From Opitutales bacterium (GTDB lineage: Bacteria > Verrucomicrobiota > Verrucomicrobiia > Opitutales > UBA953): DNA of 64,000 nt. A program made the position numbers and the translations under genes. The notes beneath the pieces are model-generated. The model saw only the letters and a list, made by a program, of their open reading frames with translations. It had not been told where the DNA came from and ran no database searches. This document shows, one piece after another, positions 1 through 64,000 of the stretch. The stretch covers positions 84,914 to 148,913 of the forward strand of contig JAFSAO010000010.1 in the NCBI GenBank assembly GCA_017440935.1. The letters run 5' to 3'. Numbering within the stretch: position 1 is the stretch's first letter; every line of letters starts with the position of its first letter.

Positions 1-2
1 AT

Positions 3-1070
3 TCCATTCTGTTTTTCCCGACGCACAATCCGGAAGCGATGGGCTTCGGACGCGCCAATCCGGAAGTTTCGCTTTACTGCCGCAAAGTGCTCATCGATTC
101 CGAGCCGAAAAATCTGCTTCCCGAGTGGCTTCGCTTCATGAAAGGCGTGGTCGATTCCGCCGACATTCCGCTGAACATTTCCCGCGAAACCTTGCAGGAT
201 TCGACGATTATTCAAAAGCTCAACCGCGTGCTCACCAAGCGCGTGATTAAGCGTCTCGAAGAACGCGCGAAGAAAAAACCGGAAGAATTTGCCAAGTTCT
301 GGCGCGACTTCGGAAATTACCTGCGCGAAGGCATCGCGACGGATTTCGACAACCGCGAAGCACTCGCGCCGCTCTTCCGCTGCGAATCCTCAATTCTCGA
401 CGCGGGAACGCTCACGAGCCTGCCCGAATACGTCGAACGCATGAAAGATTCCCAAAAGGAAATTTACTACTTAGTCGGCGCAAACCGCGAAGCCATCGAG
501 TCCGGACCGTATCTCGAAGCCTTTAAGGCGCGCGGCATCGAAGTGCTTTTCCTCTACGACGGCGCAGACGATTACGTCATGGGGCAACTCGGCTCGTTCA
601 AGGAAAAATCCATCGTTTCCGCCGATTCCGCCGACATCGAGCTCGGCGACGTCCCGCAAACGGGAACGGGTGAACCGCTCTCCGAAGAAAAAATGAAAGT
701 GCTTTGTAATTGGTTTGCGGATACACTCGGCAAAGAAAAAGTTGCCGAATGTGCCACGGGAACGCGCCTTGTCGATTCTCCCGCCGTTGCGCTCAATCCG
801 GACAAATTCATGACGGCAACCATGCGCCGCATGATGAAGCTCATGTCCAAAGACGCGGGAACGCCGGACAAGCCCGTCGCCGTCAAAATCGAACTCAACC
901 CGCGCCACCCGCTCGTGCACAAGCTCGATACGCTCCGCGACGCGAATCCGGAACTGGCAAAGCTCATCGCCGAGCAGGTGCTCGACAACACGCTCATCGC
1001 CGCCGGCTTGCTCGACAATCCTCGCGGCATGACGCAGCGCATTTACGAGCTTCTCGGAAAACTCGGGTAA
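3..1070 (+). CDS. htpG: HSP90-family molecular chaperone HtpG, C-terminal part (5' truncated by window edge)
   Basis: The reading frame is open from base 3, so the gene begins before the window; about 356 residues remain. The N-terminal ATPase domain is absent. What is seen is the end of the middle domain (YCRKVLIDSE, LLPEWLRFMKGVVDS, then PLNISRETLQ, the usual HtpG core signature) and the complete C-terminal dimerisation domain. HtpG is a cytosolic ATP-dependent chaperone acting on folding intermediates. The family assignment is firm from the ISRETLQ block and its spacing. The gene is followed by a heptamer-type repeat (1078-1112) and a strong hairpin that probably ends transcription. Confidence 0.95.
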   Translation, partial: SILFFPTHNPEAMGFGRANPEVSLYCRKVLIDSEPKNLLPEWLRFMKGVVDSADIPLNISRETLQDSTIIQKLNRVLTKRVIKRLEERAKKKPEEFAKFWRDFGNYLREGIATDFDNREALAPLFRCESSILDAGTLTSLPEYVERMKDSQKEIYYLVGANREAIESGPYLEAFKARGIEVLFLYDGADDYVMGQLGSFKEKSIVSADSADIELGDVPQTGTGEPLSEEKMKVLCNWFADTLGKEKVAECATGTRLVDSPAVALNPDKFMTATMRRMMKLMSKDAGTPDKPVAVKIELNPRHPLVHKLDTLRDANPELAKLIAEQVLDNTLIAAGLLDNPRGMTQRIYELLGKLG

Positions 1071-1077
1071 GAAAAAA

Positions 1078-1112
1078 GAGAGCTTAAAGATTAGAGCTTA
1101 GGGCTTAAAGAA
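1078..1112. repeat. Degenerate heptamer array (TTAAAGA type)
   Basis: Successive seven-base units of the form AGCTTAA/AGATTAG/AGCTTAG/GGCTTAA sit between the htpG stop and its terminator. The same unit type recurs after other stop codons at 15613, 32494 and 59048. Function unknown. Confidence 0.6.
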
Positions 1113-1114
1113 AA

Positions 1115-1147
1115 GCGTTCCCGTGAAATTTGCGGGAACGCCTTTTC
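1115..1147. terminator. Bidirectional terminator built from an inverted pair of the CGGGAACG octamer
   Basis: The 9-bp stem GCGTTCCCG/CGGGAACGC (1115-1123 with 1133-1141) has a 9-base loop and is flanked by A-rich and T-rich runs. It lies between the convergent ends of htpG and the IdeS-like gene and could serve both. Confidence 0.75.
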
Positions 1148-1168
1148 ATTTCGGTTCAATCGGAACAA

Positions 1169-2125
1169 TTATTTCCGGCGGCGGCGTGCCGTCGAAACCG
1201 CAAGCGCAAACATTCCTGCAATCAAACCGAACGCGGAAGGCTCCGGAATCGCCGCAACAAAACGGGAGACGGAAAGTGTTGCAAAGCGATCAAATTCTGT
1301 CCGGTAGGTAGTTCTCAATTCTTCGTCTAAGTAAGTACCGACTGCGATATCGGCTCCGTCATAATAGGTCTCAATCGGGTAGCGTTTGATGCCGTAATAT
1401 TCGTCGTCGGAGTCGGTGATATAAATTGCATTGGCAAGTCCTGTTTCGTCGTTCGTCTCAAATCCCCAAAGCGTTACCGCGTGTCCGCCGTAGTAGCCGC
1501 CCGCCTGTAGCCAAAAATCGAGAGTTAGCCCGACGACGCTATAATCTACGGTAATGTATTGCATCATTTTTTCGGTAAATTCCCGAATGTTTAATCCGCC
1601 GTCGTATTCCAAATGCTCAATGAATCCTTCGTTAGTCATAAATATTTCCGGAGAATTGTTGTATTGCTCCGAAAAATATCCGCCTTGTCCGTAAGTTTTT
1701 AACTTTGTCCAATTGGCATTCTTATCATATCCGCTTCGATAATATTGCGGATGCAACGTTCCCGTAAAATACCATGTGAGTCCGTATTTGCTCAATCCGC
1801 CTTGATTCGTCCAATTTTCTTTGAATATTTCAAAAATATTTGATGCCGGGATTCCGTCGTCGCGCTTTGTTGCCCCGTATCCCGACGGCGTGCCTTCCGG
1901 AAGCGTATTTCCCGCTTTGACATACCAGTCTTGCCAATACTGTGCCATATTCGCGGACTGCGCAGCCCAACACATCTGATTGTCGATGCCTTTCCATTCC
2001 TTTTCTGCATCATGCCACCCGCCTTCTAAGGAGACTCCGGGAAGGAAATAAGTGGCTCCGAATGCGGAAGCTGACAACGCGCCGGAAGCGAGAATCACGC
2101 CAAGTAGGTAAGTTTGTTTTTTCAT
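1169..2125 (-). CDS. IdeS/Mac-like (peptidase C66-type) secreted cysteine protease with PEP-CTERM tail
   Basis: This 318-residue protein has an N-terminal signal peptide (about 1-23). Residues 36-64 (GWHDAEKEW, then DNQMCWAAQSANMAQYW) and 213-240 (GGHAVTLWGFE, AIYITDSDD) match the active-site regions of streptococcal IdeS/Mac, the IgG-cleaving C66 protease. By this comparison Cys52 is the nucleophile, His215 the base and Asp238 the third triad member; Lys42 lies ten residues before the Cys, as Lys84 does in IdeS. The C-terminus IPEPSAFGLIAG, hydrophobic stretch and RRRRK is a PEP-CTERM sorting signal, so the enzyme is predicted to be processed by an exosortase (one is encoded at 32675-33766). 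The substrate is unknown; the fold and triad are well supported, IgG specificity is not. Confidence 0.8.
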   Translation of the reverse strand: MKKQTYLLGVILASGALSASAFGATYFLPGVSLEGGWHDAEKEWKGIDNQMCWAAQSANMAQYWQDWYVKAGNTLPEGTPSGYGATKRDDGIPASNIFEIFKENWTNQGGLSKYGLTWYFTGTLHPQYYRSGYDKNANWTKLKTYGQGGYFSEQYNNSPEIFMTNEGFIEHLEYDGGLNIREFTEKMMQYITVDYSVVGLTLDFWLQAGGYYGGHAVTLWGFETNDETGLANAIYITDSDDEYYGIKRYPIETYYDGADIAVGTYLDEELRTTYRTEFDRFATLSVSRFVAAIPEPSAFGLIAGMFALAVSTARRRRK

Positions 2126-2234
2126 ACGCCGTCTTTACTGACAGATGCTCGTTCCCGCGTCAACAAACCACTACCAATTCGGTAAAGATGCGTTTTCCGA
2201 GAAGATTTAATTCCTTGTTTGCGGATGAAAAAAA

Positions 2235-2275
2235 CGGAAGTCAGAAATGAGAAAAACCCTCATTCCCGACTTCCG
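2235..2275 (-). terminator. Hairpin terminator downstream of glnN
   Basis: CGGAAGTC pairs with GACTTCCG, extended by ATGAG/CTCAT around a short A-rich loop. On the minus strand the stem is followed by a T run, 28 bases after the glnN stop. Confidence 0.75.
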
Positions 2276-2302
2276 ATTAAAGCAGAAGGCTTTTGCCGAC
2301 TC

Positions 2303-4492
2303 TTAGCGCACGAAAAGAAGTTCCCGATACTTCGGAAGCGGCCACATTTCGTTGTCCACGATGAGTTCGAGTTTGTCGATATGGTAGCGGATCGTGTCGA
2401 AGCACGGCAAAACGGTATCGTGATAAGCGATCGCCTTTTTGCGGGAATCCTCAATGCGGTTTGCTTTTTTGCGCGCCTCCGTCATTTTGTCGACGTTGGC
2501 TTTAACGGCGCCGACGTGCTCCGCGACGGCTTCGATAAGGCGCAATTCCTCTTCGGCGAGCTTTTCAAACTTATCCTGCGGGAACACGGTTTTAAGTTTT
2601 GCTACGCTGTCGAGAAGTTGCGACTGGTAGCGCAACCCGACGGGAATGATGTGGTTGAGCGAAAGATCGCCGAGAACGCGCGCCTCAATCTGGATTTTTT
2701 TGGTGTAAACCTCCCATTTCACTTCGTTGCGGGAATGGAGTTCCTTCTCGGAGTGAATGTTGCCGTTGGCAAAAACCTTGATGGATTGCGGCGACGTGTA
2801 GCAATCGTAAATCACGGGAACGCTCGTTTCGCAGTCGAGCCCGCGGCGCGCCGCTTCTTCCCGCCATTCGTTGGAATAACCGTTCCCGTCGAAGCGGATC
2901 GGCTTGGATTCCTTGATGTATTTTTTGACGATGGTGAAAAGCGCTTCCTTCTTGGAATGACCTTGCGCGATGAGTTCGTCGACTTCCGCCTTGAACTCGA
3001 CAAGCTGATACGCGAGCGCGGCGTTCATCGCCGTCATTGCCGACGCGCAATTTGCGGAAGAACCGACGGCGCGGAACTCAAACCGATTTCCCGTAAACGC
3101 AAACGGCGAGGTGCGGTTGCGGTCGGTGTTGTCGACGAGAATTTCCGGAATTTGCCCGACGCCAAGCGAAAAACGCTTCTTGCTGTCCATTTTGATCGCG
3201 TCGTCAAGCGAGGCTTTTTCAAACTTATCGAGAATAGACGAAATCTGCGCGCCGAGGAACGACGACATAATCGCGGGCGGTGCCTCGTTCGCGCCGAGGC
3301 GATGCGCGTTAGTCGCGGTCGAAATCGACGCTTTGATCATGCCGTTGTTTTTGTAAAGCGCCATCAGCACATTCGCAACAAACGTAATGAAGCGGAAATT
3401 TTCCGCCTGATTTTTTCCCGGGGAAAACAGATTGATTCCCGTGTTCGTGCTGATGGACCAATTATTGTGTTTGCCGGAACCGTTGATGCCTTTGAAGGGT
3501 TTTTCATGCATCAAAACGCGGAAACTGTAGCGGCGAGCGACTTCGCGCATCAGCGCCATGATGAGCAAATTGTGGTCGACGGCAAGGTTGCATTCCTCGT
3601 AAATCGGCGCGAGCTCGAATTGATTCGGCGCAACTTCGTTGTGGCGCGTCTTCACGGGAATGCCGAGCTTCCACGCTTCATACTCGAGCTCTTTCATAAA
3701 CGCGAGCACGCGACGCGGGATCGCGCCGAAGTAGTGGTCTTCGAGCTGCTGATTTTTCGCGGATTCGTGCCCCATGAGCGTGCGTCCGGTCAAAACAACG
3801 TCCGGGCGCGCGTTGTAAAGTTCTTCGTCGATGAGAAAATATTCCTGTTCCCAGCCGAGCGACGTGGAAACGTGTTTTACGTCGGGATTGAAATATTTGC
3901 AAACGGCGGTTGCAGCTTTATCGAGCGCGGCGAGCGACTTGAGTAGCGGCGCTTTGTAGTCGAGCGCTTCGCCCGTGTAGGAAATAAAAACGGTGGGAAT
4001 GCAGAGCGTGTCGCCCATGATGAACGCAGGCGACGACGGATCCCACGCAGAGTAGCCACGGGCTTCAAACGTCGAGCGCAAACCGCCGCTCGGGAACGAC
4101 GACGCATCCGGTTCCTGCTGTGCAAGGAGTTTTCCGGGAAATTCTTCGATGACTCCGCCCTTCCCGTCATATTCGATAAACGCGTCATGCTTTTCCGCGG
4201 TCCCGTCCGTGAGCGGGTGAAACCAGTGCGTGTAGTGTGTGGCACCGTTTTCCATTGCCCACATACGCATTGCGGGAGCGATGTGCGTGGCGAGTTCGCG
4301 GGAGATGGGTTCGCCCTGATCCATCGCAGAAGTGATGGAGACAAAGGTCTCTTTCGAGAGATACCTTGCCATGGCTTTTCGGTCGAAGACTTTGCATCCG
4401 TAGTATTCGGAGAGCTTCGCTTCGGGGCGCGTTACGGGAGTGACCTTCCGGTTGGAGGCCGTTTCGACAGCATTTAATCGCAGATTTGACAT
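2303..4492 (-). CDS. glnN: Type III glutamine synthetase
   Basis: At 729 residues this is the length of GSIII enzymes of Bacteroides and cyanobacteria, well above GSI or GSII. It condenses glutamate and ammonia to glutamine with ATP in the cytoplasm. Diagnostic stretches are the N-terminal GSIII block around residues 25-60 (LSEYYGCKVFDRKAMARYL), the THWFHPLTD region (about 88-96), KTRHNEVAPNQFELAPI near residue 280, GINGSGKHNNWSI near 335, and a long helical C-terminal segment particular to GSIII. No SD-like sequence precedes the ATG. The gene is monocistronic, with its own terminator and about 160 bp of upstream non-coding DNA. Confidence 0.95.
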   Translation of the reverse strand: MSNLRLNAVETASNRKVTPVTRPEAKLSEYYGCKVFDRKAMARYLSKETFVSITSAMDQGEPISRELATHIAPAMRMWAMENGATHYTHWFHPLTDGTAEKHDAFIEYDGKGGVIEEFPGKLLAQQEPDASSFPSGGLRSTFEARGYSAWDPSSPAFIMGDTLCIPTVFISYTGEALDYKAPLLKSLAALDKAATAVCKYFNPDVKHVSTSLGWEQEYFLIDEELYNARPDVVLTGRTLMGHESAKNQQLEDHYFGAIPRRVLAFMKELEYEAWKLGIPVKTRHNEVAPNQFELAPIYEECNLAVDHNLLIMALMREVARRYSFRVLMHEKPFKGINGSGKHNNWSISTNTGINLFSPGKNQAENFRFITFVANVLMALYKNNGMIKASISTATNAHRLGANEAPPAIMSSFLGAQISSILDKFEKASLDDAIKMDSKKRFSLGVGQIPEILVDNTDRNRTSPFAFTGNRFEFRAVGSSANCASAMTAMNAALAYQLVEFKAEVDELIAQGHSKKEALFTIVKKYIKESKPIRFDGNGYSNEWREEAARRGLDCETSVPVIYDCYTSPQSIKVFANGNIHSEKELHSRNEVKWEVYTKKIQIEARVLGDLSLNHIIPVGLRYQSQLLDSVAKLKTVFPQDKFEKLAEEELRLIEAVAEHVGAVKANVDKMTEARKKANRIEDSRKKAIAYHDTVLPCFDTIRYHIDKLELIVDNEMWPLPKYRELLFVR

Positions 4493-4654
4493 TGTTTTTG
4501 TTTTTATGGTCCGCGAAGTCCAGGCTCGATCGGCAAAAACCCCGCAAATCCGTTAAAACGGAGGAGATTTTCCCGCATTTTCGCGTTCCCGTAAACAAAA
4601 ATGTAATGCGGGTGCCGACTTCGCAGACACCTGCATTCTCTCCTGCCGCCGAAC

Positions 4655-5608
4655 TTAAATCGTCCGAAAACCGCCGTGAGTGCGCCGCGGATCAAGATGA
4701 TGCGGGTGCAGAGTATCTTCGGCATCCTTACGCGTCGGGAATTTTTCCGTCGAAACCATGTCGGACATCACTTCGCGGATAATGTATTCGCGCGCGTCTT
4801 CCACGGTGTCGAAATAACGGAACAACTCCAAATCCTCGGGACTGATGTAACCGAGCTCGACAAACACATCGAAGTTGATGATTTTTTCCCAAAATTCCCG
4901 CCCGAAAAGCACAATCGGAATTTTCTTCGGCGTTTTGCGTGTTTGAATCAGAGTGAGCATTTCAAACAATTCGTCCATCGTTCCGAAACCGCCCGGGAAC
5001 GCGACCAAGGCGTGCGCGAGGTAAAGGAACCAATATTTCCGGACGAAAAAGTATCGAAATTCAAAGTCCAACTCTGGTGTAATAAACGGATTCGGCTTTT
5101 GTTCAAACGGCAAATTAATGCCAAGTCCGAGCGATTTTCCGCCCGCTTCATACGCACCGCGATTTGCCGCTTCCATAATGCCGGGACCACCGCCCGAACA
5201 AATGTAATAGCGATCCGCAGGATTGCTGAAATGTTCTTCGCTCCATTTCGTCAAATCGTATGCGAGTCGGCGCGCCATTTCATAATAGTGCGAATTGGCA
5301 ACGTTGCGCTCGGCGGCGGCAATGCGCAACTTGCGCTCCGCTTCGGTCAACGGAAGCTCTTTGACTTTCCGGTGTTCCCGCGCGAGTGCTTCTTCCGCAT
5401 CGATTTTCGGAAGCGTGCGCGCCGACCCGAAAAACACGAGCGTTTTACGAATCGAATACGGATAAAGCCGATAATACGGCTCGAGCATTTCGCAGTGAAC
5501 GCGAATGGTGCGCGCCGCCGGGCTATTCAGAAAATCAAGATTTTCGTAAGCCTTAACGTGTTTAAATTGCGGGGTGTGTTCTTCCTTCGGGGTAATGTTC
5601 TCTTCCAT
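4655..5608 (-). CDS. LOG-family (TIGR00730-type) Rossmann-fold nucleotide hydrolase
   Basis: This 317-residue protein carries the LOG signature: a GGGPGIMEAANRGAYEAGG block near residue 140 and the PGGFGTMDELFE motif near residue 206. Family members are usually pyrimidine/purine-nucleotide 5'-monophosphate nucleosidases or cytokinin-riboside phosphoribohydrolases, often misnamed lysine decarboxylases. The protein has about 100 extra N-terminal residues compared with the short LOG enzymes, resembling the longer bacterial class. It is transcribed alone; gpsA lies upstream on the same strand but is separated by a terminator. The exact substrate cannot be read from sequence. Confidence 0.85.
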   Translation of the reverse strand: MEENITPKEEHTPQFKHVKAYENLDFLNSPAARTIRVHCEMLEPYYRLYPYSIRKTLVFFGSARTLPKIDAEEALAREHRKVKELPLTEAERKLRIAAAERNVANSHYYEMARRLAYDLTKWSEEHFSNPADRYYICSGGGPGIMEAANRGAYEAGGKSLGLGINLPFEQKPNPFITPELDFEFRYFFVRKYWFLYLAHALVAFPGGFGTMDELFEMLTLIQTRKTPKKIPIVLFGREFWEKIINFDVFVELGYISPEDLELFRYFDTVEDAREYIIREVMSDMVSTEKFPTRKDAEDTLHPHHLDPRRTHGGFRTI

Positions 5609-5664
5609 GGCTAAATTCTACCCGCGAAATTGCACCCGATGCGAATAAAAAAGGACATCTGGAT

Positions 5665-5698
5665 AAAAAAAACGGAGACGAGCCCGCCTCCGTTTTTT
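5665..5698 (-). terminator. Terminator downstream of gpsA
   Basis: Stem AAAACGGAG/CTCCGTTTT flanks a GC-rich loop, with A and T runs on either side. It lies ten bases past the gpsA stop codon. Confidence 0.75.
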
Positions 5699-5707
5699 CG
5701 TTCGGAA

Positions 5708-6706
5708 TCACTCTTCTTTGAGCGACCGTGTCATCAGCGCACAAACGGAAGAACGCAAATCCACGTTCCCGTAAACGATGTTATAAACGCATTTCAGAAT
5801 CGGAGCGGAAACGCCGGAACGCACTGCCGTTTCGTAAAAATTCTTTGTCGAATAATAGCCCTCGACCACAGCTTTTTGTGCCCGCATTTTCGCCAACGCA
5901 GACTCCGTTCCCGCGCGTCCGATTTCCAAACCGAATTGGCGGTTGCGCGACCAATCCGCCGTCGCCGTCGCAATCAAATCCCCCATGCCGCTGAGCCCGC
6001 GCACGGTTTCCGCCTTGCCGCCCTCCGCTTCGACGATGCGCCCCATTTCGGCAACGGCGCGTGTCAGCAACGACGCCCGCGCGTTCGCGCCGAGTTTCAT
6101 TCCGTCGCAAATCCCCGCCGCAAGCGCGTAAATATTTTTCAGCGCGCCGCAGAGTTCCACTCCGATTAAATCGGTCGAACGGTAAATCCGAAAATATTCG
6201 TTGCTGAATTTGCGCTGAATTTCCGCCGCAAGTTTTTCGGAAACATCACTCGCAAACGCAACGGCAGCGGGAAACCCGGAAGCGACTTCGCCGGCATTCG
6301 TCGGACCCGAAATCGTTCCGCAGGGCAAATCCGGAAAAACCTGTTTCAAAACCTGTTCAGGGCGCAACAAAGTTTCCGCTTCGAGCCCTTTGCAAAGCGA
6401 AATCACGATTTTCGTCTGCGGAGAAACATCCGCCTTCACACGCTCCGCCGTCGCACGCAATGCTTTCGACGGACACGCAAAAATCAGCACGTCGCACTCG
6501 GTGAGCGCCGGTGCGGGAACGTGCGCCAACTGAATATCCTGCGGGAACTCAAATCCGGGAAGATAGTCGACGTTTTCCCGCGTTCCCGCGATTTCCAAAG
6601 CCTGTTCGATGCGGCGCGGAATCAGCGTAACGCGTTGTCCGCAACGATTGAGATGAATCGCCATTGCCGAGCCCCAAGCTCCCGCGCCTAAGATTACAAC
6701 ATTCAT
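5708..6706 (-). CDS. gpsA: Glycerol-3-phosphate dehydrogenase [NAD(P)+]
   Basis: This 332-residue enzyme makes sn-glycerol 3-phosphate from dihydroxyacetone phosphate for phospholipid synthesis. The start chosen gives MNVVILGAGAWGSA, which puts the dinucleotide-binding GxGxWG motif at the very N-terminus as is usual; a longer frame would add 16 residues without homology. Other family blocks are CKGLE near residue 105, the SGPTNAGEVA segment near 137, the catalytic-region lysine context ALKNIYALAAG and GLSGMGDLIAT in the C-terminal helical domain. panB lies upstream, separated by an inverted 10-mer array. Confidence 0.95.
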   Translation of the reverse strand: MNVVILGAGAWGSAMAIHLNRCGQRVTLIPRRIEQALEIAGTRENVDYLPGFEFPQDIQLAHVPAPALTECDVLIFACPSKALRATAERVKADVSPQTKIVISLCKGLEAETLLRPEQVLKQVFPDLPCGTISGPTNAGEVASGFPAAVAFASDVSEKLAAEIQRKFSNEYFRIYRSTDLIGVELCGALKNIYALAAGICDGMKLGANARASLLTRAVAEMGRIVEAEGGKAETVRGLSGMGDLIATATADWSRNRQFGLEIGRAGTESALAKMRAQKAVVEGYYSTKNFYETAVRSGVSAPILKCVYNIVYGNVDLRSSVCALMTRSLKEE

Positions 6707-6725
6707 GCTAAATTTTCTTTCTTTG

Positions 6726-6827
6726 AAACCACAAATGAACACAAATTCACACAAATTTTCCCTTCGCAGAAATAATGTGTTTTTACGGCAAAATTAATTT
6801 GTGTTCATTCGTGTTTATTCGTGGTTC
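6726..6827. repeat. Inverted array of CACAAATGAA-type decamers
   Basis: The left arm (about 6727-6758) repeats ACAAATGAAC/ACAAATTCAC units. The right arm (about 6790-6827) is the inverse, with GTGTTCATTC and GTGTTTATTC units ending in GTGGTT. The arms can pair over about 30 bp around a 30-base spacer between panB and gpsA. Confidence 0.65.
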
Positions 6828-6831
6828 CTGT

Positions 6832-7596
6832 TTATTGTTTTTCTCGAACCGCTTTTCCGTACTCGGAAATGGCGGCGACCGCCTGCGTGCCGAGATCGGC
6901 GTAAACTTTTGCGAAAGACGGTTTTTTCGGGGAAAGCCCGAGAATATCGTGCATCACGATGATTTGCCCGTCACAGGCTTTTCCCGAGCCGATTCCGATG
7001 GTCGGAATCGCAACGCTTTTCGTAATTTCTTCAGCGAGCTCCGGCACCATCATTTCGAGCAAAAGCGCAAACGCTCCCGCCTGCTCGTGCGCTTTCGCGG
7101 CGGCGAGAAGCTCAGCGTATTCCGCATCGGTTTTGCCGAATTTCCGATATCCGCCTTCCTGATACACGTTTTGAGACTGCAAACCGATGTGCGCCCAGAC
7201 GGGAACGCCCGCCGCCGTAAGCCGCGCAATCGTCGGAGCCATTTCCGCTCCGCCCTCGATTTTTACGGCTTCCGCGCCGCATTCCTGCATAAGGCGCATA
7301 CAGATTTTGAGAAGTTCGGAAAATTCGCCGTGAGCCACACCGAACGGAATATCGGCGGCGACGAGCGCTGCCGGGTGCGTGCGCGCAACTGCCGCCGTGT
7401 GGTGCGCCATCATGTCGACCGTCACGGGAACGGTGCTATCGAACCCGAGCACGACGTTTCCGACGGAATCGCCGATAAGAATTACGTCCACGTCAGCGGC
7501 GGACGCGAGCCTCGCCGTCACGGCATCGTAAGACGTAATGCAAACGATTTGCGAATTTCCTTTCGCTTGGCGAAGTGTTTTGGTCGTTCGTTTCAT
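6832..7596 (-). CDS. panB: 3-methyl-2-oxobutanoate hydroxymethyltransferase
   Basis: PanB transfers a hydroxymethyl group from 5,10-methylene-THF to alpha-ketoisovalerate, giving ketopantoate, the first committed step of pantothenate and CoA synthesis. The 254-residue length is normal. Recognisable blocks include ITSYDAVTARLA (about 19-30), the Mg-binding DSVGNVVLGFD segment (about 43-53), VAADIPFGVAHGE near 99, VKIEGG, HIGLQSQNV and GIGSGKACDGQI near 201. No panC or panD is adjacent. It seems to stand alone between the repeat blocks at 7663 and 6726. Confidence 0.95.
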   Translation of the reverse strand: MKRTTKTLRQAKGNSQIVCITSYDAVTARLASAADVDVILIGDSVGNVVLGFDSTVPVTVDMMAHHTAAVARTHPAALVAADIPFGVAHGEFSELLKICMRLMQECGAEAVKIEGGAEMAPTIARLTAAGVPVWAHIGLQSQNVYQEGGYRKFGKTDAEYAELLAAAKAHEQAGAFALLLEMMVPELAEEITKSVAIPTIGIGSGKACDGQIIVMHDILGLSPKKPSFAKVYADLGTQAVAAISEYGKAVREKQ

Positions 7597-7662
7597 GGGT
7601 TAAAATCGGGAAAAGTCTTCCGCAATTATGTTCCGATTTGCCTCCGCGGCAAACGTAAAAGC

Positions 7663-7765
7663 TCCAAGTCCAAAGCATCAAATATCGGGCACTCACTTCA
7701 AAATTTTTGCCGAACGGCAAAAATCTTAGCTCTTTGCCTGATACCTGATTCCCGATGCCTTGAAT
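7663..7765. repeat. Heptamer-type arms around a hairpin (GCATCAA type)
   Basis: Degenerate units such as AGCATCA/AATATCG and, inverted, GATACCT/GATTCCC/GATGCCT flank a hairpin with arms TTTTTGCCG/CGGCAAAAA. A related core lies at 8540-8575, 14098-14135 and 47960-47985. Confidence 0.65.
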
Positions 7766-7767
7766 CT

Positions 7768-8466
7768 TCAATCTTCCTCTTCCGGAGAAGGCGGAGGGAA
7801 ATCCCAAAGCGTTTTTCCGAGTTGGAACATATTGCCGAAAATCAGATCGGGATCCGGCAACGCGGGCAAAAGCGTTTCCGGCATATGCGTTCCCGTGGCG
7901 ACGCACGCCACCGTCACTCCGACCGCTCCCGCCGCCTGAATGTCAAACGGAGAATCCCCGACCATCAGCGTTTCCGTCGGATCCGCACCGAGCGCGTCCA
8001 AAACCGCTTCCGAAAACTCGCGTTGCGGCTTGCGCCACGGCATTTTTTCCGTTCCCGTCCCGAACGCGGCATCGACGAGTTCCGCCAAGCCGAGATGCGC
8101 GAGCAACGCCACCGTCGCATCATAATCCTTATTCGTGAAAACGACCGTGCGAATTCCGCGTTCCCGCAAATGCCGCAAAATCCACTTCACGCCGGGCAAA
8201 ACAAACGCGCCCTCATACATCACTTCGGGAAAATGTTCGCGGAAACGTCGAATGCCTTCCGGCGCAAGCTCGTCTCCGATCAGCCGCGACATCGTCAACG
8301 AAATCGAGCCGCCGACCGCCGCGCGAATCGCCGCCAAGCTCTGCGGGACAAGCCCGAGCGATTTGGCAACATCGCTGTAACAGCGGTGAATTGCCGTAAA
8401 ATTGTCAATCAGCGTGCCGTCGAGGTCAAACAGCACCGTCCGGATTTTTTGAGTATCAAAAGCCAT
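7768..8466 (-). CDS. HAD-superfamily hydrolase, phosphoglycolate-phosphatase-like
   Basis: The protein has 232 residues with the HAD motifs in order: FDLDGTLIDN near residue 12 (nucleophile Asp first), VVFTNKDYD in motif II, a Lys-containing WRKPQREF segment (motif III) and MVGDSPFDIQAA (motif IV acid cluster). The helical cap between motifs I and II fits subfamily IA, which includes phosphoglycolate and pyrophosphate phosphatases. The start is the first ATG; a TTG 18 bases upstream is possible. The substrate cannot be decided. It lies between two heptamer repeat blocks. Confidence 0.85.
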   Translation of the reverse strand: MAFDTQKIRTVLFDLDGTLIDNFTAIHRCYSDVAKSLGLVPQSLAAIRAAVGGSISLTMSRLIGDELAPEGIRRFREHFPEVMYEGAFVLPGVKWILRHLRERGIRTVVFTNKDYDATVALLAHLGLAELVDAAFGTGTEKMPWRKPQREFSEAVLDALGADPTETLMVGDSPFDIQAAGAVGVTVACVATGTHMPETLLPALPDPDLIFGNMFQLGKTLWDFPPPSPEEED

Positions 8467-8514
8467 TTTTTCAGAGAAAATCAAAATCCAAAGATGCGCA
8501 AAGTTGAACGTTGT

Positions 8515-8625
8515 GAACTCTACGCATCAAGCATCAGGCATCAAGTGCTCACTTCAAAGATTTTGCCTTTGGCAAAATTCTTAACACTTTGGCTTAAAGC
8601 TCAACGCTGATGCTTGGCGCTTCCA
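8515..8625. repeat. Heptamer-type arms around a hairpin (GCATCAA type)
   Basis: Left units GCATCAA, GCATCAG, GCATCAA and GTGCTCA are followed by a core whose arms ATTTTGCC and GGCAAAAT pair. Inverse units such as GATGCTT follow. It fills the gap between the GH84 and HAD genes. Confidence 0.65.
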
Positions 8626-8628
8626 AAT

Positions 8629-11118
8629 TTATTTCCAGAGGATTTCGAAAACTTCCACGTGCCCGGCTTTTTCCGGTTTCACGGTAACCTTAACTTTTCC
8701 GCCTTCCTTGGATACGGTAACGCACTTCGGCGCATCCGAAAGCACAACCGCATCTTTCGCGGGACCGGGACTGACGAAAGTTTCCGTCTTGTTCTCAATC
8801 GTGTAATACGAAGTCGGGTCGTTGTCGAAGATCGCTGCGCGGGAGTTGACCTTCGCGTCCTCGGGAACGTCAAATTTAAATTCTTTCAGCTTGATGCTAA
8901 ACGACTTGTTTGAAGTGTTGACGTAGCGGAAGAACCGAATTTTTTTCGCCGGATCCAAGTCCACAAAAAGCTCGTCTCCCTTATTGTTTTTTCCTTTGAA
9001 ATCAAAGCGTTTCCACGTTACGCCATCCGTCGAAAGTTCCAGCGCGCCGTTTTTCGCCGCATCTTTATTTTCTAAAATTACGTGAACGTAATCCCCGTAA
9101 ACGCCTTCGGGAAGTCCGATTCCGACATACTGTTTCGGCGCGAGCGTGATCGGCTCAAACTTGCGGATGCGAACGTATTTTCCCTCGCGCGCGGGGATGT
9201 CTTTCTTCATTTGAGCGACATCGGAAATCACCTTATACGGCGCATCTTCGTCGTTTGCGGGAGCGGAGGTTTTCACGCCGATTTGCTTGCAGTATTTCGC
9301 CCATTCGTCGCGGAAAACCTTCGTCAAAAACGGAGCCACGACACGGGCGGCAACGCGGCTCGGATTGCGGTGCGGGGCCCCGATTTTGTCGGCGTGCGCC
9401 GCCTGTGCTTCCATCGTGCGTTCCCGCGAGGCGTAGTATTTCGCAGCACGCTCGGCGTAAGCCTTGCGCTTTTTTACGTCTTTCGTCATGACAAATTTGA
9501 CGACGGAGTCGCCGAATTTTCCGGTTTCGCCGAGCGTGCGCACCCAAAATTCGATTTCTTCCCACAATTCGGGATTATCTGCAGGAACGAGCGAAATCAG
9601 CTCCTTGCTCGCGCCGCGCATTTCCTTGAACTCGGCGATCATCTTTTTCGCCGTTGCCGCAGAAAATTTCCCTTTTTCGTATTCCGCCGTTGCCTTATCA
9701 ATAACGGGCTTGAACTCGACGGATTCTTCGCGGCGGTAACCGTGACCGTTCGGTCCCTGGTCGGAACTGTGATTTGCGAGCGTTTGCATCGCGTCCGCAT
9801 ATTTCGGAAACAGCGTTTTAATTCCGTATTTCCACGACGGAACAGAGTCAAATGCATCCACGTTCCAGCAATAGTCTCCGACACCGAAAAGCGCGATTTT
9901 CGACGCTTCCGGCTTATCCATCGGATTGGAAACGAAACCCGAATACTTGTCGCGGTTTTCCTTCGCCAAACCGTAAGTGCGACCGAGCAAAAGCGAACTC
10001 GCGCAGTAATCGACGACCGGCCAATTCCACCAAATATACGGCTCGCGCTTGATGCGCTTGGAAATCCAGTCCACCGTGCCTTCCGTAATGTCCGTGCAAA
10101 CGGAATCGCCTGTCCACATCACGCGAATGCTCGGGTGAAGCCGATTGCCGAGGATATCGAGATAATCTCCGCCGGACCAGCCGCGATTGTATTGACTCGG
10201 GCACATCACAAGCGGCGTAACATCGTTTTTCTTAGAGAGAAAATGTTCGACGACGTAGTTGCAGACGTCCGATTGAAGTTCCGCATTGTGCGTAAAAATA
10301 TCGTCAAAAAACACACCGAAAGAACGCACTCCGAGATCATACATAATCTCGAACTTTTCGACGAGTTTACGCATATTTTCCTGCGCGTTCGCCGGATTCG
10401 TGATAATGCTTCCGACGTGCGCCGCCCAAACGAAGTCGACATGATTGTCGTGCGCCGCCTGAATCTGTTTCTTCAGAAGCTCCGCCGTTTCTTTCGGATA
10501 CGGTTCCCACCAACGCGCGTGGTGATAAGGATCGTCTTTCGGTCCGTAAATGTAGGTATTGATTTTGTATTTCCCGTAAAAATCAAACTGGCGAAGGCGC
10601 GCATCCGGAGTCCACGGACGCCCGTAGTAGCCTTCCACGCTCCCGCGATGCGCCACATCCGGCCAGTCCGCAATATCGCAAACCGCAATTTTCCCGTCTG
10701 CTTCAATCATGCGTGCGAGCGTTTGCGCCGCATAAAATACGCCGGCATCGTCTTTTGCAAAAATTTCGATTTTTGCGGGCGTAACCTTCAAAACGTAGGC
10801 TTCGGGAACGTTTTTTGCATTGCGTTTTGCCAATTCGCGTTCGACCTTTGTCCCGTCCTTTTCGACGACAATCGGAATCGTTCCCGTAGCTCGGATCTTT
10901 TTCGCTTTCAAAGTGCGCGGGAGAACTTTTTTCAGCTCAGGATTTTTGGAAATGGAACTCGCCGCCAACTTGCCCGCATCAACGCCGGCGCCGCCGGAAA
11001 TTTTATAGATGTGCGGTTTCGGATATACGTCCGTCGCCGGCGATCCCGCGTAAACGCACGGGAACACGAATAGGGACACAGCGATCGGCAGCAGGGCTCG
11101 TTTGGAAAAGGGGTTCAT
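8629..11118 (-). CDS. Secreted GH84 beta-N-acetylglucosaminidase (O-GlcNAcase-type)
   Basis: The 829-residue protein has a signal peptide (MNPFSKRALLPIAVSLFVF...). Residues about 30-150 form the N-terminal GH20/GH84-associated domain. The catalytic TIM barrel follows, with EGYYGRPWTPDARLRQFDFYG, NTYIYGPKDDPYH, DFVWAAHVG, the Asp-Asp pair in FGVFFDDIF (about 272-273), CPSQYNRGWS, IMWTGDSVC and YIWWNWPV. These closely follow the Bacteroides GH84 enzyme, which uses substrate-assisted catalysis on GlcNAc. The C-terminal part is a helical region and a beta-rich, F5/8C-like domain. The substrate may be mucin or other host glycans (inference). The start is placed at the ATG preceding the signal peptide; a start eight codons upstream is less likely. 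Confidence 0.9.
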   Translation of the reverse strand: MNPFSKRALLPIAVSLFVFPCVYAGSPATDVYPKPHIYKISGGAGVDAGKLAASSISKNPELKKVLPRTLKAKKIRATGTIPIVVEKDGTKVERELAKRNAKNVPEAYVLKVTPAKIEIFAKDDAGVFYAAQTLARMIEADGKIAVCDIADWPDVAHRGSVEGYYGRPWTPDARLRQFDFYGKYKINTYIYGPKDDPYHHARWWEPYPKETAELLKKQIQAAHDNHVDFVWAAHVGSIITNPANAQENMRKLVEKFEIMYDLGVRSFGVFFDDIFTHNAELQSDVCNYVVEHFLSKKNDVTPLVMCPSQYNRGWSGGDYLDILGNRLHPSIRVMWTGDSVCTDITEGTVDWISKRIKREPYIWWNWPVVDYCASSLLLGRTYGLAKENRDKYSGFVSNPMDKPEASKIALFGVGDYCWNVDAFDSVPSWKYGIKTLFPKYADAMQTLANHSSDQGPNGHGYRREESVEFKPVIDKATAEYEKGKFSAATAKKMIAEFKEMRGASKELISLVPADNPELWEEIEFWVRTLGETGKFGDSVVKFVMTKDVKKRKAYAERAAKYYASRERTMEAQAAHADKIGAPHRNPSRVAARVVAPFLTKVFRDEWAKYCKQIGVKTSAPANDEDAPYKVISDVAQMKKDIPAREGKYVRIRKFEPITLAPKQYVGIGLPEGVYGDYVHVILENKDAAKNGALELSTDGVTWKRFDFKGKNNKGDELFVDLDPAKKIRFFRYVNTSNKSFSIKLKEFKFDVPEDAKVNSRAAIFDNDPTSYYTIENKTETFVSPGPAKDAVVLSDAPKCVTVSKEGGKVKVTVKPEKAGHVEVFEILWK

Positions 11119-11271
11119 ATATTTTGCGACGGTAGCACGCACTCAAATCGTGTGCAAGTTATTTTCATGGAGACAAAAACAGACCCTTTCCCGCGAAAAT
11201 AATGTTGTCTAATCTCTGCGAAAACGCAGAATGGGAGTCCTAGTTTAAACTTAAACAAAACTACACTTATC

Positions 11272-11691
11272 ATGTTCAAAAAATCCAAAATCGCACTCGC
11301 GTCCATGGCTGTTGCTACGGCCCTCATGCTTTCCGGTTGCTTCTCCGGAAACCCGAACAACCCGGATCAGAACTTCGCCGCGCTGAAGCGTTGGAACAAG
11401 TTCAACAACTCCTGGCAGATGGCGGACTCCGCAGAAGCCAACAAGTGGATCAACGCGATCCTCGGCACGATCCCCTGCGGTATCGTTTACGGGCTCTGCG
11501 CGTGGGGTGACATCCTCATCTTCAACACGATGGGCTTCTGGACGGGCGACAATCCGTTTGCTTCCACGACTTACGTCGACGAAAACGGTGTTGAATTCCG
11601 CGTCGCTCAAACGAGCGAAAGCACGATCGAAGTGACGGAAGTCGCGACGAACGAAACGAAGGAATTCTCCTTCATCGTCGCTGCAAAATAA
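11272..11691 (+). CDS. Small lipoprotein, DUF3332-like
   Basis: This 139-residue protein has a lipoprotein signal peptide with lipobox LSGC (Cys23). The rest resembles DUF3332 proteins: an ALKRWNKFNNSW segment, a short hydrophobic hairpin (IPCGIVYGLCAWGDILIFNTMGFWTGDNP) and a beta-strand C-terminus. The family is found in Bacteroidota and Verrucomicrobiota as outer or inner membrane lipoproteins of unknown function. It is monocistronic and ends in a strong terminator. The family link is from memory and should be treated as likely rather than proven. Confidence 0.7.
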   Translation: MFKKSKIALASMAVATALMLSGCFSGNPNNPDQNFAALKRWNKFNNSWQMADSAEANKWINAILGTIPCGIVYGLCAWGDILIFNTMGFWTGDNPFASTTYVDENGVEFRVAQTSESTIEVTEVATNETKEFSFIVAAK

Positions 11692-11710
11692 TTTTTCTCC
11701 TTTCGCAAAC

Positions 11711-11744
11711 ACAAACGGCGTTCCCGCACGGGAACGCCGTTTGT
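11711..11744 (+). terminator. 16-bp perfect hairpin terminator with inverted CGGGAACG pair
   Basis: ACAAACGGCGTTCCCG pairs perfectly with its inverse at 11729-11744, separated by only two bases, and is followed by TTATTC. It lies 20 bases after the DUF3332-like lipoprotein gene. Confidence 0.85.
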
Positions 11745-11863
11745 TTATTCAGAAAGTCGCACAAAAATCTTCTCCCGACACGAGATGATTTTTCGCACGA
11801 GCACCGAGATTTGATACTCTTTTCCTGCATTCGGGCAGGAATTCTGTTTATTCCGGGAAAACC

Positions 11864-11892
11864 TTGACGGAGATAGCGATAGGGGCTATCCT
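11864..11892 (+). promoter_or_regulatory. Promoter with overlapping CsoR/RcnR-type operator
   Basis: TTGACG (11864-11869) and TATCCT (11887-11892) are spaced by 17 bases. Across the spacer and -10 lies ATAG-GGG-CTAT (11879-11889), an inverted repeat around a G tract, which is the architecture of CsoR/RcnR/FrmR operators. The repressor gene starts at 11909, so autoregulation of the downstream efflux operon is a natural inference. Confidence 0.6.
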
Positions 11893-11908
11893 TATCTTCC
11901 TAAAATTT

Positions 11909-12205
11909 ATGAACTCCCACGAACATTCCTCTAAAACGCATTGCCGCACGGATGAAACCAAGCGAAAACTCATTGTGCGCCTGCGTCGTATCGAGGGACA
12001 GACGCGAGCGCTTCAGCAAATGATTGCGGACGACCGCGCCTGCATCGATGTTTTGCGCCTCACGAGTTCCGTCACGGGAGCCTTGCGCGGCGTTTGGACG
12101 GAAGTTCTCAACGATCACCTCAAGGGTTGCATCCGCGAATCACTCGAACGCAAAGACACGCATTTGCTCGACGAACTCGCCGAGCTTTTGAAAAAGTCCC
12201 GATAA
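11909..12205 (+). CDS. CsoR/RcnR/FrmR-family metal-sensing transcriptional repressor
   Basis: This 98-residue, all-helical protein has the family core (KRKLIVRLRRIEGQTRALQQMI near 18-39). Cys45, His70 and Cys74 keep the exact CsoR spacing (25 and 4 residues) of the Cu(I)-binding C-H-C site. The N-terminus MNSHEHSSKTHC adds His/Cys residues of the kind that tune metal choice in RcnR relatives. It probably represses the promoter at 11864 and is derepressed by metal. The start is the ATG at 11909; the upstream TTG belongs to the -35 box. It is the first gene of an efflux operon running to 18985. Copper sensing is likely by fingerprint; Ni, Co or Zn is not excluded. Confidence 0.85.
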   Translation: MNSHEHSSKTHCRTDETKRKLIVRLRRIEGQTRALQQMIADDRACIDVLRLTSSVTGALRGVWTEVLNDHLKGCIRESLERKDTHLLDELAELLKKSR

Positions 12206-12226
12206 TCTCCCGTTCCCGCCTCTCTC

Positions 12227-12637
12227 ATGTCTTTCCTCCGAAACATCGCCCTTGCCCTCGCCTTCGTGCTGATGCTTATCGGCAACACGGCGGCATTGGA
12301 CATCTGTTTTACGGGCGGGGAACTCTCTCTCGCGGGAAGTCAACCCTGCGAATGCGTCAACATACTACACTGTGACAATCAGGAATGTGGCGAAACCCAC
12401 CCTCCGGAAACCCCGCACGAGCATATGACGGTCGAGTTGGACGACGATCTCGCGTCCGGCAAAACCACGACAAACGCGCCCGCTCCGACGTTTGTTTTTC
12501 TTTGTGCATTTTTTGAAAGTTTCTCCGAAATCCGCCTCCTTTCGGTAATCAAAGAAACTCCGCCCCCGCCGCCGGACTCGCGGCAAATACTTCTGCGATC
12601 TCCCGTTGCGACGGGAACGCGCCCGCTCTTGGCATAA
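12227..12637 (+). CDS. Unrecognised Cys/His-rich secreted protein of the metal-efflux operon
   Basis: The 136-residue product has a hydrophobic signal sequence (3-24). A compact segment with four cysteines follows (CECVNILHCDNQEC), then HPPETPHEH, an acidic patch, another hydrophobic stretch (about 88-102) and a Pro-rich C-terminus. I do not recognise a family. Its place 21 bases after the CsoR-like gene and before the TolC-like gene, plus potential thiol/imidazole ligands, suggest a periplasmic metal-binding accessory protein; this is inference. A hairpin follows it, so downstream genes may be attenuated. Confidence 0.65.
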   Translation: MSFLRNIALALAFVLMLIGNTAALDICFTGGELSLAGSQPCECVNILHCDNQECGETHPPETPHEHMTVELDDDLASGKTTTNAPAPTFVFLCAFFESFSEIRLLSVIKETPPPPPDSRQILLRSPVATGTRPLLA

Positions 12638-12656
12638 TACGCATTTAGCGTAGTTT

Positions 12657-12710
12657 AAAACGAAAACGGAAGTGAGAGAACATTCCCTCATTTTCCGCTT
12701 CTCGTTTTGT
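12657..12710 (+). terminator. Imperfect hairpin between operon genes, terminator or attenuator
   Basis: AAAACGA...CGGAAGTGAG can fold on CTCATTTTCCG...TCGTTTT around a 10-base loop and is followed by a T-rich run. It separates the Cys/His-rich gene from the TolC-like gene and may reduce rather than stop read-through. Confidence 0.5.
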
Positions 12711-12751
12711 TTCCGTTTCTAATTCCTCACTCTTTTTATTTTTTAGAAAAA

Positions 12752-14092
12752 ATGCCAACAAAAAAACTTTTAATCCTACTCGGAGCAACGCTTCCGCTTG
12801 CCGCTTGCGTGAGTTATGAGGCGAATCCGATAAGGCTCGAAAAAGAAACACTCGCGTGGGTAGAGGCTTCCGAAAAGGCACTGGAAGCGTTCCCGCAACT
12901 CACTTTTGCCGACGCGCAAACGCTCGGGCTCGCGTTTAATCCCGAGCTGAACCGCGCGCGCCTGCAACTCGCCAAGAGCCGCGACGTCGAAAAACAATCC
13001 GGCTGGTGGGAGGATCCGTCCGTTTCGTTCGACCTCAAACGCGTGCTCAACACGGGCGCGCAACCTTGGGCTTACACGCCGGGCGTCGGGCTGAGCGTTC
13101 CCGTAACCGGGCTTCCGGGCTTGGCGGAAGAAGCCGCCGCGCACTACGCCGAAGCCGATTACTGGACGCTCGTTCAGGCGGAGTTCGACTTCCGAAGCGC
13201 GCTCGCCGAGCTTTGGATTGATTACGCCGTCGTTGCCGCAAAAAGCAAATTGACCGAAAATTATCTCGCGAAAGTCGCCGAGGAAAAATCCCGCTTGGAA
13301 AAACTTTTTGCCATCGGGGAAATTTCCGCCGGAGAAATGCAAAAGGAAAGCGACCGCTACAATTCCGTTATTTTGGAAAAACGCGCGCTCGATTCCGCCG
13401 CGCTCGAACTGCGTTCCCGCATCGTTCAAAAACTCGGGCTCGCGCCGCGCATCGCGCTCGAACTCAAGCTCGACGCGAAACTCTCGCCGGAAATTCCCGC
13501 GCCCGTAGCCTCGCCCGCACCGGAAAAACTCGCCGAACTCCCGAAAATCCGCGCCGCGCTCGCAAACTACGACGCAAGCGAAACCGCGCTCAAAACGGAA
13601 ATTCGCCGCCAGTATCCGGAGCTCTCGCTCGGCACGAGCTACGAACTCGACGGGAACGACAGCTTCGAAGATTCGCTCACGCTCGGCATCGGCTTCAACC
13701 TCCCCGTGTGGAATCGCAACCGCGTCGGAATCGCCACCGCTAAAGGCGAACGCGCCCTTGCCCGACTCGACGCGATGACGCTTTGGCAGGAACAGTTTCA
13801 CACCTTGCGCCATCTCGAACGCGAACAAAAAATCGCTGAAACGCATTGCCGCGAACAAATCGTTCGCACGGAAAAATTCCGGGAACGCACTCAAAAAATT
13901 TACGCCGAAATCAAAATCGGCGAAGCGCTCCCGACCGTGCTTTCCGAAGCGGCACAACAGCATTTTGCTGCCGAGCTCGCCGCCTGCGACGCCTACGGCG
14001 ATTACCTCAAAACCCGCATTCGGATTTTGGCTCTGAAGATTGACGAACAACAAACAGGGGATAGCGAACAACGAACAATGAATAGTGAATAA
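12752..14092 (+). CDS. TolC/CusC-type outer-membrane efflux lipoprotein
   Basis: This 446-residue protein starts with a lipoprotein signal (lipobox LAAC, Cys19) and continues with two TolC-type repeats rich in long helices (TFADAQTLGLAFNPELNRARLQLAKSRD near 50; the second repeat from about 285). It would form the outer-membrane channel of the tripartite metal pump encoded by the next two genes. The start chosen gives the lipoprotein signal; an earlier in-frame start would bury it. The last 15 residues (EQQTGDSEQRTMNSE) are encoded by the heptamer array that follows, a sign that the repeat has replaced or extended the original 3' end. Confidence 0.9.
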   Translation: MPTKKLLILLGATLPLAACVSYEANPIRLEKETLAWVEASEKALEAFPQLTFADAQTLGLAFNPELNRARLQLAKSRDVEKQSGWWEDPSVSFDLKRVLNTGAQPWAYTPGVGLSVPVTGLPGLAEEAAAHYAEADYWTLVQAEFDFRSALAELWIDYAVVAAKSKLTENYLAKVAEEKSRLEKLFAIGEISAGEMQKESDRYNSVILEKRALDSAALELRSRIVQKLGLAPRIALELKLDAKLSPEIPAPVASPAPEKLAELPKIRAALANYDASETALKTEIRRQYPELSLGTSYELDGNDSFEDSLTLGIGFNLPVWNRNRVGIATAKGERALARLDAMTLWQEQFHTLRHLEREQKIAETHCREQIVRTEKFRERTQKIYAEIKIGEALPTVLSEAAQQHFAAELAACDAYGDYLKTRIRILALKIDEQQTGDSEQRTMNSE

Positions 14093-14165
14093 TGCAGTGC
14101 TAAGGATTTTGCTTAGCAAAATCTTTGAAGAAATAATTATTCACTATTCGCTATTCATTATTCAC
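14047..14165. repeat. Inverted heptamer arms around a hairpin, overlapping the efflux gene 3' end
   Basis: Left arm units GATAGCG, AACAACG, AACAATG, AATAGTG, AATAATG; right arm TTATTCA, CTATTCG, CTATTCA, TTATTCA. Between them lies a core hairpin with arms GATTTTGC/GCAAAATC. The left arm is translated as the C-terminus of the TolC-like protein. Confidence 0.75.
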
Positions 14166-14182
14166 TAAAAAATATTATTTCC

Positions 14183-15604
14183 ATGAAACAAAAAAATCTT
14201 TTCAAAATTTCCGCCCTTCTCCTTTCCGCCGTTGCGTGGAGCGTTCCCGCAATCGCCGAAGAACATCATCACCACGAGCACGGCGAAAATTGTGCGCACA
14301 GCCACGACGAAAAAACTTCGCACGAAACGCATGAACACGTTCACGGGGAAAACTGCTCGCACGCGCATGCTGCACATTCCCGTGAAGAGCACAATCACGC
14401 GCACGCAACCCACGCCGCTTGCGACGGGAACGCACACAGCGACCACACACACGTTCATTCCCACGAAGCCCACGCGCACGATTCTCACGCGCATTCGCAC
14501 CACGAAACCGTTATTACGATTTCCGAGCGCGCGCGCCAATCCATCGCGATGGAAACGGAAAAAGTTTCCGCCGCGCCCGTCGTTTACTCCAAATCTTATT
14601 ACGGGCAAATGCTGATTCCGCCCGCCGCCGTCGAAACCTCCGCGCTTACCGCCAACGGAAGCGTCCGCTTTTTCGTGCGTCCCGGACAAAAAGTCGACGC
14701 GGGAACGCCGCTCTACGCCGTTTCCTCTCCGGAACTCGTCGAAATGTCCGCCAACATGAAAGACGCCGATGCCGCTCTTGCGCGTTCCCGCGCCGAACTT
14801 GAGTCGCTCAAACTCCGCCTTGCCCGCCTTGCCGAAATCGGCGTCAAAAACAGCGAACTCGAAAACGAAGCGCGTTTCAAGGAAGCCGAAATCATTTCTC
14901 TCGAAATTGCCGCCGAGCGTTCCCGCGCCCTTTGGAAACAGGCTACGGCGGGCGCAAATTTCTTCGACGGCACGCTCTCGGTTTTCGCGAAAAATCCCGC
15001 CACCGTCCAAAGCCTCGACCTCAACGAAGGCGCTTGGGGCGAACGCGGGCAAAGCGCACTTTCGCTCATCAAATCCGCTCCGCTCGAATTTAAGGGCGTC
15101 GCGTTCGGGAACGACGATTTTTCAAACGCCGCCGCCGAGCTCGTCATTTCTCTCGCTAAACAGACATTGCGCCTCGCGGGAACGCTGCGCATCGCCTCGC
15201 AAATCGACGAAACCACGCAGGCGCGCACGATTTATTTCGTTCCCGAAAATCTGCCGGAGAAAATTTTCCCCGGGCAAGTCGCCCGCCTCGACGTTTTCAT
15301 TCCCGAAACCACGCAAGGGAAATTCGCTCTCGTGCCGAACAGTGCCGTCATCAAAGTCGGCGTGGACGACGTCGTCTTCGTCTGCGACCCGAACGATCCG
15401 AACAAATTCACTGCGCGCAAAGTCAAAACGCTCCCGTCGCGCCGCGGCATGACGCCCGTTTCCGACATTCACGCGGGAGAAACCGTTGTATCTAAAGGCG
15501 GATACGAATTGAAATACGTCCTTCCCGCAGACGGGAACGCATCCACCCGAAAAACCGCCGGGCACTTCCACGCCGACGGCAAATTCCACGAAGGAGAACA
15601 CTAA
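14183..15604 (+). CDS. HlyD/CusB-type periplasmic adaptor with His-rich N-terminus
   Basis: The product has 473 residues with a signal peptide (1-25). A strikingly His-rich stretch from about 26 to 108 follows (EEHHHHEHGEN, EHVHGENCSHAHAAHS and so on), likely a metal-binding reservoir. Then comes an adaptor core: a beta-barrel/lipoyl part (GSVRFFVRPGQKVDAGTPLY), a helical hairpin (about 195-260) and a C-terminal part with FHADGKFHEGEH. It should bridge the inner-membrane RND pump and the outer-membrane channel. The expanded His segment suggests delivery of Co, Ni, Zn or Cu ions. It is flanked by repeat blocks but belongs to the same operon. Confidence 0.9.
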   Translation: MKQKNLFKISALLLSAVAWSVPAIAEEHHHHEHGENCAHSHDEKTSHETHEHVHGENCSHAHAAHSREEHNHAHATHAACDGNAHSDHTHVHSHEAHAHDSHAHSHHETVITISERARQSIAMETEKVSAAPVVYSKSYYGQMLIPPAAVETSALTANGSVRFFVRPGQKVDAGTPLYAVSSPELVEMSANMKDADAALARSRAELESLKLRLARLAEIGVKNSELENEARFKEAEIISLEIAAERSRALWKQATAGANFFDGTLSVFAKNPATVQSLDLNEGAWGERGQSALSLIKSAPLEFKGVAFGNDDFSNAAAELVISLAKQTLRLAGTLRIASQIDETTQARTIYFVPENLPEKIFPGQVARLDVFIPETTQGKFALVPNSAVIKVGVDDVVFVCDPNDPNKFTARKVKTLPSRRGMTPVSDIHAGETVVSKGGYELKYVLPADGNASTRKTAGHFHADGKFHEGEH

Positions 15605-15760
15605 GAAAAGCTGAGAGTTTAAAGATTAAAGCTTAAAGGTTAGATAGAATTAGGAATCCCAAATTCCGAGTTTCGAATTAATACCGGCGTTTTGCCCCGG
15701 CAAAACGATTCACAAAGCATTCGGAACTCGCGATTCGAAATTCGCAATTCGTTCACGCGC
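15605..15760. repeat. Heptamer arrays (TTAAAGA and ATTCGAA types) around a hairpin
   Basis: Units TTAAAGA, TTAAAGC, TTAAAGG, TTAGATA are followed by AATTCCGAG-type units. A hairpin CGTTTTGCC/GGCAAAACG follows, then inverse units ATTCGGA, ACTCGCG, ATTCGAA, ATTCGCA. It fills the gap inside the efflux operon. Confidence 0.7.
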
Positions 15761-15799
15761 CTCCTCTCTCAACCATTTTTTCACTATAAATTTTTTCCC

Positions 15800-18700
15800 A
15801 TGATGGATTCACTGATTGCATTTTGTTTGCGAAAGCGCATTACAGTGTTGTTGCTGACGCTTCTGCTCGTCGCCGCATCGCTTTTTGTTTTGAAAAATAC
15901 ACCAGTCGACGTGTTCCCGGAATTGCGCGTGCCGCGCGTCACGATTCAAACCGAAGCCGGCGGGCTGACGGCGGAAGAAGTCGAACGCTATATCACGATT
16001 CCCGTCGAATCCGCGATGAACGGCACGGCGGGCGTAAAAGAAGTGCGCTCTTCGTCCGGCGGCGGGCTCTCATTTGTCTGGGTGGATTTCGATTGGGACA
16101 CGGATATTTACCTTGCTCGCCAAATCGTCACGGAACGCCTCGCGAGCGTGCGCTCATCGCTCCCGGAAAATGTTGACGTCGAACTTGCACCGATTGTTTC
16201 CGTCACGGGCGAAATCATGCTTATCGCGCTCACACCGGATGCCTCGTTTGAAAAACTTTCCGCCGAAGAGAAAAATCAGCGGCTGCTCGACATGCGCCAG
16301 CTTGCGGAATATCGCTTGCGCAATCGCCTGCTCGCGATTCCCGGCGTCGGGCAGGTTACCGTGCTCGGCGGGCGTTTGCCGGAATATCAAATCATTTACG
16401 ATCCCGCGCGCTTGCGTCAGGCAAATGTTTCGATTGACGATTTGAAAGCCGCCGTTGCCGCCGCCGGTTCAGCCGAGCCTGCCGGCTACCTCGAAGATGT
16501 CGCCGGGCTGGAACTTCCGCTCCAACAGGATTCCCGCGTTGAAACGCTTGAGCAAATCCGCCGCTCGCTCGTTCCCGCGCACGCCTCGGGAACGGTAAAA
16601 ATCGAAGACCTTGCCGAAGTCAAAATCGACGGCGCACCTCGGCGCGGTAACGCCGGCTTTATGGGAACCGATGCGATTGTGCTTTCCGTGCAAAAAGTGC
16701 CCGGTGCCAACACGCAGAAACTGACGCAAGCCGTCGACCGCGCCGTCAAAGAATTTTCCGCGAGCCAGCTTCCCGCCGGCATGGAGCTCCACGTCGACGC
16801 CTACCGCCAATCCGACTTCATCGAGCTTTCGCTTGCCAACGGTGCCGAAACACTGCTTACGGCGGGTATCGTCGTCATGCTCGTCATTTTCCTGACTTTG
16901 CTGAACGTGCGCACAGCGCTCATCACGCTTGCCGCGATGCCGCTTTCGATACTTTTCGCGTTTCTGTTTTTCCCGATGTTCGATTTAGCGATCAACATCA
17001 TGACACTCGGCGGCTTGGCGGTTGCCGTCGGCGACGTCGTCGACAACGCGATTATTTTTGTCGAAATCGCGTGGCGAAAACTTTCCGAAAACGCCGCGCT
17101 CCCGCCGGACAAACGCCGTTCGAAATTCGACGTGCTCATGGGCGCAAAAAACGAAATTCTCGGCTCCATCGGCTACTCGTCGGTGATTATTTTGCTCGTG
17201 TTCACGCCGGTGCTTTTCCTTTCCGGCTTGGAAGGTCAATTTTTCCGTCCGCTCGGCATTTCGTTCATGCTCGCGTTTGCGATGTCGCTCGTCGTTGCGG
17301 TAACGGTTGTTCCCGTGCTTTGCTCGCTCGCGTTCCGCGAAAAGAAAAGCGCACAAGCCGTTCCCGCCGCAAACGAAACAAGCCCTGCCGCGCAGGAAAG
17401 TTTTTCCGTGCGCCAAATCCGTCGCTTTTACATGCCGATTCTGAATTTCTGCCTGCGCCGCGCAAAAAGCGTGGTCGCGGGAACGCTCGTGCTCACGGCG
17501 GGCGCGCTGTGGCTGGCGAGCACCTTCGGCGCGAGTTTTCTCCCGCCGTTTAACGAAGATTGCTACACGGTCTTCGTCAACGCCGTACCGGGAACTTCGC
17601 TCGACGAAACCGAACGCATCGCCCGCCAATGCGCGAAAAAAGTGGAAAAAATCGACGGTGTCATCAGCGTCGCCCAGCGTACCGGTCGCGCCGAAAATGA
17701 CGAACACGCCGAGCCCGTTTCCGCCTCGGAAATCCTCGTTCGCGTGGATTTGAAAAAAGACCAGCGCGAGTTGCGCGCGAAAATTCAGGACGCCATCGAA
17801 GGGATTCCGGGAACGTCCACGATGATCGGCTACCCGCTCGCACACCGCATTTCCGCCGCGCTTTCCGGCTCCAATTCCGAAATGGCGATCAACATTTACG
17901 GGAGCGAGCTGCCGCAACTGCGCAAAGCCGCGCTCAAAGCCAAGGAAATTCTGGAAAAACTCCCCGCGGTTGCCGACGCACGCGCCAACCGCGAAGTCAT
18001 GGTTGATACGATTCGCATTCGCTACAATCAGGAAATTCTCGGCGTTTACGGGCTCACGATTGCTGAAGCCGCCGAGCAGGTTTCCACCGCAATGAACGGC
18101 GCAAAGCTCGGCGAAGTCATTAAAAATCAGGATCGCTGGAATATCGTTATGCGCCTCGCTCCCGAGTTGCGCATGTCCGTCGACGACGTGCGCAACCTCG
18201 AACTCATCGGCACGAACGGACGCGCCGTCCGCCTCGGCGAAGCCGCCGACGTTTCCCGCGAGGAAATCACGAACCTGATTTTGCGCGATAACACACTCCG
18301 CAAAGCCATGATTTCCTGCAATCCCGCGCCGGATTCCAACCTCGGCGACCTCGTCAAAGCCTGCCGCGAAAAGCTCGATCCTGCGATGCACGAACTCGGT
18401 TGCACCGTCGAATACGCGGGAACGATTCAGGCACGGGAATCCGCCGCCCAACGCCTTTACCTGCTTGGCGCGGCGATTCTCATCGCAATTATTTTTCTGC
18501 TTACCGCCGCGCTCGGAAGCCTACGCTGCGCGCTCGTAACGCTCGTGAACATTCCGCTTTGCATCATCGGCGGGATCGCGGCGGTGTTCATCGCGACGCC
18601 GGGAACGCTTGCTTCCGTCTTCGGCGGCGGGCATTACGTTGCGCCGATTCTGTCCGTTGCGTCGATTGTCGGCTTCGTTACCGTTATCGGTTTCGGTGTG

Positions 18701-18985
18701 CGCTCCGGCTTGATTCTGATGAACCGTTATCGCGATTTGCGTAATGAAGGAATGGATACGGAAAACGCAATTCGCATCGGCTCGCTCGAACGCGTCGTGC
18801 CGATTATTATGACTTCTTTGACGACGGAACTGGGCTTGCTGCCGTTGATTTTCGCGATAGACCAACCCGGCGGCGAACTGCTCGGCCCGCTTGCGCTCGT
18901 CCAATTCGGCGGGCTCATCTCCGCAACCGTGCTTTCCCTCCTCGTCGTTCCCGCCGCCTCCAAACTCCTGGGCAAGCGAGATTAA
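15800..18985 (+). CDS. HME-RND heavy-metal efflux pump (CusA/CzcA family)
   Basis: The 1061-residue inner-membrane pump has the RND layout: TM1 near residues 10-30, a large periplasmic loop, a TM2-6 block (about 345-510), a second periplasmic loop and a C-terminal TM block (about 880-1055). NTPVDVFPEL, the segment following TM1, is typical of HME-RND proteins. The TM4 segment GDVVDNAIIFVE keeps the proton-relay Asp...Asp...Glu pattern in a variant form, between the Zn/Co and Cu/Ag subclasses. The start is the ATG pair after the repeat block. With the upstream adaptor and channel it forms a complete tripartite exporter. Confidence 0.93.
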   Translation: MMDSLIAFCLRKRITVLLLTLLLVAASLFVLKNTPVDVFPELRVPRVTIQTEAGGLTAEEVERYITIPVESAMNGTAGVKEVRSSSGGGLSFVWVDFDWDTDIYLARQIVTERLASVRSSLPENVDVELAPIVSVTGEIMLIALTPDASFEKLSAEEKNQRLLDMRQLAEYRLRNRLLAIPGVGQVTVLGGRLPEYQIIYDPARLRQANVSIDDLKAAVAAAGSAEPAGYLEDVAGLELPLQQDSRVETLEQIRRSLVPAHASGTVKIEDLAEVKIDGAPRRGNAGFMGTDAIVLSVQKVPGANTQKLTQAVDRAVKEFSASQLPAGMELHVDAYRQSDFIELSLANGAETLLTAGIVVMLVIFLTLLNVRTALITLAAMPLSILFAFLFFPMFDLAINIMTLGGLAVAVGDVVDNAIIFVEIAWRKLSENAALPPDKRRSKFDVLMGAKNEILGSIGYSSVIILLVFTPVLFLSGLEGQFFRPLGISFMLAFAMSLVVAVTVVPVLCSLAFREKKSAQAVPAANETSPAAQESFSVRQIRRFYMPILNFCLRRAKSVVAGTLVLTAGALWLASTFGASFLPPFNEDCYTVFVNAVPGTSLDETERIARQCAKKVEKIDGVISVAQRTGRAENDEHAEPVSASEILVRVDLKKDQRELRAKIQDAIEGIPGTSTMIGYPLAHRISAALSGSNSEMAINIYGSELPQLRKAALKAKEILEKLPAVADARANREVMVDTIRIRYNQEILGVYGLTIAEAAEQVSTAMNGAKLGEVIKNQDRWNIVMRLAPELRMSVDDVRNLELIGTNGRAVRLGEAADVSREEITNLILRDNTLRKAMISCNPAPDSNLGDLVKACREKLDPAMHELGCTVEYAGTIQARESAAQRLYLLGAAILIAIIFLLTAALGSLRCALVTLVNIPLCIIGGIAAVFIATPGTLASVFGGGHYVAPILSVASIVGFVTVIGFGVRSGLILMNRYRDLRNEGMDTENAIRIGSLERVVPIIMTSLTTELGLLPLIFAIDQPGGELLGPLALVQFGGLISATVLSLLVVPAASKLLGKRD

Positions 18986-19082
18986 AGAGAGTGAATAATG
19001 AATAACGAACAGCACAGGGCGAAGACTGACTCCTTGTCGCTTCGCTCTTGAGCAAGAAACTATTCATCATTAATTATTCGCT
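18986..19082. repeat. Inverted heptamer arms (TGAATAA type)
   Basis: Left units GTGAATA, ATGAATA, ACGAACA; right, inverted, CTATTCA, TCATTAA, TTATTCG. The spacer holds a GCGAAG...CTTCGC hairpin. Confidence 0.6.
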
Positions 19083-19117
19083 AAAAAAGCGTCCCCGCAT
19101 GCGGGAACGCTTTTTTT
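19083..19117. terminator. Bidirectional terminator between the RND pump gene and recD
   Basis: AAAAAAGCGTCCCCGC pairs, with one mismatch, with GCGGGAACGCTTTTTT across two bases. It abuts the recD stop codon, and the RND gene ends 98 bases away on the other strand. Confidence 0.75.
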
Positions 19118-20879
19118 ACGCATGCGCGAAAAGAAGTTCGCGAAGCGGATTTTCCCGGGAAACGGCTCCGAGCAACGTTTCCCTGTTAAATAAAAGCCGG
19201 AGGCGAGAATTTTCGCCGGATTCCCGAAAACGCGTAAGCGCCGTGTATAACAGTTGCCTCGAGAAAAATTCCGCATGCGCGCCCTCCGGCGGGAACACGA
19301 TGCAGAGGCGCGAAAACTCGGATCCCTGAGCCTTGTGAATACTCATCGCGTAGGCGGTTTCGTGTTCAGGCAAAAGCGCGGCGGGAACACGCCGAACCGT
19401 TCCGTCGTCTCCGCGAAAATGGGCGATAAGCGTTCCCGCGCCATCGCGCAAAATAATTCCGACATCGCCGTTAAAAAGGCGTTCCTGCGGCGCGTTACGC
19501 GTGACGAGAATCGGCTGCCCGTGAAAATGTTCCTGTGCCGCACTTCCCGGCGGAGCAAACAATTTCCGTGCGCGGGCGTTCAGTGCCTCGGCGCCGAATT
19601 TTCCCCGCCGCAACGGAGTCAATACGCGGGCGGAATCCAGTAACGCGAGCATTTCTTCCGGCTCGGCATCGGCGGGAACATTTTGAAGTTTTTCGGGAAA
19701 AATTTCGGAAAGAGCTTCGTCGAGTTTTTCCGGAGAAATCTCTCCGGAGTCAAAACGAAAAACAGCGCGTTCCCGCGCGGAAAAATTCGGCTTGTCCAAC
19801 ACAGAAGCAACGGCAGAGACATCGCCGCAAACGACCGCGCGAGCCATGCGCCCGAGCACACCGCCAGCATCGAAACGACGGCTCTCCGTGAGCTCGACCC
19901 GCGCACACGCGAGTTTTTCCTCCGAGCATATTGCCCCGAAAACGCGTCCGGCGCCGACCGAATCGAGCTGGTTTTTGTCGCCGAGCAAAACGAGTCGCGT
20001 TCCCGCACGAAGCGAGGATAAAAGGCGAAACATCAGCGCCTGATCAATCATGGAGGATTCGTCCGCAATGACATAATCGGCGGCAATTGCAGAAATACCC
20101 GGCGACGCGAGCGGCGAAGCTCTGATGCCGAGAACGCGGTGTAACGTCACGGGCTCCGGCGACTCGGCTTTTCTCAAAGCGTCCTGCGGGAACGCGGCAA
20201 GGACCTGTCCGGAGCGGCAAATTTCGCGCACTTGCGACTGCACGGATTCCTTCATGCGGGCGGCGGCTTTCCCCGTCGGCGCGGCGAGCACGACTTTCGC
20301 CTCGGGATTTTCCGCGAAAAGGCAAATCAGCGCACGAAGAAGAAGCGTCGTCTTTCCCGTTCCGGGACCGCCGGAAATAATCGTCATTGAGCGCGAAACC
20401 ACGGACCGCACAGCGGCTTTTTGCTCCGTGTTCAGCGGGAACGGCGACTCGGAAGCAATGATTTTTTCCGAAATTTCCGAAACGGGAGCAACCGTGTTCG
20501 CACGCGCGCGTTCGAGAAGAATTTCCGCCGTTCGCACTTCCTGTTTGTAATGACGGAAAAAATACAATGCCGAATTTTCCGTGTCCAAAACAAGCGGTGT
20601 GATTTTTCCCGACGAAAAAGTTTGCGGCGTTCCCGCGATAGCGTCCGTAGGAGAGGCGGTTGCGATTTTTTTCAGAAAATCAAAAGTTTCCGCATCCGTA
20701 ATTTTCAAATGCGTCCCGCGGTTTTCGGTCGTTATCGCGGCAAGAGCGGCGACGGTTTCCGCAAGTCTTTGCGCATCCGAAGCCGGAGCTCCCAAGCGTT
20801 GCGCAAGCGAAAACACTTCGCCGGACAGCCAATCGGCGGCGGTGAATTTTGCAAAATCGCGACTCGGGGCAACACTCAT
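19116..20879 (-). CDS. recD: Exodeoxyribonuclease V alpha subunit (RecD helicase)
   Basis: The 587-residue SF1 helicase has the short N-terminal domain of RecD (not the longer HhH domain of RecD2), then motif I GGPGTGKTT near residue 170, the DEE-box-like ADESSMIDQAL near 275, GDKNQLDSVGAG (motif III) and a C-terminal YAMSIHKAQGSEF motif. It is the 5'-3' motor of RecBCD, acting on double-strand ends; no recB or recC lies in this window, so they should be elsewhere. The start is an ATG; a TTG three codons earlier is possible. It is flanked by tRNA-Gln upstream on the same strand. Confidence 0.9.
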   Translation of the reverse strand: MSVAPSRDFAKFTAADWLSGEVFSLAQRLGAPASDAQRLAETVAALAAITTENRGTHLKITDAETFDFLKKIATASPTDAIAGTPQTFSSGKITPLVLDTENSALYFFRHYKQEVRTAEILLERARANTVAPVSEISEKIIASESPFPLNTEQKAAVRSVVSRSMTIISGGPGTGKTTLLLRALICLFAENPEAKVVLAAPTGKAAARMKESVQSQVREICRSGQVLAAFPQDALRKAESPEPVTLHRVLGIRASPLASPGISAIAADYVIADESSMIDQALMFRLLSSLRAGTRLVLLGDKNQLDSVGAGRVFGAICSEEKLACARVELTESRRFDAGGVLGRMARAVVCGDVSAVASVLDKPNFSARERAVFRFDSGEISPEKLDEALSEIFPEKLQNVPADAEPEEMLALLDSARVLTPLRRGKFGAEALNARARKLFAPPGSAAQEHFHGQPILVTRNAPQERLFNGDVGIILRDGAGTLIAHFRGDDGTVRRVPAALLPEHETAYAMSIHKAQGSEFSRLCIVFPPEGAHAEFFSRQLLYTALTRFRESGENSRLRLLFNRETLLGAVSRENPLRELLFAHA

Positions 20880-20897
20880 TTTCAACAAATCAAAAAA

Positions 20898-20922
20898 AAT
20901 CCCGCGAACTTGCGGGTTTCAA
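20898..20922 (-). terminator. Terminator of tRNA-Gln
   Basis: CCCGC/GCGGG stem with a six-base loop, followed on the minus strand by eight T residues. It lies directly downstream of the tRNA and upstream of recD. Confidence 0.75.
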
Positions 20923-20932
20923 AAAAAAAAAG

Positions 20933-21006
20933 TGGTTGTCCCATCAGGACTCGAACCTGAACAAAGTGAACCAAAATCACTTGTGCTGCCATTACACCAT
21001 GGGACA
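20933..21006 (-). tRNA. tRNA-Gln (anticodon TTG)
   Basis: Acceptor arms TGTCCCA and TGGGACA pair; the CCA end is encoded. The anticodon stem AGTGA/TCACT encloses the loop TTTTGGT, giving anticodon TTG, which reads CAA. The T arm is CAGGTTCGAGTCCTG. Length without CCA is 71 bases, short because of a small D loop and variable loop. Confidence 0.95.
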
Positions 21007-21141
21007 AAGGAGTCTTCAAAAACACCGTTTTTACTCCGCGATGTCAATCTTTTATACATTGAGAATGGGAAAGCGGAAGTTCGGAGAAATTGAAGTGCGG
21101 GAGAGGTTTTCGGGGATTATCTCGGTGCAGACAACGGCGGA

Positions 21142-21185
21142 GCACTAAATTTCAATTTGACCGCGCCACGGATTTGTTCATCATT
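21142..21185 (+). promoter_or_regulatory. Promoter-like element, first of three copies
   Basis: GCACTAAATTTCAATTTG (21142-21159) matches 17 of 18 bases of elements at 28199 and 39017. Its final TTG begins a -35-like TTGACC, with a weak -10 candidate (ATCATT or TCATTA) 17-18 bases on. The ATG of the coiled-coil gene is at 21211. Confidence 0.45.
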
Positions 21186-21210
21186 AGTCGCTTCAATTTT
21201 TTTCTAATCC

Positions 21211-21954
21211 ATGAAGAAAGCATCTATCGTATTATTTGTTCTCGCCGCAGTTTTCGCGGGAACGTCCGCCTATCTTTTCCTCCAAAACGGTGACCTCCAA
21301 AAGGAAAACGCAAATTTGCAGGAAATTGATGCCCAGCGCAAAGCGAACGACGAAACCTTCGATCTCCGCGCCAAAAACAAAGTCGCCGAGGAAGAACTCG
21401 CCATCGCCCGCCAAAAAAATCGTGACCTTGAAAAGCAGCTCGCCGCAACGGAAGAACGCGCGCTGAATCAGCAAAAGGCGATCGAAGCCGCCGAAAAGAA
21501 GAGCGCCGATCAGCAAAAGGAAATCGAAGAAAAGGATGCCGCCGCGAAAATCGCGCAGGAATCTGCCGAAAAGGACAAAGCGACCATTGCCGAGCTCGAA
21601 AAGCAACTCGCCGAAGAACGTAAGCGCTCCGAAGAACTCAACGGCGAAGTCGCCACGCTCCGTAGCGCCGAAGACCGCAAAGAAATCGAAGCGAAACTCG
21701 CTGAAAAAGATCAGCAGATTTCCGAACTTTCCGCCGAACGCACGGCACTCGACGAAGAACTCGCCACCCGCAAGCTCGAAATCGCAGATTTGCAACAGCG
21801 TATCAAAGCGCAAGCCGCAACGGCAAACGATCGCACGGCAGCCGCCGATTCCCGCGTTGATGAAGTCAGCGCCGAGCTCGAAGAGGCGAAGAAGCGCATC
21901 GAAACGCTGGAAAACCAAAACCGTAACCTGCGCCGCCGACTCTCCAACTACTAA
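21211..21954 (+). CDS. Membrane-anchored coiled-coil protein of unknown function
   Basis: The 247-residue protein has one N-terminal membrane segment (about 4-25, KKASIVLFVLAAVFAGTSAYLFL). An almost uninterrupted heptad-repeat coiled coil follows, rich in Glu, Lys, Ala and Gln (about 28-245), ending NRNLRRRLSNY. The topology is probably one N-terminal anchor with the coiled coil in the periplasm. I recognise no enzymatic domain; comparable proteins link membrane and cell wall or scaffold complexes. It has its own promoter-like element and a strong terminator, so it is monocistronic. Confidence 0.8.
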   Translation: MKKASIVLFVLAAVFAGTSAYLFLQNGDLQKENANLQEIDAQRKANDETFDLRAKNKVAEEELAIARQKNRDLEKQLAATEERALNQQKAIEAAEKKSADQQKEIEEKDAAAKIAQESAEKDKATIAELEKQLAEERKRSEELNGEVATLRSAEDRKEIEAKLAEKDQQISELSAERTALDEELATRKLEIADLQQRIKAQAATANDRTAAADSRVDEVSAELEEAKKRIETLENQNRNLRRRLSNY

Positions 21955-21972
21955 GAGCCGAAAAATTTAAGC

Positions 21973-22005
21973 GAAGACTCGGAAAGCAATTTTTTCTGAG
22001 TCTTC
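21973..22005. other. Imperfect hairpin upstream of the main terminator
   Basis: GAAGACTC (21973-21980) pairs with GAGTCTTC (21998-22005) around a T-rich loop. It lies just before the strong terminator and may be part of it. Confidence 0.45.
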
Positions 22006-22007
22006 TA

Positions 22008-22050
22008 AAAACAACCGTTCCCGTGAAAATATCACGGGAACGGTTGTTTT
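22008..22050. terminator. 19-bp perfect hairpin terminator with inverted CGGGAACG pair
   Basis: AAAACAACCGTTCCCGTGA pairs perfectly with its inverse around a five-base loop, and T residues follow. It ends the coiled-coil gene. Confidence 0.9.
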
Positions 22051-22051
22051 T

Positions 22052-22307
22052 TAGCACAAAGCATAAAGCATCGGGCATTAGGCAAATACAGAAACTAAAA
22101 AAGTCTTCTCCTATTTTTGAGAAATGGAGGAGCGCGGACTCTTGCGCAGGAAAACGAAAACTCTCACAGCGCCGCAAAGACACCGGTTTTTTGCTTTTGT
22201 TCCTTTTAGTTAAAACCTTTGTGTTAAAAAAAAACGTGTTTCGGCACATTCCGTGGTTTTCAAAAACTTTGCGCACCAAGGAAGCGGTCGAAGTCCTCTT
22301 CTCCCAT
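22052..22307. repeat. Non-coding stretch: GCATAAA-type heptamers, then low-complexity sequence
   Basis: The first 35 bases are heptamers GCACAAA, GCATAAA, GCATCGG, GCATTAG. The remainder (to 22307) has fragments such as CACAGCGCCGCAAAGACACC that resemble the intergenic sequence near 25475, but no credible gene on either strand. Confidence 0.45.
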
Positions 22308-22347
22308 AAAAAACCGTTCCCGTGAGGTTTCACGGGAACGGTTTTTT
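22308..22347. terminator. 18-bp hairpin terminator downstream of glgB
   Basis: AAAAAACCGTTCCCGTGA pairs with TCACGGGAACGGTTTTTT around a four-base loop. It lies 16 bases past the glgB stop and is again an inverted octamer pair. Confidence 0.9.
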
Positions 22348-22362
22348 GTGCTGTTGCGGAGG

Positions 22363-24570
22363 TTATTTTTTCTTTTGTTGGAAAATAACGCAGGCAAGCG
22401 GCGGCAGGTTGATTTCGATGGAATAGGGACGCCCGTTCCACTCTTTCTTTTCGGCTTTGACGCCGCCGAAATTGCCCTCGCCCGTTCCGCCGTAACATTC
22501 CGCATCGGAATTGAAGACTTCCGCCCAGAAACCGTCTGCGGGAACGCCGATGCGGTAGGTGCGTTGAACCGGCGTAAAGTTGCAGGCGACAACCCAAGTC
22601 GTTTTAGCGTCCAAACTTTTGCGCAGGTAGGTAAGCACGGAATTTTCGCCGTCGTTGGCGTTAATCCATTCGAACCCGCGATAATCCTGATCGAGCGCGG
22701 CGATGGTCGGCTCGGCAACGTAGAGTTTGTTCAAGTCGCGAACGGCGCGGCGAACGCCTTCGTGGTCGATATATTTGAGCAAATGCCAATCGAGCGAGGC
22801 GTCGTATTTCCACTCGTGGGATTGTCCGAATTCTCCGCCCATGAAAAGAGTTTTCTTGCCCGGCCAAGTCCACATATAGCCGAAGAGCGCGCGCAAATTG
22901 GCGGCTTTTGCCGTCATGTCGGACTGCGGCATCTTGTTGATTAGCGAGGCTTTTCCGTGAACGACTTCGTCATGAGAAAGCGCGAGCATGAACTTTTCGG
23001 AATACTGATAGAGCATCGCGAAAGTCAGCTTGTTGTGGTTATACTTTCGGTTGATCGGGTCTTCCTTCATGTAGGCGAGCGTGTCGTGCATCCAGCCCAT
23101 TGCCCACTTGAAGTCGAAGCCGAGTCCGTAATCCTTGGTCGGGCGTGTAACGCCGGCGAATGAGGTGGATTCTTCCGCAATCGTAATCGCGCCCGGATGG
23201 TATTGGTGGACGAGATTGTTTGTCGTGCGGAGAAAATCGATGGCTTCGAGATTTTCCTTTCCGCCGAAGCGGTTCGGAATCCATTCGCCGTCCTTGCGGG
23301 AATAATCGAGGTAAAGCATTGCGGCAACAGCGTCGACGCGCAAACCGTCCACGTGAAAACGATCGAGCCACGAAAGCGCGCTCCCGATGAGGAAACCGCG
23401 GACTTCGCAACGCCCGTAGTTGAAGACGAGCGTTCCCCAGTCGGGCTGAGCGCCTTGGCGCGGGTCGGCGTGTTCGTAAAGGTGGGTTCCGTCGTAGCCG
23501 GCGAGCGCGAACGCGTCGCGCGGGAAGTGCGCGGGAACCCAGTCTATGATCACGCCGATTCCGTTTTGGTGGAGTTTGTCCACCATTGCCATGAAATCTT
23601 CCGGCGTGCCGTAGCGATGCGTCGGTGCATAAAATCCGGTAACCTGATAGCCCCATGACGGAGGGAACGGATATTCGGTCGGCGGAAGCATTTCCACGTG
23701 CGTGAAACCCATTTCCTTGCAGTAAGCGGAGAGTTGGTCGCCGAGTTCGCGGTAGTTCAGCGGGCGGTCGCCGTCCTCGGGAACGCTGCGCCACGAGCCG
23801 AGATGAACTTCGTAAACGGAAATCGGTTTTTCCTGCCAATTGGCGGCGTCGCGCGCTTTCAGCCACTTGGAGTCTTTCCACTTGTAGCCGGAAATGTCGG
23901 CGACGATGGATGCGTTGTTCGGCGGCGGCTCAAAAGAAATCGCGTAGGGGTCGATCTTGCAATACGGCGTAGGATCCTGCTGGTTGAGAATTTCGAATTT
24001 ATACTTCGTTCCCGCGCGAACGCCCGGAATGAAAATTTCCCAAATGCCGGACGCGCCGAGCATTCGCATCGGGTGATAGCGGCCGTCCCAACCATTGAAG
24101 TCGCCGACAACGGAAACGCGGCGCGCGGACGGCGCCCAAACGGCGAACGACGTGCCCTTGACCCCGCCGAGCTCGCGCACGTGCGAGCCGAGTTTCATGT
24201 AAACGCGGTGGTCGTTCCCTTGGTTAATCAGGTAAAGATCGTCTTCGGAAATTGTCGGCCAGAAAGAATACGGGTCGTAAATTTCGCGAATTTCTCCGGT
24301 GTAGCTTTCGATGGCGAGGCGGTAGGCAAAAACTTCTTTTGTGCGCGGCAACCAAAGTTCGAAAAAACCGTCCTCGGTCAGGCGCGGCATTTCCGTTCGT
24401 TTTTTGGTTTTAACGTTGACGAGTTCCACGCTCTTAGCGTCGCGCAAATACGCGCGAACAACGATGCCTGTTTTGTCCCCGATCATCGCTTGGTGCATGC
24501 CGAGAAAATCATGCGGATGGGATTGGACGACGTTCGTGAACGATTGCAGTTCGGCTTCGGAGATAATCAT
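22363..24570 (-). CDS. glgB: 1,4-alpha-glucan branching enzyme (GH13)
   Basis: GlgB makes the alpha-1,6 branches of glycogen. The 735-residue protein has an N-terminal beta-sandwich, a CBM48 module near residues 125-225 (FAVWAPSARRVSVVGDFNGWDGR) and a GH13 barrel. Conserved regions include VIIDWVPAHFP, GLRVDAVAAMLYLDY with the nucleophile Asp, ITIAEES with the acid Glu, and MLALSHDEVVHGK. An all-beta C-terminal domain follows. Both catalytic carboxylates are present. It is monocistronic in this window; no other glg genes are adjacent. Confidence 0.97.
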   Translation of the reverse strand: MIISEAELQSFTNVVQSHPHDFLGMHQAMIGDKTGIVVRAYLRDAKSVELVNVKTKKRTEMPRLTEDGFFELWLPRTKEVFAYRLAIESYTGEIREIYDPYSFWPTISEDDLYLINQGNDHRVYMKLGSHVRELGGVKGTSFAVWAPSARRVSVVGDFNGWDGRYHPMRMLGASGIWEIFIPGVRAGTKYKFEILNQQDPTPYCKIDPYAISFEPPPNNASIVADISGYKWKDSKWLKARDAANWQEKPISVYEVHLGSWRSVPEDGDRPLNYRELGDQLSAYCKEMGFTHVEMLPPTEYPFPPSWGYQVTGFYAPTHRYGTPEDFMAMVDKLHQNGIGVIIDWVPAHFPRDAFALAGYDGTHLYEHADPRQGAQPDWGTLVFNYGRCEVRGFLIGSALSWLDRFHVDGLRVDAVAAMLYLDYSRKDGEWIPNRFGGKENLEAIDFLRTTNNLVHQYHPGAITIAEESTSFAGVTRPTKDYGLGFDFKWAMGWMHDTLAYMKEDPINRKYNHNKLTFAMLYQYSEKFMLALSHDEVVHGKASLINKMPQSDMTAKAANLRALFGYMWTWPGKKTLFMGGEFGQSHEWKYDASLDWHLLKYIDHEGVRRAVRDLNKLYVAEPTIAALDQDYRGFEWINANDGENSVLTYLRKSLDAKTTWVVACNFTPVQRTYRIGVPADGFWAEVFNSDAECYGGTGEGNFGGVKAEKKEWNGRPYSIEINLPPLACVIFQQKKK

Positions 24571-24754
24571 AATTTTAGGGTATGAAATCTGAATAGAATT
24601 TAAGTTTGGTCTTTGGAAGTCGACTCACAATGGCGTGGTCAACGCTGAAATTCTGATGCCCCGTGCGTTCCCGCGCAAGCAAATAAACGGGTTTGACCGC
24701 TCCGGAAAAAATAAATTCGCGTTCCCGCGGGTGTGTAAATATTTTCCCGAAATC

Positions 24755-25405
24755 ATGAAAATTTCGCTGAAAGATTTTCGCCACATCGTGTGGGATTGGA
24801 ACGGAACTTTGCTCGATGATTTGTGGCTGTGCATGGCGTCTTTAGACCGGCTTTTGGCGCGTGTCGGCAAGCCGAATATCGATATTGCAACGTATCAGCG
24901 TATTTTCAGTTTTCCCGTAATCGACGTTTATCGCGACTTGGGTTTCGACACTTCACAAACCGCCTTTGAAGCGATGAGCCGCGAATACATGGATTACTAC
25001 GAAGCCCGCCGCCTCGAATGCACTTTGCAAAAAGGCGCACGTCGCTTCATCCACACCGTTCACGCGCAGGGCATCACGCAATCCGTGCTCTCCGCTTACC
25101 GCCACGATTATTTGACTTCGATCATCGCGGACCACGATTTGGAAAAATATTTTGTCCATCTCAGCGGAAGCGACGACATTTACGCCATCGACAAATCCTA
25201 CCGCGCGCCCGGGCATTTGAAAAAACTCGGAATCCCCGCCGAGTTTGTGCTCTATATCGGCGATACGCTTCACGATGTGGAAACGGCGCGCGCGATGGGT
25301 GTGCAGTGCGTGCTCATCGATCAGGGCGAGCGCGCACACCAATCGCGGGAACGGCTTCTCGCCTCCGGCGTTCCCGTCATTCGCGATTACGCGGAACTGC
25401 TCTAA
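24755..25405 (+). CDS. HAD-family phosphatase
   Basis: The protein has 216 residues with motif I VWDWNGTLLDD near residue 12 (a common variant of DxDGT), a helical cap, motif II SAYRHDY region near 109, Lys in the DKSYRAPGHLKK segment and motif IV YIGDTLHDVETARAMG near 170. It resembles phosphoglycolate-phosphatase-like HAD-IA enzymes with the WDxNGT variant. The start is chosen at the ATG before KISLKDFRHIVWDWNG; an upstream in-frame start adds 40 residues without homology. The substrate is unknown. Confidence 0.8.
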   Translation: MKISLKDFRHIVWDWNGTLLDDLWLCMASLDRLLARVGKPNIDIATYQRIFSFPVIDVYRDLGFDTSQTAFEAMSREYMDYYEARRLECTLQKGARRFIHTVHAQGITQSVLSAYRHDYLTSIIADHDLEKYFVHLSGSDDIYAIDKSYRAPGHLKKLGIPAEFVLYIGDTLHDVETARAMGVQCVLIDQGERAHQSRERLLASGVPVIRDYAELL

Positions 25406-25491
25406 GCCAATCGCTTCTTAAAACACGCGCTACGGAGAAAACGTTTCGCGGGAACGCAGAAAACCCTCCCTGCGCCGCAAAAACACCGTTT

Positions 25492-27111
25492 TTATTTCCG
25501 GAACTTTTTCAGCACCAAACCGAGAATTTCGTCACATTCCGGATAACGGAAAAGTTTCAGAAACACAAAATAAACGCCGACTGCCGCGGGAACGACAACG
25601 ACCAGCGCCGCAAAAATTCCTGCGTTTGTCCCGAAAAGATTTCCGCCCTCAAAAATTTTCTCAAAAACGCCCCACCACACAACCAGCGTAAACGCGCCCA
25701 TCAGCGCCGACGCAACCAGCGTTTTGAAAAAAGCTCCGCAAACGGGTTCGACGCAAAAAGCGCGTTCCCGTCGCCGTAAAATCACATAAAGCGCCACGCA
25801 CTGCACCGCCGCCGAAACCAAATTCGCCGCCGCAAGCCCGACCGCGCCGAAAAACCAACCTAACGACGGAGCAAGCACGCAGTTCAGACCGAAAGCGACG
25901 CCCGCCATTTTCGTCTGCGTTTTCGTGTCCTTGAGCGAATTGAGCGCACGCCCGACCAAACCGCTCACCGCGTAAAACGGAACCGCGAGAGCAAACACAC
26001 AAAGCACGGGAACCGTCGCCGCCGTATCCGCCGCCGTAAAGTTTCCGTGCTCGAAAAACAGCGTCACCAGCGGGAACGAAAGCACAATAATCCCGACGGT
26101 CGCGGGAACGTTAATCGCGTAAATCAGCCTCATTCCGTGCGCGAACGTGGCGCCGAGTTCCCGCGAATTTCCGTCCGCCGCGTGTTTTGCAAGCAACGGG
26201 AACACGACCGTCGTCACCGTTACGGTAAAAATCCCGACGGGAATTTCCACGATGCGGTTTGCGTAGTAGTAAACCGAAAGCGCCTGTTCCTCGAGGGCGA
26301 ACGCAAGAAACCGAGTGAAAAAAATGTTAATCTGATTGATTCCCGCGCCGACGACCGCAGGCAAAAACATTGCCTTCAAATCCGCCCAAGCCTCCGTGCG
26401 TTCGCGATTCGGGCGAAAACGCCAGCCTTCCCGCCACAGAGCAATCGCGGGAACGCCAAGTTGCAACGCACCGCCGAGCAACGCTCCGGAGCAAAGCCAA
26501 ACCACACGTTCCGTCGGCGTTTCTCCAAACCAATAACCCAGCACGCCGAGCGAAAAAATCATCGCCAAATTCAGCCAAATCGCACTCAGCGCCGTCACGG
26601 TAAATTTTCCGAGCATATTCAGCCCGGCTGTAAAAACGGCGGCGATACAAATCATCGGCATATACGGCATACAAAGCGCCGTCAGCCACGCCGCAAGCCG
26701 GTGGCGCGTAATATCGCCGTCTGCCCCGACAAATTCCGCGCCTGCGCGCAACCACGCTTCCGGAGCAAGCGCAATCGCCACGGCAACAATGCAAAAACTT
26801 ACCGTTATCAGCAACATCCACGGCGCAACGCGGCAAACAACGAGATTGAAAAAAGAAAATGCCCGCGCGTTCCCGCCGTTTTTTCTCTCCTGCGTCATCA
26901 CCGGCATGAGCGCGGAAGTCAGCGCGCCCTCGCCCAGCAATCGGCGAAAAAGATTCGGTATTTGGAATGCGATAATAAACGCCGCCGCAAAACTTCCCGT
27001 TCCGAAAAATCCGGCAATCAGCTGGTCGCGCACAAGTCCGAGCAGGCGCGAGCCCGACGTTCCCGCCGCCGTCACCAACATCGAAAGATAAGACGAAGCG
27101 CCGTTTTTCAT
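25492..27111 (-). CDS. murJ: Lipid II flippase MurJ (MviN family)
   Basis: The 539-residue inner-membrane MOP-superfamily protein has 13-14 predicted membrane segments. It begins with the typical SRLLGLVRDQLIAGFFGTG block and FQIPNLFRRLLGEGALTSALMPV, both hallmarks of MurJ. It flips lipid-linked peptidoglycan precursors to the periplasm. It starts two bases after the stop of the upstream amidase, so the two cell-wall genes are likely co-transcribed and coupled. Confidence 0.95.
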   Translation of the reverse strand: MKNGASSYLSMLVTAAGTSGSRLLGLVRDQLIAGFFGTGSFAAAFIIAFQIPNLFRRLLGEGALTSALMPVMTQERKNGGNARAFSFFNLVVCRVAPWMLLITVSFCIVAVAIALAPEAWLRAGAEFVGADGDITRHRLAAWLTALCMPYMPMICIAAVFTAGLNMLGKFTVTALSAIWLNLAMIFSLGVLGYWFGETPTERVVWLCSGALLGGALQLGVPAIALWREGWRFRPNRERTEAWADLKAMFLPAVVGAGINQINIFFTRFLAFALEEQALSVYYYANRIVEIPVGIFTVTVTTVVFPLLAKHAADGNSRELGATFAHGMRLIYAINVPATVGIIVLSFPLVTLFFEHGNFTAADTAATVPVLCVFALAVPFYAVSGLVGRALNSLKDTKTQTKMAGVAFGLNCVLAPSLGWFFGAVGLAAANLVSAAVQCVALYVILRRRERAFCVEPVCGAFFKTLVASALMGAFTLVVWWGVFEKIFEGGNLFGTNAGIFAALVVVVPAAVGVYFVFLKLFRYPECDEILGLVLKKFRK

Positions 27112-27113
27112 TA

Positions 27114-28073
27114 TTACTTCCGGCGCGGAGAAGGCGCTGTGCCGACGGAACGCACATACGCTTCAATGCCCGCGGCGATACCGGCGGCAATGCGTTCGCG
27201 CCCGTTTTTCGTCGAAACCAGCGCCGTGTCCGACGCATTGGTCAAAAAGCCGCATTCCACCAAAACGCCCGGGCATTTCAGTGTGCGCAAAACGGCAAAA
27301 TTCGCGTATTTCACGCCGCGATCTTCAGCGTCGGTTTTCGCGATGAGCGCCGAGTGAACCTTGAACGCGAGCAACGTGTTGAGCGGATCGCGTGCGTTCC
27401 CGTCGTCTGCGGCACTTTTCGCCGATCCGCCCGGATCGCCCGTCGAAGCCTCGCCCACGGGCGTCAACGCAAACGTTTCGATCCCGCGAGCCGAAGACGA
27501 AGACGCGGAATTGAGATGAATACTGACAAACAAATCCGCCCTCCAACGATTTGCACGCGCCGGGCGCTCCTGAAGCTCGAGCGTGGAATCTCCTTCGCGC
27601 GTGAGCAAAACCGTATAACCGCGCGCCTTCAAAATGCGAGCGACGCGCTTGGAAATATCCAGCACATAGTTTTTTTCAAACATTCCGCGCTTGTTCACCT
27701 TGCCCGGGTCGCGCCCGCCGTGCCCGGGATCAATTACGATACAACGCGGAGATTTCGTTTTCGGCGGAGCCACAATCGGCTCGATACGCTTTTCCCAATC
27801 GCGCTTTTTGAGGAAAAATTTTCCGTGTTCGAAGCTCGGGGAATGCCCGAGATAGAGCCGGGAACCGTTCACCAAAACATAGCGCTTGCGATCCTGAATT
27901 TCCACGCGAGTCGGACCTTTTCGCCACGACCCGACGCCGCGTTCCCGCGATTCGTTCTTCCCGAAGCCTTTTTCGCGAATTTCCGTATCGAAATTCACCA
28001 CCTGCGCCATCGCCGCGGGAACGCCGAAAACGATCCCGCAAAGGAGTATGAGCACTGCCGAGAAAAAACGCAT
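27114..28073 (-). CDS. N-acetylmuramoyl-L-alanine amidase (Amidase_3, AmiC-like)
   Basis: This 319-residue exported protein has a signal peptide (about 1-23), a linker domain to about residue 105 and a zinc amidase domain. Zinc ligands and catalytic residues are visible in order: IDPGHGGRDPGK (His), MFEKNYVLDISKRVA (Glu), LFVSIHLNSA (His) and VLVECGFLTN (catalytic Glu). It cleaves the amide between MurNAc and the stem peptide, for wall turnover or cell separation. It is located directly upstream of murJ in one operon. The tail after residue 310 is short and basic (SPRRK). Confidence 0.92.
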   Translation of the reverse strand: MRFFSAVLILLCGIVFGVPAAMAQVVNFDTEIREKGFGKNESRERGVGSWRKGPTRVEIQDRKRYVLVNGSRLYLGHSPSFEHGKFFLKKRDWEKRIEPIVAPPKTKSPRCIVIDPGHGGRDPGKVNKRGMFEKNYVLDISKRVARILKARGYTVLLTREGDSTLELQERPARANRWRADLFVSIHLNSASSSSARGIETFALTPVGEASTGDPGGSAKSAADDGNARDPLNTLLAFKVHSALIAKTDAEDRGVKYANFAVLRTLKCPGVLVECGFLTNASDTALVSTKNGRERIAAGIAAGIEAYVRSVGTAPSPRRK

Positions 28074-28198
28074 AGAAAATTTTCGGGCAGTATGCCCGTT
28101 TTTACGTTCCCGCGAAAGAAAAATAAAATCAGGTGGAGCGGAAGAATTTTCGGACGATTGCGTGCATTCGGTGAACGGCGACCGGAGACAAAGTCGGC

Positions 28199-28242
28199 GC
28201 GCTAAATTTCAATTTGCCGCATCTGCGGCACCGTTTTAGCAT
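28199..28242 (+). promoter_or_regulatory. hemB promoter with conserved upstream element
   Basis: GCGCTAAATTTCAATTTG (28199-28216) merges into a -35-like TTGCCG (28214-28219), with TAGCAT (28237-28242) 17 bases further. The hemB ATG is at 28249, so the transcript would be leaderless or nearly so. The element recurs at 21142 and 39017. Confidence 0.5.
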
Positions 28243-28248
28243 GGTCGC

Positions 28249-29265
28249 ATGAGATTCCAAAGTTTTGAAGGCGGATTGCGAATGCGCAGGCTCCGCGCAA
28301 GCGAAAGTATTCGCCGCATGGTTTGCGAAAACGAAGTGCGCCCGGAACACCTGATTTTGCCCGTGTTTTTGACGGACGGGAACGACAGCGAACCCGTTGC
28401 CTCAATGCCCGGCGTAACACGCCTAAGCATTCCCGCTCTCGTCGAAAAATGCCGCGAGCTTCTCGCGCTCGGCGTGCGCGGAATCGCCCCGTTCCCGAAA
28501 ACGCCCAACGAAAGAAAATCTCCCGCCGGAGAAGAATCCGCGAATCCGGATTGCCTCGTTTGCCGCGCCATCCGCGCCGTAAAAGCCGCCGTTCCCGAAA
28601 TGCTCATTTTCGCCGATATCGCACTCGATCCGTATACCACGCACGGGCACGACGGCATTTTAAACGCCGAAGAAACAGACGTGGACAACGATGCCACACT
28701 CGACGCGCTCGCTCAAATGGCGCTCAACAACGCACGCGCCGGAGCAGATTTCGTCGCGCCGTCCGACATGATGGACGGTCGCATCGCGCGCATCCGCAAA
28801 ACCTTGGACGCGAACGGATTTTCCCGCGTCGGCATCCTCGCCTACTCCGCCAAATACGCGTCGGCATTCTACGGCCCGTTTCGCGAAGCGGTCGGAAGCC
28901 GAAAAAAGGACTCGGGAAACGTCACCGGTCTCACCAAAAAAACGTATCAGCTCTCACCCGCGAATCGCCGCGAAGCCGTGCGCGAATCCTTACTCGACGA
29001 AGCCGAATGTGCCGATATGCTCATGGTCAAACCTGCTTTGCCGTATCTCGACATCTTGCGCGACGTGCGGGAACGCTCGCTTTTGCCGCTCGCGGCGTAT
29101 CAGGTTTCCGGCGAATATTCGCAAATCAAAGCCGCCGCGCAACTTGGCTTCCTCGACTACAAAGCCGTGCGTGATGAATCGTTGCTTGCCATTCGCCGCG
29201 CGGGTGCGGATATTATTTTGACTTACTTCGCCGAAGAATATGCCCGAGATTTCCGCAATGCCTGA
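28249..29265 (+). CDS. hemB: Delta-aminolevulinic acid dehydratase (porphobilinogen synthase)
   Basis: HemB condenses two ALA molecules to porphobilinogen in haem synthesis. The 338-residue protein has the N-terminal arm (RRLRASESIRRMVCE), the metal-loop DIALDPYTTHGHDGIL of Mg-dependent enzymes rather than the Cys-rich zinc loop, and the two Schiff-base lysine regions AYSAKYASAFYGPFREA (Lys near 202) and DMLMVKPALPYLD (Lys near 260). It overlaps uppS by eight bases, so the pair is an operon. Confidence 0.97.
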   Translation: MRFQSFEGGLRMRRLRASESIRRMVCENEVRPEHLILPVFLTDGNDSEPVASMPGVTRLSIPALVEKCRELLALGVRGIAPFPKTPNERKSPAGEESANPDCLVCRAIRAVKAAVPEMLIFADIALDPYTTHGHDGILNAEETDVDNDATLDALAQMALNNARAGADFVAPSDMMDGRIARIRKTLDANGFSRVGILAYSAKYASAFYGPFREAVGSRKKDSGNVTGLTKKTYQLSPANRREAVRESLLDEAECADMLMVKPALPYLDILRDVRERSLLPLAAYQVSGEYSQIKAAAQLGFLDYKAVRDESLLAIRRAGADIILTYFAEEYARDFRNA

Positions 29266-30004
29266 TTTTTCTCCCGGCGTTCCCGCCGACCGCTTGCCCG
29301 CGCACGTCGCGTTTATCATGGACGGGAACGGGCGCTGGGCAAAAGCGCGCGGACTGAACCGATTCGAGGGTCATCTTCGCGGCGTAAAAACCGTGATGGA
29401 AGTCGTGGAAAACTCTTTCCGTTTCGGCATCAAAACCGTAACACTTTACGCGTTTTCCACGGAAAACCAAACGCGCCCTGCCGAAGAAGTTGCGGCGCTG
29501 ATGAATCTCCTGAAAACGTTTATCGGAGAATACTTGCCCGATTTGCTGAAAAATGAGGTGCGCCTGCGCGTCATCGGCGATATTTCCTGGCTTCCGGAAG
29601 ACGTGGGCGCGGCGGTGAAAAACGCTGTTTCCCGGACGGAAAAATTTTCCGGACACACACTTGTCGTCGCGCTCAACTACTCTTCCCGCGACGAAATTTT
29701 GCGCGCCGTTTCCGCCTACGCAAAAGATGTCGCGGCGGGCACGCAAGCCACGGGAACGCCAAGCTGGGAAACATTTGCGGATTATTTGGACACGGCGGGC
29801 ATCTCCGATCCGGACCTGATTATCCGCACTTCGGGGGAATTGCGTTTGAGCAACTTTCTGCTTTTGCAGGCAGCTTATTCCGAATTTTACTTTTGCGACA
29901 CACTTTGGCCGGATTTTTCTAAGGAAGATTTGAAAAAAGCACTCGCGGATTACGCCTCGCGGGAACGCCGATTCGGAAAAACCGGAGAACAAATCCGCCG
30001 ATAA
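29258..30004 (+). CDS. uppS: Isoprenyl transferase (undecaprenyl diphosphate synthase)
   Basis: The 248-residue cis-prenyltransferase makes the C55 carrier for peptidoglycan and surface polysaccharides. Seen are FIMDGNGRWAKARG near residue 23 (catalytic Asp and P-loop), the ENQTRP segment following TLYAFSTE and the C-terminal RTSGELRLSNFLLLQAAYSEFYF (isopentenyl-PP binding). The chosen ATG overlaps the hemB stop (ATGCCTGA); another ATG six codons upstream would overlap more. Translational coupling with hemB is likely. Confidence 0.95.
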   Translation: MPDFSPGVPADRLPAHVAFIMDGNGRWAKARGLNRFEGHLRGVKTVMEVVENSFRFGIKTVTLYAFSTENQTRPAEEVAALMNLLKTFIGEYLPDLLKNEVRLRVIGDISWLPEDVGAAVKNAVSRTEKFSGHTLVVALNYSSRDEILRAVSAYAKDVAAGTQATGTPSWETFADYLDTAGISDPDLIIRTSGELRLSNFLLLQAAYSEFYFCDTLWPDFSKEDLKKALADYASRERRFGKTGEQIRR

Positions 30005-30093
30005 AAATCCGCGCTCCGTTCGGATTTAAAAGGAATCTCGAAAAACGAAACTCGCCGATTTTCCGTAAACGCAAATTTTGCCTTTTTGGAAAC

Positions 30094-30122
30094 TTGACTC
30101 GCTTGGTGGCGGTTTCTATCCT
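30094..30122 (+). promoter_or_regulatory. hppA promoter
   Basis: TTGACT (30094-30099) and TATCCT (30117-30122) are separated by 17 bases. The same -10 hexamer occurs at the CsoR-like promoter (11887). The gene start is 35 bases downstream. Confidence 0.6.
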
Positions 30123-30156
30123 TGCGGGAACGACTTCATTTTTCCGCTTCCCTTTT

Positions 30157-32484
30157 ATGCAAACAGACATCATTAACCAGCCCATCTTCTGGGCAATTCC
30201 CGCAGCTTCGGTTGTGGCTCTCGCATTCGCGGCGCATTTTTATCGCCAAATGATGAAATGCGATGAAGGCACGCCGACCATGAAACAGATCGCTCAGCAC
30301 GTCCGCTCGGGCGCGATGGCGTATCTTAAACAGCAATACAAAATCGTCGGAATCGTCTTCGTGATTCTGGCAGTTTTGTTCGCTGTTCTCGCAATGAAAG
30401 GACTGCAGAATCCGGTCGTTCCCGTGGCGTTCCTGACGGGCGGCTTCTTCTCCGGTCTCGCCGGCTTCTTCGGAATGAAGACGGCAACTTACGCGAGCGC
30501 GCGCACGGCAAACGCCGCGCAGGAATCGCTCAACGCCGGTCTTCGCGTCGCATTCCGTTCGGGCGCAGTTATGGGCTTGGTCGTTGTCGGTCTCGGGCTC
30601 CTCGATATTTCCCTTTGGGCGATTATTCTCGACTGCTGCACGCATTGGATTGACGAAACGGCGACGGGAACGCACAAGATGATCTTCATCACGACCACGA
30701 TGCTGACCTTCGGCATGGGTGCTTCGACGCAGGCGCTGTTCGCGCGCGTCGGCGGCGGTATTTACACGAAGGCTGCGGACGTCGGCGCGGACCTCGTCGG
30801 CAAGGTCGAAGCCGGAATTCCGGAAGACGACCCGCGCAATCCCGCCACCATCGCGGACAACGTGGGCGATAACGTCGGCGACGTCGCCGGCATGGGCGCG
30901 GACCTTTACGAATCCTACTGCGGTTCGATTCTCGCTACGGCGGCTCTCGGCGCGGCGGCATTCGTCGGCTTCAACGCGGATCCGAGCCTTTCCGTTGCCA
31001 TGCAAATTAAGGCAATCATGGCTCCGATGCTCATCGCGGCAATCGGTATTTTGCTTTCGATTTTCGGAATTTACCTCGTTCGCACGCAGGAAGGTGCGAC
31101 GATGAAAAACCTCCTCAGCGCGCTCGGTCGCGGCGTGAACGTTTCCTCCGCGCTCATCGTTGCGGCAACATTCGGCATTCTTTATCTTCTCAACATTCCG
31201 AACTGGGTCGGAGTTTCGCTCTCGGTCGTCGTCGGGCTACTCGCCGGGATTATCATCGGACAAGCGACGGAATACTACACCTCGCACACGTATAAACCGA
31301 CGCAGGGCATCGCGGAATCCGCGAAAACCGGTCCCGCGACGGTCATTATTTCCGGTATCGGCGTCGGAATGCTTTCCACCTGCATTCCCGTGGTTACGAT
31401 CGTTATCGCGATTGTGCTTTCGTTTATCTTCGCGGCGGGCGGCTTCGGTTTGGTCGAAGGCGTAACGCTTGCCAATGTTTTCTCCGCAAAAACGCTCGGG
31501 CTCGGTCTCTACGGGATCGGCATCGCGGCGGTCGGCATGCTCTCCACGCTCGGCATCACCCTCGCGACGGACGCTTACGGTCCCATCGCCGACAACGCCG
31601 GCGGGAACGCCGAAATGTCCGGTCTTGACCCGCAGGTGCGCAAACGCACGGACGCGCTCGACGCGCTCGGGAACACGACGGCGGCAACGGGCAAAGGCTT
31701 TGCCATCGGTTCCGCCGCGCTCACCGCGCTCGCGCTCCTCGCTTCCTACATCGAAGAAATCCGTATTGCGCTCGTTCGTATCGTCAAAACCGACGGGATC
31801 GAAGGGCTTCCGTCCGGCTTGCAACGCTTGGTTGAAGCGGATAACGGCGTGAACGCGCAAAATCTTTTGGAAAAAATTCAAACGGCAAGTTTCGTTGACT
31901 TCATGACGTGGTATGACGTGACGCTGATGAATCCGCGCGTGCTCGCCGGTATGTTCATCGGTTCCATGATGGCGTTCCTCTTCTGCGGTTTGACGATGAA
32001 TGCGGTCGGTCGTGCCGCGCAGAGTATGGTCGTTGAAGTCCGCCGCCAGTTTAAGGAAATTCCGGGCATTCTCGAAGGCACGGGAACGCCGGACTACGCG
32101 CGTTGCGTGGCGATTTCCACGAAGGGCGCTCAGCGCGAAATGCTGGTGCCGTCGCTCATCGCGATTGTCGTTCCGATTTTGACCGGTTTGGTTATCGGCA
32201 TTTCCGGCGTGATGGGCTTGCTCGTCGGCGGGCTCGCGGCGGGCTTCGTGCTCGCGGTGTTTATGGCAAATTCCGGCGGAGCTTGGGACAACGCCAAGAA
32301 ATACATCGAAGAAGGCAATTTCGGCGGCAAGCGTTCCGAATGCCATAAGGCGACGGTTGTCGGCGACACGGTCGGCGACCCGTTCAAAGACACGTCCGGG
32401 CCGAGCTTGAACATTCTCATCAAGCTCATGAGCATGGTCGCGATCGTCGTTGCCGGGCTCACTGCCGCTTGGTCGATTTTCTAA
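30157..32484 (+). CDS. hppA: Membrane-bound proton/sodium-translocating pyrophosphatase
   Basis: The 775-residue protein, with about 16 membrane segments, couples PPi hydrolysis to ion pumping. The PPi-binding segments are [19 protein letters not shown] and [42 protein letters not shown] has Ala at the position that separates potassium-dependent from potassium-independent enzymes, so this is probably the K+-dependent class. H+ versus Na+ cannot be judged by eye. The start is the ATG after the promoter; a TTG at 30094 is part of the -35 box. Monocistronic with its own terminator. Confidence 0.95.
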
Positions 32485-32493
32485 TCGGAGATT

Positions 32494-32525
32494 TTAAATT
32501 GAAGATTAAAGATTAGAGGTTAAAG
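32494..32525. repeat. Degenerate heptamer array (TTAAAGA type)
   Basis: Units AAATTGA, AGATTAA, AGATTAG, AGGTTAA follow the hppA stop and precede its terminator, the same order as after htpG. Confidence 0.55.
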
Positions 32526-32529
32526 AAAG

Positions 32530-32566
32530 CGTTCCCGTGAGGATTCTCTCGCGGGAACGTTTTTTA
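32530..32566 (+). terminator. hppA terminator with inverted CGGGAACG pair
   Basis: CGTTCCCG (32530-32537) pairs with CGGGAACG (32552-32559), and a run of six T follows. Confidence 0.75.
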
Positions 32567-32627
32567 TTGTTCCGTTCCCGCGAGCGACGAGAGGGAAAAT
32601 ACATTTTTCATACTTGTGAATCCGTGA

Positions 32628-32657
32628 TTGATGTTTTGGCGCGTGAATCGTTATGCT
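32628..32657 (+). promoter_or_regulatory. Possible exosortase promoter
   Basis: TTGATG (32628-32633) and TATGCT (32652-32657) with an 18-base spacer, 17 bases before the exosortase ATG. Confidence 0.35.
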
Positions 32658-32674
32658 TTCCCGATAAAAATTAC

Positions 32675-33766
32675 ATGACTACCGTTTCTGCTGAAAAAAA
32701 ATCCGACAACACTCCGCTGCTCTTTGCCGCACTCGGCATCCTGATGTGTGCGATCGTCATCTGGGACCAACAATACTGCTGGTCCTCCAAGGACGATTAC
32801 ATTTTCGGTTACTTGGTGCCGTTCCTCTGTGCATTTGTCCTGAAAGAGCGGTATCATCTTTTGCGCGCGATTTTTACGGGAACACCGATTGAGGGAGCAA
32901 CGGACGAAAACGGGCAGCCGCTCGACGAGTTTTCGCCGCCGAAATTTATCCGCCCCGGAAAGAAATCGCCGTGGATTCTGGATGCGGTTTTTGCGTTGGG
33001 CACGCTTTTTTCGCTTCTGCTTTTTATCGCGGGAGGAATCGGCACGGCAATTTACGGCGCGGCGGCTGTAACGACGCACGAAAACACAATGGGCTTCATC
33101 GGTGCGGCGTTCGGGTTGGTATGGTTTGCCTCGGCAAAAGATTTTTCGGGAAATACGCTCGATTTGCGTTCCCGTCTGCGCGTGCTGATGATTTTTGTGT
33201 TCCCGATTTGCGTGTGGTTTGTATCCGGTCCGTTTACGTTCCTTGTCGACAGCCAGATCAAAACGTTGCTTTTGGACAAAGTCACGGCAACGGTGGTTTA
33301 TTTACTGAATCTCTTTGATTTCTCACTCGTTCAGGAAGGCAACATCATCGTGCTTCCGGGCGGAGATACCGTGGGCGTGGCGGACGCGTGCTCGGGGATT
33401 CGCTCGATGACGGCGTGCGTGTTTGCGGGGTCGTTTCTCGCGGCAATTTTCCTGCACACGCTGAAAAAGAAAGTGCTTTTTGTCGCCGTCTCAATTGCGT
33501 TTGCGCTGGTGCTGAACGTGTTGCGCACGAGTTTTCTCACGGTTTGGTCTCTGTGGCACGGCTCGAAAGCTCTGGAATACGATTTTTTCGGAAATCCGAC
33601 CGACAGCCTGAAATTCACACTTGGCACAGTGCACGACGTTGCCGGCTGGACCGCGATGATTATCACGTTTATCATGCTCCTGTGCCTCATTCCCGTCTTT
33701 AATCTGAAACTGACGAAAACCGACGAGGAAATGGGCATTGAGTTCATCGATGACGAAAAGAATTAA
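32675..33766 (+). CDS. Exosortase (PEP-CTERM transpeptidase)
   Basis: This 363-residue polytopic inner-membrane protein carries the exosortase triad: Cys239 in VADACSGIRSM, Arg284 in LNVLRTSF and His320 in TVHDVAGW. It would cleave PEP-CTERM tails and attach the proteins to the cell surface; likely clients in this window are the products at 1169-2125, 45406-46320 and 54617-57682. The start is the ATG before TTVSAEKKSDN; an upstream start would read through the terminator stem. The C-terminus ends in a short acidic tail. I do not see a system-specific companion gene beside it. Confidence 0.9.
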   Translation: MTTVSAEKKSDNTPLLFAALGILMCAIVIWDQQYCWSSKDDYIFGYLVPFLCAFVLKERYHLLRAIFTGTPIEGATDENGQPLDEFSPPKFIRPGKKSPWILDAVFALGTLFSLLLFIAGGIGTAIYGAAAVTTHENTMGFIGAAFGLVWFASAKDFSGNTLDLRSRLRVLMIFVFPICVWFVSGPFTFLVDSQIKTLLLDKVTATVVYLLNLFDFSLVQEGNIIVLPGGDTVGVADACSGIRSMTACVFAGSFLAAIFLHTLKKKVLFVAVSIAFALVLNVLRTSFLTVWSLWHGSKALEYDFFGNPTDSLKFTLGTVHDVAGWTAMIITFIMLLCLIPVFNLKLTKTDEEMGIEFIDDEKN

Positions 33767-33767
33767 A

Positions 33768-33842
33768 AATAATTGATGGTTGATAGTTGATAATTGAAGC
33801 CTGCCGCATCAAAAACTTTCAACTATCCGCTATCAACCGCCG
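33768..33842. repeat. Inverted heptamer arms (TTGATAA type)
   Basis: Left units TTGATGG, TTGATAG, TTGATAA, TTGAAGC; right, inverted, TTTCAAC, TATCCGC, TATCAAC. The spacer is about 16 bases. It separates the exosortase gene from the M60-like gene. Confidence 0.7.
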
Positions 33843-33880
33843 TCCTCATTTTCGATTCCCAAATTTTCCCATCCGCCCCA

Positions 33881-35989
33881 ATGCCCTACCCCAAACTTTT
33901 CCCGGCGCTCGTGTGCCTGATTGCCGCGAGCGTTCCCGCAACGATTTTTGCCGACCCGGAAACGCGGTTTGAAGACGAAACCGAAAGCGTTCCCGCAGAT
34001 TCCGAAGACACGACAACGGAAACCGAATCCGAAGCGGAAGAAGAAGTTTTCTCCGACGAAGAAGCCTCTGAAATTCCGGACGCCCCGCTAACCGACGTTC
34101 CCGCCGACGAAGACACGGACACACTCGAACCCGCCGACGACTCCGACGCGTTGCCCATGCCGGATTCCTTGCAGGCATGGGAAAATTCCCTCGACGCCAT
34201 CTACACTCCCGACGCGTTCGACCCTCCGATTCCCGTTTTCCCGGAACAGAAATCCGACCCGAAAATCGAAGTCAAGCGCGACGCGTTCAAGACCAAGCTC
34301 CGCACTGTCAGCAAATTCAAAGAAAAAGCTAAGCCGGAAGAAATCGACAAATGGTTTGCCGACGTAATGCCGACGCCCACCGACCCGCTTGCGCTCAGCA
34401 TCAACGCGGAATTACGGCGCGAAATCTCCGAAAAACTCGGCAACTACGAGCGCGTTCCCGTAAAGGAGGTGTTTCCGCACCCAAGCGCAAAATTTTTTCC
34501 CGGAGACGTTCCCGAAAAATTTAAACGCATCGGAAAAACTTTTTATCCCGACCCGAAAAAAGGCGGCTGGCAAAGCACGGGGCTTTACGCCGCGCCGGGC
34601 GAACGCGTCAAAGTCCGCGTGTCAAAATCTGCGCTTGCCGCCGGCTTACGCATCCGCATCGGAAGCCACTCGGACAATCTTCTCCAATCGCGCCAGCGCT
34701 ACTGGTATCGATTCCCGAAAATCACGCGCGATTTCGGCGTGCACGAACAGTCTTTTGAAATCGCGAGCGCGTTCGGCGGGCTGATTTACGTTTCCGCACC
34801 GCGCGGCAGAATTTCCGCACGCACGCAGATGATTTTCAGCGGCGTAGTCGAAGCTCCGTTTTTTGAGCTCGACGAAACCAAAGCCTCTCAATGGAACTAC
34901 ATCCGCTACGCTCCCGCACCGTGGGCGGAATTTGTCGGGAAAAACTTTGCGGCAACCATTCCCGCCGAAGAAGCCGCCGCCATCAACAACCCGGAAGAAA
35001 TCATTCGCTTTTGGGACAATGTTGTCGCCGAGTTGGACAAACTGACCGCCGGACCGAAGGAACGCACGCAACCGATTCGCTTCGTCGTTGACGTCGAAAC
35101 CAACGCCGCCGCCGGGCACGCCGGAGACCCGATCGTCGGCAACCGAATGTGGTCACGCGGCTACTGGGATTTAGAACAAATCCGCAAAGAAGGTTCGTGG
35201 GAACTTTTTCACGCTCTCGCGAAAAACGTGCTCAACGGGAAATGGGTTTTCCGCGGCGACCGCGACACGCCCGCCGCCCTGCTCGCACTTTACAGCATGG
35301 AAAAAACCACCGGACGCAAAGCGATTTCGTTTTTCGACGTTCCCGCGTTGCAATCCGCCTGCCTCGCTCGCCTCGAACGCGAAGAAACTGAGGAGAAAAA
35401 TAAAAAAGCCCTGCGGGAACGCCAAAAACACGAAGAACTTGAAAAAAAGGAACAACATAAAAAAATCCTGAAAGACAAAAGCTCCGGCAAAGGCAGACGG
35501 GAACGTGAAAAAGCCGCCGACGAAGCCGATGTCGAAGATTTCCGCCACGATCCCGGTGTGCCGTTCCAACGCCTCGCCGCGCTCCTGCCGATTATCGACG
35601 CCACGGGCTGGGACCCGCTCGCAAAGGTGTTCAAACTTTACACCGTGCGCAACCGCCTTCCGCTCTCCAACGAGGAAGACAAGCAACGCACGTTCGTCAT
35701 GCTCTGGTCGCAAACCACAAAGAAAAACCTTTCTCCGCATCTCGAAAAATTCGATTTCCCAAAACAAAACGGCGCCGGAAATTATCCGGACTTCGTTCCC
35801 GAAACTCTGCCTGAAAAGAGCGAGCTTCGTCCGGAAAAAGGCGGGACGGGCTTCCTCGGATATTCGCCGTTCCCGACGATTGCCGTTCTCAACGAAAATT
35901 ATCGCGTGCCGCAACTTCCCAAACCGGAAAAAACGGCGGGCAATCCGTTCGGCTCCGTCGCGGAAGAATCCGACGAAGAGGAAGACTAA
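33881..35989 (+). CDS. Secreted M60-like (enhancin-type) protein with degenerate metallopeptidase motif
   Basis: The protein has 702 residues with a signal peptide (about 1-24), a Glu/Asp/Thr-rich low-complexity stretch (25-90) and then a region resembling peptidase M60: STGLYAAPGERVKVRVS, GLRIRIGSHSDNL, FGGLIYVSAP, VVEAPFFELD, APAPWAEFVGKNF and FVVDVETNAAAGHAGDPIV. Where M60 enzymes carry HExxH in a GSWGxFHELGHNHQ context, this protein has GSWELFHALAKN (His444 kept, Glu to Ala, second His to Lys). The downstream Glu ligand region reads DTPAALLALY. It is therefore predicted to lack zinc-peptidase activity and may bind mucin-type glycopeptides. The C-terminus is a charged helix (about 490-540) and a domain I do not recognise. 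Confidence 0.7.
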   Translation: MPYPKLFPALVCLIAASVPATIFADPETRFEDETESVPADSEDTTTETESEAEEEVFSDEEASEIPDAPLTDVPADEDTDTLEPADDSDALPMPDSLQAWENSLDAIYTPDAFDPPIPVFPEQKSDPKIEVKRDAFKTKLRTVSKFKEKAKPEEIDKWFADVMPTPTDPLALSINAELRREISEKLGNYERVPVKEVFPHPSAKFFPGDVPEKFKRIGKTFYPDPKKGGWQSTGLYAAPGERVKVRVSKSALAAGLRIRIGSHSDNLLQSRQRYWYRFPKITRDFGVHEQSFEIASAFGGLIYVSAPRGRISARTQMIFSGVVEAPFFELDETKASQWNYIRYAPAPWAEFVGKNFAATIPAEEAAAINNPEEIIRFWDNVVAELDKLTAGPKERTQPIRFVVDVETNAAAGHAGDPIVGNRMWSRGYWDLEQIRKEGSWELFHALAKNVLNGKWVFRGDRDTPAALLALYSMEKTTGRKAISFFDVPALQSACLARLEREETEEKNKKALRERQKHEELEKKEQHKKILKDKSSGKGRREREKAADEADVEDFRHDPGVPFQRLAALLPIIDATGWDPLAKVFKLYTVRNRLPLSNEEDKQRTFVMLWSQTTKKNLSPHLEKFDFPKQNGAGNYPDFVPETLPEKSELRPEKGGTGFLGYSPFPTIAVLNENYRVPQLPKPEKTAGNPFGSVAEESDEEED

Positions 35990-36109
35990 AAACGGGCGAA
36001 CCGAAAACGCCACGCGCAGAGTTTTTATTCTCCTCGGGAGAATCGGCGTCTTCCGTTTTAAATTTTCCGCTTTAAGGGGCGCATTTTACCGCATAATATT
36101 TTTTGAACT

Positions 36110-36496
36110 ATGAAAGCTTACATTCTGATGGGGTCCGAGTCCGATATGCCGCACGCGGAAAAAATCGCGGAAGGGCTCAAAGCCGAAGGCGTCGATTTTG
36201 AATATTTCGTGCGTAGCGCGCACAAAGATCCGGTCGGTGTTTTCAATTATGTAAAAGCGCACGACGACGAACCGAAAGTCCTTTTCATTACCATCGCGGG
36301 ACGCTCCAATGCGCTCTCCGGCGTTGTTGCCGCCAACTCGAAAAAGCCCGTGCTCGCGTGCCCGCCGTTCAAGGACAAACTCGACTTCCTCGTGAACATC
36401 AATTCCACGCTGCAAATGCCGTCGAAGACGCCGGTGCTCACGGTTCTTGAACCGTCGAACTGCGCCCTCGCCGCCGCACGCATTTTGCAACAATAA
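36110..36496 (+). CDS. purE: Class II PurE (AIR carboxylase), short form
   Basis: This 128-residue protein begins LMGSESDMPHAEKIAEGLKA and contains VRSAHKDP, TIAGRSNALSGVV and CPPF. The AGRSNxLS...CPP pattern marks class II PurE, which carboxylates AIR directly with CO2 (as in animals and Treponema), unlike class I, which needs PurK. It ends at residue 128 after AAARILQQ, about 30 residues short of the C-terminal helix of typical class II enzymes. The start is the ATG after a gap from the M60-like gene. It may still form the octamer; the missing helix normally contacts a neighbour subunit. Confidence 0.85.
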   Translation: MKAYILMGSESDMPHAEKIAEGLKAEGVDFEYFVRSAHKDPVGVFNYVKAHDDEPKVLFITIAGRSNALSGVVAANSKKPVLACPPFKDKLDFLVNINSTLQMPSKTPVLTVLEPSNCALAAARILQQ

Positions 36497-36512
36497 ATCC
36501 GCACCTCCGTGC

Positions 36513-36590
36513 CCGTTCCCGCGCCGGATACGCTCACGCGGGAACGGATAAAAAACAAGCAAAAATACCTCGCGGGAACGCCTTGTTTCT
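36513..36590 (+). terminator. Two successive hairpins after purE
   Basis: CCGTTCCCGCG (36513-36523) pairs with CGCGGGAACGG (36537-36547), another octamer pair. The second is AAACAAG (36552 on) with CTTGTTT near 36583-36589. No long T run, so terminator activity is uncertain. Confidence 0.5.
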
Positions 36591-36608
36591 GAAAAGATTC
36601 GTGCCCAT

Positions 36609-37538
36609 ATGGAAAATGTCATCATTCTCGGAAGCGGTTGTGCCGGACTGGCTGCCGCAATCTATGTCGCCCGCGCCGGATTTTCGCCGCTCGTCATTGA
36701 AGGAAATCAGCCCGGCGGACAAATCACGACGACCTCCGAAGTGGAAAACTTTCCCGGTTTTCCGGACGGGATTGACGGTTTTTCGCTCGTGATGAATATG
36801 CGCCAACAAGCGGAAAAATTCGGCACGCGTTTTGAAATGGATGCCATCGAGCGCGTAGAACTCTCTGCCGAAACCAAAAAACTTTTTGCCGCCTCAGGAA
36901 ACGTTTTTGAAACCCGCGCACTCATCGTCGCCACGGGAGCGTCTCCCAAAATGACGGGCATCAAGGGCGAAATGGAATTTTACGGCGGGAACGGCGTCAG
37001 CACCTGCGCAACCTGCGACGGAGCATTTTTCCGCGGCAAGGAAATCGCTGTTATCGGCGGCGGCGATACCGCGTGCGAAGAAGCGAATTTTCTCACGCGC
37101 TTCGCGTCCAAAGTTTACCAAATTCACCGCCGCGACAAATTCCGCGCCACGGAAATCATGGTGCGCCGTGTCACGGAAAACCCGAAAGTCGAACTCGTTC
37201 TTTCGAGCGTTCCCGAAGAAATTCTCGGCGACGAAAACGGAAAAGTCCGCGCCCTGCGCGTGCGCAACGTAACGACGAACGAAACGCGCGAAATCGCCGT
37301 CAGCGGAATTTTCGTCGCTATCGGGCACACACCGAACACCGCATTTCTCAAAGGCGCTCTCCCGATGGAGGACGACGGCACGCTCATCGCCGAGCGCGAC
37401 GCCTCCGGCGTGCGCACGCAAATTCCCGGCGTATTCGTCGCCGGAGACTGCGCCGACCGCATTTTCCGCCAAGCTATCGTTGCGGCAGGCACGGGCGCGC
37501 GCGCGGGGATTGAGGCTCAGCGCTTTTTGGAAGACTAA
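36609..37538 (+). CDS. trxB: Thioredoxin reductase
   Basis: The 309-residue flavoprotein reduces thioredoxin with NADPH. The FAD-binding GSGCAGLAAAIYVARAG (7-23) has the GxGxxA pattern, the redox CATCDG lies near residue 135, the NADPH-binding GGGDTACEEA near 154 and the closing GVFVAGDCADRIFRQAIVAAGTG near 276. All catalytic features are present and the length is usual. No thioredoxin gene is adjacent. It is followed closely by cca. Confidence 0.95.
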   Translation: MENVIILGSGCAGLAAAIYVARAGFSPLVIEGNQPGGQITTTSEVENFPGFPDGIDGFSLVMNMRQQAEKFGTRFEMDAIERVELSAETKKLFAASGNVFETRALIVATGASPKMTGIKGEMEFYGGNGVSTCATCDGAFFRGKEIAVIGGGDTACEEANFLTRFASKVYQIHRRDKFRATEIMVRRVTENPKVELVLSSVPEEILGDENGKVRALRVRNVTTNETREIAVSGIFVAIGHTPNTAFLKGALPMEDDGTLIAERDASGVRTQIPGVFVAGDCADRIFRQAIVAAGTGARAGIEAQRFLED

Positions 37539-37602
37539 CAGACAAAACGCGATTTTTTCGGGTAGCGGAAAAATTCCGGCGTTCCCGTAGATTTGCGAAA
37601 AA

Positions 37603-38988
37603 ATGATTTCCTTCTCCGAAGAACTCGCCGAAATTCGCGCCCTGTTTGAAGCAGTGCGGGAACGCGGCGGACGCGCCCTATTCGTCGGCGGTTGCGTGCG
37701 CGATGCGCTTCTCGGACGCCGGAGCAAAGATTTTGACGTCGAAATCTACGGACTTTCCGCCGAAAGCGTAGAAAACCTTTTGCGCGAACTGAAATTTCGT
37801 TTCAACGCGGCGGGGAAATCGTTCGGCGTATTCAAGTTGCACGACGTTCCCGTGGATGTCGCGCTCCCGCGACGCGAGTCCAAACGCGGGCTCGGGCACC
37901 GCGGGTTCGTCGTCGAAGGAGATCCGGAAATGAGCGTTTCCGAAGCGGCGGCACGACGCGATTTTACCGTCAACGCGATTTATTTTGACCCGTTGAAAAA
38001 CGAAATTCTCGATCCGTTCAACGGGCGCGTAGACTTGGAAAACAAAATTCTGCGCCACACCTCGCCGGCATTTTCTGAAGATCCGCTCCGTGTGTTGCGA
38101 GCGATGCAATTCGCGGCGCGGTTCCGCTTCGATGTTGCTCCGGAAACGGTGGAACTTTGCCGGAAAATCGAACCCGAAGGCTTATCCGCCGAACGCATTT
38201 TCGACGAGTGGTCAAAGCTGATTTTGCGCGGGGAAGAACCGTCACGCGGCTTGAATTTTCTGCGCGCTTGCGGCTGGACAAAATATTTTCCCGAGCTTCA
38301 CGCGCTCATCGGCGTCGAACAAGACCCGAACTGGCACCCGGAAGGCGATGTGTGGAATCACACGCTCGCGACGCTGGACGCTTTCGCGCGGGAACGCACC
38401 GACATTCCCGACGATTTTGAAAACCTCGTCGTCGGCTTCGCCGTGCTTTGCCACGATTTCGGCAAACCCGCCACGACGAGATTTTCCGAAAAAGACGGAC
38501 GTTGGCACGCTTACGGACACGACCGCGAAGGCGTCGCTCCCGCGAAAAAATTTTTGGAGCGCATGACGAATTTCCGCGATTTCATCGACGGCGTTTTACC
38601 GCTCGTGCTTTGCCATATGCAACCGATTGCACTATGGCGTTCCCGCGCCGGAGATTCCGCCGTGCGCCGGCTGGCTCGCCGCGTCGGGCGCATCGACCGG
38701 CTTCTGCGCGTGTGTTCTGCGGACACGATGGGCAAGGAAACTGAAAAAAATGCCGAACTGCGTGATGCTTCGACGTGGTTGCTCGAACGTGCGGAAGCGC
38801 TTCACGTCAAAGATTCCGCCCCTCAACCGATTATTCTCGGCAGGCACTTGGTTACGCTCGGCGCAACTCCGGGAAAATCGTTTAAGCCGATTCTCGACGC
38901 GTGCTACGAAGCCCAACTCGACGGAAAATTCCTCGACGAAGCCGGAGGCATCGCTTTTCTCAAGGCGTTATATCGAAAACACAAATGA
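37603..38988 (+). CDS. cca: CCA tRNA nucleotidyltransferase with HD domain
   Basis: The 461-residue class II nucleotidyltransferase has LFVGGCVRDALLG (26-38), the metal-binding DFDVEIYG near 46, RRDFTVNAI near 120 and the A-rich RNA-binding helices. An HD domain (LCHDFGKPATT, near 284) follows. It adds or repairs the 3' CCA of tRNA; the HD module may give phosphatase/phosphodiesterase activity. Since the tRNA-Gln gene here encodes CCA, the enzyme mainly serves repair or other tRNAs. The gene is compactly placed after trxB. Confidence 0.9.
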   Translation: MISFSEELAEIRALFEAVRERGGRALFVGGCVRDALLGRRSKDFDVEIYGLSAESVENLLRELKFRFNAAGKSFGVFKLHDVPVDVALPRRESKRGLGHRGFVVEGDPEMSVSEAAARRDFTVNAIYFDPLKNEILDPFNGRVDLENKILRHTSPAFSEDPLRVLRAMQFAARFRFDVAPETVELCRKIEPEGLSAERIFDEWSKLILRGEEPSRGLNFLRACGWTKYFPELHALIGVEQDPNWHPEGDVWNHTLATLDAFARERTDIPDDFENLVVGFAVLCHDFGKPATTRFSEKDGRWHAYGHDREGVAPAKKFLERMTNFRDFIDGVLPLVLCHMQPIALWRSRAGDSAVRRLARRVGRIDRLLRVCSADTMGKETEKNAELRDASTWLLERAEALHVKDSAPQPIILGRHLVTLGATPGKSFKPILDACYEAQLDGKFLDEAGGIAFLKALYRKHK

Positions 38989-39016
38989 ACACGAATTGTT
39001 TTCTTTGTTTGCACGG

Positions 39017-39060
39017 GCGCTAAATTTCAATTTGCGGGAACGGTGTCGGAGGCGTAGCTT
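39017..39060 (+). promoter_or_regulatory. rarA promoter with conserved upstream element
   Basis: GCGCTAAATTTCAATTTG (39017-39034) is identical to the hemB copy. It leads into TTGCGG (39032-39037), then TAGCTT (39055-39060) 17 bases later. The start codon is 12 bases after the -10. Confidence 0.5.
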
Positions 39061-39072
39061 TTTCCCGAAAAA

Positions 39073-40455
39073 ATGGCAGAAGATTTTGGAGATACGCTTT
39101 TCGGCGGAAATGCCGGAGACGTTCCCGCAAGGTCGCACGGGAACGCGGACGCGGCGGCAGACGATTCGCAGTCGGGCTTTCGGCGTCCGCTCGCTGCGCG
39201 TATGCGCCCGCGCGATTTAAGCGAAATTCTCGGGCACGAAAAAATTCTCGGAAAAGGCGCCCTTCTGCCCCGGCTCATCGAAACGGACAATTTCGGAAGC
39301 CTGCTTTTTTACGGTCCGCCGGGTTGCGGAAAAACCACGCTCGCCGAAGCGATTGCGACGGTAACACACTGTCGCTGCGAACACGTCAACGCCGTGCTTT
39401 CCAACACGGGCGAACTGCGCGAAATCCTCCGCATCGCGCGCGCGTTCCCGCAGCGCCGCACGCTGTTGCTCATCGACGAAATTCACCGTTTTAACAAAGC
39501 GCAGCAGGATTTGCTTTTGCCCGACGTCGAAGCCGGAAACGTCCGCCTCATCGGGTGCACGACGCACAATCCGGGCTTTTATGTGATTCCGCCGCTACTG
39601 TCGCGCTCGCATCTTTTCCGCCTCGAACCCGTCGAGGAAAAATACGTGATCGCCGCCCTCGCCCGCGCACTTGTGGACAAAGAACGCGGGCTCGGTTTAC
39701 TCAAAATTTCCGCAAGCGAAAATGTCCTTCGCGCCGTCGCGCAAATGTGTGAAGGCGATATGCGCCGTGCGTTGAATACGCTGGAAACGCTTGCGCTTTC
39801 GCGTCCGCCGAAAACCGCCATTCGCGAAGACGACCTCGAAGCCTTTGCGCGGGAACGCCAAATCCGCTACGACCGCGGCGAAGACGAACACTACGACACC
39901 GTTTCCGCGTTCATCAAATCGATTCGCGGGAGCGATCCGGATGCCGCGCTGTATTGGCTCGCCGTGATGCTCGAAGGCGGCGAAGACCCGCGTTTCATCG
40001 CGCGGCGGCTCGTGATTTTATCGAGCGAAGATGTCGGGTTGGCGGATTCGCGAGCCATCGGGGTCGCCGTTGCTTGCCAGCAGGCGTGCGACTTCGTCGG
40101 GCTTCCCGAATGTGCGCTGAACCTTGCCCACGCGGTGATTTTTCTCGCAACTTGCCCGAAGAGCAACTCCGCAACGGAAGCGCTTTTTGCGGCGAAAGCC
40201 GCCGTCCGCAACGCGCCGCGCCAAAAAGTGCCGCTACATTTGCGCGACGCTCACACGAAGCTGAACAAATCTCTCGGACACGGGAAAACGTATTTGTATT
40301 CCCATGAATTTCCGGAAGGTATTTCCGGACAAACTTATCTGGAAACGCCGCTTAAACTTTACACGCCGAAGCTCAACGGCGCGGAAGCTGCCATTGCCGA
40401 ACGCCTCGCTCGCTGGAACGCGCTCCGGGGAAAATTGCGGAAAAACGCGAAATAA
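39073..40455 (+). CDS. rarA: Replication-associated recombination protein A (RarA/MgsA AAA+ ATPase)
   Basis: RarA acts at stalled replication forks. The 460-residue protein has an N-terminal segment with ARMRPRDLSEILGHEKILGKGALLPRLIE near 43-71, Walker A YGPPGCGKTTLAEA, Walker B LLLIDEIHRFNKAQQDLLLPDVE, sensor 1 IGCTTHNP, an arginine-finger region SRSHLF, and the C-terminal oligomerisation domain (YWLAVMLEGGEDPRFIARRLVI...). The first 40 residues are variable and Gly/Ala/Asp-rich. It has its own promoter element. Length is normal. Confidence 0.95.
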   Translation: MAEDFGDTLFGGNAGDVPARSHGNADAAADDSQSGFRRPLAARMRPRDLSEILGHEKILGKGALLPRLIETDNFGSLLFYGPPGCGKTTLAEAIATVTHCRCEHVNAVLSNTGELREILRIARAFPQRRTLLLIDEIHRFNKAQQDLLLPDVEAGNVRLIGCTTHNPGFYVIPPLLSRSHLFRLEPVEEKYVIAALARALVDKERGLGLLKISASENVLRAVAQMCEGDMRRALNTLETLALSRPPKTAIREDDLEAFARERQIRYDRGEDEHYDTVSAFIKSIRGSDPDAALYWLAVMLEGGEDPRFIARRLVILSSEDVGLADSRAIGVAVACQQACDFVGLPECALNLAHAVIFLATCPKSNSATEALFAAKAAVRNAPRQKVPLHLRDAHTKLNKSLGHGKTYLYSHEFPEGISGQTYLETPLKLYTPKLNGAEAAIAERLARWNALRGKLRKNAK

Positions 40456-40485
40456 CAGGAGAAGCGACACTTCGCGCATTTAATG

Positions 40486-40547
40486 TGGAACGTTTATTGT
40501 TTATTAAACATTACACAGTCAACATTCCACACCCGCCTTTCATCTTT
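40486..40547. repeat. Heptamer-type inverted array
   Basis: Units TGTGGAA, CGTTTAT, TGTTTAT, TAAACAT, TACACAG, TCAACAT, TCCACAC show a seven-base phase. The two ends (GTGGAA and TTCCAC) are inverse. Confidence 0.5.
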
Positions 40548-40593
40548 CAACTCCGCACCCGAAACCCGCGCCTCCCGTAAAATTTTCTAAAAA

Positions 40594-41595
40594 ATGAACG
40601 TTCCCGCACAATCGCGAAAATTCGTCATCCCGAATATTTTTAAGGACTGGTTTTTGCTCGGCATGATCTCCTGCGTCCTGCTCGCCACGTTTTTCCCGAA
40701 CGTGGGGCGCAGCGGCGGCGTAATTCATGCAGACAAACTTTCCGACTTCGGCATCGCGCTGATTTTCTTTTTTCACGGACTCGGTATTTCGCGAAAAAAT
40801 CTCCGCGACGGAATTCTCTCCTGGAAAATTCACGTTTGCGTGCAGGTAACGACATTCGTCGTTTTCCCGATTGTCGCGTTTCTGTTTTGCCAAATCGCAA
40901 AAAATTTCATCCCGGCGGATTTGGTGCTCGGTTTCTACTTTTTGGGTGCGATCCCGTCCACGATTTCCTCGTCCGTCGCAATGACGGCGGTCGCGCGCGG
41001 GAACGTTTCCGCGGCGATTTTTAATGCCTCGCTCTCGAGTATTCTCGGGATTTTTCTTACGCCGCTTATCGTGAGCATTTTCGCCTCGACGGGCGGGAAC
41101 GCGCTTCCTATCGGCGAAACCGTGCTGAATCTTTTCGTTCTGCTTTTCCTGCCGTTTTTGCTGGGACAAATTTTGAATCCGCTGGTTTACAATTTCATTC
41201 TGCCCTACAAAAAATACATCAATATTTTCGACAAATTCGTAATTTTGCTTCTTGTTTTTTCGTCGTTTGCGGATTCGGTCTACGACGGACTCTGGACCAA
41301 ACACGGTGCGGGGCTTTTGCTCGAAACGTTTGTCGGCGCGGCGATTTTGCTCACGGTGGCACTCGCGGGAACGACGTTTGCCGCACGCGCCTTCGGCTTC
41401 AAAAAATCCGACGAAATCACGGCTGTTTTCTGCGGCTCGAAAAAAACGCTCGCCGGCGGCGTCCCGATGGCAAAACTCATTTTCGGGAGCACTCCGCAAA
41501 TCGGACTCATCGTGTTGCCGATTATGTTTTACCACCAGCTTCAACTCCTCGTTTGCACCGTTCTCGCCAATCGCTACGCAGCGCGAAAAAATTGA
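40594..41595 (+). CDS. Bile acid:sodium symporter family transporter (SBF-like, YfeH type)
   Basis: The 333-residue inner-membrane protein has about ten membrane segments. ADKLSDFGIALIFFFHGLGISRKNL near 45, GAIPSTISSSVAMTAVARGN near 121, and CGSKKTLAGGVPMAKLIFG near 279 are the conserved blocks of the bacterial SBF-like/BASS branch. The substrate could be an organic anion; nothing in the context specifies it. Bile acid uptake should not be assumed. It stands alone between rarA and the PA14 gene. Confidence 0.88.
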   Translation: MNVPAQSRKFVIPNIFKDWFLLGMISCVLLATFFPNVGRSGGVIHADKLSDFGIALIFFFHGLGISRKNLRDGILSWKIHVCVQVTTFVVFPIVAFLFCQIAKNFIPADLVLGFYFLGAIPSTISSSVAMTAVARGNVSAAIFNASLSSILGIFLTPLIVSIFASTGGNALPIGETVLNLFVLLFLPFLLGQILNPLVYNFILPYKKYINIFDKFVILLLVFSSFADSVYDGLWTKHGAGLLLETFVGAAILLTVALAGTTFAARAFGFKKSDEITAVFCGSKKTLAGGVPMAKLIFGSTPQIGLIVLPIMFYHQLQLLVCTVLANRYAARKN

Positions 41596-41722
41596 CGTGT
41601 TCCCGCACCCGAAAAGGCAAAAAAATGTTGAGTTTAGCCGACTTTGCTCAATAATAAGAGCTTAGTGCTTTTATAAGGCACGGAAATTCCCGACACACCC
41701 CAACGATCTTTATTTATACCTT

Positions 41723-43090
41723 ATGAATCCCAACAATTCCCCCGAAGAATATCCCGTAGCTCCGCAGGAAGTTGCTCCCGAGGAGTATTACGAAGACGTT
41801 CCCGTGCTCGATGAAAACGGTGAAGACCCGCTGAAGCGGCACACCAAGTTCTCGTGGAAATCGTTCGGCGGAGACGGTTTTATCGTTTCCATTATTTTGC
41901 ACGCCGCGCTCATCATTTTTGCGCTCTTTTATGTGGTCGCCACGGTGCGCCCGGAACCGCCCGAACCGGCGGAATTCGTTTCCGGAGCAGGCGGCGGAAG
42001 CAACGGCGAAAACGCCAACCGCCAGAAACACCGTATGCGCCCGAAACCGCGTGACATGAACACGCAGAATAAAATTACGTCTAAAAGCACGCGCGCCACG
42101 CTCACGCTTCCGGAAATGCCGAAAATGAGCAGTTCCATGGGCTCAATGGGCGGAATGAAAGCCGGCGGCTCCTCCGGTCTCGGCGGCGGTGCAGGCGGCG
42201 GGATCGGGAAAGGTATCGGACCCGGCATCGGGGACGGACGCGCATTCCTTTCCGCGTTCGGGACGAGCTTTTCCAAGACACCGACTCTCAAAGGCACGTT
42301 GTTCGACCTGAAGCGTTCCCGCGACGGGAAAATCACTTATTGCACGACGGCAGCAAACAACGCCGGGAAGCGCAAAGAAGAACTCCACAAAGCCCTCGGA
42401 ATGCTCGACAACAGCTTCGACGTGAAGAAGCTCGGTCAACGCTATTTCGAAGCGGGAACGAAGCTCAACGCCAATCAGGTTTACATTTACAAAGATTTTA
42501 AAACCAAAAACATGATTCGCGCGGAAGCCGCAACCGCCGCGTTCGCGGGCGAAGACGGGAAACCGCCGTTTGACGCTCCGGGCTGGATGGTCGTTTACAC
42601 CGGCGAAATCACGCCGCCGGAAACGGGCGAATACCGATTCGTCGGCATGGGCGACGACGCCATCATCGTCGGTCTCGATCGCAAAACCGTGTTTTACGCT
42701 TACTGGCCGGGCGAAGGTCACGGCAAAGCCGTTCGTGAACCCGCCAACGCCAACTGGGAACCGAAGGATCACACCAAGACCGACGGTAAAGGCTCCGGGA
42801 GCGGCGCATCTGTCCAGAATCACCTTTTCAAAGGAAGCTGGATGAAGCTTCAAAAAGGTAAAAAATACAAAATTTGCATCGCTTTCGGTGAAGGCGCAGG
42901 CGGTTACGCGGGAGCGATTTTGGGCATCGAAAAGAAGGGCGAACGCACGGAAGCCACGCCGCCGAACGAACCCTACTCGCTGTTCAAACTCGCGGCAATT
43001 GACCCGGATTTGTTGAATATCCTTTTCGTCGAAGGACGCTACAAAGCAGAAGGTCCGAACTTCATGACGAAGCAGACCAAACGCCGCTAA
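41723..43090 (+). CDS. Membrane-anchored protein with Gly-rich linker and PA14-like domain
   Basis: The 455-residue protein has an acidic, Pro-rich cytoplasmic N-terminus (1-50), one membrane segment (52-75), a disordered region with a Gly/Met-rich stretch (about 130-180) and a beta-rich domain (about 280-400). The last reads VVYTGEITPPETGEYRFVGMGDDAIIVGLD, then LFKGSWMKLQKGKKYKICIAFGEG, typical of the PA14 carbohydrate-binding fold. The layout resembles TonB-like proteins (one N-terminal TM, Pro-rich spacer), but no TonB C-terminal domain is seen. A role in binding periplasmic or wall glycans is inference. Confidence 0.65.
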   Translation: MNPNNSPEEYPVAPQEVAPEEYYEDVPVLDENGEDPLKRHTKFSWKSFGGDGFIVSIILHAALIIFALFYVVATVRPEPPEPAEFVSGAGGGSNGENANRQKHRMRPKPRDMNTQNKITSKSTRATLTLPEMPKMSSSMGSMGGMKAGGSSGLGGGAGGGIGKGIGPGIGDGRAFLSAFGTSFSKTPTLKGTLFDLKRSRDGKITYCTTAANNAGKRKEELHKALGMLDNSFDVKKLGQRYFEAGTKLNANQVYIYKDFKTKNMIRAEAATAAFAGEDGKPPFDAPGWMVVYTGEITPPETGEYRFVGMGDDAIIVGLDRKTVFYAYWPGEGHGKAVREPANANWEPKDHTKTDGKGSGSGASVQNHLFKGSWMKLQKGKKYKICIAFGEGAGGYAGAILGIEKKGERTEATPPNEPYSLFKLAAIDPDLLNILFVEGRYKAEGPNFMTKQTKRR

Positions 43091-43098
43091 AAAAAACA

Positions 43099-43137
43099 AA
43101 AAACGTTCCCGTGGGAAATTCACGGGAACGTTTTTTT
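43099..43137. terminator. Bidirectional terminator with inverted CGGGAACG pair
   Basis: AAAAACGTTCCCGTG pairs perfectly with CACGGGAACGTTTTT around seven bases, between the convergent PA14-protein and recQ genes, with T runs on both strands. Confidence 0.9.
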
Positions 43138-43168
43138 TTACCCGAATAAAAACAAGCGCTCGGGAGCG

Positions 43169-45286
43169 CTATTTTTTGCGCCGGATTTTTGCAAGGAGCC
43201 ATGGCGGAAGTTTTCTCTTTTCGCCGCCGGAAGAAGCGGATTTCTTTCCGGAAACCTTGCGTTTTCCGATAGAAGAGCCGATTCCGCTCAAAAAATCTTC
43301 CTCCTCGCGCGTGAGCACTCCGGCGTCGCGCGGCACGGAAATGTGACGCGGGATTTTTGAAATCCCGGCAAGCGCTTTTTTGTCGACGTGTTCCCGCGGA
43401 GGTTCCGGCCAATTCATTTCAAAATTTTCCTTTCCGAACATCACTGCAGAACCGAAAGCCGTAAGTCCGCAAAGCGGATATTCACTATCTCGCGAAACGA
43501 AAAGCAAACCTTCGCGAATCATCTCGTCCATAAGCGCGCCGATGTATTCGCGCCCTTCCCGTTTCAAAATCCCGTAGGTGGAAAGACGGTCGCATCCGGC
43601 TTGAAGCGTTGCCGCGTTGCGGCTTCCGACGAGGCAATCCACAATGCGCTGACGCCCGAAACGCGGCATCCATTCCCCGTTTGCACCTTTCCGGGACATA
43701 CGCGCAACTCCGCTGAGAATTTTTTTAACTACGGTCAGTTCGTCGATGTCGGGAACGCGGCGTGTGTGATTTTTCAGCGCAAGGCAAACATCGCATTTTC
43801 CGCAGGGTTGCGCCTCGGAGTTGTCCCCGAAATAGCGCAAAATGGCTTCCTGCCGACACATCGGCGCGTAGGCGATACGAATAAGCTCTTCGAGTTTTTT
43901 CTCGTCGCGTTTTTTCTTTTCATCGAGCCCCTCCCACGGAATTTCGAGTTGAGAACTTGCCAAATCGGGATTGAGCAAGCGCGTCCCGCGAATCCGCGTT
44001 CCCGCGATATCAAACCGCTCAATCACGCCAAAGCGCGCGAGCAAACCGATACTCGTCGAAACCGCCATAGGATTGAGCCTTTCCCCACCGTAAATTTCCG
44101 CCTGTTCGGCAAGATCGTCCACGGAGACGCGAAGCTCGTTCCCGTTGTCGGCGAGCTTCCGCATCGTTTCATAAACGTTGCAAATGACGCGTTTTCCCGG
44201 ATTCGCGCCTTCGATAAAAAACTCCTGCACGCGCTTATCCGCATAATTGAAGAAAAGTTCACACACGGCGGGAGCACCGTCGCGCCCCGCGCGTCCGGCT
44301 TCCTGATAGTAGGCTTCAACGCTTCCGGGCATTTCGTAATGCGCGACAAAACGGATGTCCGAACGGTCGATTCCCATGCCGAACGCGTTGGTGGCGACGG
44401 CAACATCGGCAGCTTTTGCCATAAACTTGTCCTGCGCGGCAGAGCGCTCCGCATCGTTCATTCCGCCGTGATACATGATAAGATTCACGCCGAGCGCAGT
44501 TAAATCGTCGGCAACGCGCTCCACGCTTTTCCGCGTCGCGCAGTAAACGATGCCCGTTTTATGAACGGAAACGAGCTTCCGGATTTCACGCAACTTCGCG
44601 ATGTGCAGCGTCGTTTTCCCCTCGCCGCGACGCGACGGCGTTCCCGCTTCGATATGGCGAATATTAAACGACAAATTTTTGCGCGCGAATCCGGCAACGA
44701 ACTCTGCGGGAGCGCTCAAATACAGGTGTTTTACGATATCTTCACGCACATCCGGCGTCGCCGTTGCCGTGAATGCGGCAACAATCGGACGTTTTTTGAA
44801 ACGCGAAATCGCGTTCCCGAGCCGCAAATAATCCGGGCGAAAGTCGTGTCCCCATTGCGAAAGACAATGCGCCTCGTCCACCGCAAAGAGCGAAACGTCC
44901 ACTCGGCTGACTGCGTCGACAAAACGCTGTGCGCGAAACCGCTCCGGCGCGATATAAACGAGCTTAAGCGTTCCCGCGCGAATCTGGTCAAAAATTTCGT
45001 TTTGCTCTTCAAGCGTCTGCATACTGTTGAGGCACGCCGCAGAAATTCCGCGGGCACGAAGCGCATCAACCTGATCTTTCATCAGCGCAATAAGCGGCGA
45101 AACCACCACCGTCAAATGCGGAAGCATCAACGCGGGAAGCTGGTAGCAAAGCGATTTCCCGCCGCCCGTCGGCATAATGACGAGCGCGTCGTTCCCGCCG
45201 ACAATCGTTTCGACGATTGTGCCCTGCGGCTCACGAAAATTTTCGAAGCCGAAATACCGCTTGAGAACGTCTTCCGGTGTATCCAT
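43169..45286 (-). CDS. recQ: ATP-dependent DNA helicase RecQ
   Basis: The 705-residue SF2 helicase has FREPQGTIVETIVGGNDALV (Q-motif region), MPTGGGKSLCYQLPAL (motif I), AVDEAHCLSQWGHDFRP (motif II and aromatic loop), ATATPDV (III), YHGGMNDAERSAAQ (IV) and GRAGRDG (VI). The RQC zinc site follows, with cysteines in MCRQEAILRYFGD and CGKCDVC. The C-terminus is winged helix then a basic tail (KKSASSGGEKRKLPP); I see no clear HRDC domain. The ATG chosen precedes DTPEDVLKRYFGF; ten residues upstream another start exists. Confidence 0.93.
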   Translation of the reverse strand: MDTPEDVLKRYFGFENFREPQGTIVETIVGGNDALVIMPTGGGKSLCYQLPALMLPHLTVVVSPLIALMKDQVDALRARGISAACLNSMQTLEEQNEIFDQIRAGTLKLVYIAPERFRAQRFVDAVSRVDVSLFAVDEAHCLSQWGHDFRPDYLRLGNAISRFKKRPIVAAFTATATPDVREDIVKHLYLSAPAEFVAGFARKNLSFNIRHIEAGTPSRRGEGKTTLHIAKLREIRKLVSVHKTGIVYCATRKSVERVADDLTALGVNLIMYHGGMNDAERSAAQDKFMAKAADVAVATNAFGMGIDRSDIRFVAHYEMPGSVEAYYQEAGRAGRDGAPAVCELFFNYADKRVQEFFIEGANPGKRVICNVYETMRKLADNGNELRVSVDDLAEQAEIYGGERLNPMAVSTSIGLLARFGVIERFDIAGTRIRGTRLLNPDLASSQLEIPWEGLDEKKKRDEKKLEELIRIAYAPMCRQEAILRYFGDNSEAQPCGKCDVCLALKNHTRRVPDIDELTVVKKILSGVARMSRKGANGEWMPRFGRQRIVDCLVGSRNAATLQAGCDRLSTYGILKREGREYIGALMDEMIREGLLFVSRDSEYPLCGLTAFGSAVMFGKENFEMNWPEPPREHVDKKALAGISKIPRHISVPRDAGVLTREEEDFLSGIGSSIGKRKVSGKKSASSGGEKRKLPPWLLAKIRRKK

Positions 45287-45369
45287 AGAAAGCCGAAGAT
45301 TATCGGGCTTTCGCACACATTAAAGCAAAATGAAAATCAATAACGCCTTGCCCTCCCGGCAAAAATGAT

Positions 45370-45397
45370 TTGCCGACAATAAAATCGCTACTAAAAT
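45370..45397 (+). promoter_or_regulatory. Possible promoter of the PEP-CTERM gene at 45406
   Basis: TTGCCG (45370-45375) and TAAAAT (45392-45397) with a 16-base spacer lie just before the ATG, predicting a very short leader. Confidence 0.35.
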
Positions 45398-45405
45398 CAT
45401 AGTCT

Positions 45406-46320
45406 ATGAAAAATAAATTCGTCTCCTCAATATTACTCGCATCCGCTATTACCCTCGCGGGAACAGCAATCGCCAATGCCGAAATGGTTTTTACCGGAAA
45501 TGCCGGATACTACAACGACGCGACCTATGGCGGAATCGTTTTCAAAATCGGATACGGAGGAACCGGCTCCGGAACTCTTGCAGAAGGCAAAACATGGACA
45601 ATAAGCAATAATGTGCTTATCGGCTGTTGTCCGAACAATTACCAACCTACCTTTTTGCATATTTATGGCACCGCAAATACGCAAAAAAATGTTTACGTTT
45701 CGGCTATTTCGCGTTCCGGACATTGCTACGTCGATGGCGGAACATGGAATTGCGGAGGGATGTTTCAGCTCGGGATGCAAACCATGGGAACCGTCACCTT
45801 GCGAAATAAGGGGACACTGACGATTGAAGACTCTTTTCGTCTTAATTACGGATCCAGCGTAACAGTTAACGACTCATCAGTTTTAAAACTCACACTCGAA
45901 AGCGACGGGACATTCGGAACCAACGGTGGAATTTACGTTTATTCCGACGCAGCGATTAATACAATAACTCTTGCAAAAGCAGATAATTTAGTCATCGAAA
46001 CAACCGAATATACCAACGCAGCAGATCAGTTTGTCTTAGAAAATTTTCTTGCGACAGACCAAAACATTAAGCCCAAATTGTCATCTCTTAGTTTTTCCGT
46101 CAACGGAAACACATTCACGGCAGACGATGAATCCGCCCTCAACCGACACCTCAGCGGAATCTCAGTCCTTGGTTACGAAAATTACGAAAAAAAATTTGTC
46201 GTAAACGCAGAAACGCAATCCGTCGCCCTGCATTTGTCAAAAATTCCGGAACCGTCGGCATTCGGTTTGCTTGCCGGACTCGGAGCACTCGCCTGCGTCG
46301 CTTCCCGCCGCCGCCGATAG
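45406..46320 (+). CDS. PEP-CTERM surface protein, beta-repeat type
   Basis: The 304-residue protein has a signal peptide (about 1-25) and a body with many short beta strands (GTLTIEDSFRLNYGSSVTVNDSS, VYSDAAINTITLA) suggesting a right-handed beta-helix of the kind seen in autotransporter-like adhesins. The tail IPEPSAFGLLAGLGAL, hydrophobic segment and SRRRR is the exosortase signal. Four cysteines lie in the middle third. No enzyme motif is seen. Codon use is more AT-rich than the neighbours and the octamer CGGGAACG is absent, hinting at separate ancestry. Confidence 0.8.
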   Translation: MKNKFVSSILLASAITLAGTAIANAEMVFTGNAGYYNDATYGGIVFKIGYGGTGSGTLAEGKTWTISNNVLIGCCPNNYQPTFLHIYGTANTQKNVYVSAISRSGHCYVDGGTWNCGGMFQLGMQTMGTVTLRNKGTLTIEDSFRLNYGSSVTVNDSSVLKLTLESDGTFGTNGGIYVYSDAAINTITLAKADNLVIETTEYTNAADQFVLENFLATDQNIKPKLSSLSFSVNGNTFTADDESALNRHLSGISVLGYENYEKKFVVNAETQSVALHLSKIPEPSAFGLLAGLGALACVASRRRR

Positions 46321-46346
46321 CCGATAGCCGAAACATTCGCTCTCTC

Positions 46347-46395
46347 AAAAAAAAGCCGGAACCCGAAAGTCAATTTCGGGTTCCGGCTTTTTTTT
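46347..46395. terminator. 22-bp perfect bidirectional terminator
   Basis: The stem is formed by 46347-46368 and its exact inverse at 46374-46395 around a five-base loop, with A and T runs built in. It separates the convergent PEP-CTERM and sufB genes and contains no octamer pair. Confidence 0.92.
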
Positions 46396-46406
46396 GAAAA
46401 CCGACT

Positions 46407-47840
46407 CTACGCGACGGAACCTTCCATCTCCATTTCGATGAGGCGCTTGAGTTCGACGGAATATTCCATCGGAAACTCTTTGACGAGGTCGTTCACGAAG
46501 CCGTTCACGGCGAGGCTCATCGCTTCGGATTCGGTTAGCCCGCGCTGTTGCATATAAAAAATCTGATCGGCGGAAACCTTGGAAACGCTGGCCTCGTGCT
46601 GTGTTTGCGAAGCATTCCCGTGAACGGTAATCGCCGGATACGTTCCCGTGGCGGAGTTCGTGTTGATGAGCAGCGTGTGACACTCACTGTTATTTTTACA
46701 CCCTTTGAGCGCTTTCGGCATCGAAACCAAACCGCGATAATTTGCACGCCCGTCGCCCGTGGAAACGGACTTGGAAATAATGTTCGACGTTGTTCCGTCT
46801 GCGAGGTGAATCATTTTCGCGCCGGTGTCCTGGACCTGCCCCGTGTGCGCAAGCGCAATTGAAAGCACTTCGCCGCGGGAACGCGCTCCTTTGAGCACGA
46901 CGGCGGGATATTTCATCGTCAAACGCGAACCGATATTGCAGTCAATCCAGCGAATTTCCGCGTCCTCCATCGCCATACCGCGTTGCGTAACGAGGTTGAA
47001 GACGTTGTCCGCCCAGTTTTGCACGGTGACGTATTGAATTTTCGCACCTTTGAGCGCAACGAGTTCGACCACGCCGGAGTGAAGTGTTGCGGAGCTGAAC
47101 TGCGGTGCCGTGCACCCTTCCATGTAAACGAGTTCCGCGCCTTCGTCCGCGATAATCAGCGTGCGCTCAAATTGCCCGGAATTTTCCGCATTGATACGAA
47201 AATACGCCTGTAACGGCTGCTTTACTTTTACGCCCTTGGGCACATAAATGAACGAGCCGCCGGAAAAACACGCGCTGTTGAGCGCAGAAAATTTACTGTC
47301 CGTCGTCGGAATTACTTTTCCGAACCACGGGCGAAAAATGTGTTCGTAGGTCGTAAGCCCTTCGAGCGGACCGACAAAAATCACGCCCTGCTTCGCCAAC
47401 TCGTCTTTCATGCGCGAATACGCTGATTCCGAGTCAAACTGCGCATCCACGCCCGCGAGGAATTTGCGTTCCTGCTCGGGAACGCCGAGACGCTCGAAGG
47501 TTTTTTTCACGTCGTCGGGCACTTCTTCCCACGAACGCGACGCCTGCGCGCTTTTTGCCAAATAATAGCGTATTTTTGAAAAATCAATCTCCTTAATCAG
47601 TTCCGGCGCCCAATGCACGGGCATCGGTTTTTCCTCAAAAATTTTCAGCGCTTCGTGGCGGAAATCCCGAATCCAATCAGGTTCTCCTTTCGCCTTTACG
47701 ATGTAATCGATAACGTCCCGATTTAAGCCAACTCCCGCGTCGAGCGCATAATTTTCCGCGTAGGAAAAATTCCCGGCATCGCGGTCGATATTGATCGCGT
47801 CCGGCGCAACAATGTTCTTTTTGGTTTCAGAATTTCCCAT
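46407..47840 (-). CDS. sufB: Fe-S cluster assembly scaffold protein SufB
   Basis: The 477-residue SufB has [33 protein letters not shown] near the N-terminus, then [48 protein letters not shown] and, at the C-terminus, [12 protein letters not shown] and [19 protein letters not shown] [22 protein letters not shown]. With SufC and SufD it builds Fe-S clusters. Neither sufC nor sufD is adjacent: the neighbours are a PEP-CTERM gene and a histone-like gene. The start is the ATG giving MGNSETKKN. Confidence 0.95.
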
Positions 47841-47929
47841 CGTCAAAAATCGAAGCGGCAACGCTATTAAGAACACCTCCCAAAAGCAAAGCCGAAATTT
47901 GACCGCCCCCGGAGGCGCGGGAATGTAAA

Positions 47930-48012
47930 AGTTGAGAGTTTTTAGCTCCGAGCATCAGGCATCGAGCAAAATCTTTGAAGTGCTCATTTGATACCTGATG
48001 CTTTGTGTTCGG
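47930..48012. repeat. Heptamer-type arms with hairpin core (GCATCAG type)
   Basis: Left units GAGCATC, AGGCATC, GAGCAAA and right inverse units TTGATAC, CTGATGC flank the core AAAATCTTTGAAG, also seen at 14120-14132. It fills the gap between the histone-like gene and sufB. Confidence 0.6.
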
Positions 48013-48040
48013 AGCCAAAGGCTCTCAGCCGTCAACGAAA

Positions 48041-48670
48041 TCAGCGGCGCTTCGCGGAAGACTTTTTCTGTGCCGCGATTTTTTTCGGAACCGCAGATTT
48101 TTTCGCGGGAACCGCCTTCTTCACGGGAACGGGCTTTTTAACCGAAGCCGCTTTCTTGGCAGACACCGCTTTTTTCGCGGGAACAGGCTTCTTTGCCGCA
48201 ACTTTTTTCACCGGCTTGGCAACCTTTGCGGAAACGGGCGTTTTCTTTGTAGCCGGTTTCGCCGCAGGCGCGGTTTTTTTCGCAGGTTTTGCCGTCTTTG
48301 CGGGCGCGGCTGCGCGCTTTTTCGGTGTCGGCATTCCCACGGGGCGAATTCCCAGCTTCGGAGCGCTTTCAAGCAAAGTCCGAATGATGCGGGCGATGCT
48401 CTGCCCCGACTGATTCGACGCGCGAAAGAGGCTCGTATAAAGTTCGTCGGAAAGGCGGAATGAAATTTGCGTTTTCTTTTCCTGAGCGCCTTTTTTTTGC
48501 GCCACGGCAGCCGCCTTGTCCACAGCGGCACGCAGAAGTTCGCTCATCGAGGAAAAACCGCTTTTTTTGCGGTAGACTCGCGTCGCCGCCAAAAGCGTTT
48601 CCGGAAGCGTTACGCAAAGAAGGCGGTTTTTGGATACTTTTTTCGTTGCAGGGGTTTTCTTTGTCTTCAT
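48041..48670 (-). CDS. Double ribbon-helix-helix protein with histone-H1-like tail
   Basis: The 209-residue protein has two segments with RHH character: RLLCVTLPETLLAATRVYRK... (about 15-55) and TQISFRLSDELYTSLFRAS...SIARIIRTLLESA (about 67-104). A long Lys/Ala/Pro tail follows (about 113-209) of repeated KKAVPAKK/KKPVPVKK units ending SSAKRR. Such tails are known from eukaryotic H1 and bacterial H1-like proteins (AlgP, Hc1). The RHH part likely binds DNA as an intramolecular pair; the tail should bind DNA non-specifically. A nucleoid-associated or chromatin-like role is inference. Confidence 0.75.
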   Translation of the reverse strand: MKTKKTPATKKVSKNRLLCVTLPETLLAATRVYRKKSGFSSMSELLRAAVDKAAAVAQKKGAQEKKTQISFRLSDELYTSLFRASNQSGQSIARIIRTLLESAPKLGIRPVGMPTPKKRAAAPAKTAKPAKKTAPAAKPATKKTPVSAKVAKPVKKVAAKKPVPAKKAVSAKKAASVKKPVPVKKAVPAKKSAVPKKIAAQKKSSAKRR

Positions 48671-48749
48671 CGGAGATAAATACTGACAAAGGGTTACGCG
48701 CTACGCAAAACATTTCTCCCCAAATGTAATTTATTTTTAAATACCGCAA

Positions 48750-48822
48750 ATAATGGATAGTGGATGGCGGATAATTTTTAAGTAACTATCCATTACCCAT
48801 TATCAACTATCAATTAACACCT
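48750..48822. repeat. Inverted heptamer arms (ATGGATA type)
   Basis: Left units ATGGATA, GTGGATG, GCGGATA; right inverse units CTATCCA, TTACCCA, TTATCAA, CTATCAA. The spacer is about 15 bases. The remaining gap to 48882 has no gene. Confidence 0.7.
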
Positions 48823-48881
48823 CTCCATTAATAAAATTGCCTTTAAGCGCGGGGGATTAATTCTTAAACTGTGCAGATTTT

Positions 48882-50222
48882 ATGGATACCGTTATCATCA
48901 CCGGAGCAAGCGGAGAGCCTGCCGTGAGCATCGCTCGGCGCCTCTGCAGCATCGGCATTCGCGTCTACGCGCTCGCGGGAACGATTCCCGAAACCTCTCT
49001 CGGCGCGGACGAATTTGTTCCCGTCCCCTGCGATCCGACCTCGCCGGACGCCGTTATTTCCGCCGTTCAATCCGTTTTGGAAAAAGAAAAACACGTCATC
49101 GGCATCATCCTCGCCGGTCAATATCTTTCCGAAGAAAATTTTGAAGCCGTTTCGCCGGAAGAAATTCGCCTCGCACTCAACGCCCAAGTCATCGCGCCGC
49201 TTTGCGCCGTGCGCCTCGCCCTTCCGTCGCTGATTTCCGGACGCGGACACGTCGTCGTCGTCTCGCCGGGCGCGGGAACGACCTCCGGTCGCGCGCTCAA
49301 CGCCGTCGCCGATGCCGCAACGCGCGCTTTCGCGGGAACGCTGTTCGCCGAACTTCGCGATACCGGCGTAAAAACCTGCCACATCCTTTTACAAAACAAC
49401 GAAGGAGCGCCTGATCCTGCGGCGCGCTTCACCACGGCGCCGCAAAGCCGCATCCACGCGGAAGTCGTTGCCGATTCCGTCGAAACCGTTTTCCGCCTCC
49501 GCGAAAACAACGCGCTCACGCAAATGATTCTGCGTCCGCAAGCCACACGCGAAACGCCGCGCATTCCCATTTCCTCAGAGCCGAAAATCCGCGCGCTACA
49601 AGTCGTGCAACTTCCGCCGAAGAAAAATTTCCCGCCGGAAGGAGAACCGATTCCCACGCCCGCCTATCGCCGCCCGGATTACGCTCCCGCGAAAAATGAA
49701 CGCGGGAACACGGAAACCGACGACGACGGATTCTCCGACGACTATGTCGACCCGGAACTTCGTTATTTGGTAAAATCGACGACTCAGGTCCGTCAGCAAC
49801 AAACGCAAAAGCAGAAAAAAATCCCCAAACCGCCCAAGCACCCGCCAAAAGTCAAGTCTCCCGCAGACGTTCCCGCGCCCAAGGGAAACTCACCGAAAAC
49901 ACAACCGGAACCGAACTCTCAACCCGGCGGAAAAAACGGCAAGCAAAACCGGAATCGTATCCGAGACCCAAAAATGCGCAACGCCGCCGACTCCGCTCGC
50001 ATGAACAAACCGAAACTCGCCGAGCCGACGGCTCAGCCGATGCCTTTTCAATCGGAAAAACACTCCGATACCCCAAGCAATGCGCCGCAAGCGCACGCTG
50101 CCCGCCCGAAGCGAAAACGCACGCCGCGCGTTTCTGCGAACAACAAGGGAAAAGAGGCTAAGAAAGAAACGTCTTCTTCGCAGTCAAATGCAACCGACAA
50201 CGCCTCTAACGCGCCGAAATAA
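48882..50222 (+). CDS. SDR-like Rossmann protein lacking YxxxK, with long basic disordered tail
   Basis: Residues 1-240 of 446 resemble a short-chain dehydrogenase/reductase: VIITGASGEPAVSIARRL, NAQVIAPLCAVRLALPSLISGRGHVVVVSP and DAATRAFAGTLFAELRDTGV. The Tyr-x-x-x-Lys active site is not where it should be (NAVADAATRAF), and the glycine motif is altered, so catalysis is doubtful. Residues 250-446 are a Pro/Lys/Asn/Gln-rich low-complexity tail with many basic residues. The domain may serve as a structural or NAD(P)-sensing scaffold; the tail could bind nucleic acid. No operon partner. Confidence 0.7.
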   Translation: MDTVIITGASGEPAVSIARRLCSIGIRVYALAGTIPETSLGADEFVPVPCDPTSPDAVISAVQSVLEKEKHVIGIILAGQYLSEENFEAVSPEEIRLALNAQVIAPLCAVRLALPSLISGRGHVVVVSPGAGTTSGRALNAVADAATRAFAGTLFAELRDTGVKTCHILLQNNEGAPDPAARFTTAPQSRIHAEVVADSVETVFRLRENNALTQMILRPQATRETPRIPISSEPKIRALQVVQLPPKKNFPPEGEPIPTPAYRRPDYAPAKNERGNTETDDDGFSDDYVDPELRYLVKSTTQVRQQQTQKQKKIPKPPKHPPKVKSPADVPAPKGNSPKTQPEPNSQPGGKNGKQNRNRIRDPKMRNAADSARMNKPKLAEPTAQPMPFQSEKHSDTPSNAPQAHAARPKRKRTPRVSANNKGKEAKKETSSSQSNATDNASNAPK

Positions 50223-50261
50223 ATTCGCCCGTCAGGAAGGATATCGCCGACATCGTTCGAT

Positions 50262-51281
50262 TTACGAAATCAAAAAACCGTTCCGGAAAGGATCTTCGGA
50301 TTCCCGAAAAAACTCGCAACAGGCAGTCACGAACGGCACGCCGGAAACCTCGGGAATAACCGTCGGAAACGTATCGATATTTTGACCCGGGAAGATGCGT
50401 CCTTTAAAACGTGTCCCGAGGAGGGATTCCGAGATAAATTCCTCCCCGAAATCCAGCTCGCGGAAATGATGCATTAGTGTCATCAAAGCAGATGTTCCCG
50501 AACCGCACGGGCTGCGGTCCATTTGCCCGTCGCCGAACACCACGGTATCGCGCAAACGGCGCGGATGCCCTTCCGTGCGCTGCCAAAACACGGAAAGCGC
50601 GATTTCACGAGAAGACGGATTTGTCAGATGCGCAACACGCACCGCGCGATTGGCGGCAGCACGCAAGCGCATTCCCAAATCAATGTAAAATTCCTTTCCG
50701 TGCGATTTTAGGGAAAGGGGTTCTTCGAACGGATATTCGGCACAAACAAAAAAATTCCCCGCGAAAACGATATAAGCGGGAACGGTTCCGATGCCCTCCA
50801 CGTCAAGAAGAACGGCTTCGGGCGTAAACACGAACGAGGGAACATTTCTCACGGAAACGGTATTTAGCTTGCCGTCGTCTCCGAAGTGAAGCTCGGCTTC
50901 AATACGTCCGCAAACGGCATCAAAAACGACCTTTCCCGGGCTACGCAAGGGCATTCCGCACTCAGCGACAACCCGAGCCGAACAAATGGTCCCGTGAATA
51001 CACATGTCCAGATAGCCGCCGGAGTTCATATACAGAATACCGACATCCGCATCCGGAGTCGCCGGGCGCATAAGTACGCTCCCGAACATTGCCTTGTGTC
51101 CCCTCGGCTCCTGCATGAGGAAGCGACGAATGTCATCAAACTCACGCTTCATGCAATCCAAGCGTTCCCGCATCGTATCTCCGGGCAAATCATGAAGTGC
51201 CCCAAAAAGCACGCGGCACGGCTCTCCCGCCACGTGTAAGTCAATGGTTTTAACAGAGGTTGTGTTACGGGGAATTGGCAT
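50262..51281 (-). CDS. Proline racemase / hydroxyproline epimerase family protein
   Basis: The 339-residue protein belongs to the proline racemase family. It begins TIDLHVAGEPCRV; the first catalytic Cys lies in MNSGGYLDMCIHG and the second in DRSPCGSGTSA. Both thiols are present, so racemase or 4-hydroxyproline 2-epimerase is more likely than the dehydratase branch, which has Thr in one site. MCIHG differs from the usual MCGHG by Ile for Gly. Its ATG overlaps the stop of the upstream DMT transporter (TAATG), so the two are translationally coupled; together they may handle proline-like amino acids. Confidence 0.88.
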   Translation of the reverse strand: MPIPRNTTSVKTIDLHVAGEPCRVLFGALHDLPGDTMRERLDCMKREFDDIRRFLMQEPRGHKAMFGSVLMRPATPDADVGILYMNSGGYLDMCIHGTICSARVVAECGMPLRSPGKVVFDAVCGRIEAELHFGDDGKLNTVSVRNVPSFVFTPEAVLLDVEGIGTVPAYIVFAGNFFVCAEYPFEEPLSLKSHGKEFYIDLGMRLRAAANRAVRVAHLTNPSSREIALSVFWQRTEGHPRRLRDTVVFGDGQMDRSPCGSGTSALMTLMHHFRELDFGEEFISESLLGTRFKGRIFPGQNIDTFPTVIPEVSGVPFVTACCEFFRESEDPFRNGFLIS

Positions 51282-52141
51282 TACGAAAGCCTATTTTCGG
51301 ATTTTCGGGCTGTAAAGCAGGTTTGTATCGCCGAAGCAATAAGCACCAAAACGAAACCGATTCCCTGCAAAAACGAAACCGTTTCACCATAAAAAAAGCA
51401 TCCTACGCCAACCGCAACGACAGGCTCCAAATAGGAAACCGTGCCGAACTGTACGGCGGGAAGTTTTCTTATCGCATAAGCGACCAGTAATAATACGACA
51501 AAACCGTGAACGACTCCGATTGCAATAAGCCACGCCCACGCCGATAATGCATTCGGGAACGCAGTTTCACACAAAAACAAAGGGGGAAGCAAAATCGCAC
51601 CGCCTCCGACGAATTGCCAAAACGTGCGCCGAGACAACGTAACGCTTGCCGAAATTTTCCGGTTTAAGAAAATATAAATCGCGTAAAAAAAACCGGAACA
51701 CAATCCGTAGCCCATTCCGCAGAGATCAGCATCGCCCGGCATACCCGGCGCAAGCGACACAAGAACAATTCCGAAAACCGAAACCGTAATAAGACATAAA
51801 TCGCGCAAGGGCGGCATTCTCCGACTTAACACGGATTCGCCCGCAACGGCAAAAATCGGCCCCGTATAAAGCAACAGTGCCGCGATTCCGGCGGGAACAC
51901 TCTTTATCGCCAAAAAATAAAACAGAATACAAAGACCGATACTTGCTCCGGAACCGAACGCTTTCGAAGAAAATCGAAAACTTCGCCGAACGATACACAG
52001 CATTAAAGATGCCCCGACAAAAAAACGCGCGAACGAGCAAAGCTGCGCACTGCAATCGCTTTCCCTTACAAAAATACAAAGCCCGCCCATAAGAATCGCC
52101 GAAAGGATTGCGGCAATAACTGCCTTCAAATGAGAAGTCAT
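51281..52141 (-). CDS. DMT-superfamily (EamA) transporter
   Basis: The 286-residue inner-membrane protein has ten membrane segments in two EamA repeats. VIAAILSAILMGGLCIFVRES starts repeat one; repeat two begins near residue 150. A KLPAVQFGTVSYLEPVVAVGVGCFFYGE segment near 233 is typical. DMT/EamA proteins usually export amino acids, metabolites or nucleotide precursors. The start is the ATG before TSHLKAV, with a farther in-frame ATG 22 codons upstream as alternative. Coupled to the proline-racemase gene downstream. Confidence 0.85.
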   Translation of the reverse strand: MTSHLKAVIAAILSAILMGGLCIFVRESDCSAQLCSFARFFVGASLMLCIVRRSFRFSSKAFGSGASIGLCILFYFLAIKSVPAGIAALLLYTGPIFAVAGESVLSRRMPPLRDLCLITVSVFGIVLVSLAPGMPGDADLCGMGYGLCSGFFYAIYIFLNRKISASVTLSRRTFWQFVGGGAILLPPLFLCETAFPNALSAWAWLIAIGVVHGFVVLLLVAYAIRKLPAVQFGTVSYLEPVVAVGVGCFFYGETVSFLQGIGFVLVLIASAIQTCFTARKSENRLS

Positions 52142-52452
52142 TTCTTCGGAAACATTAAAAACATTACTTAAACCTCGCGCCCGCTCGAACTTCGGGGCGG
52201 ACATCAACGCCTTTCGGGGACAGCATCAAAATATCAGAGCGGCTAAAAGGAGAGATTTTCACACGGAAGATAAGAACAAATTACGTTTGAGCCCGCAAAC
52301 GCTATTTCTCTTTACAAAGACTCATGCGTGTTTTTTGAATCATTTCCTCGGCGCGAAAAATCGTTTCGGCAGCACAAGAAAAATCCGCTTGCCTCTCCCT
52401 GCGAAAAATGGTTTTCTGCTTGTTCCAATTTAACAATTAAACATAGACAATT
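52142..52452. other. Intergenic region upstream of rpmH
   Basis: About 310 bases without a credible gene. The last 60 bases are AT-rich and should hold the rpmH promoter (a TTGTTC near 52418 is a weak -35 candidate). No DnaA-box cluster is seen, so there is no evidence that the origin lies here. Confidence 0.5.
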
Positions 52453-52587
52453 ATGCAACCGACCTATCGTCCTTCCAAAGTTTGCCGCGCGCGCAAGTGC
52501 GGTTTCCGTGCTCGTATGAAGACCCGCGGCGGCCGCAAGGTCATCGCCAACCGTCGCGCGCAGGGGCGCAAGCGCCTCGCCGACTAA
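52453..52587 (+). CDS. rpmH: 50S ribosomal protein L34
   Basis: The 44-residue product begins [18 protein letters not shown] and continues [20 protein letters not shown]. This is the L34 sequence pattern (TYRPS, then GFRARMxTxxGRxVIxxRRxxGRKRL), with two Cys in the CRARKC stretch. L34 is a highly basic large-subunit protein. It opens the conserved rpmH-rnpA-yidD order. The short ORF is preceded by AT-rich DNA with no clear SD. Confidence 0.97.
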
Positions 52588-52609
52588 TTCCGGCTTTCTT
52601 TTGCGCGGG

Positions 52610-53002
52610 ATGCGTTTCCCCGCAACACAACGTCTTCGGCGTCAGGCCGATTTCTCCCGCTTACGGGAACAAGGCTCGCGGTTCAACTGCGGGCCTTTTG
52701 TCGTAAACGCCGCGCCGCCCGCTTCCGCAACGGAACCCGCGCAAAATTTCGCACGTTTCGCCGTTATCGCTTCAAAAAAAATGGTGAGCAATCGCGCCGT
52801 GCACCGCAACTACGCCAAGCGCATTTTTCGGGAAATTTTCCGGAAAAACCAAACGGCGTTCCCGCCCGGCTGGGACATTATCGTCATCGCACGACGCGGC
52901 TTTGAGAAATTGCCGTTTGAGCAACTCGAAGCGCGTTTCCGCGAAGCCGCACGGCGGATTTTGTCGCACACGGAGAAAAAGGCTCGGGAAGCGCAAAAAT
53001 GA
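52610..53002 (+). CDS. rnpA: Ribonuclease P protein component
   Basis: The 130-residue basic protein assists RNase P RNA in maturing tRNA 5' ends. It begins RFPATQRLRRQADFSRLREQGSR and holds the RNR-like motif in NRAVHRNYAKRIFREIFR near residues 62-79, then IIVIARRGFEKLPFEQLE. The start is the ATG 22 bases after rpmH; a TTG three codons upstream is an alternative. The stop overlaps the next gene by four bases (ATGA). Confidence 0.93.
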   Translation: MRFPATQRLRRQADFSRLREQGSRFNCGPFVVNAAPPASATEPAQNFARFAVIASKKMVSNRAVHRNYAKRIFREIFRKNQTAFPPGWDIIVIARRGFEKLPFEQLEARFREAARRILSHTEKKAREAQK

Positions 53003-53991
53003 AATTTCGGGGTTCGGAAATTTTAAAGCGCCCGGGCGTTTTTGCGGGACTCGCAATCATCGCCGTTTACCGAAAAATCATTTCGCCGGCGCTACACGCC
53101 GTATTCGGCGGAAACGGATTTTGCCGCTTTTCTCCGACCTGCTCGGAATACGCACGACAAGCGCTGATTCGGCACGGATTTTTCACGGGAACGCTTTTGG
53201 CGGCATGGCGAATTTTGCGTTGCAATCCGATGTCCGCCGGCGGTCCGGATCCCGTTCCCGCGCAAAGCGAACCGCTTTTTCGCCGCCCGCGCATCGGGCT
53301 TTTCGGCGGAAGTTTCGACCCCGTGCACAACGCGCATCTGGCGTTGGCGAAAGCCGCGCAGAAAACGCTGAAACTCGACCGCCTGATTTTCGTTCCCGCC
53401 GCGCAGTCTCCGCTGAAAAACGCCGCGCCGGGCGCGCCGGAAAAACTCCGCCTCGCAATGCTCGAAAGCGCAGTTCGCGAAATTCCGAACGCGGAAATTT
53501 CAACTTGGGAAATGGAGCAAGGCGGGAAAAGTTGGTCCATTCTCACGGTGGAACATTTTGAAGACGCGTTCCCGCGTGCGGAATTTTTCTGGATTTTCGG
53601 CGCGGACCAACTCTCCGCCCTCGACAAATGGCGCGATGCCGAGCGCCTTTGCCGGAAAGTAAAATTCGGTGTCATGTGCCGCGATGCCGACACGCTTCCC
53701 GCCGTTCCCGCACCGCTCCGCGGACTCGCCCGCATCGTCCCGATTCCGCTCCCGCGCATCAATTTGTCCTCTACGGAAATCCGCAAAAAAATCTCTGCAG
53801 GAGAATTTGACAAACTCCGCGATTGCGTGCCGCAACGCGTTTTAACTATCATTCAAAATCACCAACTTTACAGCTGTCATGCCGACCACAAAGAAAACAA
53901 CCGCAACGAAAAAAACGACCTCGACGAAGCGCGCCGCCGCCAAATCGAAGACGACAAAAACTACCGCGAGCCGTGCTGGCACGACCGCTAA
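52999..53991 (+). CDS. YidD-NadD fusion protein
   Basis: A single uninterrupted 330-residue frame contains two proteins normally separate. Residues 1-88 are YidD, the membrane-insertion efficiency factor (GNGFCRFSPTCSEYARQALIRHG, LLAAWRILRCNPMSAGGPDPVP). Residues 97-290 are nicotinate-nucleotide adenylyltransferase NadD (PRIGLFGGSFDPVHNAHLALA, FVPAAQSPLK, FIFGADQ-like FWIFGADQLSALDKW, LSSTEIRKKI). NadD makes deamido-NAD. The fusion would place NadD at the membrane via YidD's amphipathic N-terminus (inference). The last 38 residues beyond the natural NadD end (VLTIIQNHQLYS) are encoded in the overlap with rsfS. Confidence 0.88.
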   Translation: MKFRGSEILKRPGVFAGLAIIAVYRKIISPALHAVFGGNGFCRFSPTCSEYARQALIRHGFFTGTLLAAWRILRCNPMSAGGPDPVPAQSEPLFRRPRIGLFGGSFDPVHNAHLALAKAAQKTLKLDRLIFVPAAQSPLKNAAPGAPEKLRLAMLESAVREIPNAEISTWEMEQGGKSWSILTVEHFEDAFPRAEFFWIFGADQLSALDKWRDAERLCRKVKFGVMCRDADTLPAVPAPLRGLARIVPIPLPRINLSSTEIRKKISAGEFDKLRDCVPQRVLTIIQNHQLYSCHADHKENNRNEKNDLDEARRRQIEDDKNYREPCWHDR

Positions 53992-54451
53992 GCGCACCGT
54001 AAAAAAAGCGGCAACGACCGCCGTAAAGAAAACTCCGGCGGCAAAAAAAACAGCGATAAAGAAAGCTGCGACAAAGAAAAAAACTCCAGCCGTCGTCGAA
54101 AATCCTTCTGCCGGCATCGGCTTAGTGAAACGTTGCGTCGCCGCGCTCGAAGAGAAAAAAGCCTCGGCGATCGAAGTGATTTATCTCGGCGAAAAATCGC
54201 CCGTCACGGACTACTACGTCATCGCCACGGGAACGTCCGATCCGCATTTGCGCGCACTTCGCATCGAACTCGAAAAAGCGATTCACGAAGTCGTTCCCGC
54301 CGGGCAAGTTCGCATTCAAAACGAGCCGAACAGCGGCTGGTGCGTGGTCGATGCGTTTGATGTCGTCGTTCACATTTTTTCCGAAGAACAGCGCAAAAAC
54401 TACGCGCTTGAAGAACTCTGGCAGGATGGCGAACGCATTTCCCTCGCGTAA
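53879..54451 (+). CDS. rsfS: Ribosome silencing factor RsfS with Lys/Thr/Ala-rich N-terminal extension
   Basis: The 190-residue product has an ordinary RsfS core (about 78-190): LVKRCVAALEEKKASAIEVIYLGEKSPVTDYYVIATGTSDPHLRAL, then SGWCVVDAFDVVVHIFSEEQRKNYALEELW. RsfS binds L14 and blocks subunit joining in starvation. The first 77 residues are low-complexity (TTKKTTATKKTTSTKRAAAK...), like histone H1 tails. The gene overlaps the NadD frame by 113 bases. If translation starts later, the extension vanishes, but its strongly biased composition argues that it is a real coding sequence. Confidence 0.88.
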   Translation: MPTTKKTTATKKTTSTKRAAAKSKTTKTTASRAGTTAKRTVKKAATTAVKKTPAAKKTAIKKAATKKKTPAVVENPSAGIGLVKRCVAALEEKKASAIEVIYLGEKSPVTDYYVIATGTSDPHLRALRIELEKAIHEVVPAGQVRIQNEPNSGWCVVDAFDVVVHIFSEEQRKNYALEELWQDGERISLA

Positions 54452-54530
54452 AACCGCCGCTTCCGCAGAAATTAAAACGCGGGAGCGCGACAGACGCATC
54501 CCCGGATAATAAATCACTCCCCGAAAACGA

Positions 54531-54570
54531 CGTTCCCGTGAGAAAAAATCCTCACGGGAACGCGTTTTTT
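54531..54570. terminator. Bidirectional terminator with inverted CGGGAACG pair
   Basis: CGTTCCCGTGAG (54531-54542) pairs with CTCACGGGAACG (54551-54562), followed by six T. It separates convergent rsfS and the SGNH gene. Confidence 0.85.
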
Positions 54571-54616
54571 GAATCGCAAATGCTTCGGAATCCTCTACTT
54601 GCAAATTGCCGTCGGT

Positions 54617-57600
54617 TTAACGACGACTACGGCGGCGCGAAGCGGAGAGCGCAATCGCGCCCAGCCCCGCGAGCAACCCGAACGCCGAGGGTTCGGGAAT
54701 ACTGTATCCGATAAAGACCGTTCCCGCCTGCGCGTCCGGAATCCTTGCTTCCGCATCGTAAATTTCATCTCCGACCTTGAACTTCACGCGGCTCAAATCC
54801 ATTCCGGCGCTCCCGTTCACAGCCAAGATAGAAAACGTTTTGTCGCCTTCTTCAACGACAAGCATCAGCTCTCCCGCCGAGGCCAAATCGTTAAAATCGA
54901 GCGCCAAACTTGCACCCGCGCCGACCGTCACGGTTTTCAACGCCTTCAAATCCGCATCGCTCCCGACAGAAAGCGACGTTCCCGCCGCCAGATTCAGCGC
55001 TGAAGCACCTCCGAGTGAAGTTACCGCCGTCGACGTGCTGCCCGTAACACTCACCGTATTAAAATCCGAAAGCGTCGCGCCGAGAGCTTTCACCGTAACG
55101 TTTTCTAAAACCAACGTCTTCGTTCCCGAAACGTTTTTCCCGCCGGAAATCGTTCCCGCGTAACGGTCAAAGCCGTTCATGCTGTTGCCGGTGCCCAAAT
55201 TTTTGAGCGCCACCGTCGAATCTCCGGTAATCGTCCCGCTCGTGCCGCCGCCGGAGATTGTGCACCATTGCTCCGCGGGAGAAGCGCGAAGCTGAGCGAT
55301 ATTTCCGTCAATCGTCACACTCGTGCTTCCGTTGATTGTGCCGGATTTCCCGCCGCCGTAAACACCGCCGAGAATTGTTCCTCCCGTGACGGAAACCGAC
55401 GTGCCGCCGTTGATCGTGCCGCCGTTCCCGCCGCCGTAAACTGCGCCGGAAATCGTTCCGCCCGTCAGCGTTACATTGCTCACCGCTCCGGCGTTGTTTT
55501 GGGGCGCAGAAGCCTGACCGACTGTTCCGGCAAAACCGCCGCCGTAGATATTTCCCTTGTACGTGCCGCCGTTGACGTAAATTCTCGTTTTCCCGATAGA
55601 TTGACCGCCGCTCGCCGTGTGCAACCCGCCGATAACATCGCGTTCAAATGTTCCCGCTCCGAGCTGAGCGTGAAGCGTTCCCGTGACGGCGGCATTGTAG
55701 GCTCCGGCAAGCGAGACCGGATTGGTTTGAGTAAACGAATTAAAAACCGCTTTTTCCGCGTTGAGATCCAAATAGACATCGCCGAAAACCGTTCCCGCGT
55801 TTACAGCCCCGAATACCGTGTTCCCGCCGCTGTTTGTGCCGCTCAAGCGCAACGTTACATTCCCGTTGAAATCGCCGCTCGTATGCGCCCCGTACCACGA
55901 AGACGCGTTCCCGCCCGAAACCTCGACAAAAAGCTTTCCCGTGTAATTCCCCGAGTTCGCGTAAAGCTGAGACGCATTTCCGCCGGAAACGTAGAGTCGC
56001 GACGACGTGTTTTTGCCGCCGGCAAACCCCGATGCATCTTGGGCGGAATAATTTCCCGAAGCCGTCATGCCGCTTTGGGCAAACGTGCTGTACGCCGGAA
56101 ACGTAATTCGACCTTGAGGTGCCGCCTTCGGGATAAAATTCGGGTCCGACGCGTAGTAAGCATTTGCCGTGTTGGTGGCGCGCGTCGTGTCCGGAGCCCA
56201 CGAACCCGTTCCGTCCATAGAAAAATTTTCCAACAAAACAGTTCCCGTTCCGGAATAACTGAACGTTACACCACTCTTGCCCGTTCCCGTAGTCACTCCC
56301 AGTCCCTGCCCGATCAACATATCGTCCAACCAAACGTAGAACCCGGCAGTAAGCCCTTCCGCCGCGTTCCCGACGACGTAAGCGACACGCAACGACTCCT
56401 TGTTCTTCGACATATCCGTAGAATACAAAACCGTATCTCCCCATTGGATATACGCCTCGTTAATATTCAAAACGCCGTAACGCTCCGAGTCCCCGACCGT
56501 CACGCTCATGTGATTTGTCGTATCCCATTGGTCAATCGCTCCGTTCCCGAGCGACAACCCGAAATCCACCGTAAACCCGTTCTTAAACGTCGCCTCCGAG
56601 TCCCAACCTACGGTCAGTGAAGACGTTCCCGCCTCAGAAAAACTTAATTTTCCATTTTCAACCAAAACCCCGTTTGAACTGATTCTTGAGTCCACGGGAA
56701 CGCTTTCAAACGAAGCAAAATGCGTGCTGAAATCCACCTCCGCCTTGCGCGTTTGCCCCGCCGTGCGGCCGGCATAGCCGAGAGCTTTGGCAACATTTCC
56801 CGCCATGATCAAATCGCCCTGCGCATTCGGATGAAGCCCGTCTTTGCCGTTTGTCGTTCCCGGGTTGTTAAACATCGACGAACATCCGAAAAACGGTGTT
56901 TCCGAAGCCACATCGATGATCCCTTCGTTCACGTCGACATACGTAATTTTCTTCCCGGTCGCCTTGTTGTAATTTTCAACCCACGTTCCGAGTTTCACGT
57001 TGTAAGCAGCGACGTCCCCGTGAACCTTTGCGTCGTTGCTATTCTGATGCGTCGTCCAGCAAGGAATGGAAAGCACGGTAACATTCGCACTCGCATTGCT
57101 CGCATACATCGCATCGATAATCGTTTTCATATCGCCGCCGGAAAGATTTTCCCCGAGCAAATTATTTACTTTCTCTACCGTCACTCCGGTAGCCGTGTTA
57201 TCGGAAAGCAAATCGTTCGTCCCGATCAGCAGGAAAAACGTATCTGTATTGTATATACTCCCGGAGTATGTTCCGCCGTTATTCGTCTTCGTCGAACGAC
57301 CAAGCCAATTCAAAATATTGGTATCGTTAAACCTCGCTCCGTCTTTTCTTCCCGCGATTTCCCACGCACGCGCACTCGCTTCCGAGCTATGCGCGTTACT
57401 GAAACTCACGCCGCCGTAAAGTTCTCCGTTGGAAACGCCGCCGGAATGATGCCCCAATTTATAACCCACCCCGTCATAGAGCACTCCGTTATCAACCAAA
57501 ATTTTGTGCATCTCCCAGCGATACGACGCCGAATTTACGCCGTGCGTTATCGAATCACCGACAAACATCACGTCGCCCAAGTTAAACTGTGAAACCTGCG

Positions 57601-57682
57601 CACCGCTCGCCGCACCCAAGGCAAAAACCCCGGAAGATACAGTGGCCGCAGAGATTAAAGATAGTATTGTGAGACTTTTCAT
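54617..57682 (-). CDS. Large PEP-CTERM surface protein with SGNH/GDSL hydrolase domain
   Basis: The 1021-residue exported protein has a signal peptide (1-28). The first domain (about 35-320) is an SGNH hydrolase: Ser44 in VGDSITHG, Asn156 in IGTNDL and Asp280/His283 in GKDGLHPN. It may act as an O-acetylesterase on glycans (inference). Residues about 325-495 look like a concanavalin-type lectin sandwich. Then come Gly/Asn/Thr-rich beta-helix repeats with IYGGGFAGT, VYGGGNGGT and VYGGGKSGT (about 700-800). The tail IPEPSAFGLLAG, hydrophobic run and SRRRSRR is an exosortase signal. It is therefore a surface-anchored enzyme-adhesin. Starting at the second Met gives a proper signal peptide. Confidence 0.85.
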   Translation of the reverse strand: MKSLTILSLISAATVSSGVFALGAASGAQVSQFNLGDVMFVGDSITHGVNSASYRWEMHKILVDNGVLYDGVGYKLGHHSGGVSNGELYGGVSFSNAHSSEASARAWEIAGRKDGARFNDTNILNWLGRSTKTNNGGTYSGSIYNTDTFFLLIGTNDLLSDNTATGVTVEKVNNLLGENLSGGDMKTIIDAMYASNASANVTVLSIPCWTTHQNSNDAKVHGDVAAYNVKLGTWVENYNKATGKKITYVDVNEGIIDVASETPFFGCSSMFNNPGTTNGKDGLHPNAQGDLIMAGNVAKALGYAGRTAGQTRKAEVDFSTHFASFESVPVDSRISSNGVLVENGKLSFSEAGTSSLTVGWDSEATFKNGFTVDFGLSLGNGAIDQWDTTNHMSVTVGDSERYGVLNINEAYIQWGDTVLYSTDMSKNKESLRVAYVVGNAAEGLTAGFYVWLDDMLIGQGLGVTTGTGKSGVTFSYSGTGTVLLENFSMDGTGSWAPDTTRATNTANAYYASDPNFIPKAAPQGRITFPAYSTFAQSGMTASGNYSAQDASGFAGGKNTSSRLYVSGGNASQLYANSGNYTGKLFVEVSGGNASSWYGAHTSGDFNGNVTLRLSGTNSGGNTVFGAVNAGTVFGDVYLDLNAEKAVFNSFTQTNPVSLAGAYNAAVTGTLHAQLGAGTFERDVIGGLHTASGGQSIGKTRIYVNGGTYKGNIYGGGFAGTVGQASAPQNNAGAVSNVTLTGGTISGAVYGGGNGGTINGGTSVSVTGGTILGGVYGGGKSGTINGSTSVTIDGNIAQLRASPAEQWCTISGGGTSGTITGDSTVALKNLGTGNSMNGFDRYAGTISGGKNVSGTKTLVLENVTVKALGATLSDFNTVSVTGSTSTAVTSLGGASALNLAAGTSLSVGSDADLKALKTVTVGAGASLALDFNDLASAGELMLVVEEGDKTFSILAVNGSAGMDLSRVKFKVGDEIYDAEARIPDAQAGTVFIGYSIPEPSAFGLLAGLGAIALSASRRRSRR

Positions 57683-57730
57683 TTTTACTTTCCCGGTAGA
57701 CAAAACACCAAAAGCACACCTGCATCAATA

Positions 57731-57757
57731 AAAAATCTATTATTTTGGTAGATTTTA
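57731..57757. repeat. Small inverted repeat between divergent PEP-CTERM genes
   Basis: AAAATCTA and TAGATTTT are inverse 8-mers separated by nine AT-rich bases, in the short gap between the SGNH gene and the truncated PEP-CTERM gene. Perhaps a recombination scar or a hairpin. Confidence 0.5.
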
Positions 57758-57760
57758 CTC

Positions 57761-58405
57761 TTGACTCGCTACGAAATACAATATCGGGTTCGTTTTGACG
57801 GCAATGTCTGGAATGGTTCGGTTCACTACTGCAACCTTTCCCTTGTAGAGGAAGGCAACCAAGCAAGCATTCTTTTTGGGAACACATCTAACACAGCATG
57901 TCAAATCGGCTCAATCCTGCACAAGGACGTCAACAGCACAAATGCGCATGAAGCTCTCGCAGCAGGTTCGTGCAGCCACGTATATTCAACGAATTGGGCA
58001 GGTGGAGCTACCGCCGGCATATACACCTACCGACTTGTTTTCGAAACGTTCGCCGACAATAATATCAAGGATAACGTTTACTATTCCGTGACCAATGGAA
58101 ATAAAACGGGTAGCCTGCAAGCGGACTTGCACTCCGGACATTTTGGCTTTGGTGGCGACACAAGCAAAGTTTTTGACGATATCGGCTTTCACATTAAAGG
58201 AGCAAGCTATACGAACGCCACAGAAACTGTCGGCAACCAAATTGGTGTAACACTACTGACGGACGACGCGACTTTCACCAAATATTCACGCACTGACACA
58301 CCGGTTACGAACGAACCGAATGTTCCGGAGCCGTCGGCATTTGGCTTGTTGGCAGGGTTGGGAGCAATCGCACTCGCCGCGTCGCGCCGCCGCCGTTCCC
58401 GCTAA
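57761..58405 (+). pseudogene. 5'-truncated PEP-CTERM protein gene
   Basis: The 214-codon frame opens with a TTG, has an in-frame stop 12 bases upstream and lacks a signal peptide, although it ends in a perfect PEP-CTERM tail (VPEPSAFGLLAGLGAI, hydrophobic segment, SRRRRSR). Without a signal peptide such a protein cannot reach the exosortase. The body is beta-rich (YEIQYRVRFDGNVWNGSVHYCNLSLV), like a jelly-roll domain entered in the middle. I read it as a gene that lost its 5' end, possibly by the rearrangement that placed the SGNH gene next to it. Confidence 0.65.
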
Positions 58406-58432
58406 GATTTAATCTACACAGAATCAACACTC

Positions 58433-58467
58433 GCCTCTCCGAGCCTCCCTCGGAGAGGCTTTTTTTG
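58433..58467 (+). terminator. Terminator after the truncated PEP-CTERM gene
   Basis: Perfect 11-bp stem GCCTCTCCGAG/CTCGGAGAGGC with a five-base loop and eight T residues. Confidence 0.9.
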
Positions 58468-58628
58468 CAAGAAACCCAAACGCATCGGAGATGCTCCACT
58501 TCCGTAACCCCATGCGAAGCGAGCAACGCGAGTGGAGCTTGGGGAGCGCACGCAAAATAAACCGCGCCGCGGGAACGACACATTCGCTCTCCGACACCCT
58601 CATGGTGTAATGGAATAAAAACTCTCGT
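58465..58628. repeat. Long direct repeat, copy 1
   Basis: The module has a core TAACCCCATGCGAAGCGAG...GGAGCTTGGGG, followed by AAAATAAACCGCGCCGCGGGAAC. It is repeated with about 80% identity at 58763-58924. The core ends CCCCA and TGGGG are inverse. No protein-coding sense. Confidence 0.7.
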
Positions 58629-58762
58629 AAAGACTCTAAGCCGCAAAGTTTTTTTTCAACACAGAGGAGCACAGAGATTTTCTCTTAACGCAGAGGACGC
58701 AAAGAGAAAGAAAGTTTTTTTTTTCAGAGAATAACATCCGTTTCGGCTGTTTCTTTTTATTT

Positions 58763-58924
58763 CTTGCAGGAAACCAACGGCTCCGGAGGAGCGACACATC
58801 CGTAACCCCATGCGAAGCGAGCAACGCGAGCGGAGCTTGGGGAAACGACCAAAATAAAACCGCGCCGCGACGGGAACAGCCTTGCTCCCTGACGTTCTCG
58901 CGGCGCAATGGAACAGAGACTCGC
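58763..58924. repeat. Long direct repeat, copy 2
   Basis: Second copy of the module at 58465. Between the two lies a CACAGAGGAGCACAGAG and CGCAGAGGACGCAAAGAG tract with T10. Together with the sequence up to 59040 this is about 600 bases of non-coding, repeat-like DNA. Confidence 0.7.
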
Positions 58925-59039
58925 TACGCGCGCAATATCGAATCGCGAATCATTTACTCACCACAACTACGCTCCCACACCTCGCACCCACTCTGTAACT
59001 TCAGAAGTGTAACCGATGTATGACTGCACCAACGGCTCT

Positions 59040-59153
59040 TTAAGCCCTAACCTTTAAGCTCTCCACCCCCTCAGACACCGCCAAATACGCCTCGGCGGTT
59101 TTGCGAATATCGTAATCCTGCGCCCGGCGGGAACAGGCTGCGGCGGTTTTTTC
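59040..59153 (-). pseudogene. C-terminal remnant of a glycosyltransferase (GT4-like)
   Basis: On the minus strand a 37-codon stretch reads TAAACSRRAQDYDIRKTA then EAYLAVSEGVESLKVRA and a stop. It has the look of a GT4 C-terminus (helix, D-I-R-K-T-A-E-x-Y-L-x-V). An in-frame TAA lies just upstream, so the rest of the gene is missing. The tail runs into a TTAAAGG heptamer array. It marks an old end of the polysaccharide locus. Confidence 0.55.
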
Positions 59154-59186
59154 TTAAAATTCTTTGTCCGAAGCAGAAATCAAAGC

Positions 59187-59263
59187 GTTACATTTTGTAA
59201 CGCCTTGATCCCACTTCCTTTTCTTCAATTTCAGTCGGTTACAATCCGTAACCGACTGAAATT
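59187..59263. other. Two tandem GTTAC-N5-GTAAC dyads
   Basis: GCGTTACATTTTGTAACGC (core at 59187-59201) and a larger dyad at 59227-59263 (16-bp arms around AATCC, core at 59238-59252) share GTTAC-N5-GTAAC. They may be operator sites or hairpins at the edge of the invertible segment. Confidence 0.6.
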
Positions 59264-59309
59264 AATCAACCTCCCTATTGCCCTTATTCCTCTTCTCTAC
59301 CAAGCACAC

Positions 59310-59325
59310 CGAATTCCCTATTCGG
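59310..59325 (+). repeat. Left inverted repeat of the putative invertible segment
   Basis: CGAATTCCCTATTCGG is identical to the inverse of 61144-61159. It contains a dyad, CGAAT-TCCCT-ATTCG, with an asymmetric spacer, like a recombinase core site. It is read in the same codon frame (Arg-Ile-Pro-Tyr-Ser) at both ends. Confidence 0.75.
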
Positions 59326-59492
59326 ATCGCGTTGCGTTTTTAAGCTGGGTGTTATTCCCGATGGTTATTCTTTATCCGCTTTTGAAATATCCGAGGGCGA
59401 TTCCGAATGCGCGTTTTCTTGCTGTCGCTGCAATCTTTTGTATGGGCGCGATTACGATTGGCTTGTCGTTAATTCGTGCGGGTATGCGTTGA
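59310..59492 (+). pseudogene. Detached 3' cassette of the EpsG-family polymerase gene
   Basis: From the left inverted repeat the frame reads RIPYSDRVAFLSWVLFPM, then VILYPLLKYPRAIPNARF and ends IRAGMR: the C-terminal two membrane segments expected of an EpsG-type polymerase. The main body of that protein lies at 61082-62071 on the other strand and diverges after the same RIPYS. The frame continues upstream of the repeat to a TTG at 59205, but that part has no likely meaning. The stop overlaps the acetyltransferase start (TGATG), so cassette and acetyltransferase form a coupled unit. Confidence 0.75.
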
Positions 59493-59977
59493 TGAAAATG
59501 GATTTACTGAATAATCAAATCGCTCGCTGGGGCTTAAGTCTGATTCAAGGTTATTCCCACGAAAAGTATTGGAAGAGACGGGAACGTGTTGTCTCGGGCA
59601 AAGGATTTTTTCTTTGGAGAGCCTATTACTTGCTGTGGATAAAACGCGTGGATGCAAAGCATTTGTCATCCTTTGGAACGAATTGGGGGAAAGGGGCTTC
59701 GTTTGCGTCTCCGCCGCTTTTGCCGCACGGGCCCAACGGGATTATTGTCGGGCATGATGTGTCAATCGGGCGGAATGTAACGATCTGTCAGCAAGTTACG
59801 ATTATGCATGGGGGGGGGGGTAATATTGGCGATAATGTTCTCCTTGGGGCGGGTGCGAAAATTCTTCCGGGCGTTCATATCGGAGATAATGCAAAAATCG
59901 GGGCAAATTGTGTTGTCGTGGAGGACGTTCCCGCCGGGGCAACTTGCGTTTTACCCAAGCCGAGGATTTTAACGTGA
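59492..59977 (+). CDS. Left-handed beta-helix acetyltransferase (CysE/colanic-acid type)
   Basis: The 161-residue protein has an N-terminal helical part (about 1-65). Hexapeptide repeats follow: NGIIVGHDVSIGRNVTICQQ, GNIGDNVLLGAGAKILPGV, IGDNAKIGANCVVVEDVPAG. Such enzymes acetylate sugars in capsule or O-antigen loci, or serine. The locus context favours polysaccharide O-acetylation. An 11-G tract at 59810-59820 encodes four Gly (HGGGGN); a change of one G would frameshift the protein before the active hexapeptide turns are complete. In the present orientation it has no obvious promoter and its neighbour on the right converges. Confidence 0.85.
   Translation: MKMDLLNNQIARWGLSLIQGYSHEKYWKRRERVVSGKGFFLWRAYYLLWIKRVDAKHLSSFGTNWGKGASFASPPLLPHGPNGIIVGHDVSIGRNVTICQQVTIMHGGGGNIGDNVLLGAGAKILPGVHIGDNAKIGANCVVVEDVPAGATCVLPKPRILT
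59810..59820 (+). repeat. Homopolymeric G11 tract inside the acetyltransferase gene
   Basis: Eleven consecutive G follow CAT and precede TAATATT. The current length keeps the frame open. Tracts of this type drive on/off switching by slipped-strand mispairing. Confidence 0.85.
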
Positions 59978-59982
59978 TTTAT

Positions 59983-61068
59983 TTAAGTTTTTTTTTCACC
60001 GTGTTTTTGCTTTATATCTAAGTCAAGCAACCTCGCGCTTACTCCAAGGAGAACATAAAGCGAGGTCATGCGAATCATATTTAAAGAAAGGAAATTCGCC
60101 AATATCGGAAGTGCAAAAAAAAGATGATGGCATGTAGACGTCCGATAAAAACACTTTTTCAAAAAAAGAAGAAAGAAGAATGTTCCCGGTATTCCATAGC
60201 AAAAGACAACCGTTAGGAGTGTTGAATGAACTTCGAGCGGAGAAATTGGGTCGAATCGGTCGTAATTTCCGGCCCCGGCACCCAAAATATTATACACGGG
60301 AAACTCCCAAAGGTAATACCAGTGTCGATCTTGGTCGATCGAATCGAAAGAGAAAGAGGACATTCTGTTGTAGATTTCTAGCTCTAAAATTGCCGGAGCG
60401 AGAAATGAAATTCCCAAAATACATCCGCATACACAGAGAAGTTTCACCCAGAATTTACTTTTCCAAAAAATAATAAGCAAAAGGATTCCGAGGGAGATAA
60501 TTCCGCTTTTAGATGCTGTTAGAATAAGCAGTGTGCCACTTATTCCAACCATAAGTAGCAGGATTTTTTGACCAATAAAACCGTGGATATAAAAAAGAGC
60601 GACAATAGAGAGAGAGAATAACGCCCACGAAGACAATTGGTTAGGGTCATTGAAAAACGCCATGTAGCGCCCTCCGCCGTAATTTCCGCCGAGTTGCAGG
60701 TAGGCGAGACATTGAACGATTCCGATGAGCATGATTGCGCCGGTGGTGTAATAAACGCCTTTTCTCGAAGAGCAAATGCTGTACGCCAACGAAAGCGTAA
60801 TGGTGTTAAACCCAAGAATAAGTGATGAGAAGACAAACCCCCATTCGCGCCAATCGGAAAGGATAAAAAAGCAAACATTTACCAAACAGGCGTATAGTGT
60901 GAATTGTAAATACGCTTTTATGGGAATGGGTGAAAATATTTGTCTGTCCCGACGAAATATGCACAACGCTCCGATTAAGACTAACGGAATGTGAGCGATT
61001 TGGAAGCCGCCGCTCGGGAAAATATAGAGCGGAGTTAGCGCGAGAAATAAAAACCATAGAATATTCAT
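59983..61068 (-). CDS. O-antigen ligase/polymerase-like membrane protein (Wzy/WaaL type)
   Basis: The 361-residue protein has ten or more membrane segments. A GGRYMAFFNDPNQLSSWALFSL segment near 133 and the LTASKSGIISLGILLLI stretch near 185 match the WzyC/O-antigen ligase pattern, and a large loop lies near 230-285 (RHWYYLWEFPVYNILGAGAGNY). It would polymerise or transfer lipid-linked repeat units. Its start lies 13 bases after the truncated epsG stop, making it the last gene of the present operon. The whole gene lies within the putative invertible segment and would flip to the plus strand. AT-rich. Confidence 0.8.
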   Translation of the reverse strand: MNILWFLFLALTPLYIFPSGGFQIAHIPLVLIGALCIFRRDRQIFSPIPIKAYLQFTLYACLVNVCFFILSDWREWGFVFSSLILGFNTITLSLAYSICSSRKGVYYTTGAIMLIGIVQCLAYLQLGGNYGGGRYMAFFNDPNQLSSWALFSLSIVALFYIHGFIGQKILLLMVGISGTLLILTASKSGIISLGILLLIIFWKSKFWVKLLCVCGCILGISFLAPAILELEIYNRMSSFSFDSIDQDRHWYYLWEFPVYNILGAGAGNYDRFDPISPLEVHSTLLTVVFCYGIPGTFFFLLFLKKCFYRTSTCHHLFFALPILANFLSLNMIRMTSLYVLLGVSARLLDLDIKQKHGEKKT

Positions 61069-61081
61069 AGAGAAACAATGT

Positions 61082-62071
61082 TTAAGGAATTAAGAAATTT
61101 ACATTTGCCTTCAGATAAGTGCGTTGTGTGCACCGGATGTCTACCGAATAGGGAATTCGTATGACCAAAAGCCAAAATCCGTTTGCAACAATGTAGGTCC
61201 CGAGAAGCAAATTGAAAAAACGATCATCAAAAAACTGCTTTTTTCTAAGCCAAAATCCGACCACAACCGGAATCAAACTATATGCGATAAAATCCCAACG
61301 AAAGCCCTGACGATAAATATCACTTTCTCCTAACAAATAATTCGCCACACGTGCATCTTCTGCTTCGGCAAAGTACCCGCCAATCATTTCCTGTATTTGA
61401 TTTCCGAACAGCAAACTCAATCCTAAGCATCCGAACCACCCCGCGAATAGGAACTTGGGTTTCGGAACCATCATCGCGACAAAAAAAGCCGAAATCGGAA
61501 TTACCAAGGACTTGTGTAATCCAACAGCAATAAGCCACAGCAACACCAACTTAGTCTTATTCGGATAAAACGAAAGACCGAGCACGAAAAACGACAGCGC
61601 GAGTCCCGCCCGCATCGTATTGGTTCCGTAAGCAAAAAAGCCTAACGAAACCACCAACGCAAAAAAGTAAAGAGAGTATCTGCCCCCAAAAATTCTCTTT
61701 CCGGCAATCAAAAAATTCGAACAAAAAACTGTAGCAGTCAGTAGAAAAAACAGATCAGACGGCAACCTCAACCACGCGCAAAAGCGAATGTATTGTTGAA
61801 ACAGCCAATCATTCGTAAATTCCCAGTCTATTCCCGCCGAAGCATATTCAAACATTCCGCGATACCCCGCCTTATCGGAGGAAAGCACATCCGGCCAAAA
61901 ACCAATCAACAATACAACTGACAGGAAGACAAGTGCGACACCAATTCCTCGTGGAGCGGCAATCTCATTCGCATTTCCGTCGCTATTCCGAAGAACAACC
62001 GAAAGGCTCCCGATAGCGACAAGTACAAAAATCAGTCGATGAAATATAGGAGCTAATTCAACCCAAAGCAT
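61082..62071 (-). CDS. EpsG-family polysaccharide polymerase, C-terminus exchanged by inversion
   Basis: The 329-residue membrane protein resembles EpsG (about ten TM segments; SSDKAGYRGMFEYA near 65 and YGTNTMRAGLALSFFVLG near 152 are typical). After VIRIPYS (residue 309) it ends in a 20-residue tail (VDIRCTQRTYLKANVNFLIP) with no hydrophobic character. The expected continuation, DRVAFLSWVLFPMVILYPLL, is encoded at 59325-59492 on the opposite strand. Inversion between the 16-bp repeats would give a 364-residue EpsG, a usual length. In the current state the protein lacks about two membrane segments and may be inactive. It follows the GT2 gene by 16 bases. Confidence 0.8.
   Translation of the reverse strand: MLWVELAPIFHRLIFVLVAIGSLSVVLRNSDGNANEIAAPRGIGVALVFLSVVLLIGFWPDVLSSDKAGYRGMFEYASAGIDWEFTNDWLFQQYIRFCAWLRLPSDLFFLLTATVFCSNFLIAGKRIFGGRYSLYFFALVVSLGFFAYGTNTMRAGLALSFFVLGLSFYPNKTKLVLLWLIAVGLHKSLVIPISAFFVAMMVPKPKFLFAGWFGCLGLSLLFGNQIQEMIGGYFAEAEDARVANYLLGESDIYRQGFRWDFIAYSLIPVVVGFWLRKKQFFDDRFFNLLLGTYIVANGFWLLVIRIPYSVDIRCTQRTYLKANVNFLIP
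61144..61159 (-). repeat. Right inverted repeat of the putative invertible segment
   Basis: On the plus strand CCGAATAGGGAATTCG, the exact inverse of 59310-59325. The match covers 16 bases and ends abruptly on both sides. Confidence 0.75.
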
Positions 62072-62087
62072 AAATCTAACATCTCAT

Positions 62088-62882
62088 CTATTTCGTTTTA
62101 ATCGGACGATTCCGACGCTTTACCCACGCCGAAGATAACCCAAGGCAAACAACGCCGACGGCAATCACACCCCGTAAAACAACGCCAAAAAACAATTTTC
62201 CGCGTTCCCGCAGAGATATTCCTCGCCCGAAAAGCGCGACTCTTGCGCCCTGCTTTTGACGAAACAAATACTGTTTCAAATTAAACGAGAGCGAATCTTT
62301 GTAATAAATCACCGCACCGGGAAGAAGCCGAAAAGTAGATTGCCTTTTTGCTCTTCGCCACAATTCGGAATCCTCGCATCCATTAAAATGCTCGTCATAG
62401 TGCCACTTGCGGAACCACTCAATCTTTCCGGTAACAGTGGGATGAATGAACGAACTCACCGTCGTCGCTTCCGATACGATATTACGTCCCCCCAGCACGT
62501 TCCCGCCCTCATCAACAACAATCGCACCTCCGCCAACGACATCGACCTCCGGATGAGCAATCAAATACTCAAGTTGCCGCTCAACTCGATCCGGCAACAT
62601 CCTGTCATCGGCATCCATTCGAGCAAAAAATTCACCCTTCGCTTCATCAATGAGCTGATTTAACCGCGGCGCAATTTTTCTGTTCTTCCCGTCACAGACA
62701 AGCCGAATTCGCGAATCAGAAAAGGACCTCACGACCTCCGCCGTATTGTCAGAACTTCCGTCGTCAACAATCAGCAATTCCCAATTCGTGTAAGTCTGCG
62801 CCAAAACAGACTCAATCATTGCGCCAATCGTTTTCCCCGCATTATACGCGGGAACAGCTATAGTAACTAACGGTTCTTTCAT
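62088..62882 (-). CDS. Family 2 glycosyltransferase
   Basis: This 264-residue GT-A enzyme begins VTIAVPAYNAGKTIGAMIES, followed by LLIVDDGSSDNTAEVV, and has the DxD-type motif ARMDADDRML near 94. A substrate-binding segment GCEDSELWRRA lies near 168. The C-terminus holds one membrane segment (about 228-248, FGVVLRGVIAVGVVCLGL) and a basic end, so the enzyme is membrane-attached. It adds a sugar to the lipid-linked polysaccharide unit. It overlaps the upstream GT gene by four bases (ATGA). Confidence 0.92.
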   Translation of the reverse strand: MKEPLVTIAVPAYNAGKTIGAMIESVLAQTYTNWELLIVDDGSSDNTAEVVRSFSDSRIRLVCDGKNRKIAPRLNQLIDEAKGEFFARMDADDRMLPDRVERQLEYLIAHPEVDVVGGGAIVVDEGGNVLGGRNIVSEATTVSSFIHPTVTGKIEWFRKWHYDEHFNGCEDSELWRRAKRQSTFRLLPGAVIYYKDSLSFNLKQYLFRQKQGARVALFGRGISLRERGKLFFGVVLRGVIAVGVVCLGLSSAWVKRRNRPIKTK

Positions 62883-63958
62883 TTACGACATTTCCTTTCT
62901 AACAAAAAATTACGAAGCCATACCCGCGAGCCCTGTAACCACGCCACCAAACGCCTAGGGCAAACATATAAAAATCGTAATCCTATGGGTGCATCTTCCG
63001 AATCAATCTCCCTACGCAAGGACCTTATTTCCCCTTCTAAACCTACCCCCCTGTATCTAAACAATAAAAGCCATCGAAATTGGTTTAGCAGATGCCTTAC
63101 GCTCGGACGTTGAGACGCCACATCTTGATATCGACTAAGCGTAGAACTCCATACCTTATTCAGCGGGGGGTGGCTTCCTCGAGGCTTGTAAGAGTCATCA
63201 TTTGCCTTACGATAAAACAGCAAGATCTCATTAAGAAACGCAACGGGAGTCGTTAGTGCAGATTCAAACCAAAGCTTCCAATCCTCTCCCTCCACAAAAT
63301 TTTCACTGAAACAACCGTGCCGCAAACACGTTGCGCGTCTCATAATCACAGTTCCTGTACAAACAGGAAAATATAATAAATTACCCAACCAGAACGATTT
63401 ATACTGATTTTCAATGTAATCAAACAAGTCAAATACACCGAAATCTCCATCCGAAAATCCTTTCAGAGGTTTAGGTATTAATTCGGACATATACACACCT
63501 TCGCTAATCGCGTAAGCACAAACGCCATATCCCGCCTCTGGAAATTTCTTCATAAGGTTCTCCATTTTTTCCAAAAAACTCGGAGCCCAGCTATCATCTG
63601 AATCCAAGAAAGAGAGTAATTCAGACCTTGCGTGCTTTATACCGAGATTTCTTGCCGAGGACACCCCTCCGTTTTCTTTGTGGAAGACGCGGATGCGGGA
63701 GTCGCGGGCGGCGTAGTCGTCGCAGATTTTCCCTGAGTTGTCGGGAGAGCCGTCGTCCACAAGAATCAGCTCAAAATCCGTGAACGTCTGCGCGAGAACG
63801 CTTTCGATGCATTCCGGCAAATACTTTTCCACCTTATACACGGGAACGATCACCGAAACCTTCGGAGTGTGCCCCGTTCCCGCAGATTGCACAGATTCCC
63901 GCAGGATTTTTTCAGCGTTAATTTGCGGTCTCGACGGGAGAATTGTTTTTTCACTCAT
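62879..63958 (-). CDS. Family 2 glycosyltransferase with mosaic composition
   Basis: This 359-residue GT2 enzyme has VSVIVPVYKVEKYLPECIES, ELILVDDGSPDNSG, the DxD motif FLDSDDSWAP near 116, and GEDWKLWFES near 223. The C-terminal 100 residues are basic and helical. The 5' part (63660-63958) is GC-rich and carries two CGGGAACG octamers, as in the rest of the chromosome, but the remainder (62879-63660) is AT-richer and lacks them, which suggests that the 3' part was imported. It is the first gene of the operon GT2-GT2-epsG-wzy in this window. Confidence 0.92.
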   Translation of the reverse strand: MSEKTILPSRPQINAEKILRESVQSAGTGHTPKVSVIVPVYKVEKYLPECIESVLAQTFTDFELILVDDGSPDNSGKICDDYAARDSRIRVFHKENGGVSSARNLGIKHARSELLSFLDSDDSWAPSFLEKMENLMKKFPEAGYGVCAYAISEGVYMSELIPKPLKGFSDGDFGVFDLFDYIENQYKSFWLGNLLYFPVCTGTVIMRRATCLRHGCFSENFVEGEDWKLWFESALTTPVAFLNEILLFYRKANDDSYKPRGSHPPLNKVWSSTLSRYQDVASQRPSVRHLLNQFRWLLLFRYRGVGLEGEIRSLRREIDSEDAPIGLRFLYVCPRRLVAWLQGSRVWLRNFLLERKCRK

Positions 63959-64000
63959 AATCCGTTTACCTTTCTGAAAATATTTTTTGAAATGTCGTCA

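Follow-up and report, generated by a model that had tools for sequence, protein, structure and literature searches.

A segment found in opposite orientations in two related Opitutales species and its likely role as a switch between two predicted polysaccharide polymerases

Genes and repeats at the locus

The stretch of DNA analysed, referred to as the window, is 64,000 nucleotides (64 kb) of a contig of an Opitutales bacterium. Near its right end is a predicted polysaccharide operon with a pair of inverted repeats, and the features are as follows. The state present in the window is termed A and the opposite orientation B.

59227..59263, no strand: perfect 16-bp hairpin directly outside the left site; absent from the stretch of the sister species (G015) compared
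59310..61159, no strand: invertible segment of 1850 bp, repeats included; its counterpart, in inverted alignment, is G015:C3 (L087:12241-10396)
59310..59325, plus strand: left recombination site CGAATTCCCTATTCGG; of all positions in the 64 kb, the one most like the recombinase-flank 29-mer (22/29, at 59302)
59310..59492, plus strand: detached C-terminal part of EpsG (RIPYSDRVAFLSW... to the stop); agrees at 97% with residues 303-364 in the predicted fusion
59492..59977, plus strand: hexapeptide-repeat acetyltransferase, overlapping the EpsG stop at TGATG; PF00132, E=6.7e-14 for 59498-59977
59810..59820, plus strand: G11 tract within the acetyltransferase, in frame here; G9 with a frameshift in G015
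59983..61068, minus strand: Wzy/WaaL-superfamily membrane protein, 361 aa; in operon direction in the A state only
61082..62071, minus strand: EpsG, split (A) state, 329 aa; PF14897, E=1.1e-20, profile positions 5-260 of 326
61144..61159, minus strand: right recombination site, within the EpsG coding sequence (Arg-Ile-Pro-Tyr-Ser); second best 29-mer match (20/29)
62088..62882, minus strand: family 2 glycosyltransferase, in EpsG direction; PF00535, E=1.5e-31
62879..63958, minus strand: family 2 glycosyltransferase, in EpsG direction; PF00535, E=8.4e-39

The contig ends at 64000, and the operon therefore lacks its upstream part here. The two copies of CGAATTCCCTATTCGG form a perfect inverted pair, as a preliminary description of this DNA had reported, and no further exact copy exists in the whole 1.84-Mb genome. 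No third copy is found in the 64-kb window at up to three mismatches, a scan in which 32 of 100 shuffles give at least two matches. Perfect 16-mer inverted pairs spaced 100-5000 bp apart occur three times in the window, and thus such a pair alone is not rare.

The split EpsG follows the whole protein as far as RIPYS (residue 309) and then has a tail of its own, which stops before the Wzy-like gene. The preliminary description recognized this loss of the C-terminus at the right copy, the missing part on the other strand at the left copy, and the TGATG coupling to the acetyltransferase (possible start at 59492); all three are borne out. In-silico inversion of 59310-61159 gives the single 364-residue frame (62071-60977) that it predicted, and this has natural counterparts in protein P0002 and in the whole EpsG of G015. 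Both forms belong to the EpsG family (PF14897, cut-off 30.1 bits), the split form scoring 74.5 bits over profile positions 5-260 of 326 and the whole form P0002 82.1 bits over 5-306. A search with the predicted fusion gave 70 matches among the 7996 candidates that had most words in common with it. In an alignment of 62 of these (P0010, P0029, P0046, P0049, P0051, P0055, P0058 and P0059, which are partial, truncated or outlying, were left out) there are 16 invariant columns, four of which lie beyond the crossover. The truncated EpsG is probably inactive. Structural models liken the EpsG fold to OST/ArnT; Foldseek by itself gives no match for EpsG at E 0.001, the best being 0.015. EpsG matches elsewhere are present in five of 79 family genomes and, at E 1e-40, in four of 273 order genomes; among those scanned, only G015 has a full-length relative near 90%. 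A scan over named genome contigs found one EpsG locus.

The ATG of the Wzy-like gene is 13 bases past the stop of the truncated EpsG frame. The PF04932 cut-off (31.7 bits) is not reached in the window (27.5) or in G015 (24.7), and PF04932 is carried by five of 21 Wzy-like homologues in a precomputed list. Modelled structure places the protein in the WaaL/Wzy fold class (WaaL, FtsW, RodA), apparently nearest to the ligase WaaL. This raises the question of whether the segment inverts between polymerization with acetylation on one side and ligation by an O-antigen ligase on the other; the Pfam scores below the cut-off in both species and the nearness in fold to a ligase speak against the polymerase reading. 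WaaL and Wzy are held to share a fold, however, and the fold match therefore cannot separate ligase from polymerase. Three other PF04932 proteins in the genome, two of them above the cut-off, could serve as ligase, and the Wzy-like gene follows EpsG exactly at the EpsG break. A ligase is thus considered unlikely, if a serious alternative, and the gene is predicted to encode a polymerase.

NCBIfam matches of the acetyltransferase are EpsC/CysE/NeuD-like, all under the cut-off among the 25 of 33 listed. The difference between G11 and G9 in its tract was read from draft assemblies, which can misread such tracts, but the genome has 13 tracts of at least nine G (43 nine-G positions, both strands). 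The tract may be a second, slippage-based on/off layer; if it slips, state B exists with and without a whole acetyltransferase.

The segment in a sister species

Orientation was compared by blastn, with the last 10 kb of the window as query against the G015 contig. Window positions 59310-61159 match L087:12241-10396 in inverted orientation, with 93.7% identity over 1850 columns. The flanks match directly: 61144-63865 at 86.3% on the right, and 59283-59325 at 93.0% and 59064-59191 at 85.9% on the left. Read letter by letter, the junctions show identity across the repeat and then an exchange of the inner sequences, which places the breaks inside the repeats. In G015 the left site stands in the context AAGCACACCGAAT-TCCCT-ATTCGGTAGAC. 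Here the 364-residue EpsG is whole to its stop and lies beside the acetyltransferase, and the Wzy gene is on the opposite strand, which agrees with the earlier prediction that inversion of the segment removes it (59983-61068) from the operon. The G015 EpsG differs from the window fusion at 27 of 364 residues.

The preliminary description would have been contradicted by absence of the opposite orientation together with a poorer EpsG alignment of the fusion than of the split form. It is largely supported, since the opposite orientation exists, with both sites intact, and the fusion extends over a longer part of the EpsG profile. Because the natural inversion breaks exactly at the repeats, and the genome has only two exact copies, a chance origin of the pair is rejected; the repeat alone would not exclude it. 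The segment is bounded by inverted repeats and occurs in both orientations with breaks in these repeats (by DNA, between species), as in a site-specific inverton. One crossover site is inside an open reading frame and alters its product. The locus would work like a phase-variable inverton that is intragenic on one side. It does not resemble a shufflon, which has more than two sites at the locus, as the genome has only two exact sites.

The dyad CGAAT-N5-ATTCG, likened in the preliminary description to a recombinase core, is present in the repeat, but it is not rare in the genome: CCGAAT-N5-ATTCG at up to one mismatch has 121 matches, against 14 for a reversed control, and one word (CGGAATTTGAAATTCG) recurs among the first 100 listed. 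The dyad was accordingly rejected as a specific genome-wide mark. G015:C42 and G012:C16 have short pairs with the same dyad, and G015:C37 has a weaker pair; by eye, these contain terminator-like hairpins or a shared repeat, and they were rejected as invertons. No dyad pair was found near the single G013 site. A promoter scan of 58400-61300 is uninformative, as one promoter was found against a mean of 3.9 in shuffles.

A candidate recombinase and its sites

A search for recombinases, suggested in the preliminary description, found three tyrosine recombinases in the genome, on contigs C8, C19 and C17. The C8 enzyme is above the XerD cut-off, and that of C19 is XerC/XerD-like but under the cut-off. 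The C17 enzyme (G000:C17:8639-9691, 350 aa) does not exceed 49 bits with any of the Xer models and is the only one of the three that is not Xer-like. It is a tyrosine recombinase by PF00589 (40.5 bits, cut-off 27.1) and by the residues R..K..R..H..Y, invariant in 14 homologues. No PDB sequence match was found for it. The gene is inside a 29-nt, 97% inverted repeat, AAGCCTAACGAATTTCCCATTCGGTAAGC, and has a glycosyltransferase gene on one side and a Polysacc_synt_2 gene on the other, in a second polysaccharide cluster. As for further copies of the 16-bp site, which the preliminary description proposed to search for, there is no third exact copy in the genome, but of three matches at two mismatches, two are the repeats of the C17 recombinase.

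Seven homologues of the C17 enzyme at 47% identity or more are found in six genomes of the genus. Related repeats span the recombinase in five of the six genus orthologues at 55% or more (G000, G012, G015, G014:C94 and G011); the sixth, in G016, has a contig end 107 bases away. The G011 gene has a perfect 39-mer repeat with one dyad arm altered (CGGTT-TTCCC-ATTCG). The 47% paralogue G014:C86 has no spanning perfect 12-mer pair in the stretch scanned. Among more distant matches, 28 were listed (36-48%), and the 23 with loci (36-41%) were scanned for the best repeat only, in flanks of about 1.5 kb and against 20 mononucleotide shuffles each. In none of these 23 is the best spanning repeat of this kind; four loci (L113, L116, L117 and L124) are cut by contig ends, and for these the scan boundary fell within the gene or ahead of it. 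At L129 a 21-nt repeat scores 15 against a shuffle maximum of 12 but is unrelated, and a few others beat their shuffles by one. G014:C94 is itself negative in such a scan because its repeats lie beyond 1.5 kb.

When the 64 kb is scanned with the recombinase-flank 29-mer in three natural versions, the two window sites rank first and second. Of 200 windows simulated at first order, one had a maximum of 22, 14 had 21 and 49 had 20. The first site is therefore unusual alone, and the second only when taken as the partner of the first. The spacers are TCCCT in the window and G015 and TTCCC at the recombinase sites, a difference that would disfavour cross-recombination between the two kinds of site and that also counts against action of the enzyme in trans. 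From the likeness of the sites, the C17 recombinase is proposed to flip the window segment in trans. Of the six genomes whose recombinase is at 55% or more, only G000 and G015 have the EpsG segment; G016 has an EpsG at 34%, and G011, G012 and G014 have no EpsG match. In G000, G012 and G015 the recombinase's own segment has one and the same orientation with respect to the flanking DNA, as it has on the testable side of G014, and no inversion of it was seen there.

Another enzyme might flip the segment instead, as XerC/XerD-like enzymes and a serine recombinase on contig C6 are also present. The serine recombinase lies among pieces of restriction specificity domains and has its own 42-nt repeat nearby; these pieces were considered as hsdS, but Pfam gives TaqI_C-like specificity domains instead. 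Hin-type sites have a 2-bp core, which the odd 5-bp spacer does not fit, a search for an IS110/Piv-type enzyme found none, and it is the C17 enzyme that has related sites in five genomes. A different recombinase is therefore quite improbable.

A probable switch between two predicted polymerases

The best explanation of the whole is that the segment is a site-specific switch, and a reversible one, by which one predicted polysaccharide polymerase is exchanged for another, with a probability of about 0.8. In state A, the order is two family 2 glycosyltransferases, truncated EpsG and Wzy, while the C-terminal part of EpsG and the acetyltransferase are read from the opposite strand. In state B, that of the sister species, the glycosyltransferases are followed by full EpsG and the acetyltransferase, with Wzy on the opposite strand.

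One alternative is that one ancestral inversion became fixed differently in two species, or that a one-off rearrangement took place, with no active switch. Orientation was compared directly by DNA in two genomes, and further support comes from proteins. However, both 16-bp sites are exact in the two species while their surroundings are 86-94% identical, and 16 bp is short for homologous recombination. In addition, P0002 (364 aa; 13 member sequences, 7 contigs) has two substitutions relative to the predicted fusion and 27 differing positions relative to the G015 protein, and thus the B state probably exists in the window's own species, beside the A form of the window. A third lineage has a truncated form: P0010, 320 aa and 71% identical, carries the A-state tail at its end, and the virtual A form of the G015 EpsG is also 320 aa. 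A single past inversion is thus very unlikely. An assembly artefact, i.e. a chimeric join at the 16-bp repeat in a 22-contig draft, can be set aside, given that the segment ends agree with the assembly of another genome, the A-state tail recurs in P0010, and the A-state frame stops 13 bases ahead of the Wzy start.

The longest contigs of the full-length EpsG proteins P0003, P0008 and P0009 and of Wzy relatives P0193, P0194 and P0196 match, at 3939, 7904 and 7412, and this suggests, without proof, that the EpsG and Wzy pair travels together in more lineages. As for the phase switch between EpsG and Wzy architectures put forward in the preliminary description, both orientations do exist in nature; frequent, reversible inversion in a single clone and the nature of the glycans are inferred.

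A fuller mechanism may be proposed, and is somewhat favoured over its denial. The cassette would toggle a single cell line between EpsG (OST-like) and Wzy (WaaL-like), polymerases of different fold classes that would act on the same repeat unit and link it by different bonds. The recombinase, encoded elsewhere (G000:C17:8639-9691), would catalyse the flip in trans. Its own bracketing 29-bp sites are of the same design with a different 5-bp spacer, and the spacers would insulate the two systems. Slippage at the G11 tract would add an on/off overlay, giving at least three coat states.

Where bacterial coats vary by phase, the known cases mostly turn a coat on or off or select one whole locus over another. 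Intragenic invertons, reportedly described by Chanin et al. in Nature in 2024, likewise have a pair of short inverted repeats, and inversion between them recodes an open reading frame; at this locus a single repeat lies inside the frame, and the flip truncates one polymerase while it brings an unrelated second one into the operon. The Moraxella pilin and Ureaplasma mba inversions are said to recombine coding sequence and so exchange surface protein variants, whereas here two enzymes of different fold classes are exchanged. The Moraxella bovis pilin inversion is named in PMC11868660, and the Ureaplasma mba/UU172 inversions give chimeric structures (PMC3047005).

The Akkermansia cps1 inverton is likewise from the Verrucomicrobiota, with inverted repeats and both orientations at a surface polysaccharide locus; it is upstream of cps1, turns the capsule on and off and has the motif CGGATT..AATCCG, and the word "recombinase" is absent from the main text of that report (PMC13343947). 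In contrast, the present switch is qualitative, cuts a gene and has the dyad CCGAAT-N5-ATTCGG. It is not a promoter inverton of the Akkermansia cps type, as the repeats differ and one is inside EpsG. In Bacteroides fragilis, inversion also drives surface polysaccharide variation, with capsule promoters inverted and the tyrosine recombinase Tsr19 acting for the large capsule (PMC3090145); there the promoters of whole loci are inverted, whereas here the change would be qualitative, with polymerase genes exchanged within one locus. Prophage polymerases, i.e. D3 Iap/Wzy-beta in P. aeruginosa (PMC4815439) and prophage wzy in A. baumannii (PMC13228068), similarly alter the bond between identical repeat units by means of a second polymerase. 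Prophage replacement needs lysogeny, whereas a chromosomal, potentially reversible inversion brings in no new DNA. A literature search of partial coverage, with most subscription papers outside it, found no inversion that swaps polymerases.

The bond between units is the typical cut site of phage depolymerases (PMC13228068). If the proposal is true, a flip of the polymerase only would change this bond without new sugars or genes, and the choice of linkage would be made on a clonal, potentially reversible timescale. The two states would be a small, naturally occurring comparison of how linkage depends on the class of polymerase, and the locus also provides a candidate recombinase-site pair from the Verrucomicrobiota. 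For the cell itself, the flip would change its surface sugar coat.

Surroundings of the switch

59227-59263, perfect 16 bp hairpin
54617-57703 and 57761-58405, two protein genes
L009:5547-6698, DUF4143 ATPase gene
L087:16258-17421, DUF4143 ATPase gene (G015, a sister-species genome with the segment inverted)

The hairpin adjoins the left recombination site; it is absent from the G015 stretch compared, and no T-run was seen at it by eye. The two protein genes adjoin the switch, and their products both have PEP-CTERM-like tails, one protein (1028 aa) being GDSL-like. Because a DUF4143 ATPase gene is found close to each polysaccharide cluster, and the G015 contig ends soon past its copy, the arrangement suggests that the two clusters may be adjacent on the chromosome.

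The same dyad in other species

L097:9244-9465, same-dyad inverted pair, 221 bp apart
L098:9716-9999, same-dyad inverted pair, 283 bp apart

These pairs, from two species, are each located 5′ of one common gene (zinc-ribbon, Sel1/TPR-like). Their spacers differ, and terminator-like hairpins are present at both.

Other candidate variable loci in G000, the window's own genome

L136:1312-1929 (G000:C6), minus strand, serine recombinase (PF00239)
L136:2443-2484/3303-3344 (G000:C6), 42 nt inverted repeat, 93%

The 42 nt repeat is borne by two TaqI_C-like specificity domain pieces, the second scoring under the cut-off, that adjoin the recombinase gene. Together they possibly constitute an inverting restriction-modification specificity locus.

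Tracts of at least 9 G number 13 in the genome. Four, of 10-14 G each, are found within about 5 kb (G000:C4:20610-25662), and these could mark further contingency genes.
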